Part shown: positions 1 through 33,109 of the stretch, piece by piece | Position numbering within the stretch: position 1 is the stretch's first letter | Layout: each line of letters begins with the position of its first letter | NCBI GenBank assembly: GCA_016219285.1 | Contig: JACRNJ010000075.1 | Span: forward strand, 1 to 33,109 | Reading direction: 5' to 3' | Length of the DNA stretch: 33,109 nucleotides | Origin: Deltaproteobacteria bacterium | GTDB taxonomy: Bacteria > Desulfobacterota > GWC2-55-46 > UBA9637 | Notes under the pieces: generated by a model | What the model saw: the letters and a program-made list of their open reading frames with translations, nothing else | Databases searched by the model: none | What the model was told of the DNA's origin: nothing | Position numbers and translations under genes: made by a program

Positions 1-2
1 GA

Positions 3-407
3 AGAGTAGAGCTTAATGAAGATGAATGTATAGATTTAAGATTGTGTGAAAATTATTTCGAAATACTGCCAGATCACCTTGTTGTTTTTTTGAATATGTG
101 TCAGGGTGCATACCCTGGGCCTTATCAAGCGATTTATAAACGTCCTGATTATAAACATTCCACTATACGGCCAATCCTTATTGCTTCTATTGTAAAGATA
201 TCTTTTGAAGACTTACACGACTTTCTCAAAAAGCTAATTGAAGCTTTGAAAAGTTCATCAGATGATGAGGATGAAATATTACGAGTAATCAATCAATTTA
301 ACTCAGACATTAAAGATCATTATGACTTTGATAATGCAATATGGTGGAGTAAGCGTTCAGGAGAAGTTTCTGTGCGTTGGGGGACTATGCCGGAAAAAGA
401 ATCATAG
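3..407 (+). CDS. hypothetical protein, 5' end outside window
   Basis: The reading frame is open from base 3 to the stop at 405-407, so at least 134 residues are present and the true start probably lies before the window. A TTG at 42 could start a 121-residue version, but no ribosome site precedes it and the upstream codons are open. The protein is mixed charged and hydrophobic with an acidic patch (SSSDDEDE) and ends in a Trp-rich stretch (IWWSKRSGEVSVRW). No signal peptide or membrane segment is seen and I do not recognise the family. It is followed by about 190 non-coding bases and then an attC-like site, so it may be an integron cassette gene, which are often family orphans. Confidence 0.6.
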   Translation, partial: RVELNEDECIDLRLCENYFEILPDHLVVFLNMCQGAYPGPYQAIYKRPDYKHSTIRPILIASIVKISFEDLHDFLKKLIEALKSSSDDEDEILRVINQFNSDIKDHYDFDNAIWWSKRSGEVSVRWGTMPEKES

Positions 408-599
408 GGACTCAGGATTAGCGTAGCCTAACCCGACATCGAAGAAAAAGAAAAGAGGATTTATTTCACCTTCACCCGCCGCCGTCCGAAAAATCGCCAA
501 CATTTCAAATGAAATACGAATATGTTAAATTACTTTACATTCCTCTTGACAAATAATTTTAGTAGAAATAGGGACAGCGACCATTAAAAGACAATGAAA

Positions 600-661
600 G
601 TCTAACCATTCACTGCACCAGACCGCCTTTACAGGCGGCGGCTGATTTCAGCCGTTATAGC
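600..661 (+). other. attC-like recombination site (integron cassette end)
   Basis: The site starts with GTCTAAC (600-606), which fits the RYYYAAC outer box of attC sites. It contains an inner stem CCGCC-TTTACA-GGCGG and ends with GCCGTTATAG (651-660), where GTTA pairs with TAAC of the left box. The arms pair imperfectly, as expected for attC extrahelical bases, and the length of about 61 bases is inside the normal attC range. The right box deviates from GTTRRRY at two positions. Its 3' end (642-663) recurs almost exactly at 1141-1162, on the far side of hicBA. No integrase is visible. Confidence 0.5.
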
Positions 662-697
662 AATAAATATAGCTACCTGAATTAGTGGATTTTAAGA

Positions 698-722
698 TAT
701 AATCATATTATCTGAAAGGGGG
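698..722 (+). promoter_or_regulatory. hicBA promoter -10 and ribosome site
   Basis: A perfect TATAAT lies at 698-703 and a strong purine-rich ribosome site (GAAAGGGGG) at 714-722, just before the hicB ATG at 728. The -10 sits inside an imperfect dyad (GATATAAT-C-ATATTATC, 696-712), a plausible place for autorepression by the HicAB complex. No good -35 hexamer is seen. Confidence 0.4.
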
Positions 723-727
723 CAAAT

Positions 728-940
728 ATGAATACAGAATATACTGCTGTAGTAAAGCAAGAGGGTGATTGGTGGATTGGATGGATAGAGGAAATTCCAG
801 GGGTAAACTGTCAAGGGCATACTCGTGAAGACTTAATGGAAAGTCTTCGAGCCACTCTGAAAGAGGCCATTGAATTTAACCGTCAAGATGCTCTCTCTGC
901 GGTAGGAGCGGGGTATATGGAAGAAATAATTGCTGTATGA
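728..940 (+). CDS. hicB: HicB-family antitoxin
   Basis: This 70-residue protein has the HicB-like antitoxin fold signature: N-terminal strand EYTAVVKQEGDWWIGWIEEIPGVNCQGHT read as strand-strand-turn, then a helix (REDLMESLRATLKEAIEF). It should bind and inhibit the HicA mRNA interferase encoded next to it. The start is ATG 728 behind a strong ribosome site. The stop codon overlaps the hicA start by 4 bases (ATGA, 937-940), implying translational coupling. It lacks the C-terminal HTH or ribbon-helix-helix found in longer HicB proteins, so autoregulation would depend on another surface or be absent. The pair is flanked by attC-like ends, consistent with a mobile cassette. Confidence 0.85.
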   Translation: MNTEYTAVVKQEGDWWIGWIEEIPGVNCQGHTREDLMESLRATLKEAIEFNRQDALSAVGAGYMEEIIAV

Positions 941-1101
941 AACGCAATGACCCGCTGAAATATTTACGGTCTCAAGGATGTGAGTTTGTAAGAGAAGGTG
1001 GGCGTCATTACAGACGTTCATCTGTGCCAAGGCATACCGAAATCAACGATAACCTCGCAAGAAAGATATACAAAGACCTCGGGATAAAACCAATAAAATA
1101 A
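937..1101 (+). CDS. hicA: HicA-family mRNA interferase toxin, short form
   Basis: This 54-residue ORF begins inside the hicB stop. It has the HicA pattern: MKRNDPLKYLRSQGCEFVRE, then GGRH with the catalytic-type His, then SSVPRHTEINDNLARKI and DLGI at the C-terminus. HicA toxins are small double-stranded-RNA-binding-fold ribonucleases that cut mRNA. Typical members have about eight more residues between GGRH and the (R)SSVPRH block, usually a strand with aromatic residues and NP. Here the sequence reads GGRHYRRSSVPRH, so a strand appears shortened. That could weaken or abolish toxicity; the frame is otherwise intact. The attC-like 3' region begins directly after the stop. Confidence 0.8.
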   Translation: MKRNDPLKYLRSQGCEFVREGGRHYRRSSVPRHTEINDNLARKIYKDLGIKPIK

Positions 1102-1140
1102 GCCCTGGCAATCAAATCCAGCGGATTTGTAAACTCTCCG

Positions 1141-1162
1141 CTGATTTCAGCCGTTAGAGCAA
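1141..1162 (+). repeat. second attC 3' end; direct repeat flanking hicBA
   Basis: These 22 bases match 642-663 at 21 of 22 positions (core CTGATTTCAGCCGTTA). Upstream, AATCCAGCGGA (about 1116-1126) pairs with TCCGCTGATT (about 1138-1147) with one bulged C, as in attC arms. The expected outer-left box is degenerate (GCCCTGGC, straight after the hicA stop). Together with the first site it delimits a cassette of about 500 bp. Confidence 0.45.
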
Positions 1163-1195
1163 AAGGTGAAAAGGTAAAAGAGTGAAAGGGGACGA

Positions 1196-1342
1196 GTGAA
1201 AAAGGGTTCTTCTAAGCGGGTTATTTATGCTTACCATTGTCAAAGTTGTAAAATTGAGTTCATTGAGATATATTTCAAGGGCAATCAGGAAAACGAAGAC
1301 CGCGAAAGGATTAAAGAATATTTGAGAAAATTTGCTCCATGA
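1196..1342 (+). CDS. small CxxC protein, hypothetical
   Basis: This 48-residue ORF starts at GTG 1196, with a GGGG ribosome site 5-8 bases upstream (GAAAGGGGACGA), and ends at TGA 1340-1342. The sequence shows YHCQSCKIEF near the N-terminus, half of a zinc ribbon, followed by a charged helical tail (ENEDRERIKEYLRKF). With a single CxxC pair it could bind zinc only as a dimer or with another ligand. I do not recognise a family. It sits between the cassette end and tsaB, so it may be the last cassette gene. Coding status is uncertain because of its size. Confidence 0.4.
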   Translation: MKKGSSKRVIYAYHCQSCKIEFIEIYFKGNQENEDRERIKEYLRKFAP

Positions 1343-1424
1343 ATCCCGTTAGAAGTCCGCTATGAAATGGATATTTACCATTATTATAATATCACCCTTT
1401 AGGAAAGGAAACTTCTAACGGGAT
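1343..1424. repeat. 14-bp perfect inverted repeat around tsaB leader
   Basis: ATCCCGTTAGAAGT (1343-1356) and ACTTCTAACGGGAT (1411-1424) are exact reverse complements 54 bases apart. The left arm starts directly after the 48-residue ORF; the right arm overlaps the tsaB ATG (1423). A TATAAT (1385-1390) and a ribosome-site-like AGGAAAGGA (1401-1409) lie between the arms. It could be the footprint of a small mobile element or a fold that hides the tsaB start. Confidence 0.5.
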
Positions 1425-2115
1425 GAAGATACTTGTTATAGATACTGCCACTGCGTCAGGAAGCATTGCGCTGCTTGAAGACGGACAACCCATTGCTGAA
1501 TTAACAACCTGCATTCAAAAGACACATGCAGAGAGGCTGCTTCTTTCAATAAAAACCCTTCTGCAGGGTATCGGGACAAGGATAGAAGATATCGATGGTT
1601 TTGCACTGACTGCAGGGCCGGGTTCTTTTACGGGACTGCGAATCGGACTTGCAACAATCAAGGGGCTTGCATGGAGTTTGAACAAAGAGGTGGCTGGTGT
1701 TTCAACTTTGGAGGCGCTGGCAATGAATCTGCCTTATTCTGACAAGCAGATATGCCCGTTGCTGGATGCGCGAAAAAAAGAGGTTTATGCAGGCATTTAC
1801 AGGTGTGACGGAAACAGGCCTGAGCGTATTATGGATGACATTGCCATAAAACCGGATGCTCTGCTTGAAAAGATTAAAGAACCGACAATATTTCTTGGCG
1901 ACGGTGTAAAGATAATTTCTGAGCTAAAATCGGAAATCGGAAATCGGAAATCGGAAATCATTTTTGCGCCTTCTCACCTATGGACAATAAAGGCATCAAA
2001 CATCGGCTTGCTGGCATGGAAGAGGTTTCAAAACGGGGATAGTCATAGCCCTCAAACTGCCGGACTTAACTACTTAAGACCTTCGGAGGCAGAACTTAAA
2101 TTAAAACAAGGCTAA
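1423..2115 (+). CDS. tsaB: tRNA threonylcarbamoyladenosine biosynthesis protein TsaB
   Basis: This 230-residue protein is the TsaB partner of the TsaBDE complex that makes t6A37 on ANN-decoding tRNAs. It has the ASKHA-type start (MKILVIDTATASGSIAL), the HAERLL helix, and the hallmark AGPGSFTGLRIGLATIKGLA at about residues 63-82, the surface that binds TsaD. ATG 1423 is chosen because the N-terminus is complete there. Residues about 168-180 are encoded by a tandem 7-bp repeat in frame, in the variable C-terminal part. The stop codon itself falls in another repeat (2111-2165). It is the first core gene after the cassette region. Confidence 0.95.
   Translation: MKILVIDTATASGSIALLEDGQPIAELTTCIQKTHAERLLLSIKTLLQGIGTRIEDIDGFALTAGPGSFTGLRIGLATIKGLAWSLNKEVAGVSTLEALAMNLPYSDKQICPLLDARKKEVYAGIYRCDGNRPERIMDDIAIKPDALLEKIKEPTIFLGDGVKIISELKSEIGNRKSEIIFAPSHLWTIKASNIGLLAWKRFQNGDSHSPQTAGLNYLRPSEAELKLKQG
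1927..1961 (+). repeat. 7-bp tandem repeat inside tsaB
   Basis: Four perfect copies of AAATCGG (1927-1954) and a fifth partial one (AAATCAT) lie in the coding frame. Three units (21 bases) give seven residues, so the protein reads KSEIGNR then KSEI. Only one arm of the repeat type is present here. A change of one unit would shift the frame. Confidence 0.85.
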
Positions 2116-2165
2116 GGCCAAGGATGAGGTTAAGTAATTTCTTAATCTCAACCTCAACCTTAACC
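2111..2165. repeat. 6-bp-period inverted array (tsaB 3' end)
   Basis: The left arm reads as hexamers GCTAAG, GCCAAG, GATGAG, GTTAAG; after TAATTT the right arm reads CTTAAT, CTCAAC, CTCAAC, CTTAAC. The arms are roughly complementary. The tsaB stop (2113-2115) lies in the first unit. The same unit type recurs after moaC. Confidence 0.8.
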
Positions 2166-2174
2166 TGTCAAGGG

Positions 2175-2203
2175 TTGACAAGATAGTTATGTTATACTAA
2201 TAT
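2175..2203 (+). promoter_or_regulatory. sigma70-type promoter for DUF465 gene and possibly ilvD
   Basis: TTGACA (2175-2180) and TAATAT (2198-2203) are separated by 17 bases, about 45 bases before the ATG at 2250. It follows directly on the hexamer array. It is the best promoter match seen ahead of the ilv-leu cluster. Confidence 0.5.
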
Positions 2204-2249
2204 CTGTTGAAGTAATTGCAGTAATCCATAATAAAGAGGAGGCCACGCT

Positions 2250-2480
2250 ATGAAAACATTAGATGGGGACTTTTTAAAGAGGTTACTGGAAAGAGATGTT
2301 GAATTCAGAAAGATTTACGAGGCTCACAGGGAGTGCGAAAAAAGAGCTGCAAAACTGAGCAAAAAGGTTTATGTGACAAGAGAAGAAGAGATTGAGGAAA
2401 AGAGATTGAAAAAACTGAAACTGGAACAGAAAGATAAGATGGCGGAAGTAGTTTCAAAATACAGAGAAGCGAGAGAGTAA
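2250..2480 (+). CDS. DUF465 (YdcH-like) protein
   Basis: This 76-residue, highly charged, all-helical protein has the DUF465 pattern: DVEFRKIYEAHRECEK, a turn with VTREEEIEEKRLKKLKLEQKDKM, then a helical tail. Members are small coiled-coil hairpins of unknown function. ATG 2250 follows a good ribosome site (AAAGAGGAGG). A repeat array separates it from ilvD. Confidence 0.8.
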   Translation: MKTLDGDFLKRLLERDVEFRKIYEAHRECEKRAAKLSKKVYVTREEEIEEKRLKKLKLEQKDKMAEVVSKYREARE

Positions 2481-2483
2481 AAA

Positions 2484-2571
2484 AGTTTCAAGTTGCAAGG
2501 TGCAAGTTTCATTTTTACTGAAACATTTAATTTGTCTCTACTTGCAACTTGTGACTTGTAACTTGAAACTG
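2484..2571. repeat. 7-bp-period inverted array between DUF465 gene and ilvD
   Basis: The left arm contains heptamers such as TTTCAAG, TTGCAAG, GTGCAAG; the right arm contains ACTTGCA, ACTTGTG, ACTTGTA, ACTTGAA. The two arms are complementary and separated by about 35 bases. The array ends 5 bases before the ilvD ATG. Confidence 0.9.
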
Positions 2572-2576
2572 TTTTT

Positions 2577-4229
2577 ATGCGTAGCGACAGGGTAAAAAAA
2601 GGACTGGAAAGGGTTCCCCACAGGGCGCTCCTTTATGCCACAGGTCTGACAAAAGAGGAGATGAACAGGCCGTTTATAGGCGTTGCCACATCTTTTAACG
2701 ACCTTGTGCCCGGGCATATCGGCATGAGGACTCTTGAGAGATTTATTGAAAAGGGCGCGCATACAGGCGGCGGCCATTCATTTTTTTTCGGTGTGCCTGC
2801 CATATGTGACGGCATTGCCATGGGGCATACCGGAATGCACTACTCACTGCCGAGCAGAGAGCTCATTGCCGACATGATTGAGTCTGTGGCAATGGCCCAT
2901 GCCCTGGACGGCCTTGTGCTGCTCACAAACTGCGATAAGATAACACCCGGTATGCTTATGGCTGCTGCAAGACTTGATGTGCCTTCAATTGTTGTTACAG
3001 CAGGGCCCATGCATACAGGCATGTATAAGATGAAGCGCCGCTCATTTGTCCGCGACACTTATGAGGCAATCGGGAGATTCAAGAATAAAACGATAACCGA
3101 ACAGGAGCTTTCTGATTTGGAATTCTGCGCGTGTCCTGGCGGAGGCTCGTGTCAGGGAATGTATACTGCAAATACCATGGCGTGTGTTACCGAAGCGCTT
3201 GGCATGTCCCTCATCGGCTGCGCAACCGGTCTTGAAGGCTCTGCCGACAAGAGGAGGATTGCATTTGATTCAGGGGTGCGTATCGTTGAAATGGTCAAAG
3301 AGGATTTAACACCCGGAAAGATTATGACAAGGGGTGCGTTTGAAAATGCCATACGAATTGACATGGCGCTCGGTGGTTCAACAAATACAGCGCTCCATAT
3401 ACCGGCGATTGCGCATGAGGCAGGCATTGAACTGCCTCTTGAAATCTTTGATGAGATAAGCAGAGAGACCCCAAATATTGTTAAATTAGAACCGGCAGGC
3501 GACCATTTCATGGAAGATTTGGAATATGCCGGCGGGATTCCTGCTGTTATGAACAGATTGAAAAATCTTTTAAAAGACAATATCACGGTCTCAAAAAAAA
3601 ATATAAAAGAGATTGCTGAACAGGCCAAAGTTAATGATAGTGATGTAGTAAGGACAATAGAAAATGCATATTCTAAAGAAGGGGGCATTGCGGTTTTAAA
3701 GGGAAATCTCGCTCCTAACGGCTGTGTTGTAAAGCAGACTGCTGTGAATGAAAGGGCGAAACATTTTATAGGCAATGCAAAGTGTTTTGATTCAGAAGAG
3801 GCTGCAATGCAGGCAATACTCAATGGAAAGATAAAAGATGGTGATGTTATTGTTGTAAGATACGAAGGGCCCAAAGGAGGGCCTGGTATGCGGGAGATGC
3901 TTGCGCCAACAGCGACGATAACCGGCATGGGCATGGCAGATAAGGTTGCGCTTATTACGGATGGAAGATTCTCCGGCGGCACACGGGGACCGTGCATAGG
4001 TCATATCTCGCCTGAGGCAATGGAAGGCGGTCCCATAGCATTTGTTCGGGATGGAGATGAGATAGAGATAGATATTCCGAATAGAACCATAGATCTGAAG
4101 GTAGAGGGCAAAGAGTTAGAAAAAAGAAGGGCAAACTGGAAACCGCCGGAGCCAAAGATAAAAAAGGGTTGGCTTGCAAGATATGCAAAAGTTGTAACAT
4201 CGGCGAATACGGGGGCGGTTGTAAAGTAA
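2577..4229 (+). CDS. ilvD: dihydroxy-acid dehydratase
   Basis: This 550-residue IlvD/Edd-family dehydratase converts 2,3-dihydroxy-isovalerate and 2,3-dihydroxy-3-methylvalerate to the keto acids for valine, leucine and isoleucine. The start [19 protein letters not shown] is family-typical. Cluster-binding Cys motifs are visible in [24 protein letters not shown] and [15 protein letters not shown], and the C-terminal half holds [12 protein letters not shown] and [11 protein letters not shown]. The length matches the family. ATG 2577 has no clear ribosome site; the repeat array ends just before it. It opens the branched-chain amino acid cluster and is 25 bases from ilvB. Confidence 0.97.
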
Positions 4230-4254
4230 TAATTACACTCAAATAAAAATTTAT

Positions 4255-5976
4255 ATGAAAAAGACAGGCGCACAGATATTTCTTGAAAGCTTATTAAAGG
4301 AAGGCGTGGATACCATATTCGGTTATCCTGGCGGCGCTGTTTTACCTATATATGATGCGCTTTATGGCGTAACTGCCTTAAAACATATTCTGGTGCGGCA
4401 TGAACAGGGCGCTGTGCATATGGCAGATGGCTATGCAAGGGCAAGTGGAAAGCCAGGCGTTGTTTTAGTTACATCAGGGCCGGGGGCTACCAATACTGTT
4501 ACAGGGATTGCGACAGCATATATGGATTCTATTCCCATTGTTGTTTTTACAGGCCAGGTGCCGACTGCCCTTATTGGCAATGATGCCTTTCAGGAGGCAG
4601 ATATTGTTGGCATTACAAGGCCGTGTACTAAACATAACTATCTGGTCAAGGACATAAAAGATTTAACCAGGATTATAAAAGAGGCATTTTACATAGCTGC
4701 AACAGGAAGGCCGGGGCCTGTGCTGGTGGATATTCCAAAGGATGTTTTGACCGCATCTACTGAGTTTAAATATCCTGAAAAGGTTGAGTTGAAAAGTTAT
4801 CAGCCAACATATAAGGGACATATTGGCCAGATAAAAAAAGCAGTTGAATTAATCATCAAGGCAAAAAGACCTGTGTTATATACAGGCGGCGGAGTTGTTT
4901 TATCAGATGCATCTGGTGAGCTTAAAGTATTTGCAGAAAAGATGAATATCCCTGTTACAAACACGCTCATGGGGCTTGGCGGGTTTCCTGGCACGCATCC
5001 TCTTTTTCTCGGTATGCTGGGTATGCACGGGACATACTGCGCAAATATGGCGGTAACAAACACAGACTGTCTCATTGCAGTCGGAGCTCGTTTTGACGAC
5101 AGGGTTACCGGAAAAATAGACGAGTTTGCGCCCTTTGCAAAGGTAATCCACATTGACATTGACCCTACATCTATCAGCAAAAATGTGCGCGTGGATGTGC
5201 CAATCGTCGGAGATGTAAAATCAGTTCTCAAAGACATGCTCAAGGCGCTAGATGAGACAAAGGGTCGCTCCAACGCAGAGCGTGGGAACGAGAAGGCGCA
5301 GAAGGATGCTCTTGCCGAATGGTACGGACAGATTAAACAGTGGGGGGATACGCATAAGCTATCTTATAAACTGAATGAGAAAAAAATAAAACCGCAGTAT
5401 GTCATAGAAAGGCTCTACGACCTTACAAAAGGCAATGCCATTATTACAACAGAGGTTGGCCAGAACCAGATGTGGGCTGCCCAGTTTTATAAATTTGATA
5501 AACCAAGGACATTTTTGACATCTGGCGGTCTTGGAACCATGGGCTATGGTTTTCCTGCCGCCATTGGCGCGCAGTTTGCTTTTCCTGACAAAACCGTCAT
5601 TGACATTGCAGGCGATGGCAGTATTCAGATGAATATACAGGAGTTGGCAACCGCAGTTCAGTATAAACTGCCTGTAAAGGTTGCAATACTTAATAATAAA
5701 TTTCTCGGCATGGTCAGGCAGTGGCAGGAGTTTTTCTATGAAAAGAGATACTCATATGCATGCATGGATGCTGCCCCTGATTTTGTAAAGGTGGCGGAGG
5801 CATACGGCGCTGTTGGCCTTAGGGCAACAAAGCCGGAAGATGTAGACGGTGTTATAAAAGAGGCCCTGGCTGTCAAAAACAAGCCTGTATTCATGGATTT
5901 TCATATTGATAGGGAAGAGGATGTTTATCCCATGGTTCCGGCAGGCCAGCCGTTGAATAAGATGCTGCTGGTGTAG
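4255..5976 (+). CDS. ilvB: acetolactate synthase large (catalytic) subunit
   Basis: This 573-residue ThDP- and FAD-dependent enzyme condenses pyruvate with pyruvate or 2-oxobutyrate, the first common step of branched-chain amino acid synthesis. Domains are in the expected order: N-terminal pyrimidine-binding domain with catalytic Glu ([29 protein letters not shown]), central domain ([14 protein letters not shown]), and C-terminal ThDP domain with [18 protein letters not shown] through [12 protein letters not shown]. Residues about 336-347 ([10 protein letters not shown]) come from an in-frame repetitive element, placed in the linker between central and C-terminal domains. Its regulatory partner ilvN is displaced downstream by a HicBA module. 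Confidence 0.97.
5263..5292 (+). repeat. REP-like element in frame inside ilvB
   Basis: The bases GGTCGCTCCAACGCAGAGCG and then TGGGAACGAG form a short hairpin (CGCTC/GAGCG) and encode [10 protein letters not shown]. Elements of the type GTTCCCACGCTCTGCGTTGG are familiar as dispersed repeats in several bacterial groups. It is different from the 7-bp arrays but sits in the same kind of place, a domain linker. Confidence 0.6.
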
Positions 5977-5990
5977 AGAGGAGGTATGTT

Positions 5991-6230
5991 ATGCCAGAGA
6001 TATTTGTGAAATTACACATCAAAGCCCTTGAAGGGGGTGGTTATCTTGCTATCAGTCCGGTGTTACCGGGTTTGGTTGCTCAAGGGAGAACGATTGCTGA
6101 AACAATAGAGATATCTCAGGATGTGGCAAGAAAACTGATAGAGTCATTTGAAGAGCATGGAGACCCACTGCCTCCCGGGATTGTAATGCCTGATAAAGAG
6201 ATGGATATTGAAATTGCAGTAGGTATGTGA
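5991..6230 (+). CDS. hicB: HicB-family antitoxin (second module)
   Basis: This 79-residue HicB-like protein has strands FVKLHIKALEGGGYLAISPVLPGLVAQG, the helix TIAETIEISQDVARKLIESFEEHG and a short PLPP linker typical of the family. It should neutralise the HicA encoded directly after it. ATG 5991 follows GAGAGGAGG. The stop overlaps the toxin start (GTGA, 6227-6230). It is unrelated at sequence level to the antitoxin at 728. It lies 14 bases after ilvB, so it is very likely transcribed with the ilv genes. No DNA-binding domain is visible. Confidence 0.85.
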   Translation: MPEIFVKLHIKALEGGGYLAISPVLPGLVAQGRTIAETIEISQDVARKLIESFEEHGDPLPPGIVMPDKEMDIEIAVGM

Positions 6231-6460
6231 TTGTGGGAAATCTTGCAGGATTTAAGTATAGAGAAATAGTGAGAGGACTTAAAAAACTTGGGTTTGAATT
6301 TGACAGACCGGCGAAGGGCAGCCACGAAATTTGGTGGAATCCAAAGACGAGGGCAAGAACTACAATTCCGAATCACCCTGGAGATATGCCGGAAGGCACT
6401 TTGAGGGCAATATTAAAACAGACTGGAATTTCAGCGGAAGAGTTCCTAAAAATCAGATGA
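6227..6460 (+). CDS. hicA: HicA-family mRNA interferase toxin (second module)
   Basis: This protein of up to 77 residues shows the HicA core: KYREIVRGLKKLGFEFDRPAKGSHEIWW with the catalytic-type His in GSH, then NPKTRARTTIPNHPGDMPEGTLRAILKQTGISAEEF. The family cleaves mRNA when the antitoxin is lost. Start GTG 6227 overlaps the hicB stop; GTG 6233 is an alternative. All expected elements are present, unlike the shortened HicA at 937. The module separates the catalytic and regulatory subunit genes of acetolactate synthase, which are normally adjacent and made in a fixed ratio. Confidence 0.88.
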   Translation: MIVGNLAGFKYREIVRGLKKLGFEFDRPAKGSHEIWWNPKTRARTTIPNHPGDMPEGTLRAILKQTGISAEEFLKIR

Positions 6461-6487
6461 GGGTATCAACTACTTTCGGGAGGCTTG

Positions 6488-6976
6488 ATGCGTCACACCA
6501 TTTCTGTTCTTGTGGACAATGAGTTTGGGGTATTGAGCAAGGTTTCCAGCCTTTTCTCCGGCAGGGGCTTCAATATTGAAAGCCTGTGCGTTGCGGAGAC
6601 ACTTGACCCGAAGGTTTCAAGGATGACGATTGTTACTACAGGAGATGACCAGATTGTAGAGCAGATTACAAAGCAGCTGAATAAGCTTATCAATGTTATC
6701 AAGGTAAGCGACCTTACAGCCGAAGAGCACATAGAAAGGGAACTCGCCATGATAAAGGTCAATGCAAATGCAGATGACAGGGCTGAGATACTGAGCGTTA
6801 TAGATATCTTCAGAGGCAAGGTTGTTGATGTAAGCCCGACAACATATACTATTGAGATGACAGGCGATGCAGAAAAGGTTAATGCAATCACGGAGCTTTT
6901 GAGGCCGTTCGGCATTAAGGAAATAGTCAGGACAGGCAAGATTGCTATGGCAAGAAGCCCAAAGAGTGGGAAGTAA
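6488..6976 (+). CDS. ilvN: acetolactate synthase regulatory (small) subunit
   Basis: This 162-residue protein carries an N-terminal ACT domain (RHTISVLVDNEFGVLSKVSSLF, GRGFNIESL) and the C-terminal ALS_ss_C domain (VNADDRAEILSVIDIFRGKVVDV and the conserved GKIAMAR end). It binds the large subunit and confers valine feedback control. The ATG at 6488 is preferred over the TTG at 6485 because GGGAGG lies just upstream at 6479-6484. Length matches the family. It is fenced by the HicBA module upstream and the restriction-modification block downstream. Confidence 0.96.
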   Translation: MRHTISVLVDNEFGVLSKVSSLFSGRGFNIESLCVAETLDPKVSRMTIVTTGDDQIVEQITKQLNKLINVIKVSDLTAEEHIERELAMIKVNANADDRAEILSVIDIFRGKVVDVSPTTYTIEMTGDAEKVNAITELLRPFGIKEIVRTGKIAMARSPKSGK

Positions 6977-6993
6977 ATTCAAAATGGATTGTT

Positions 6994-7680
6994 ATGACAG
7001 ATAAAGAAATAGAAGAGGTATATCAAATCATTCAAGATTATCATGCAAAGTATTTAAAGCGGCATGGCGTTAAGCTGCCAAAGTTAAAAGATGCTGATTG
7101 GAAAATAGATATACCATATACGGTTCAGAGGAGGGTAAAAGGAATTTACATTATCCCGAAAATACATAACAAAAGGTGCAAAACTACAATGAACCAAGAT
7201 TTAGCCCAAATAGTCATTTGTTACGCAACAAGACCTCATCATGCGTTGAGTGAGTTGTTATTGAGCAAGTCAAAAGATAATTTGATTTCAATTCTGACTG
7301 ATTTGCTGACTGCTTATATGAACGATAAAAATTCATCGAGCTTACGGGAGTTTGTAACTGTTTCCATTGCTGGCTATCAGCATAATCCAAACAAGTTAGG
7401 GTATAATGGTTACAAGCAAAACTCAGCAATTGGCGGTAAGCCGATTTATTGTGAAGCAAAGCCAAAGAATATTCAAACAGATGGTTATGACCAAAAGAAA
7501 ACCAAATCCAAATTAAATGGTGAAGGTGGTTTTAATGATTATACAATTGAACGATTAAACAAAGATGTCAAAGAAAATTTGAATCTTCTTTCAAGCGGAT
7601 TTATAGATGGTGAATTACAATATATTTTAGAATTTCCATTTAAAGCGGTTTATGAAAGATTAAAAAACAGTTACCTGTAA
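6994..7680 (+). CDS. probable type II restriction endonuclease, N-terminal part (frameshifted)
   Basis: This 228-residue ORF directly precedes two DNA methyltransferase genes, and type II nuclease is the natural reading, but I recognise no named family with confidence; an MjaI-like nuclease is one guess. The frame ends at TAA 7678-7680, just after a run of six A (7662-7667). Adding one A there continues the protein in the next frame as KKQLPVKRATGTYTRMASFNF to 7844, giving about 284 residues. So it is either a disabled gene or a base lost in sequencing. It starts 17 bases after ilvN, and its base composition is more AT-rich than the ilv genes. Confidence 0.55.
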   Translation: MTDKEIEEVYQIIQDYHAKYLKRHGVKLPKLKDADWKIDIPYTVQRRVKGIYIIPKIHNKRCKTTMNQDLAQIVICYATRPHHALSELLLSKSKDNLISILTDLLTAYMNDKNSSSLREFVTVSIAGYQHNPNKLGYNGYKQNSAIGGKPIYCEAKPKNIQTDGYDQKKTKSKLNGEGGFNDYTIERLNKDVKENLNLLSSGFIDGELQYILEFPFKAVYERLKNSYL

Positions 7681-7844
7681 AACGAGCAACAGGAACATAC
7701 ACCAGAATGGCTTCATTTAATTTTAGCCATTATAAAGATTATCCGAATATCAAGTTTGTTTATCTGAACAAGAAAGCCATTGAAAAGAATCAAAGGTATT
7801 TCAACAAAAATTTTTACAGCTTTTTAATTGAATACAAGGGATAA
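7669..7844 (+). pseudogene. C-terminal part of the nuclease-like gene, shifted frame
   Basis: In the +1 frame relative to the upstream ORF the sequence reads QLPVKRATGTYTRMASFNF, then HYKDYPNIKFVYLNKKAIEKN, and ends with SFLIEYKG at a TAA (7842-7844), 3 bases before the next ATG. The clean coding character and tidy end next to the methyltransferase start show it belongs to the same gene. Confidence 0.7.
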
Positions 7845-7847
7845 AAA

Positions 7848-8408
7848 ATGAAAAGGCATTTAAACGAAATTATACAAGGTGATACTTTAAAAGTTTTAAA
7901 AACTTTTGATTCCAATTTTATTGATTTGGGAATTACTTCACCGCCATATAATAAACAAGAAAAGCATAAAGGGTGGCTGGTTAAGAATGTTAAATATGAT
8001 TCCTACAAGGATGTAAAGACAGAAGAGGAATATCAGCAAGAGCAAATCAATGTCCTAAATGAAATTTTTAGAGTAACCAAGACAGGCGGTTCATTTTTTT
8101 ACAACCATAAGACAAGATGGGAAAGAGGAAGAATGATTCATCCTATGGAATGGTTGACAAAAACAGAATGGACAGTAAGACAAGAAATTGTTTGGGACAG
8201 AATGATTGCTGCAAACATTCGGGGATGGCGGTTTTGGCAGGTAGATGAAAGAATTTATTGGCTTTACAAGCCAATCAAAAATAACAAAACAGGAAAAGAA
8301 TTAGAATCAAAGCACGCTTTGCTGACTTCTATTTGGCGTTTTTCGCCAGTCAGTGGGAAAAAAATCCACACCCGGCGCCATTTCCTATTACATTGCCAGC
8401 ACGGATAA
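7848..8408 (+). CDS. DNA methyltransferase (probable N4-cytosine), N-terminal part (frameshifted)
   Basis: This ORF of 186 residues carries GDTLKVLKTFDSNFIDLG followed by TSPPY at about residues 30-34. That catalytic motif IV in the form SPPY is typical of N4-cytosine methyltransferases and also found in some adenine enzymes. The SAM-binding motif is not in this frame but in the overlapping ORF at 8333-8803. That order (motif IV before motif I) marks a beta-class enzyme. The shift occurs at a run of seven A (8358-8364): one more A gives SGKKNPHPAPFP in one frame, a known pattern in this family. The last about 15 residues of this ORF are therefore out of frame. Confidence 0.75.
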   Translation: MKRHLNEIIQGDTLKVLKTFDSNFIDLGITSPPYNKQEKHKGWLVKNVKYDSYKDVKTEEEYQQEQINVLNEIFRVTKTGGSFFYNHKTRWERGRMIHPMEWLTKTEWTVRQEIVWDRMIAANIRGWRFWQVDERIYWLYKPIKNNKTGKELESKHALLTSIWRFSPVSGKKIHTRRHFLLHCQHG

Positions 8409-8803
8409 TTGCTTCTATGTTCAATGATAATGATGGAATTGTATTAGACCCGTATTGCGGAAGCGGAACGACATTAGTTGCTGCCAAGCTGCTTCATAAA
8501 AAACTTATTGGTATTGATATTTCAGAAGAATATATTAAGTTCTCCAACCAAAGATTACAGAACGCTTTTTCTGAAAAGAAAGCTGTTGAAGAAGAACTAC
8601 AAAAGCACATAGTTCAAAAAACATTCAAGCAGAGAAAAGAAAATGGAGAATTTACCGGCAAACATAGGATTACCAGTAATTATAAAATTCCTGAAGATCA
8701 GAAGAATGTAGCCAGCCAAATGCAACTTTTGGAAAAACAGACAATATATACTACGACACGCAACAAAAGACTAAATAAGTGTAAGATAGCAAAAGCGGTT
8801 TAA
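8333..8803 (+). CDS. DNA methyltransferase, C-terminal part (frameshifted)
   Basis: Sequence from about 8365 onward is the continuation of the preceding ORF. It has NPHPAPFPITLPARII, then LDPYCGSGTTLVAA (SAM-binding motif I, FxGxG type) and KLIGIDISEEYIKFSN. About 75 further charged residues follow. The nominal start at 8333 is an accident of the frame; joined to the upstream part the enzyme would be about 318 residues, a normal size. As it stands the two halves would not form one polypeptide unless slippage at the A run restores the frame. Confidence 0.75.
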   Translation: MAFFASQWEKNPHPAPFPITLPARIIASMFNDNDGIVLDPYCGSGTTLVAAKLLHKKLIGIDISEEYIKFSNQRLQNAFSEKKAVEEELQKHIVQKTFKQRKENGEFTGKHRITSNYKIPEDQKNVASQMQLLEKQTIYTTTRNKRLNKCKIAKAV

Positions 8804-8866
8804 GAATTCTTTATAACGAATCCCCGCTTAATACCTGCGAGGACAAGTTTAAAGGACAAGACCCAA

Positions 8867-9898
8867 ATGAATGGTGAGTATCTGAATAACATTACCCATG
8901 GCGATGCGCTGCAAGTCCTATCTGGTTTAGAGGATAATAGTATTGACTTGGTTTTGACTGATCCTCCTTATTTTTTAGATAAAATGGATGACCGCTGGGA
9001 TGAAAAAAAAGTAGCAAGCACGGAATATCATCATGTTATCAAATCATTGCCTGCTGGCATGAAATTTGACAGAGAGCAGGGGAAAAATTTTTACGAGTGG
9101 TATTATAAAATTTCAAAACAGGTTTTACGGGTTTTGAAACCAGGTGGTTTTTTCTTCTCTTTTTCCAGTCCGAGATTGTATCACCGAATGGTTTCTGCAA
9201 TTGATGACGCAGGATTTTTGATACGAGATTGCTTTATTTGGTTATATACCCAAAATCAGCCAAAGGCAATGAGCTTGAATCATTTTATTGATAAGTTGAA
9301 TAAGGACGAGCAAACAAAAGCGAATTTGAAAAAGCAGTTGACTGGCTGGAAAACACCGCAAATCAAATCTTGCTTTGAACCGATTGTAATGGCACAAAAA
9401 GAACCGCAGGGAACTTTTCTGGAAAATTTTAGAAAATTTAATGTTGGCCTATTAAACACTCATGTGAAAATTGGTCAAGATATGTTTCCGGCTAATGTGG
9501 TTTCAACAGATACAATCAATGAAGTGGTTGATAAATGTTTCTTAATTGCAAAGCCGGATAAAAAAGAAAAGGGGGATTTCAACCTGCACAAAACTGTTAA
9601 GCCATTAAGCCTGTGTGAATACATCATAAACTTAACAACCTATTCAGATAAAGCGGTGGTGCTTGACCCTTTTGCCGGCAGCGGGACTACATTAGTGGCG
9701 GCTAAAAAATTGGGGAGAAAATTTATCGGCATTGATATAAACAAGGAATATATTGAAATAGCTAAAACAAGAATTAGATCTTTTGAAGTAGATTCTTCCA
9801 GATACCATGCTATGAGCGAAGAAAAACAATTAAGAATATTCGAGAAGAAGGCAAACTATAAAAGACTCAGTAAAGGAAAAATAGTAAAAGTGGCTTGA
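8867..9898 (+). CDS. site-specific DNA methyltransferase (beta class)
   Basis: This intact 343-residue methyltransferase has GDALQVLSGLEDNSIDLV followed by DPPY (catalytic motif IV, about residues 32-35), a central variable target-recognition region (about 100-210), and LDPFAGSGTTLVAAKK with FIGIDINKEYIEIA near residues 265-300 (motif I). DPPY with this order fits N6-adenine or N4-cytosine enzymes of the beta class. It is the second methyltransferase of the block. Because its frame is open while the nuclease-like gene is broken, it may persist as a solitary methylase. A weak ribosome site (AAAGGA) lies upstream. ilvC follows after 29 bases. Confidence 0.85.
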   Translation: MNGEYLNNITHGDALQVLSGLEDNSIDLVLTDPPYFLDKMDDRWDEKKVASTEYHHVIKSLPAGMKFDREQGKNFYEWYYKISKQVLRVLKPGGFFFSFSSPRLYHRMVSAIDDAGFLIRDCFIWLYTQNQPKAMSLNHFIDKLNKDEQTKANLKKQLTGWKTPQIKSCFEPIVMAQKEPQGTFLENFRKFNVGLLNTHVKIGQDMFPANVVSTDTINEVVDKCFLIAKPDKKEKGDFNLHKTVKPLSLCEYIINLTTYSDKAVVLDPFAGSGTTLVAAKKLGRKFIGIDINKEYIEIAKTRIRSFEVDSSRYHAMSEEKQLRIFEKKANYKRLSKGKIVKVA

Positions 9899-9906
9899 AA
9901 AATTAA

Positions 9907-10944
<1,038 letters not shown>

Positions 10945-10945
10945 T

Positions 10946-11026
10946 TGAAGATTGAAAATTGCAAATTTTAAAATGCAAGAGGAATACAATTTGCAGTTTG
11001 CAGTTTTCAATTTGCATTTTACAATT
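10946..11026. repeat. 7-bp-period inverted array between ilvC and psd
   Basis: Left arm units include ATTGAAG, ATTGAAA, ATTGCAA; right arm units include CAATTTG, CAGTTTG, CAGTTTT, CAATTTG. The array reaches the psd ribosome site. It keeps an open frame upstream of psd, which can mislead automatic start calls. Confidence 0.85.
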
Positions 11027-11039
11027 GGAGCGAAGCGAC

Positions 11040-11672
11040 ATGCGTATTCCATTGGCCAGGGAGGGTTATCCCTTTATCCTGGCCTCTATTTTTGTTACAA
11101 TAATATGCTGGGTGGTTGGCCTGAGAGGCCTAAGCTATGGTTTTTTTGGATTGGCTATTTTTATTATTTCTTTTTTCCGCGATCCGGAAAGAGATATACC
11201 TTCAGAAGAGGATTCCATTGTATCCCCTGCTGACGGCAAGATAATAATTATTGATAGAATATTTGAAGACCGCTTTCTTAAGAAGGATACGGTAAAAATC
11301 AGCATATTTATGAATGTATTCAATGTTCATGTTAACAGAGTTCCAGCGTCAGGAAAGGTGTTGGATATTTTTTATAACCCCGGAAAGTTTTTTTCTGCGG
11401 ACAAAGACAAGGCATCTCTTGAAAATGAACAGAATGCCGTGCTTATAGAGACGAACAATGGAAAGAGATTTGTTGTAAATCAGATTGCCGGCCTTATCGC
11501 CAGAAGGATAGTTTGCTATGCAAAAAAAGGAGACATGCTGGAAAAAGGCAAGCGGTTCGGTATGATAAGATTCGGCTCAAGGCTGGATGTATACCTGCCG
11601 GTGGATTGCAAAATCAATGTCAAGTTAGGTGATAAGGTAAAGGCAGGCAGCACAATATTAGCGTATTGGTAG
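11040..11672 (+). CDS. psd: phosphatidylserine decarboxylase, short type
   Basis: This 210-residue proenzyme makes phosphatidylethanolamine from phosphatidylserine at the inner membrane. It has an N-terminal membrane hairpin (ILASIFVTIICWVVGL, FFGLAIFIISFF), then FRDPERDIP, SPADGKI, MNVFNVHVNRVPASG and the self-cleavage site in IRFGSRLDVYLP near residue 179-190, where the Ser becomes the pyruvoyl group. Size and motifs match the short archaeal-like Psd found in many deltaproteobacteria. ATG 11040 is chosen, with GGAG at 11027-11030; the frame is open further upstream but only through a repeat array. pssA, its pathway partner, follows. Confidence 0.95.
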   Translation: MRIPLAREGYPFILASIFVTIICWVVGLRGLSYGFFGLAIFIISFFRDPERDIPSEEDSIVSPADGKIIIIDRIFEDRFLKKDTVKISIFMNVFNVHVNRVPASGKVLDIFYNPGKFFSADKDKASLENEQNAVLIETNNGKRFVVNQIAGLIARRIVCYAKKGDMLEKGKRFGMIRFGSRLDVYLPVDCKINVKLGDKVKAGSTILAYW

Positions 11673-11683
11673 AATGATGAAAT

Positions 11684-11752
11684 GAATTTACGAATTACGA
11701 TTTACGAATTACGATTTCAAATCTAAAATCGTAAATCTAAAATTGTAAATCA
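11684..11752. repeat. 7-bp-period inverted array between psd and pssA
   Basis: Left arm units alternate ATTTACG and AATTACG; right arm units include AAATCGT, AAATCTA, AAATTGT. It belongs to the most common sequence subtype in this window (CGATTTA / AAATCGT). Confidence 0.92.
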
Positions 11753-11769
11753 TTTATAGGAGGCTAAAT

Positions 11770-12546
11770 ATGATAGATGAAAATTTAAAGACAAAACAGA
11801 AAAGTGGTATAAAAAGAGGGATATACCTTCTCCCTAATCTTATTACATCGGCTAGTCTTTTTGGAGGGTTTTACTCCATTATTGCATCTCTGGATGGAGA
11901 ATTTGACAAGGCAGCTATTGCTATACTTATATCTGCTGTATTGGATGGATTAGACGGAAGGATTGCGAGACTTACAAAGTCAACAAGCAAGTTTGGCGTT
12001 GAGTATGATTCGTTGGCGGACTTGATAGCATTTGGACTTGCGCCTGGCATATTAATATTTACATGGGCGCTGCGGTCTTTTGACAGGTATGGCTGGCTGG
12101 CTGCATTTTTGTACGTAGTATGCGGGGCATTAAGACTTGCCAGGTTCAATATACAGATAAATACCATTGAGAGCAAAAGGTTCAACGGCCTGCCGATTCC
12201 TGCTGCTGCTTCTCTTGTAGCCGCAACCGTGTTGATATTTTATCATTTTGGCTATGAGGATATCACCAAACATATAACCATATTGATTATGGTTTATGCC
12301 CTTGCATTCCTCATGGTGAGCAATGTCAAATATTACAGCTTCAAGGAATTAAATCCTACCCAACGTATGCCATTCAGGCTGTTGGTAGGATTGATATTTT
12401 TGCTTATCGTTATAGCCGCAGAACCACAGGTCATGTTTTTTGTTTTGACCCTCGGCTACGCCCTATCTGGCCCGATAACCACCTTGTGGGACAGAGGGGC
12501 AAAAAAAGTAGTTTCTCAACAGGAGTTGCATCATAAGGAGAGGTAA
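11770..12546 (+). CDS. pssA: CDP-diacylglycerol--serine O-phosphatidyltransferase
   Basis: This 258-residue integral membrane protein transfers phosphatidyl from CDP-diacylglycerol to serine, producing the substrate of Psd. The CDP-alcohol phosphotransferase signature is visible in DGRIARLTKSTSKFGVEYDS and the following LAD, with the DG, AR, G, D and D positions intact. About seven hydrophobic segments follow. The N-terminus (KRGIYLLPNLITSASLFGGF) is typical of the Gram-positive/deltaproteobacterial PssA type rather than the soluble E. coli enzyme. ATG 11770 has an AGGAGG ribosome site. Confidence 0.96.
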   Translation: MIDENLKTKQKSGIKRGIYLLPNLITSASLFGGFYSIIASLDGEFDKAAIAILISAVLDGLDGRIARLTKSTSKFGVEYDSLADLIAFGLAPGILIFTWALRSFDRYGWLAAFLYVVCGALRLARFNIQINTIESKRFNGLPIPAAASLVAATVLIFYHFGYEDITKHITILIMVYALAFLMVSNVKYYSFKELNPTQRMPFRLLVGLIFLLIVIAAEPQVMFFVLTLGYALSGPITTLWDRGAKKVVSQQELHHKER

Positions 12547-12547
12547 A

Positions 12548-12614
12548 GCAAATTGCAAATTACGATTTGCAAATTAAAAACTAAAATCGTAAGTCTAAAA
12601 TTGTAAATCATAAA
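12548..12614. repeat. 7-bp-period inverted array between pssA and leuA
   Basis: Left arm units include GCAAATT, GCAAATT, ACGATTT, GCAAATT; right arm units include AAATCGT, AAGTCTA, AAATTGT. The array runs to within a few bases of the leuA ATG at 12620, leaving no ribosome site. Confidence 0.88.
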
Positions 12615-12619
12615 TCCAA

Positions 12620-14158
12620 ATGACTGACTATGTAAAAATATTTGATACTACCTTAAGGGATGGCGAGCAATCTCCCGGCGCCTCCATGAATGTGGAAGAA
12701 AAGGTAATGATTGCGCGTCAGCTTGCAAGGCTTGGTGTTGATATAATTGAGGCTGGTTTTGCCATAAGCTCGCCCGGAGATTTTGAGGCCGTGAGAAGGA
12801 TTAGCCATGAGGTGGAAGGCCCTGTGGTGTGCAGCCTTGCACGGGCGAAGCCGGAAGACATTGACAAGGCATGGGAGGCGCTCAAAGGTGCGCCAAAACC
12901 GCGCATTCACACATTCATTTCCACTTCCGATATACATCTCAAATACCAGTTCAGGCTCACAAGGGACGAGGCAAAAAAACGGGCTGTGGAAATGGTGAGC
13001 AGGGCAAAGGGTTATGTGCATGATGTAGAATTTTCTCCTATGGATGCCAGCCGTTCTGAGAGAGAATATCTATATGAAGTTCTTGAGGCTGTTATAGATG
13101 CAGGCGCCATAACGGTTAATATACCTGATACCGTGGGTTATGCAATCCCATCTGAATTTGGCGCATTGATAAAAGGTATTAAAGATAATGTTAAAAATAT
13201 AGACAAGGCCGTAATATCTGTGCATTGCCATAATGACCTCGGCCTTGCTGTGGCAAATTCCCTGGCCGCTGTGATGAACGGAGCAAGACAGGTAGAGTGC
13301 ACCATAAACGGCATTGGCGAGAGGGCAGGCAATGCCTCTATGGAAGAAATAGTCATGATTCTCAGAACACGGAAAGATATTCTGCATATTGGTACAAAGA
13401 TAAACACCGAGCATATACATCCCACGAGCAGGCTCATAAGCAGCATCACCGGCATAATGGTTCAGCCAAACAAGGCGATTGTCGGCGATAATGCCTTTGC
13501 CCATGAGTCAGGTATTCATCAGGATGGTTTGTTGAAGGAAAAGACTACCTACGAAATAATGAGGCCTGAATCCATAGGCCTTGCCCAGTCAACGCTTGTT
13601 ATGGGTAAACATTCAGGCAGGCATGCCTTCAAAACAAGACTCAAGGAACTGGGTTATGAATTATCTGATGAAAATCTGAATAAGGCGTTTGATAGGTTTA
13701 AAACCCTTGCAGACCGGAAGAAAGAAGTCTTTGACGAAGATATAGAGGCCATTGTGGCTGATGAGATATTGAGGATAGAAATACCGGATAGGTTTAAACT
13801 GGACAAATTAAATGTGGCGAGCGGCACAGAGTCAACCCCCACGGCAGCAGTAGAAATGTATATAGACGGCAAGCATGTAAAAGAGAAAGGGGTTGGCGAC
13901 GGGCCTGTGGATGCAGCCTATAAAACTATTGCGAAGATGACAAAAACAAAAAGCAAGCTGCTGCGCTATTCTGTGAATGCAATAACCGGCGGGACAGATG
14001 CGCAGGGAGAGGTAACGGTCAGATTACAGGAGGATGACCACATTGTCCTGGGTCAGGGTGCGCATACGGACATTATCGTTGCCAGCGCCAAGGCATATAT
14101 AAATGCATTGAATAAATTGGAATATAGGAAAAGAGAGAAAAAGGAGAGGTTGGTGTGA
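12620..14158 (+). CDS. leuA: 2-isopropylmalate synthase
   Basis: This 512-residue enzyme condenses acetyl-CoA with 2-oxoisovalerate, the committed step to leucine. The HMGL-like TIM barrel starts with [18 protein letters not shown] (Arg-Asp-Gln motif) and holds [18 protein letters not shown] with the metal-binding His pair and [15 protein letters not shown]. The C-terminal LeuA dimer domain (about 390-505) is the allosteric leucine-binding region and includes [11 protein letters not shown]. Length matches the family. ATG 12620 directly follows a repeat array and lacks a ribosome site. Confidence 0.97.
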
Positions 14159-14204
14159 TAAATACAGGTTGGAGGTTAGAGGTTATGGGGGGAAGAAAAG
14201 CTAT

Positions 14205-15473
14205 ATGCCGATGACTATTACTGAGAAAATACTTGCAAGGCACGCCGGGCTGAAAGAGGTTAAGCCGGGTCAGATTATCAATGCAAAGGTGGATATTGCC
14301 CTGGGCAATGATATAACTGCGCCTATTGCCATCAAGGAGTTTAAGGCAAGCGGGGCGCAAAAGGTGTTTAATAAAAATAAGGTGGTGTTGGTGCCTGACC
14401 ACTTTACGCCGAACAAGGATATAAAATCCGCTGAGCAGTGCAAGATACTCAGAGAATTTGCAAGGGAACAGAAACTCTCCCACTATTTTGACGGCGGCGA
14501 TGTGGGCGTAGAACATGCGCTGCTCCCTGAGAAAGGGATTGTTGTGACTGGCGACCTGGTTATCGGCGCAGACAGCCACACCTGCACCTACGGCGCGCTC
14601 GGCGCATTTGCAACCGGTGTTGGCTCAACTGACCTGGCCGCTGCAATGGTTACTGGCGAGGCATGGTTTAAGGTGCCCGAGTCTATGAAATTTATCTTCA
14701 GAGGCAAGTTTAACAAATGGGTTGACGGAAAGGACCTGATACTCTACTTAATCGGAGATATCGGTGTCGACGGCGCTTTATATAGGGCAATGGAATTTTG
14801 CGGGCCTGCCATAGACAGGCTTTCCATGGACAGCCGTTTGTCCATGTGCAATATGGCTATTGAGGCAGGGGCAAAGAGCGGCATCATTGCCCCGGATAAA
14901 ACCACCAAGACATATGTGGATAAAAGGGCTGAGAGGCCTTATAAATTTTATGCAAGTGATAAAGATGCGGTTTACTGCGATGTGCGGGAGTATGATTGCG
15001 CAACCATAGAGCCTCAGGTGGCGTTTCCCCATCTCCCTGAAAATACAAAAAACATTACCGAGGTGGGCAATGTCCCCATTGATCAGGTTGTCATCGGCTC
15101 ATGCACCAACGGCAGAATGGAAGATTTGAGGGTGGCAGCAAAGATACTGAAAGGCAAAAAGGTCGCATCCTTCGTGAGACTCATTGTCATCCCGGCAACC
15201 CCGCTCATTTATAAGCAGGCAATGGAGCAAGGATTGTTTGAAATTTATCTCAAGGCAGGCGCAATCATCAGCCCGCCTACCTGCGGCCCATGCCTCGGCG
15301 GGCATATGGGGATTCTGGCAGAGGGAGAAAGGGCATTAGCGACAACCAACAGAAACTTTGTGGGAAGGATGGGGCATCCAAAGAGCGAGGTCTATCTGGC
15401 AAATCCGGCAGTTGCCGCAGCAACAGCAGTTAAAGGCAGGATAGCGCATCCTGATGAAGTGATTAAAAAGTGA
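14205..15473 (+). CDS. leuC: 3-isopropylmalate dehydratase large subunit
   Basis: This protein of about 422 residues is an aconitase-family enzyme that isomerises 2- to 3-isopropylmalate with LeuD. Motifs include [12 protein letters not shown] at the start, [20 protein letters not shown], and the [4Fe-4S] ligands in VIGSCTNGR and [11 protein letters not shown]. It is the shorter HacA/archaeal-type LeuC. ATG 14205 is chosen because TITEKIL is the normal N-terminus; the upstream TTG (14169) adds residues encoded by a short GGAGGTT-type repeat, which also supplies the GGGGGGAAG ribosome site. Confidence 0.95.
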
Positions 15474-15475
15474 TT

Positions 15476-15539
15476 TGGGATTTAAGATTTACGAATTACG
15501 ATTTAAAATCTCAAATGGTAAATCTAAAATCGTAAATTA
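15476..15539. repeat. 7-bp-period inverted array between leuC and methyltransferase
   Basis: The array parses almost perfectly into heptamers: GGATTTA, AGATTTA, CGAATTA, CGATTTA, then AAATCTC, AAATGGT, AAATCTA, AAATCGT, AAATTAG. It is one of the cleanest examples in the window and has almost no spacer between arms. Confidence 0.93.
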
Positions 15540-15543
15540 GGAT

Positions 15544-16182
15544 ATGTCCAATCCTTCATACTACCGTCCCTCATTTGATATTCTTGCCCCTTTGTATGAT
15601 TTAGGAATATGCATTATAGGTTTATTATTCGGTGGTGAGAAAAACTTAAGAGGTTCTGCAATAGAGGCGCTCAATCCTGTACCGGAATGCAGGGTTCTTG
15701 AGATATGCTGTGGCACTGCCACCCTCTCCCTTATGGCAGCAGAAAAAGGCGCAGAGGCATATGGCATTGATATAAGCCGCGGCATGTTAAATGTTGCGTG
15801 GGAAAAGGCACAAAGACAAAAAGCAGAACTCAGATTGGTTCGGTCAGATGTCCTTTCAATCCCTTTTAAAGAAAAAGCCTTTGATGGAGTCATTGCATCA
15901 ATGGGACTGCATGAAATACCTTTTGATGCGGTAAGAACGATATTTAAGGAAGTAAAAAGAGTGTTAAAAGACGACGGAAGATTCGTTATCTTTGATTATT
16001 ATAAGGGAGAAGGTTTTGCGGGATTTATTCAGAATATATTTTTCATATTTGCTGAACATGAACCTGCAAGGGAGTTTATCAAGGCTGATTTGCAGAAAGA
16101 GTTACGAGATGCAGGTTTTAAGAAATTTCAGAGAAGATTATTGGCTGGGGGTGTACTCCAGGTTATTTCTGTGACAAGCTGA
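15544..16182 (+). CDS. class I SAM-dependent methyltransferase
   Basis: This 212-residue UbiE-like methyltransferase has the SAM-binding motif VLEICCGTATLSLMAAEKGA at about residues 50-69, AYGIDISRGML, and SDVLSIPFKEKAFDGVIA. A post-catalytic segment (GFIQNIFFIFAEHEP) is hydrophobic and may touch membrane or a lipophilic substrate. The start region (YYRPSFDILAPLYDLGI) matches methyltransferases acting on quinones or lipids. The substrate cannot be read from the sequence. It is placed between leuC and leuD, where no leucine-pathway step needs a methyltransferase. Confidence 0.85.
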   Translation: MSNPSYYRPSFDILAPLYDLGICIIGLLFGGEKNLRGSAIEALNPVPECRVLEICCGTATLSLMAAEKGAEAYGIDISRGMLNVAWEKAQRQKAELRLVRSDVLSIPFKEKAFDGVIASMGLHEIPFDAVRTIFKEVKRVLKDDGRFVIFDYYKGEGFAGFIQNIFFIFAEHEPAREFIKADLQKELRDAGFKKFQRRLLAGGVLQVISVTS

Positions 16183-16197
16183 AGATAGTGAGATGGT

Positions 16198-16431
16198 ATG
16201 CATATTACCAAGGATATGATAGTTGAGGATGTGCTTACCCTATATCCGGAAACCCTGAATGTATTTGTAAAACAGGGACATTGTTTCGGACTTCTGGCAA
16301 ATCCTGTGGCAAGAAAATCTCTGGCAAAGCTTGTTACCATCGGCCAGGCATGTAAATTGCATTTTATTGATTTGGAAAAGTTGCTCAAACAGCTCAATGA
16401 GGTTGTGGAAAAGCAGGGAGGAAATAAATGA
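16198..16431 (+). CDS. DUF1858 domain protein
   Basis: This 77-residue protein starts [29 protein letters not shown], the DUF1858 pattern also found at the N-terminus of ScdA/RIC-type proteins and fused to redox domains. The stop overlaps the leuD ATG by 4 bases (ATGA, 16428-16431), so it is translationally coupled to the isomerase small subunit. Function is unknown; a role near iron-sulphur enzyme LeuCD is only suggested by position. Confidence 0.75.
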
Positions 16432-16940
16432 GATTTAAAGGCAAGGCGTGGAAGTTTAGTGCAGATATTGATACCGACCAGATTATACCTGCCAGATATT
16501 TAAATACCTCAGATCCAAAGGAACTGGCAAAACACTGCATGGAGGATGCTGACCCTGAGTTTGTAAACAAGATGAAGTCAGGTGATATTATTGTCGCGGA
16601 TAAAAACTTCGGCTGCGGCTCATCGAGAGAACATGCGCCAATTGCCATAAAGGCAGCTGGTATCTCATGCGTAATTGCAAAGAGTTTCGCCAGAATATTT
16701 TACCGTAATTCATTCAACATGGGGTTGCCGATATTGGAATGCCATGAGGCAGTGGACGCCATAAAAGAAGGTGATGAAGTAGAAGTAGATTTAAACAGTG
16801 GCGAGATTGTGGTTTTGAAATCCCAAATCTCAAATCTCAAATCTCAAATCTTCCATGCCCAGGCAATCCCTCCGTTTATGCAGGAGCTTATAAGTACCGG
16901 CGGGTTGATGGAATGGGTTAAAAAAAAAGGTAAAACATGA
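16428..16940 (+). CDS. leuD: 3-isopropylmalate dehydratase small subunit
   Basis: This 170-residue swivelling-domain subunit partners LeuC. Conserved parts are [18 protein letters not shown] near residue 11, [18 protein letters not shown] near 62 with the substrate-loop Arg, and [14 protein letters not shown]. Residues about 131-141 ([11 protein letters not shown]) are encoded by a 7-bp repeat in frame, just before the conserved PPFMQELI C-terminal helix. Family members of this type are usually about 160-168 residues. The start ATG 16428 overlaps the upstream stop and has GGGAGG before it. Confidence 0.96.
16819..16853 (+). repeat. 7-bp tandem repeat in frame inside leuD
   Basis: Units read AAATCCC, AAATCTC, AAATCTC, AAATCTC, AAATCTT. 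Only one arm is present. It encodes [11 protein letters not shown] in the loop between the swivel domain and the final helix. Confidence 0.88.
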
Positions 16941-16942
16941 AA

Positions 16943-17014
16943 TGGAGAATCGGAGAAATGGAGAATCGGAGAAAAATTCTTCTCCCATTCCCCGTTTCCC
17001 CCCATCTCCGTTTC
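16943..17014. repeat. 8-bp-period inverted array after leuD
   Basis: Left arm units GGAGAATC, GGAGAAAT, GGAGAATC, GGAGAAAA; right arm units TTCTCCCA, TTCCCCGT, TTCCCCCC, ATCTCCGT. The period is 8, not 7. The same octamer type occurs inside tgt. Confidence 0.88.
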
Positions 17015-17035
17015 TTTATTAAACAGGGGGAATGA

Positions 17036-17242
17036 ATGAAAAAGGAAGGAACAAGGAGCAAGGTAATTTCCAGCGACAAGCTCCACATAGAAAACAAGAC
17101 TATTTTTGTAGACCTAAAAGAAAACGAGGGGGGTAAGTTCCTGCAAATTGCGGAGCTTTCCAATGACAGGAGAAGCACGGTAGTAATACCTCATAGCGGG
17201 TTGCCTCAGTTTGTTGAGGCGATACGGAAAATAACAGAATAA
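17036..17242 (+). CDS. PUR-like single-strand nucleic-acid-binding protein
   Basis: This 68-residue protein matches the bacterial PUR repeat: SDKLHIENKTIFVDLKENEGGKFLQIAELS, then RRSTVVIPHSGLPQFVEAI. Bacterial PUR-domain proteins are small dimers binding single-stranded DNA or RNA. ATG 17036 follows GGGGG at 17026-17030. An upstream ATG at 17032 is in another frame. Its role here is unknown; it lies between leuD and leuB. Confidence 0.75.
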   Translation: MKKEGTRSKVISSDKLHIENKTIFVDLKENEGGKFLQIAELSNDRRSTVVIPHSGLPQFVEAIRKITE

Positions 17243-17283
17243 GAAAGAAAAAGAATAATAAATCCTAAATCCTAATGTCTAAT

Positions 17284-17304
17284 CCCCGATGAAGGCTTTC
17301 GGGG
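17284..17304. repeat. 9-nt-loop hairpin, family A
   Basis: CCCCGA, loop TGAAGGCTT, TCGGGG. The loop fits the pattern TNRARGCNT shared with hairpins in queA, the spoIID-like gene and the ligand-binding protein gene. Confidence 0.7.
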
Positions 17305-17366
17305 ACATGTTTCTAATGAAATGTCCACTGCCTAAATTCCCAATGTTTTTTGACATTTGACATTTT

Positions 17367-17397
17367 ATCCTTGACAGATATTCTTCCTGTCAAGGAT
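17367..17397. repeat. 9-nt-loop hairpin, family B
   Basis: ATCCTTGACAG, loop ATATTCTTC, CTGTCAAGGAT: a perfect 11-bp stem. The CCTTGACAG stem recurs at 30444 and 31493. Confidence 0.75.
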
Positions 17398-17442
17398 TTA
17401 TTGGAAATTAGGATTTAGAAATTAGAAATTTTATTGTAGGCG

Positions 17443-17505
17443 GTAGGGTGGGCTATGCCCGCCATTTTGTTGTGGTAGGTTTTCGGTGGGCGCAGCCCAC
17501 CCTAC
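17443..17505. repeat. 21-bp imperfect inverted repeat before leuB
   Basis: GTAGGGTGGGCTATGCCC at 17443 pairs with GGGCGCAGCCCACCCTAC ending at 17505 (18 of 21 arm positions match), with a 21-base loop. GTAGGGTGGGC elements are a widespread class of dispersed repeat. It ends 6 bases before the leuB ribosome site. Confidence 0.75.
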
Positions 17506-17523
17506 TCCAAAAGGGAGGCTTCA

Positions 17524-18600
17524 TTGAATAAATATACAATCGCCGTTTTGCCAGGTGACGGCATTGGGCCAGAAATAGTCGGAGAGGCTGTCCGAGTTTT
17601 AATGGCAGTCGGCAAGAAGCATAAAATATGCTTTGAAATAAAAGAAGCCCTTGTTGGCGGCGCATCTATTGATAAATACGGCATTCCACTTACAGAAGAA
17701 ACATTGAAGATTGCAAACTCAAGCGATGCCGTGCTTCTGGGCGCTGTTGGCGGGCCAAAGTGGGAGGGGCTTGATTATTCCATAAGGCCGGAACGGGCTT
17801 TGCTTGCGCTCCGAAAAGAACTCGGCCTTTTTGCAAATTTAAGGCCCGCAAAAATTTATCCTGTTCTTTCAGACACCTCTACTTTGAAAAAAGAGGTTAT
17901 CGACGGTGTTGATATTATGGTTATCAGGGAGCTTACCGGAGGACTTTACTTCGGCACACCAAAAGGGGTTGAGAAGCTTCCCGACGGCACAGAACGCGGG
18001 ATAAACACAATGATTTACACCACTCCGGAGATTGAGCGGATTGCAAGGGTTGCGTTTGATGTTGCAAGAAAGAGAAGAAAAAAGGTTACTTCAGTCGACA
18101 AGGCAAATGTTTTAGAAACAACAGAGCTATGGAGAAGGGTTGTTATAAACGTGCATAAGGATTTTAAGGATGTTGAACTAAACCACATGTATGTAGACAA
18201 CTGTGCCATGCAGCTTGTGAGAAACCCAAAGCAGTTTGATGTTATAGTAACAGAAAATACATTTGGAGATATTCTTTCGGATGAGGCAGCAATGCTCACA
18301 GGCTCTATTGGCATGCTTCCTTCCGCAAGTCTCGGCGGAAAGGTTGGCATGTATGAGCCTATACACGGCAGCGCTCCTGATATAGCAGGACAGGGCAAGG
18401 CAAATCCAATCGCAACGGTCTTGTCTGTTGCGATGATGTTAAGATTTTCATTTAATCTGACAAAAGAGGCCGATGATATTGAAATGGCTGTTGAAGGTGT
18501 ATTAAATAAGGGCTATCGCACTGCAGATATATATCAACCAGGCAAGAAATTGACCGGATGTAAAGAGATGGGCGAAGTTATCGTTAATGAATTAGGTTAA
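17524..18600 (+). CDS. leuB: 3-isopropylmalate dehydrogenase
   Basis: This 358-residue NAD-dependent oxidative decarboxylase gives 4-methyl-2-oxopentanoate for leucine. It begins [19 protein letters not shown] and has [35 protein letters not shown], the [14 protein letters not shown] metal site and [17 protein letters not shown]. Length matches the family. The start is TTG 17524, 5 bases after AGGGAGG; no ATG is available near the conserved start. It closes the leucine cluster and converges with secF. Confidence 0.96.
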
Positions 18601-18735
18601 TACATCCAACAATAATACGGAAGGTATTTGCGAACTCTCCTCACCACTGAATGTTTACAATATAAAATAGTTGGTTAAAATAAACAGTGACAGTTCGTCT
18701 TTGAAAACCCAGCAACTTGCTGCAAAGCCGGCACT
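18601..18735. other. convergent gap between leuB and secF
   Basis: In 135 bases I see no gene and no strong terminator. A small palindrome CAGCAA-C-TTGCTG lies at 18711-18723. It is one of the few core-gene gaps without a periodic array. Confidence 0.4.
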
Positions 18736-19644
18736 CTACCTTATCAACCTGCCCCTCTTACCCTTCCATAAAAGCAGCAGCGGGCTTGCTACAAAGATTG
18801 ATGAGTATGTCCCAACCAATACGCCTAGGAAGAGGGCAAGGGAAAAGTCGTGAATTACCTCGCCGCCTGATATAAGAAGTGAGATTAATACAAGGAGTGT
18901 TGTGCCGGATGTAACAATGGTTCTGCTCAAAACTTCGTTGATACTCCTGTTGATTATGTCTTCAATAACCTCCTTGCCTCTTTTTCTTAAGTTTTCTCTT
19001 ATCCTGTCAAAAACAACAACTGTATCAGTCAGAGAATATCCTGCAAGCGTCAAAAGAGCGGTAATTATCAAAAGGTTTATCTCTTTATTTAATACGTAAA
19101 ACACACCTAGCACTGCAAGGACATCATGGAAGGTTGCAACTACTGCTGCAATGCCAAATATGAGTTCAAATCTCCACGCCACATATATGAGGATTCCCAA
19201 AAGCGATATGCCGACTGCCCACAGCGCATCTTTCTGGAGCTTTTGACCAACGGTCGGCCCAACAGCTGTGGTTGATTCTATAATAAACTTGTTATCAGCA
19301 AATCCTTTTGTAAAAACCGCTGTTATCTTGTCTGAAGTTATTTTTAATTCGCCCTCTGCCTTTTTAAGTCTTATAAGCAACCTGTTGTTTTCTGCGAATT
19401 GCTGAAGTTCTGTATCCTCGAAACCGTCTTTATCTAATAGCGCTCTTGCATTCTCAAGCACAAACGGTTTTTCAAACTTGAGCTGTATGGCTACTCCGCC
19501 TGTAAAATCAATTCCGAGATTGGCCTTGCCCAATGGGATAAGCGCTGCTGCAATTATTCCAACCAAGGACAATATTATTGAAAATACAAAGGCATAATAT
19601 CTCTTTCCTATAAAATTTATTTTTGTATCCTTCAAGATGTTCAT
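18736..19644 (-). CDS. secF: protein translocase subunit SecF
   Basis: This 302-residue RND-type membrane protein pairs with SecD to drive late steps of protein export with the proton gradient. It shows the first transmembrane helix, NLGIDFTGGVAIQLKFE, a small periplasmic domain (about 40-125), and five clustered helices including SLTDTVVVFDRIRENLRKRG and GTYSSIFVASPLLLLW. Length is normal. secD lies upstream on the same strand across a repeat array, and yajC before that, the classic yajC-secD-secF order. Confidence 0.96.
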   Translation of the reverse strand: MNILKDTKINFIGKRYYAFVFSIILSLVGIIAAALIPLGKANLGIDFTGGVAIQLKFEKPFVLENARALLDKDGFEDTELQQFAENNRLLIRLKKAEGELKITSDKITAVFTKGFADNKFIIESTTAVGPTVGQKLQKDALWAVGISLLGILIYVAWRFELIFGIAAVVATFHDVLAVLGVFYVLNKEINLLIITALLTLAGYSLTDTVVVFDRIRENLRKRGKEVIEDIINRSINEVLSRTIVTSGTTLLVLISLLISGGEVIHDFSLALFLGVLVGTYSSIFVASPLLLLWKGKRGRLIR

Positions 19645-19667
19645 TTATTATAAAACCCCCTTTATCT

Positions 19668-19721
19668 CATTTACGATTTTAGATTTGAAATCGTAATCCG
19701 TAAATCGTAACTCGTAAATTC
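19668..19721. repeat. 7-bp-period inverted array between secD and secF
   Basis: In the sense of the genes the units read GAATTTA, CGAGTTA, CGATTTA, CGGATTA, CGATTTC and then AAATCTA, AAATCGT. Same subtype as the arrays in the pss-leu region. Confidence 0.9.
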
Positions 19722-19722
19722 A

Positions 19723-21315
19723 TCATATGCTCAACCTTTCCATTCTTCTTTTCTGATTTATGAAATCAAAAACTACCTTTGTGCCTACAAGGGCAGTAAA
19801 CAAATTTATCAAGATGCCAATGCTCAGTGATACAGCAAAACCCTTGATTGGGCCGCTGCCAAATTGAAATAATACGGCTGCTGTAATTAACGTTGTTACA
19901 TGGGAATCTATAATGGTCCACCATGCCCTGTCATAGCCTGCATCAATGGCAGACCTTATTGTTCTGCCAGTTTTGAGTTCTTCTTTGATTCTTTCAAATA
20001 TCAAAACATTTGAGTCAATACCCATGCCAATGGTCAATACAATACCTGCAATACCAGGTAGTGTTAACGTTGCATTGAACCATGCCATAGCGCCGAGCAG
20101 CATAATAATATTTAATATCATGGCAAAATCGGAGATTAGGCCTGAAAGCTTATAGTAAAAGAGCATGAAACCCAGAACAAGGATGCCGCCTACTATAGCA
20201 GCCTTAATTCCTGCCCTGATTGAATCTTCGCCAAGGGAAGGCCCTACAGTAACATTCTGTATAATCTTAACAGGCGCAGGCAATGCCCCTGCCCTAAGCA
20301 CTATTGCCAGGTCAGTTGCTGTTTCATGTGTAAAGCTGCCTGAAATCTGAGCCCTGCCGCCGCCTATTTTTTCCCTTATCACAGGCGCTGAGTAGACATT
20401 GCCATCTAATATAATTGCCATCCTCTTGTTTATATTTTGTGCCGTAATATTTTCAAATATCCTTGCCCCTTGGCTGTCAAATGTTATGGAAACATAAGGT
20501 TCATTGAATTGTGAGTCTATTGCAACTCGTGCATCTGTCAAAAGGTCGCCGGTAAGAACAGCCTCTTTCTTTATAAGATACGGGGTTTGCCGGACAGCGC
20601 CTGTTTCTTTGTCCACTCTTTTTTCATAGAGAAGCTCATCCCCTTCAGGAATTTGGCCGGCGCCATCCATGGCCTTTTTTAAATCTCCCGCCTCATCCAA
20701 CATCTTAAACTCCAATACGGCAGTCTTTCCTATCAGGGCTATGGCTCTTTCAGGGTCTTTTAATCCTGGAAGCTGGACTACGATTTCGTTTTTTCCCTGT
20801 GCATGGATAAGCGGTTCTGTGACGCCAAATTTATCAATCCTGTTCCTGATGGTTTCAATGGCCTGCGAAGTGCTCCATTCCTTTATCCTCTTTGTTTCGC
20901 TGTCTGTAAGCGCATACGCAATGCTATTTTCCTTTTCAGATGTTTTCTGAAAGATTGGATAATTGTCGCCAACAGCCTTTTCCAATGACGTTTTTACATC
21001 TGCGTTTTGATATGAGATTAAAACCTCAGAACCTTGTGTCTTTATCTCCGAGAATACAATTTTCTTTTCCTTGAATACTACCTCCATGCCCTTTATCAGC
21101 CTCTGGATATGATTCTCAACAGCCTTTTCAGAGTCAACCTGAAGAACAAGATGCATACCGCCCTGAAGGTCAAGTCCAAGGGCTATCTTTGGAAACTTAT
21201 CTTTCCACCATAAAGGAAGCGATTTGGATATCGGTGTTGAAGGCAGGAAAAGAACAACTGCAAGCAGAGAAAAAAAGGCGATTACAATAAACCGCCACAA
21301 TATGTTTTTTGACAT
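19723..21315 (-). CDS. secD: protein translocase subunit SecD
   Basis: This 530-residue partner of SecF has the N-terminal helix (WRFIVIAFFSLLAVVLFL), LGLDLQGGMHLVLQVD, a large periplasmic P1 domain (about 55-345), and six C-terminal helices with PGIAGIVLTIGMGIDSNVLI and FERIKEEL. It pulls translocated chains on the outer face of the membrane. The ATG at 21315 has GGAGG 5-9 bases upstream. Length is in the family range and no repeat insertion is seen in the gene. Confidence 0.97.
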   Translation of the reverse strand: MSKNILWRFIVIAFFSLLAVVLFLPSTPISKSLPLWWKDKFPKIALGLDLQGGMHLVLQVDSEKAVENHIQRLIKGMEVVFKEKKIVFSEIKTQGSEVLISYQNADVKTSLEKAVGDNYPIFQKTSEKENSIAYALTDSETKRIKEWSTSQAIETIRNRIDKFGVTEPLIHAQGKNEIVVQLPGLKDPERAIALIGKTAVLEFKMLDEAGDLKKAMDGAGQIPEGDELLYEKRVDKETGAVRQTPYLIKKEAVLTGDLLTDARVAIDSQFNEPYVSITFDSQGARIFENITAQNINKRMAIILDGNVYSAPVIREKIGGGRAQISGSFTHETATDLAIVLRAGALPAPVKIIQNVTVGPSLGEDSIRAGIKAAIVGGILVLGFMLFYYKLSGLISDFAMILNIIMLLGAMAWFNATLTLPGIAGIVLTIGMGIDSNVLIFERIKEELKTGRTIRSAIDAGYDRAWWTIIDSHVTTLITAAVLFQFGSGPIKGFAVSLSIGILINLFTALVGTKVVFDFINQKRRMERLSI

Positions 21316-21330
21316 TGAAACCTCCGAATA

Positions 21331-21387
21331 TTACAGTATGGAGTATGCAGTAATTGTCCTCTGCTTACTGCCTACTGTTTACTCTTT
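21331..21387. repeat. 7-bp-period inverted array at yajC 3' end
   Basis: Plus-strand units ACAGTAT, GGAGTAT, GCAGTAA, then TGCTTAC, TGCCTAC, TGTTTAC. The array includes the yajC stop and its last codons (SKQ). Confidence 0.8.
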
Positions 21388-21698
21388 TTCTTCGAGACTA
21401 TATATTCCCTGCCAACTTTGACCCTGACATTCTCCGCAATCTCCACTGTGGCAGCATCCTCTGCTACGCCGGTAATGGTTCCGTGTATGCCGCCTGAGGT
21501 GACAATAACATCGCCTTTTTCCAGTTTGGAAATCATATCTCTGTGTTCCTTTGCCTTTTTCTGTTGCGGCCTTATGAGGAGAAAATAAAATATTACAAAT
21601 AGTATAACCAATGGGGCAAAGCTCATAAGTTGTCCCATCCCGCCTGATGACGGCGCTTCATCTGCTGCAAACGCAACTGCTGTAAAAAAGTTTACCAC
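21372..21698 (-). CDS. yajC: preprotein translocase subunit YajC
   Basis: This 108-residue membrane protein associates with SecDF. It has a short exported N-terminus (NFFTAVAFAADEAPSSGG), one transmembrane helix (FAPLVILFVIFYFLLI), RPQQKKAKEHRDMISKLEKGD at the cytoplasmic side, then VVTSGGIHGTI. The GTG at 21698 is chosen because AAAGGAGG lies just upstream; the ATG at 21728 would place that ribosome site inside the gene. The final residues are encoded by a repeat. Confidence 0.92.
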   Translation of the reverse strand: MVNFFTAVAFAADEAPSSGGMGQLMSFAPLVILFVIFYFLLIRPQQKKAKEHRDMISKLEKGDVIVTSGGIHGTITGVAEDAATVEIAENVRVKVGREYIVSKKKSKQ

Positions 21699-21726
21699 GG
21701 TGATACCTCCTTTTATAATAAAGTTC

Positions 21727-23062
<1,336 letters not shown>

Positions 23063-23356
23063 TTACCCTTGACTCTTTCTTGTGCAAAAGAGAGTGAGTT
23101 TTTCCTTCAGAAAGGCTTCTATGAGCCGTTTAATTGACTTGGAACGTGTTCGTCCATTTTTAAATCCCTTTTCCCTTTTGCGTGCTTCAACCGCCGTTTG
23201 ATAGATTTCATAATACACCAATTCTACCGGAAGATATGGTTTAGTGGAACGAACTTTTCCCTGGCGATGTAACTCCAGACGGCGGTTGAGATCTCCGCTG
23301 TATCCGTAATAAAGATGACCATTATAGCAGCAAAGGATGTAAACATAGTATGGCAT
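23063..23356 (-). CDS. GIY-YIG domain nuclease-like protein
   Basis: This 97-residue single-domain protein has the GIY-YIG pattern: YYVYILCCYNGHLYYGYSGDLNRRLELH with the two Tyr motifs and the catalytic-type Arg, then ELVYYEIYQTAVEARKREKGFK with the usual Glu region. Stand-alone members (UPF0213/YhbQ-like) are common and of uncertain role. Its stop touches the tgt start without a gap, so the two are probably coupled. Small GIY-YIG genes of this kind are often mobile. Confidence 0.85.
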   Translation of the reverse strand: MPYYVYILCCYNGHLYYGYSGDLNRRLELHRQGKVRSTKPYLPVELVYYEIYQTAVEARKREKGFKNGRTRSKSIKRLIEAFLKEKLTLFCTRKSQG

Positions 23357-23491
23357 AAAACTTTTGCATCAGCGGCGATAGAAAGTGTCAAGGGTTTATT
23401 ATCCGCAGAATAATATCTTATGGCGAAATAAAAATAAAGGGTTAAATATCGCCATCTCGGCTTGCCATATGATTTTGAACATGTGAAGGAT
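23357..23491. other. gap between queA and GIY-YIG gene
   Basis: No gene is seen. TGGCGA (23421-23426) and TCGCCA (23449-23454) can pair around a 22-base A-rich loop. No periodic array is visible. Confidence 0.35.
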
Positions 23492-24577
23492 TCATATTAT
23501 CATCATTGCATCGCCGTAGCTGAAGAATCTGTAACTTTGCTTTATGGCCTCTTGATAGGCTTTTTTTATGAAATCTTGCCCTGCAAGCGCTGATACAAGC
23601 ATCAGCAAGGTTGATTTAGGGAGATGAAAATTTGTTATCAGCGCATCTGCTGCATTAAATTTGTAGCCAGGATAGATAAACAGGTTTGTATAGCCGCTTA
23701 AAATCGGTTTTTCCCAGCCGCATCTTACAATCGCCTCCAATGTTTTTGCAACTGTTGAGCCAACAGCAATAATTCTCCTGTTTTCATGTTTTGCTTTTTT
23801 AATAGCTTTAAATGTAGCAGCAGCGACTTTATAATATTCTGGCTCCATTTTGTGTTTTGTTATATTTTCTGTTTTTACTGGTTTAAATGTGCCCAAACCA
23901 GTATGCAAGGTTATGTAAAAAATCTGCACCCCAAGTTCCTGAATCTTTTTTAAAAGCTCATCGGTAAAATGCAAGCCTGCGGTTGGGGCTGCAATTGCTC
24001 CTTTTTCTTTTGCAAAGACCGTTTGATATCTTTCTATGTCAAGTTCTTTGCTCCGTGCCCCTTGCCCCTTGCCCCTTTTTATATACGGAGGCAGAGGCAT
24101 TATTCCAATCTTTTCTATTGCCTTATCAATTTCAATTTCAGCATAAAGCTCTATAAGCCATTCGCCGTCGGTCATTCTTTCTGCAATCTTTGCCTTGAGT
24201 CCATGTTCAAAGATTATTTCCGCATTTTTTTTAAGACTTTTGGATGGATTTATCAGACAATTCCAGACTTCTGACTTCTGACCCTCGATAGAAGCATTCG
24301 AGGGCAGGCCTCGAACTTCTGACTTCTGTATTAACAGGACCTCTACTGCCCCGCCTGTTGTCTTATTTCCAAAGAGCCTTGCGGGGATAACCTTTGTATT
24401 GTTTAATACAAGAACATCTCCCGGTTTAAGATAGTCTGTCAATTCAGAAAAAACTTTATGTTCAACAGTCCCATCTTTCCTGTGGAGTATCATCAGTTTT
24501 GATTTATCTCGTCTCTCACAGGGAATCTGGGCGATAAGTTCTTTTGGGAGATGATAGTTGAAATCCTCAAGCCGCAT
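23492..24577 (-). CDS. queA: S-adenosylmethionine:tRNA ribosyltransferase-isomerase
   Basis: This 361-residue enzyme adds the cyclopentene part of queuosine, using SAM as ribosyl donor. It starts MRLEDFNYHLPKELIAQIP and has LVLNNTKVIPARLFG, GAIAAPTAGLHFTDELL, ITLHTGLGTFKPV and ALITNFHLPKSTLLMLVSAL. The family is usually near 340-350 residues. Two places carry extra residues encoded by repeats: about 84-104 (QKSEVRGLPSNASIEGQKSE) and about 167-178 (KGQGARSKEL). The start overlaps the stop of the upstream gene by one base (TAATG). Confidence 0.96.
   Translation of the reverse strand: MRLEDFNYHLPKELIAQIPCERRDKSKLMILHRKDGTVEHKVFSELTDYLKPGDVLVLNNTKVIPARLFGNKTTGGAVEVLLIQKSEVRGLPSNASIEGQKSEVWNCLINPSKSLKKNAEIIFEHGLKAKIAERMTDGEWLIELYAEIEIDKAIEKIGIMPLPPYIKRGKGQGARSKELDIERYQTVFAKEKGAIAAPTAGLHFTDELLKKIQELGVQIFYITLHTGLGTFKPVKTENITKHKMEPEYYKVAAATFKAIKKAKHENRRIIAVGSTVAKTLEAIVRCGWEKPILSGYTNLFIYPGYKFNAADALITNFHLPKSTLLMLVSALAGQDFIKKAYQEAIKQSYRFFSYGDAMMII
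24043..24080. repeat. 7-bp tandem repeat in frame inside queA
   Basis: In the gene sense units read AAGGGGC, AAGGGGC, AAGGGGC, ACGGAGC and encode KGQGARSK. Only one arm is present. Confidence 0.8.
24264..24328. repeat. composite repeat in frame inside queA (family A hairpin)
   Basis: A CCCTCGA/TCGAGGG hairpin with loop TAGAAGCAT (24282-24304) is flanked on both sides by doublets of the 7-bp unit CAGAAGT. The element encodes QKSEVRGLPSNASIEGQKSE. The same hairpin core and one CAGAAGT doublet recur in the ligand-binding protein gene (30429-30500). Confidence 0.85.
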
Positions 24578-25800
24578 TAGTATATTCGCTCTATCCTTGT
24601 GCCAGGATAGAAATGCTCCAAGATATCTCTATAGCGGTATCCTTTCTCTGCCATGCCTTTAGCGCCCCACTGAGACAGCCCAACACCGTGACCAGAGCCT
24701 TTCCCATTAAAAACAAATGAACCATTTATGGCTTGAACAGTAAATATGGTGCTCTTTAGTTTGTCATAGCCAACAGCCTTTCTTAAATCCTCGCCTGTTA
24801 TATCCGTATCACCTTTGCTGTGATATATTATTACCTTTGTTACCCTGCCGCTATTTGTTGTGTGCAAAGGTGTGATATCTTTTATATCTGTTATGGAATA
24901 ACCAGCGCCTTTCAGCGCCGATTCAATGCTTTGTGAGGTTATATTGAGAGTCCATGAAAAATTGAGAGAATCCTTGTCAAACAGGCTCTTTACCTGCTTG
25001 AGATACGGATAGTCCCCACCCCAGACATTTTTAGAATCTTCCGTCATACCGCCGCCATTTGAATGATATACAGTCAGGGCAAACTCTCCATTATAGGTCA
25101 ATACCTCGCCGGCAGTCTCCTTAACAGCATAAAGAGAACGGTCATCTTCAGCAATGCTGCCTGCGTAGACTTGATCTGCAACGGTCGATTCAACGTGATA
25201 TGCCCATGTATTTCTTTTTTTCTTTTGATAAATGGCGTATGTCCTTGCTATAACAGCCTGTGTTTTTACAACCTCCATATGCCATTTCGACGATATTTCA
25301 TGATTGATGAGGCCGGCCACATAAAATTCTAATGGCAGCTCATTTATAACCAGAAGCCCTTTCTGTTCTTTTATAATTTCCATCTTGCCTCTGTATTTGC
25401 GGCCGTTTAAATAGAGCATGTCGTTGTCTGAAGAAAATACCACTTTTGAACTGTCTGTCTTGCTGTTATTTACTATTAGGGCGCCGGATTCTTCCAATGC
25501 AATAGTAATTGGGCTGAATGGCGGTTGTAAGACCTCTCCACGATTAAAGCCTTCGGGGAGAGGTTTATCAGACCGAGGCGATATGGAGCGGCCATCTGTT
25601 TCTACCACGGCAGCCCCTTCTATTTTTAAAGTTGTTTCATTTTTTAATACTGCAATCTTTATTTTTTCTCCGGCGCTGGAAAAGGAAGAAGAAATACCTT
25701 TAACATAGGCAGGCAGAAAAACAATGAGGCAGATTAGGCAGCATAGAGTCAAAATTTTACGGTTACTGCCTTTTGATTTCTGAACACAGAATCTTTTCAA
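24577..25800 (-). CDS. SpoIID/LytB-domain protein, exported
   Basis: This 407-residue protein has a signal peptide (KILTLCCLICLIVFLPAYVKG) and a SpoIID domain: INELPLEFYVAGLINHEISSKWHMEVVKTQAVIARTYA read as helix-helix, YHSNGGGMTEDSKNVWGGDYPYL, and GSGHGVGLSQWGAKGMAEKGY near the C-terminus. SpoIID-like proteins are lytic transglycosylases or cell-division-associated amidase enhancers acting on peptidoglycan. The start TTG 25800 is chosen: GGAGGAAGG precedes it and it overlaps the upstream stop (TTGA). A longer frame to 26058 covers the DUF2065 gene and is not real. Residues about 78-91 (SDKPLPEGFNRGEV) come from an in-frame hairpin element. Confidence 0.88.
   Translation of the reverse strand: MKRFCVQKSKGSNRKILTLCCLICLIVFLPAYVKGISSSFSSAGEKIKIAVLKNETTLKIEGAAVVETDGRSISPRSDKPLPEGFNRGEVLQPPFSPITIALEESGALIVNNSKTDSSKVVFSSDNDMLYLNGRKYRGKMEIIKEQKGLLVINELPLEFYVAGLINHEISSKWHMEVVKTQAVIARTYAIYQKKKRNTWAYHVESTVADQVYAGSIAEDDRSLYAVKETAGEVLTYNGEFALTVYHSNGGGMTEDSKNVWGGDYPYLKQVKSLFDKDSLNFSWTLNITSQSIESALKGAGYSITDIKDITPLHTTNSGRVTKVIIYHSKGDTDITGEDLRKAVGYDKLKSTIFTVQAINGSFVFNGKGSGHGVGLSQWGAKGMAEKGYRYRDILEHFYPGTRIERIY
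25533..25563. repeat. family A hairpin in frame inside spoIID-like gene
   Basis: CCTCTCCACGA, loop TTAAAGCCT, TCGGGGAGAGG: an 11-bp stem with one mismatch and a 9-nt loop matching TNRARGCNT. It encodes the PLPEGFNRGEV stretch. Confidence 0.75.
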
Positions 25801-25988
25801 AACACCTTCCTCCCAAGATAAACAAGTAACAAGCCTGCTATCATCGAAACAAATCCCATGTTGCGAAACGTTCTCTCCGGCATCTCCTGCAGAGAAAGCG
25901 CCCATTTCTTTATCTGTACTGGAAATGCAAAATATGGCAAACCTTTTATTGCCAGCGCCAACCCCAATACGCTTATAAAATAGGCCAT
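25797..25988 (-). CDS. DUF2065 membrane protein
   Basis: This 63-residue protein has two hydrophobic segments (YFISVLGLALAIKGLPYFAF and MGFVSMIAGLLLVYLGRKVF) around ALSLQEMPERTFRNMG, the DUF2065 pattern seen in proteobacteria next to hflC or similar genes. Function is unknown. It overlaps the following spoIID-like gene by four bases (TTGA), which supports both starts. It is the first gene of the minus-strand cluster and is divergent from hrcA. Confidence 0.8.
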   Translation of the reverse strand: MAYFISVLGLALAIKGLPYFAFPVQIKKWALSLQEMPERTFRNMGFVSMIAGLLLVYLGRKVF

Positions 25989-26014
25989 TAAGAGAACCTC
26001 TGATAGTTGTCAGT

Positions 26015-26064
26015 AGAATTGCAAACTGCAAACTGTTTTTAACCGTTTCACAGTTCACAGTTTT
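26015..26064. repeat. 7-bp-period inverted array in the DUF2065-hrcA divergent gap
   Basis: Units TTGCAAA, CTGCAAA, CTGTTTT and on the other side GTTTCAC, AGTTCAC, AGTTTTA. It is short and lies about 60 bases upstream of the hrcA promoter. Confidence 0.7.
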
Positions 26065-26126
26065 ATCAATGCGGAAAATTTATCAAAGAAATCAGGAAAA
26101 GTCATTAAAGAAATCTTTCTATTTTC

Positions 26127-26178
26127 TTGACAAGAGAAGCTGGCATTGATATTTTAATTTTTGGCGCTTTGATGCCAA
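26127..26178 (+). promoter_or_regulatory. hrcA promoter with adjacent inverted repeat
   Basis: TTGACA (26127-26132) and TATTTT (26150-26155) have a 17-base spacer. Just downstream is TTGGC-GCTTTGAT-GCCAA (26161-26178), an inverted repeat near the expected transcription start, 23 bases before the hrcA ATG. It is not the classical CIRCE sequence (TTAGCACTC). It may be a diverged HrcA operator or serve another regulator. Confidence 0.5.
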
Positions 26179-26200
26179 CGGTGCTATTATATCTTTAACT

Positions 26201-27250
26201 ATGAATGAAAGATTAACAACTGGCCGCATTAAAAACATACTTCAGGCAATAATCATGCAGTATATCTATACTGGCGAGCCTGTCGGCTCAAATATGCTGA
26301 GCAAAAAGCATATACCTGAACTAAGCCCTGCCACACTAAGAAATGTAATGTCGGAGATGGAAGAGATGGGTTATCTGAGGCAGCCGCATGCCTCTGCCGG
26401 AAGGATTCCTACTGACAAAGGATTCAGGTTTTATATTGACTGCATCTTAAAGGTAAAGAAACTGTCTCAGCCAGAAATGGCGAAAATAAAAACAAGATGC
26501 CATCGGTCTCAAGAGATTGAAAAGGTAATGTTTAATACATCAAGCATCCTGTCGTCTCTGTCAGATTGCATGGGCGTTGTTCTGGCGCCGCGGTTTGAAA
26601 ATGTTTTTATAAAACACATGGAATTTATAAAACTTGGCAAAAAACAGGTTATGATGCTGCTTGTATCCAATTCCGGCATTGTCCTGAACCGCATTGTCAA
26701 GATAGAAGATGATTTGGAGCAGCATGATATGGAAAGGATGTCTGCTTATCTGAATGGTATTGCAAGAGGATTGACCTTGCGGAAATTAAAAGCAAAGATA
26801 GTAGAAGAGATGAAGAAAGAGAAAAACCTTTACGACCAGCTTCTGTCAAAGGCGCTCAAATTGAGCAAGATTGCCTTAGATAAAGATGAAAATACCGACA
26901 ATGTATATGTGGATGGCAAAACTAATATTTTTGACCAGCCTGAATTCATTGAAGATGCAGAAAAGATGAAACTTCTCTTCAGGGCATTTGAAGAAAAATC
27001 CGTCCTTATAAAGATTCTTGACAAGGCTATAGATGCCAAAGGAGTTCATATATTTATTGGTTCTGAAAGCGGGTTTAATGAAATCAATGGATGCAGTATT
27101 ATAACAGCGCCGTATGGCAGCAGCGGTAATGTATTCGGAACTTTGGGAGTAATAGGACCGACGAGGATGAATTATTCCAGGATCATCCCATTGGTAAATT
27201 ACACCGCCGCTCTTTTGAGCGACATAATGACAAGAAGGGAAGCGCTGTAA
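26201..27250 (+). CDS. hrcA: heat-inducible transcription repressor HrcA
   Basis: This 349-residue repressor controls chaperone genes through CIRCE operators. The N-terminal winged helix is visible (IIMQYIYTGEPVGSNMLSKK, LSPATLRNVMSEMEEMGYLRQPHASAGRIPTDKGFRFYID read as HTH plus wing), and the C-terminal part has INGCSIITAPY and the family end GVIGPTRMNYSRIIPLV. Length matches the family. ATG 26201 follows a clear promoter but only a weak ribosome site. It starts the hrcA-grpE-dnaJ series. Confidence 0.96.
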   Translation: MNERLTTGRIKNILQAIIMQYIYTGEPVGSNMLSKKHIPELSPATLRNVMSEMEEMGYLRQPHASAGRIPTDKGFRFYIDCILKVKKLSQPEMAKIKTRCHRSQEIEKVMFNTSSILSSLSDCMGVVLAPRFENVFIKHMEFIKLGKKQVMMLLVSNSGIVLNRIVKIEDDLEQHDMERMSAYLNGIARGLTLRKLKAKIVEEMKKEKNLYDQLLSKALKLSKIALDKDENTDNVYVDGKTNIFDQPEFIEDAEKMKLLFRAFEEKSVLIKILDKAIDAKGVHIFIGSESGFNEINGCSIITAPYGSSGNVFGTLGVIGPTRMNYSRIIPLVNYTAALLSDIMTRREAL

Positions 27251-27321
27251 GGATTTACGATTTACGAATTACGATTTAAAAGCAAAAACGTAAATCCAAA
27301 TCTAAAATCGTAAATCTAAAA
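27251..27321. repeat. 7-bp-period inverted array between hrcA and grpE
   Basis: Left arm units GGATTTA, CGATTTA, CGAATTA, CGATTTA; right arm repeats AATCTAA and AATCGTA types. Same subtype as the arrays between pssA, leuA, leuC and secD-secF. Confidence 0.92.
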
Positions 27322-27341
27322 TGATTTATTGGAGCAACCTA

Positions 27342-28001
27342 ATGAAAAAACAAGAAAATGATAACTTAAAGATAGAGATACCTGCACAAGAAAACAATCA
27401 GGAGCCGGAAGTTTCAGGCGTTAGCGAAGCGGAGGGGGGAACTACCAGCTCGGAACCAACAACCACAAACCATCTCCAGATTGATGCAGAGATAAAAAGG
27501 CTTAATCAATGTCTGGAGGAAAAGACAAAAGAGGCGGAAACAAATTATAATAAATTTTTAAGGGTATGCGCAGACCTTGACAATTATAAAAAACGGGCGG
27601 AAAAGGAAAAGGGGGATTTGATTAGTTTTTCAAACGAAAGACTGATAAAAGAACTTATTCCAGTGGTAGATAATCTTGAAAGGGCCATTAACCATATAGA
27701 TGATGAATCTGATTTTTCTGCCATACAAGATGGAATAAAGCTCGTGCTTGATAATCTATTGACTGTATTAAAGAAATTCGGCATTGGAGTAGTTTCTGCA
27801 ATGGGCGCAAAATTCGACCCAACAAAACACGAGGCAGTGAACCAGGAAGAAACCAGCGAATGTGAACCAGGAACAGTTATTAAGGAGTTTCATAAAGGTT
27901 ATTATCTTAACGGCAGACTCTTAAGACCTGCAATGGTGGTTATATCTAAACTCCCGGAGACATTGCCTGAAATGGAAGAAGCGCCAGGAAGAGAGGACTA
28001 G
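27342..28001 (+). CDS. grpE: nucleotide exchange factor GrpE
   Basis: This 219-residue cochaperone releases ADP from DnaK. It has an acidic, disordered N-terminus (about 1-50), a long coiled-coil (RLNQCLEEKTKEAETNYNKFLRVCADLDNYKKRAEKEK) seen here as two abutting parts, and the beta domain with PTKHEAVNQEE, GTVIKEFHKGYYLNGRLLRPAMVVIS. ATG 27342 with GGAG upstream is preferred to the upstream in-frame ATG at 27321, which lies in a repeat end. Confidence 0.95.
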   Translation: MKKQENDNLKIEIPAQENNQEPEVSGVSEAEGGTTSSEPTTTNHLQIDAEIKRLNQCLEEKTKEAETNYNKFLRVCADLDNYKKRAEKEKGDLISFSNERLIKELIPVVDNLERAINHIDDESDFSAIQDGIKLVLDNLLTVLKKFGIGVVSAMGAKFDPTKHEAVNQEETSECEPGTVIKEFHKGYYLNGRLLRPAMVVISKLPETLPEMEEAPGRED

Positions 28002-28016
28002 ACTCAAAACACAATA

Positions 28017-28047
28017 ATAAAACCCGCCTTTACATACAGGGTTTTAT
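28017..28047. terminator. hairpin after grpE
   Basis: ATAAAACCC (28017-28025) and GGGTTTTAT (28039-28047) form a perfect 9-bp stem with a 13-base loop. The T run is inside the stem, so it may terminate weakly or mark an RNA processing site between grpE and dnaJ. Confidence 0.35.
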
Positions 28048-28068
28048 GATATGGCGGTAAATAATCAC

Positions 28069-28112
28069 AAGCTACAAGGAAATATCGCCTCTTGCACCTT
28101 GAAGCTTTCATC
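28069..28112. repeat. short 7-bp-period inverted array between grpE and dnaJ
   Basis: Units CAAGCTA, CAAGGAA on the left and CTTGCAC, CTTGAAG on the right. It ends about 10 bases before the dnaJ ATG. Confidence 0.65.
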
Positions 28113-28121
28113 CATATTTTT

Positions 28122-29222
28122 ATGGCACATAAAGACTATTACGAAATATTAGGTGTTAACAGAGATGCCTCTGATGATGAAATAAAAAAGGCATACAGAC
28201 AACTTGCCCACAAATATCATCCTGATAAAAATCCTGGGGACAAAAGCACTGAGGAACACTTTAAGGAAATCAATGCCGCATACGAAGTCTTAAAAGATCC
28301 TAAGAAAAGAGCCCAGTATGACAGGTTTGGCTACGCTGAAACAGGGACAGGTTTCGGACCAGGATCTGGATTTGGCGTTGATTTTCAGGATTTATTTGGC
28401 GATGTATTTGGAGATTTTTTTGGGGCAAACAGAAAACGGACAAGGGGGCAACGTGGTGCGGACTTAAGATATGACATGGAAGTTACTTTTGAAGAGGCGG
28501 CATTCGGCACAGAAAAAAATATAAAACTCCCCAAAACGACTAAATGTCAGAAATGCAATGGAAGCGGCGCAAAACAGGGAACATCTCCTACCCAATGTCC
28601 CACCTGCCGCGGAAGAGGACAAGTCAATTACCAGCAGGGCTTCTTCAGCATATCCCGCCCATGCTCGCACTGCAAGGGCGAAGGAGTTGTTATAAAGGAG
28701 CCTTGCGCTGAATGCAGCGGCATCGGAAGGATAAATGATATAAAGAGCGTCAGTGTAAAGATTCCGCCTGGTGTTGAAACAGATACAAGGCTGAGACTCT
28801 CCAGTGAAGGGGAATCCGGTATCCACGGAGGGCCTCCCGGAGACCTTTATATAATCATAAGCATCAAACCTCACCCCATATTTCAGAGGCAAAACAGTGA
28901 TATCATATGCGAAGTTCCAATAAGCTTTCCTCAGGCAGCGATTGGCTGTGAGATAGATGTCCCTACCCTGGAAGGAAATGTTAAACTTAAAATTACTGCA
29001 GGCACACAAGCCGGAAAGATATTCAGGTTCAAGAACAAAGGCATAGCCTCGCTGCACACAGGCCAAAGAGGCGACCAAAATGTAATCATAAAGGTAGAAA
29101 CTCCGACAAGGCTTACAACCAGGCAAAAAGAACTTCTGGAAGAGTTTGCCAAAATAAGCGGAGAAGAAACAAATCCGATAAAAAAGAATTTTCTGGAAAA
29201 GATGAAGAACCTGTTTGAATAA
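28122..29222 (+). CDS. dnaJ: chaperone protein DnaJ
   Basis: This 366-residue class A J-protein stimulates DnaK ATPase activity and delivers unfolded clients. It has the J-domain ([23 protein letters not shown] with HPD in YHPDKNPGD), a Gly/Phe-rich region ([17 protein letters not shown]), four CxxCxGxG zinc motifs ([36 protein letters not shown]) and the C-terminal client domain. ATG 28122 is chosen ([11 protein letters not shown]); an upstream TTG adds residues from the repeat. No ribosome site is evident. dnaK, usually between grpE and dnaJ, is absent here. Confidence 0.96.
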
Positions 29223-29229
29223 GAGGAGA

Positions 29230-29368
29230 CAGATGCAAGATGCAAGATGCAGGAAGCAGGAAGTTAGAAGCAAGAGGTTAGAAAAAAGCAGTCGGGGAAG
29301 ATATTGCCTCTTGATTCTTGCTTCTTGCCTCTTATTACTGATTGCTGGACATTGCTCACTACTCACTG
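29230..29368. repeat. 7-bp-period inverted array forming the 5' end of the ligand-binding protein gene
   Basis: Left arm units GATGCAA, GATGCAA, GATGCAG, GAAGCAG, GAAGTTA, GAAGCAA, GAGGTTA; right arm units TTGCCTC, TTGATTC, TTGCTTC, TTGCCTC, then a decaying series to TGCTCAC and TACTCAC. The whole array is translated. Confidence 0.88.
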
Positions 29369-30651
29369 AAACAGCTTTTTCTGAGGAATTATCGTCACCA
29401 TCCGCCGCATCCGACCTTTCACACCAGACATTCAATATCGGGGTTGTCCTTCCCTTGAGCGGGAGATATGCTCACTTTGGCGAACAAGCATTAAAAGGGA
29501 TATTGCTTGCTGCAGATATATTTGAGTTAAGAAAACAATGGGTGGAAGGGGCAAAAGGACAAGATAATACCCAAATCATTAATGTAGAAATAATTATCAA
29601 GGACACCAAAGACGATCCGATTGCATCGGAAAAGGCCGTAGAAGAGCTAGCCTTAAGCGGAAATGTTGTAGGTGTAATAGGTCCGCTTTTGAGCATAACC
29701 GCAATAGATGGCGCAAAAAAGGCTCAAGAGTTAAAGGTGCCCACAATCACCCTCTCTCAGAAAGAAGGCCTTACCAATGCTGGCCAGTATATATTCAGAA
29801 ACTTTCTACTGCCATCTGAACAGGCAAAGACTATTGCCTCTTATGCAATAAACAAGTTAAACTATAAAAAGTTTGCCCTGCTTTACCCCAACAGCCCTTA
29901 CGGAATAGAGCTTGCCAATCTCTTTAAGCAAGAGGTTAAGAAAAACAATGGCGAGATAGCGGCTGAGGAACAATACAGAGAAGGGCAGACATATTTTGGG
30001 AAAGAGATAGTAAGGCTGTTTAAAATAAAGGAGACTGAAAAAAAGGAAGGCCGAAGAAAGATAAAAATATTTGAAACCGCTGTGGCAGTGGACGCCATTT
30101 ATATACCTGACTATTTTGATACCATCGGCCTCATAGCCCCTCACTTTGCTTATTATAATATCAAGGACATTAAGCTCATCGGGTCTAATGGGTGGAACTC
30201 TCCAAAACTTATAGAAATGGCAGGCAAATATGTAGAAGGCTCCATCTTTATAGACGGTTTCTTCTCAGGCAGTAAAAGAGACGCGACCTCTCAGTTTGTA
30301 AACAACTTCAGAAATCTCTACGATACAGAGCCAGGTATTATTGAAGCTCAAGCCTATGATGCGGTAAGGATGATGATAGAGGCTGTCAAAAAAAATCAGA
30401 AGCCTGCCCTTGAAGGTTTTAATCAAGGGGCAGAAGTCAGAAGCCTGCCCTTGACAGACGTTTCACCTGTCAAGGGCAGGCCCCCGAATGCTTCTATCGT
30501 GGATCATAGGGAAGATGTGAGGGTAAATCTTGCTAATTTGAGAGGCTTTCCTGGGGCAACTGGCAATATTACATTTGACAGTAATAGAGAGGCTGTGAAA
30601 ACCCCTTTTATACTTGAAATAAAAAAGGGGAAGATAGTGGAGGTAAAATAA
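29233..30651 (+). CDS. periplasmic ligand-binding protein (Peripla_BP_6 / LivK type)
   Basis: This 472-residue exported protein matches type I periplasmic binding proteins, as in branched-chain amino acid ABC transporters or LpoA-like regulators: NIGVVLPLSGRYAHFGEQALKGILLAAD at the start of the mature part, VVGVIGPLLSITAIDGAKKA, FALLYPNSPYGIELANLFKQE, and NITFDSNREAVKTPFILEIKKGK at the end. ATG 29233 follows GAGGAG. The signal peptide core (YCLLILASCLLLLIAGHCSLL) and the basic region before it are encoded by a repeat array. A second repeat block adds residues about 399-422 (AEVRSLPLTDVSPVKGRPPN and onward). No permease genes are adjacent, so a transport role is unproven. Confidence 0.88.
   Translation: MQDARCRKQEVRSKRLEKSSRGRYCLLILASCLLLLIAGHCSLLTETAFSEELSSPSAASDLSHQTFNIGVVLPLSGRYAHFGEQALKGILLAADIFELRKQWVEGAKGQDNTQIINVEIIIKDTKDDPIASEKAVEELALSGNVVGVIGPLLSITAIDGAKKAQELKVPTITLSQKEGLTNAGQYIFRNFLLPSEQAKTIASYAINKLNYKKFALLYPNSPYGIELANLFKQEVKKNNGEIAAEEQYREGQTYFGKEIVRLFKIKETEKKEGRRKIKIFETAVAVDAIYIPDYFDTIGLIAPHFAYYNIKDIKLIGSNGWNSPKLIEMAGKYVEGSIFIDGFFSGSKRDATSQFVNNFRNLYDTEPGIIEAQAYDAVRMMIEAVKKNQKPALEGFNQGAEVRSLPLTDVSPVKGRPPNASIVDHREDVRVNLANLRGFPGATGNITFDSNREAVKTPFILEIKKGKIVEVK
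30429..30500. repeat. composite repeat in frame inside ligand-binding protein gene (families B and A)
   Basis: A CAGAAGT doublet is followed by a perfect 14-bp stem (CCTGCCCTTGACAG, loop ACGTTTCAC, complement; 30444-30480) and then the family A core CGAATGCTTCTATCG (30485-30499). The block encodes AEVRSLPLTDVSPVKGRPPN and NASIVD. The stem and loop reappear inverted at 31493-31539. Confidence 0.88.
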
Positions 30652-30652
30652 C

Positions 30653-30710
30653 TTACGATTTTAGATTTACGATTTTAGATTTTAAATTCGTAAATCTAAA
30701 ATCGAAAATC
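30653..30710. repeat. 7-bp-period inverted array before moaC
   Basis: Units ACGATTT, TAGATTT, ACGATTT, TAGATTT, then TAAATTC, GTAAATC, TAAAATC, GAAAATC. It ends 5 bases before the moaC ATG, leaving no ribosome site. Confidence 0.93.
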
Positions 30711-30714
30711 ATAT

Positions 30715-31197
30715 ATGAAACTCACCCACATAGATAAATACGGCAAAGCAAAAATGGTTGATGTAACTGACAAGGGAATAACAACAAGAGAGGCGGTTGC
30801 AAAAGCAAGGATTTTTATGCAAAGCGCCACATTGCAGGCTGTGCTTACCAATGAGGTTAAAAAAGGCGATGTGCTTGGTGTTGCAAGAATTGCCGGCGTC
30901 ATGGCAGCAAAAAAAACAGGTGATATAATACCATTATGCCATCCCCTGAACATAACCTCTGTAGATATATCTTTTGAGCCTCAAATTAAAAAAAACTATG
31001 TTGAGATAACCGCAAGCGTAAAGGTTTCCAGCCAGACAGGCGTGGAAATGGAGGCGTTGACAGCAGTCTCAGCCGCTGCCCTAACCATATACGACATGTG
31101 CAAGGCTATTGATAAAGCAATGACCATCTCCGATATAAGGCTTGTAAAAAAGACTGGGGGCAGAAGCGGGACGTATGTAAGAGCAGAAGCAGGCTGA
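30715..31197 (+). CDS. moaC: cyclic pyranopterin monophosphate synthase
   Basis: This 160-residue enzyme converts the MoaA product to cyclic pyranopterin monophosphate in molybdenum cofactor synthesis. It shows MVDVTDKGITTREAVAKA, VKKGDVLGVARIAGVMAAKKT, IPLCHPLNITSVDISFE, and GVEMEALTAVSAAALTIYDMCKAIDK with the catalytic Asp and Lys. The length is standard. The start directly follows a repeat. No other molybdopterin genes are in the window. Confidence 0.96.
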   Translation: MKLTHIDKYGKAKMVDVTDKGITTREAVAKARIFMQSATLQAVLTNEVKKGDVLGVARIAGVMAAKKTGDIIPLCHPLNITSVDISFEPQIKKNYVEITASVKVSSQTGVEMEALTAVSAAALTIYDMCKAIDKAMTISDIRLVKKTGGRSGTYVRAEAG

Positions 31198-31273
31198 GGC
31201 TAAGGTTAAGGCGGAAAGAAACCTTACAGACTTAACCTTATCATTATCCTCAACCTTAACCTTAACCTTACCT
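31194..31273. repeat. 6-bp-period inverted array after moaC
   Basis: Left units GCTGAG, GCTAAG, GTTAAG; right units CTCAAC, CTTAAC, CTTAAC. Same hexamer type as at 2111-2165. It overlaps the moaC stop. Confidence 0.82.
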
Positions 31274-31374
31274 CCAGTTTACCCCTCCCTCCGTAAAATA
31301 GCGATTGAAAAAATGGCTATTTTACAAACCTGCGATTTGACTGCCATGCTTCGTTGTCGGACAATTTTTACTCC

Positions 31375-31429
31375 CCACAACCCACCCCTTTAGTCCCCTC
31401 CAAGGAGGGGATAAAGGGGTGGGTTGTGG
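31375..31429. repeat. long near-perfect palindrome 1 after moaC
   Basis: CCACAACCCACCCCTTTA at 31375 pairs with the end of the element at 31429, with one bulged base; the centre is CCCCTCCAAGGAGGGG. The stem is about 26 bp. Confidence 0.85.
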
Positions 31430-31441
31430 CTCAGCGTAAAT

Positions 31442-31487
31442 AACACACCCTTTAGTCCCCTCTCGAGAGGGGATTTAGGGGTGTGTT
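31442..31487. repeat. long near-perfect palindrome 2 after moaC
   Basis: AACACACCC at the left pairs with GGGTGTGTT at the right; the centre is CCCCTCTCGAGAGGGG. It shares the TTTAGTCCCCTC core with palindrome 1, so the two are copies of one dispersed element with different outer arms. Confidence 0.85.
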
Positions 31488-31492
31488 GTCTG

Positions 31493-31539
31493 ACCTGCTT
31501 GCCCTTGACAGGTGAAACGTCTGTCAAGGGCAAGCAGGT
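31493..31539. repeat. perfect 19-bp hairpin with 9-nt loop, family B
   Basis: ACCTGCTTGCCCTTGACAG (31493-31511), loop GTGAAACGT, exact complement 31521-31539. The loop and inner stem are the reverse complement of the copy inside the ligand-binding protein gene. Confidence 0.9.
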
Positions 31540-31755
31540 TTCCCCAAAAATCAATGTCTTTTTTTGGGCATAGATAAGCCATATTGGAAAACTTAAAATT
31601 CCGACAAGCGGTTTGCAGCCGATAATATTATATAGACAGCTATAATTAAGATAGGAGATACATTGCCTATGACGATTGCCCAAATAACAGCCTGAGCTAT
31701 TGATATAGAACAACGGCCAGCTTGCTTGGTTTGACATGAGCAAGAAGATGAGGAG
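31540..31755. other. 216-base stretch without a clear gene
   Basis: On the minus strand two frames read hydrophobic stretches (for example AVIWAIVIGNVSPILIIAVY, about 31600-31700) that would need a frameshift and lack a good start, so a decayed small membrane protein gene is possible but weak. A ribosome-site-like AGATGAGGAG lies at the end, before the isomerase gene. Confidence 0.3.
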
Positions 31756-33009
31756 ATGATGATAAGTATATCAAACTCAAACTTGAGATTGAGGGATGCA
31801 GTTTTTGTAGCTATAACGGTAATGGTTTTTGCAACTATACTCAATCCGTCAGATTCATCAGGGTTCTGGCCATTTACCTCCAAGAAGCAAGAGATATATA
31901 TTGCCAAAATCGGAAATGAGGTAATTACAAAGGATGAATTTTTGGATGAGATAAACAAGCTGCGTAAAAGCAACCGGACAGACAAAGCGCTTCCTGATCA
32001 AAGCCCTGTTGCAATACAGGACGCAGATAAGTTGCTGGGTGAGCTTATAGATAATAAGCTTATGTCAATAGAGGCTAAGAGCCTTGGGCTTGATAAAGAA
32101 ACAGATTTTATAATAAGCATGGATACCTATGTCATAAATCTGTTTCTTGAGAGGCTTCGTCAGGATGAGGTGTTAAATAAGATTACGGTAGCGGATGAAG
32201 AAATAGAAGACTATTATCAGGAACAGTTGAAGAGAATGGCACAAGAAAAACCCGATAAAGAAAAGGATAATAGGAAGAAAATGGATGCTGTAAAGGAAGA
32301 GACAAATAAAGGGGCGGATATTTCTGACAAAAAGAAAGAGCCAAGAAATGTGCCAGCTATGGATAAAGAAGAAATAAAGAAATTGTTTTTAAATGAAAAA
32401 TCAAAGGCAAGGGAAAGGGAATATTTTGCAGAGATTCGGCAAAAGGCAGAAGTAAAGATACATGATGAATCGTTAACTGCATTGTCTCTCGACAAAGCTG
32501 AACTTTTGGACAAGCCTATAGCGAAGGTTAATGGTGAATCAATATTAGGTATGGAGGTATTAAGTAGTTTTTATGTTTCAAAGGCGCTGAGTGAGGGGAT
32601 AATAAGGGATGCCTTGGATAGGCGCATCCTTCATAAAATTCTTGACCATGAGGCAATGAGCAGGAAGTATTGGGATGATAACGAGATTAAGACAAAGATA
32701 AAGAAATACAGAGACATGCAACTTATAGAGCAATTTAAGAGAAAGATGATTTTCCCTGAGGTAAAGGTTGACGAAAAAGATATCCTTAGATATTATGATG
32801 AAAACAGGGAAAGATACCGGGGATATAACAAGGTGTTGTTAAGGATGATACATATTACAGATAAAGAAGAGGCCGAAGTCTTATATGATGGTCTTAAAAA
32901 CGGCGCTGATTTTTCTTATCTTGCACGAGATGTATATATGGATTCCTCCAAAGAACATAACGGAGATACAGACTGTGTGAAAACTCCTTTCAATACATAC
33001 CATATTTGA
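31756..33009 (+). CDS. SurA/PrsA-like peptidyl-prolyl isomerase, truncated by IS
   Basis: This 417-residue ORF has an N-terminal export or anchor segment (DAVFVAITVMVFATILNP), a SurA_N-like helical part (IAKIGNEVITKDEFLDEINKL, LLGELIDNKLMSIEAKSLGL), a highly charged insert near 160-200, a second similar chaperone segment (ILGMEVLSSFYVSKALSEGI), and the beginning of a parvulin domain (KVLLRMIHITDKEEAEVLYDGLKNGADFSYLA). Parvulin domains normally run on for about 50-60 more residues. After HNGD (to 32967) the sequence changes to TDCVKTPFNTYHI and stops inside an insertion sequence end. ATG 31756 has GAGGAG upstream. The product likely lacks isomerase activity but could keep the chaperone part. 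Confidence 0.85.
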   Translation: MMISISNSNLRLRDAVFVAITVMVFATILNPSDSSGFWPFTSKKQEIYIAKIGNEVITKDEFLDEINKLRKSNRTDKALPDQSPVAIQDADKLLGELIDNKLMSIEAKSLGLDKETDFIISMDTYVINLFLERLRQDEVLNKITVADEEIEDYYQEQLKRMAQEKPDKEKDNRKKMDAVKEETNKGADISDKKKEPRNVPAMDKEEIKKLFLNEKSKAREREYFAEIRQKAEVKIHDESLTALSLDKAELLDKPIAKVNGESILGMEVLSSFYVSKALSEGIIRDALDRRILHKILDHEAMSRKYWDDNEIKTKIKKYRDMQLIEQFKRKMIFPEVKVDEKDILRYYDENRERYRGYNKVLLRMIHITDKEEAEVLYDGLKNGADFSYLARDVYMDSSKEHNGDTDCVKTPFNTYHI

Positions 33010-33109
33010 TATAATGACTCCATAAAAAAACATTAAAAGGAGTGATTGTGTCATACATAACAGGAGTCAGCAGAGATCAGGTCGTATTATTTCCCGAATC
33101 CATTGATGA
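32968..33109 (+). mobile_element. IS1182-family-like insertion sequence, left end
   Basis: The isomerase gene is interrupted near 32968-32974, where the sequence CTGTGTGAAAACTCC begins. It is followed by a promoter-like TATAAT (33010-33015), a ribosome site (AAAGGAG, 33036-33042) and the start of a transposase frame. The exact boundary and any target duplication cannot be fixed because the right end is outside the window. Confidence 0.7.
33048..33109 (+). CDS. IS1182-like transposase, N-terminus only
   Basis: GTG 33048 opens a frame reading VSYITGVSRDQVVLFPESID up to the window end. The pattern Y-I-x-G-x-x-R-(D/N)-Q-x-x-L-F-P-E-(S/C)-(I/L)-D-D is the typical start of IS1182-family (DUF772-containing) transposases. 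Only about 20 residues are visible, so the family is likely rather than proven and intactness is unknown. Confidence 0.7.
   Translation, partial: MSYITGVSRDQVVLFPESID

Follow-up and report, generated by a model that had tools for sequence, protein, structure and literature searches.

Direct repeats of the heptamer TAACTGA have been described in Beggiatoaceae, cyanobacteria and Bacteroidetes (PMC4679880). They consist of one unit and reside nearly all in intergenic DNA upstream of start codons; the few copies within ORFs encode the heptapeptide cycle LSVISYQ, and the term signal peptide is absent from that paper. The arrays studied here resemble these repeats in having 7-bp tandem units, in their many occurrences per genome and in their patchy distribution over lineages. 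However, while the TAACTGA repeats are direct, intergenic and built from a single unit, the present arrays contain many units, are inverted and are concentrated in signal-peptide DNA (103 of 386 elements lie at ORF 5′ ends). Other heptamer repeats are GGGAATC and GGGGA(C/T)T of Xanthomonas and Nostoc and, in Calothrix, heptanucleotide repeats (PMC4692102 and references therein); small mobile sequences are the subject of a review (PMC2229807). The Xanthomonas, Nostoc and Calothrix repeats share with our arrays that they are abundant heptamers, at times in inverted pairs, but they are rich in G, form quadruplexes and are under-represented in coding DNA, whereas the arrays reported here are densest in signal-peptide DNA.

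The palindromic elements of Rickettsia lie in frame within many genes; to our knowledge, each of their families has one consensus and none supplies signal peptides. Palindromic DNA in frame in genes was found here as well, including a nested palindrome in the gene of a ligand-binding protein. Instead of one consensus there are dozens of heptamer units, by which description the arrays are set apart, and they differ furthermore in that the site is kept while its sequence changes. PARCELs are palindromic coding repeats that form a 25-residue repeat domain in membrane-targeted proteins (PMC2996958). Both systems combine palindromic, coding repeat DNA with membrane-targeted proteins, but in PARCELs the membrane-targeting sequences are separate from the repeat domain, whereas our arrays encode the predicted targeting part itself. 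Tandem repeats of Borgs change fast, add protein sequence and are enriched in proteins with signal peptides (PMC9879509). Rapidly changing repeats that contribute protein sequence are thus common to both, but the repeats in Borg ORFs always have unit lengths divisible by three and add disordered regions, not targeting signals. In the open-licence literature, we found no report linking heptamer arrays to signal peptides.

The window, i.e. the whole stretch of DNA analysed (33,109 nucleotides), contains directly downstream of dnaJ a coding sequence (29233-30651, plus strand like all features of this gene given below) whose translation is a 472-aa precursor of a periplasmic ligand-binding protein. 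Pfam assigned residues 67-398 (29431-30426) to the Peripla_BP_6 domain (PF13458, E 2e-36). An earlier note on this DNA had described an inverted heptamer array at the beginning of the gene. Such an array was indeed present, spanning 29231-29333. It comprises a purine-rich left heptamer arm with AGATGCA and GCAGGAA units (29231-29263; 7-bp segment score 21; TRF) and a right heptamer segment (29309-29333; score 13). Two inverted arms of 25 nt each (29253-29277 on the left and the pyrimidine-rich 29307-29331 on the right) are 80% complementary to each other. Since the middle of the array (about 29278-29306) shows no periodicity and the three outermost AGATGCA units on the left have no clear counterpart on the right side, the inverted array has to be regarded as imperfect. 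To examine the DNA pattern itself, the same peptide was encoded by randomly drawn synonymous codons: nine of 5000 trials matched the observed 7-bp score, and none of 400 matched the inverted one. As random synonymous codons rarely reach these scores, the pattern exceeds what the peptide alone imposes on the DNA.

Translation gave the peptides quoted by the earlier note for both arms and the order of basic and hydrophobic parts that it had derived from them. The purine-rich left part encodes the basic n-region (residues 1-23 with nine K/R and three D/E; 29233-29301), and the pyrimidine-rich right part most of the uncharged hydrophobic h-region (residues 26-39, LLILASCLLLLIAG; 29308-29349). A c-region outside the array (29350-29382) follows and ends in the predicted A-x-A-like cleavage site AFS↓EE, which is kept in the N-termini of orthologues as AFA↓LE, VFA↓DE, AYS↓QE or AFS↓QE. 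With its positively charged n-region, its hydrophobic core and a conserved site 3′ of the latter, the n- and h-regions encoded by the window array belong to a predicted cleavable Sec-type signal peptide processed by signal peptidase I. The motif LASC, which had been taken for a possible lipobox, is located inside the hydrophobic core, is missing from most orthologues and is followed by the signal-peptidase-I-like site. A lipoprotein signal peptide (signal peptidase II) was therefore rejected, because the cysteine is neither situated at the end of the h-region nor conserved, and AFS, AFA, VFA or AYS sites follow in the family. Good terminal lipoboxes do occur in other array genes of this genome, such as TVFYGC. 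The C-terminal part of the ligand-binding protein gene harbors the above-mentioned nested palindromic insert (GCCTGCCCTTGA / TCAAGGGCAGGC; 30396-30490) in frame; the sister genome G004 has a short AGTCAG-type array there instead of the palindrome.

The array belongs to a family dispersed over the whole genome. Our survey covered 1.52 Mb of the 2.28-Mb genome (G000), about two thirds, and yielded 427 seven-base segments, whereas a Markov resample contained one, and any of the other periods between 4 and 12 gave 2-32. In this respect, i.e. tandem 7-bp units in many copies, the segments correspond to the TAACTGA repeats, and a unit of that type (AACTGAT/AGTTATC) is present among the dozens of different heptamers. 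After merging, the segments formed 386 elements, 191 of which were intergenic, 103 located at ORF 5′ ends, 86 intragenic and six at 3′ ends. Thus, of the earlier wording "non-coding repeat DNA", the repeat nature held true, but purely non-coding the family is not, as many arrays lie inside genes. In the window, further in-frame heptamer arrays were seen within genes at 1927-1959, 16818-16851 and 24049-24077, the last of them in an ORF resembling the tRNA ribosyltransferase-isomerase QueA. Arrays of 8-bp units, a length likewise no multiple of three, occurred on L216, L204 and L011 and in the window at 16944-16973 and 22480-22531; three of these 8-bp arrays were found in signal-peptide regions, namely of BamA in G004, of LolA in G006 and of the ligand-binding protein in G010. 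The window also contains a dispersed repeat, roughly 100-160 bp long (31333-31494), two further copies of which exist in G004 (L039:12044-12190 and L040:482-577).

To determine where the arrays accumulate, genes and signal peptides were called by simple home-made rules and not by SignalP or Prodigal, so that all starts are predicted ones. A 7-bp array in the first codons was detected in 47 of 213 predicted signal-peptide genes versus 14 of 872 others (odds ratio 17, p 1.4e-23), and the periods 5, 6, 8, 9 and 10 gave nothing comparable. The number of segments per kb was 3.04 for signal-peptide DNA, 0.66 for intergenic DNA, 0.59 for open DNA preceding genes and 0.10 for coding cores; arrays covered 13.6%, 2.8%, 3.0% and 0.38% of the bases, respectively. 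Because a cytosolic gene preceded by an array could pass for a signal-peptide gene and render the result circular, Pfam was run on the rest of each protein. By our own count, 28 of 49 scanned array genes fell into envelope families: BamA, TolB, LolA and LolA-like proteins, LptA, LptE, SurA, FlgI, FlgA, secretin, PilP, PilW, BamB-like proteins, TolC-type OEP, OmpA, solute-binding proteins, M23 peptidase, SCO1, multicopper oxidase and others. The remaining ones were mostly neutral (TPR, thioredoxin-like) or without a Pfam match, and there was one clear false call among the listed array genes, a phosphatidylserine decarboxylase. The expectation of the earlier note that other exported proteins of the genome would show the same array-encoded pattern was thus borne out. 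Within coding DNA, the arrays occur preferentially in signal peptides, and dozens of envelope proteins in this uncultured bacterial group have predicted export tags encoded by short inverted heptamer arrays.

These densities bear on a neutral explanation, according to which arrays form or insert without preference for any location and, among coding sites, the N-termini of exported proteins simply tolerate them best; an array would then add to or replace residues of the n- and h-regions with no advantage from its presence. Signal peptides have loose sequence requirements, and arrays are plentiful in intergenic DNA and also reside in frame within other genes, all of which would agree with mere tolerance. 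Yet a density in signal-peptide DNA not above that of intergenic DNA would then be expected, whereas the observed one is about five times higher, unless array formation itself is biased to such sites, which is possible. Open DNA upstream of genes generally lacks a comparable excess, too. We consider neutral tolerance a possible but somewhat improbable account. The same data speak against a hairpin in RNA or DNA close to the start codon, acting as terminator, attenuator or in translation control, with the peptide as a by-product. The arms of the window array are able to pair (fold of -34 kcal/mol), and intergenic arrays are found at conserved positions, as such an element might be. However, the fold is barely better than that of dinucleotide shuffles (z -1.34), and hairpins should occur at the 5′ ends of any gene class, whereas the excess is restricted to signal-peptide genes; an Rfam search of the window gave no match. 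In view of the z value, an RNA hairpin as the main function was dropped, and we regard the hairpin explanation as a whole as improbable.

To see what happened to the arrays in relatives, which are uncultured "Deltaproteobacteria bacterium" metagenome assemblies, orthologue N-termini of four exported proteins were compared. For the ligand-binding protein, the signal region contained an array in all 11 examined genomes of the order (with an 8-bp unit in G010 and weakly in G009) but in none of five examined orthologues outside the order, which have an ordinary signal peptide. The units within the order differed, among others ATGCAAG/TTGCCTC, AGTTATC/CTGTTCA, GGGCTAT/CGCCTAT, AGGCTGA/AGCCTTC, GACATTA and the 8-bp GGGGTCAA, while the cleavage region (AFS↓EE, AFA↓LE, VFA↓DE) and the binding domain were conserved. 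None of the orthologues had the same signal sequence without the repeat, a finding that would have contradicted the earlier note. Its suggestion of a de novo origin or replacement of a targeting signal has to be divided: replacement is supported, but de novo gain of targeting was discarded, since relatives outside the order already carry ordinary signal peptides ahead of the Peripla_BP_6 domain. As moreover the cleavage region lies outside the array, the n- and h-regions were apparently replaced and no new targeting arose. In the orthologues from outside the order (L012, L013, L018, L025, L028), about 100 extra residues lie between signal peptide and binding domain; this N-terminal stretch is absent in the order, where the array-type signal peptide directly precedes the binding domain.

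TolB possesses an ordinary signal peptide in most relatives. Strong arrays were found only in G000 and G004 and differ from each other: the DNA of the mature part is 98% identical, that of the signal only 64%, a value close to that of shuffled sequence (61%). A site-by-site comparison was carried out in part, with G004 as the one sister genome. Both flanks of 25 array sites of G000 could be located there, and just one site was empty. At ten orthologous signal-peptide sites, the region of G004 was repeat-built in every case, three times with the same array and seven times with different heptamers (six by an automatic rule and one, L141, by eye), although the mature proteins were 81-98% identical. 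Inverted intergenic arrays also differed between the two genomes, such as those upstream of moaC (30653-30710) and grpE (27252-27322), where the site comparison disclosed a different sequence in G004. Direct arrays inside other genes were mostly retained.

Nine of the ten G004 proteins at the shared sites were called as signal peptides; for the tenth (L160:16966) the automatic comparison yielded no N-terminus that could be judged. This matters for the assumption that translation starts downstream of the arrays, which would then be 5′ untranslated DNA that is open by chance. Several possible starts do exist in some genes, and the n-regions of array signal peptides are long (median of 29 aa versus 12 aa in other signal peptides), which might conceal a start within or downstream of the array in some genes. 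But in nine of ten sister pairs the region stayed open and signal-like despite the exchange of arrays, and with a downstream start BamA, TolB, LolA, FlgI and others would lose their signal peptide. In the window, a Shine-Dalgarno-like AGGAG (29224-29228) precedes the ATG at 29233 by 4 nt and lies outside the array, so that the predicted start is upstream of the array; a downstream start would have contradicted the earlier note. We judge a downstream start to be very improbable.

On a wider scale, other families of the class, sampled with eleven stretches of 20 kb, showed one 7-bp segment in total, whereas most genomes of the order had several per sample. The AGTCAGA unit is scattered patchily over distant families of the phylum, with matches in 15 of 297 genomes. 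It is multicopy in a few distant genomes (G303 with 47 matches, G252, G178, G163) and absent from most others. In one distant genome with AGTCAGA, the peptide encoded by an array reads like the signal of a lipoprotein (L230). Because of this array and of the occurrence of AGTCAGA in distant families, the use of arrays as predicted signal peptides may have arisen more than once.

Why should such arrays read as export signals? Strongly polar inverted arrays were purine-first in 14 of 14 intergenic and in nine of ten signal-peptide cases. As the intergenic ones have the same polarity, the arm order is a property of the elements and not an outcome of selection at signal peptides, and we dropped it as proof of selection. 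The codons of a purine-rich arm would yield K, R, E and Q, and its complement L, F, S, A and C. Since by the genetic code the complements of K/R/E codons are L/F/S codons, a purine-first inverted repeat reads basic and then hydrophobic, and owing to the palindromic structure this order is kept on either strand. Furthermore, because seven is no multiple of three, a heptamer array devoid of stops is translated into one and the same cycle of seven residues in all frames. Of the six frames of the window array, the majority are basic and then hydrophobic, including frames on the opposite strand, but several of the six contain a stop. Frame-independence is limited to stop-free units, and the window array contains stops in some other frames. 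Stop-free unit pairs made up 144 of 159 in signal peptides versus 196 of 432 in intergenic DNA, an excess that is partly definitional for DNA within open frames.

Taken together, palindromic structure, complementary codons and the 7-bp unit would make the arrays tolerable at the starts of exported proteins. In the reading we favor, an inverted heptamer array of the genome-wide family would come to sit at the 5′ end of a gene and supply n- and h-regions; cells apparently retain it there, where the sequence requirement is loose, and arrays would be swapped repeatedly while cleavage region and mature protein remain constant. On the basis of the sequence comparisons, we think it highly probable that a genome-wide array family encodes predicted Sec-type n- and h-regions and is tolerated and swapped at exported-protein starts. 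We infer that the array-encoded peptide probably directs export, and selection for export presumably keeps the arrays at signal peptides. A farther-reaching model, a dispersed cassette system in which a dedicated copying or exchange process repeatedly replaces the inverted arrays of fixed sites by unrelated ones, and in which the palindromic, purine-first 7-base design lets many cassettes read as a signal peptide in any frame or strand, is tentative and in our opinion rather unlikely.

The source of new signal peptides has seldom been observed, although signal peptides themselves are highly variable. Here, repeat DNA would supply the predicted targeting part of essential envelope proteins, and its replacement is visible between close relatives, so that a protein part essential to envelope proteins would be repeatedly rewritten by repeat DNA. 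A coding region contains repeat arrays at a higher density than non-coding DNA does, and the exchange of arrays at fixed sites raises the question of the exchanging agent. The comparison with known heptamer and palindromic repeats, which in the case of the heptamers are mostly intergenic, suggests that, as far as the open-licence literature goes, the link of heptamer arrays with the making of signal peptides may be new. It may tie a feature of the genetic code, the opposite hydropathy of complementary codons, to the origin of a protein part.
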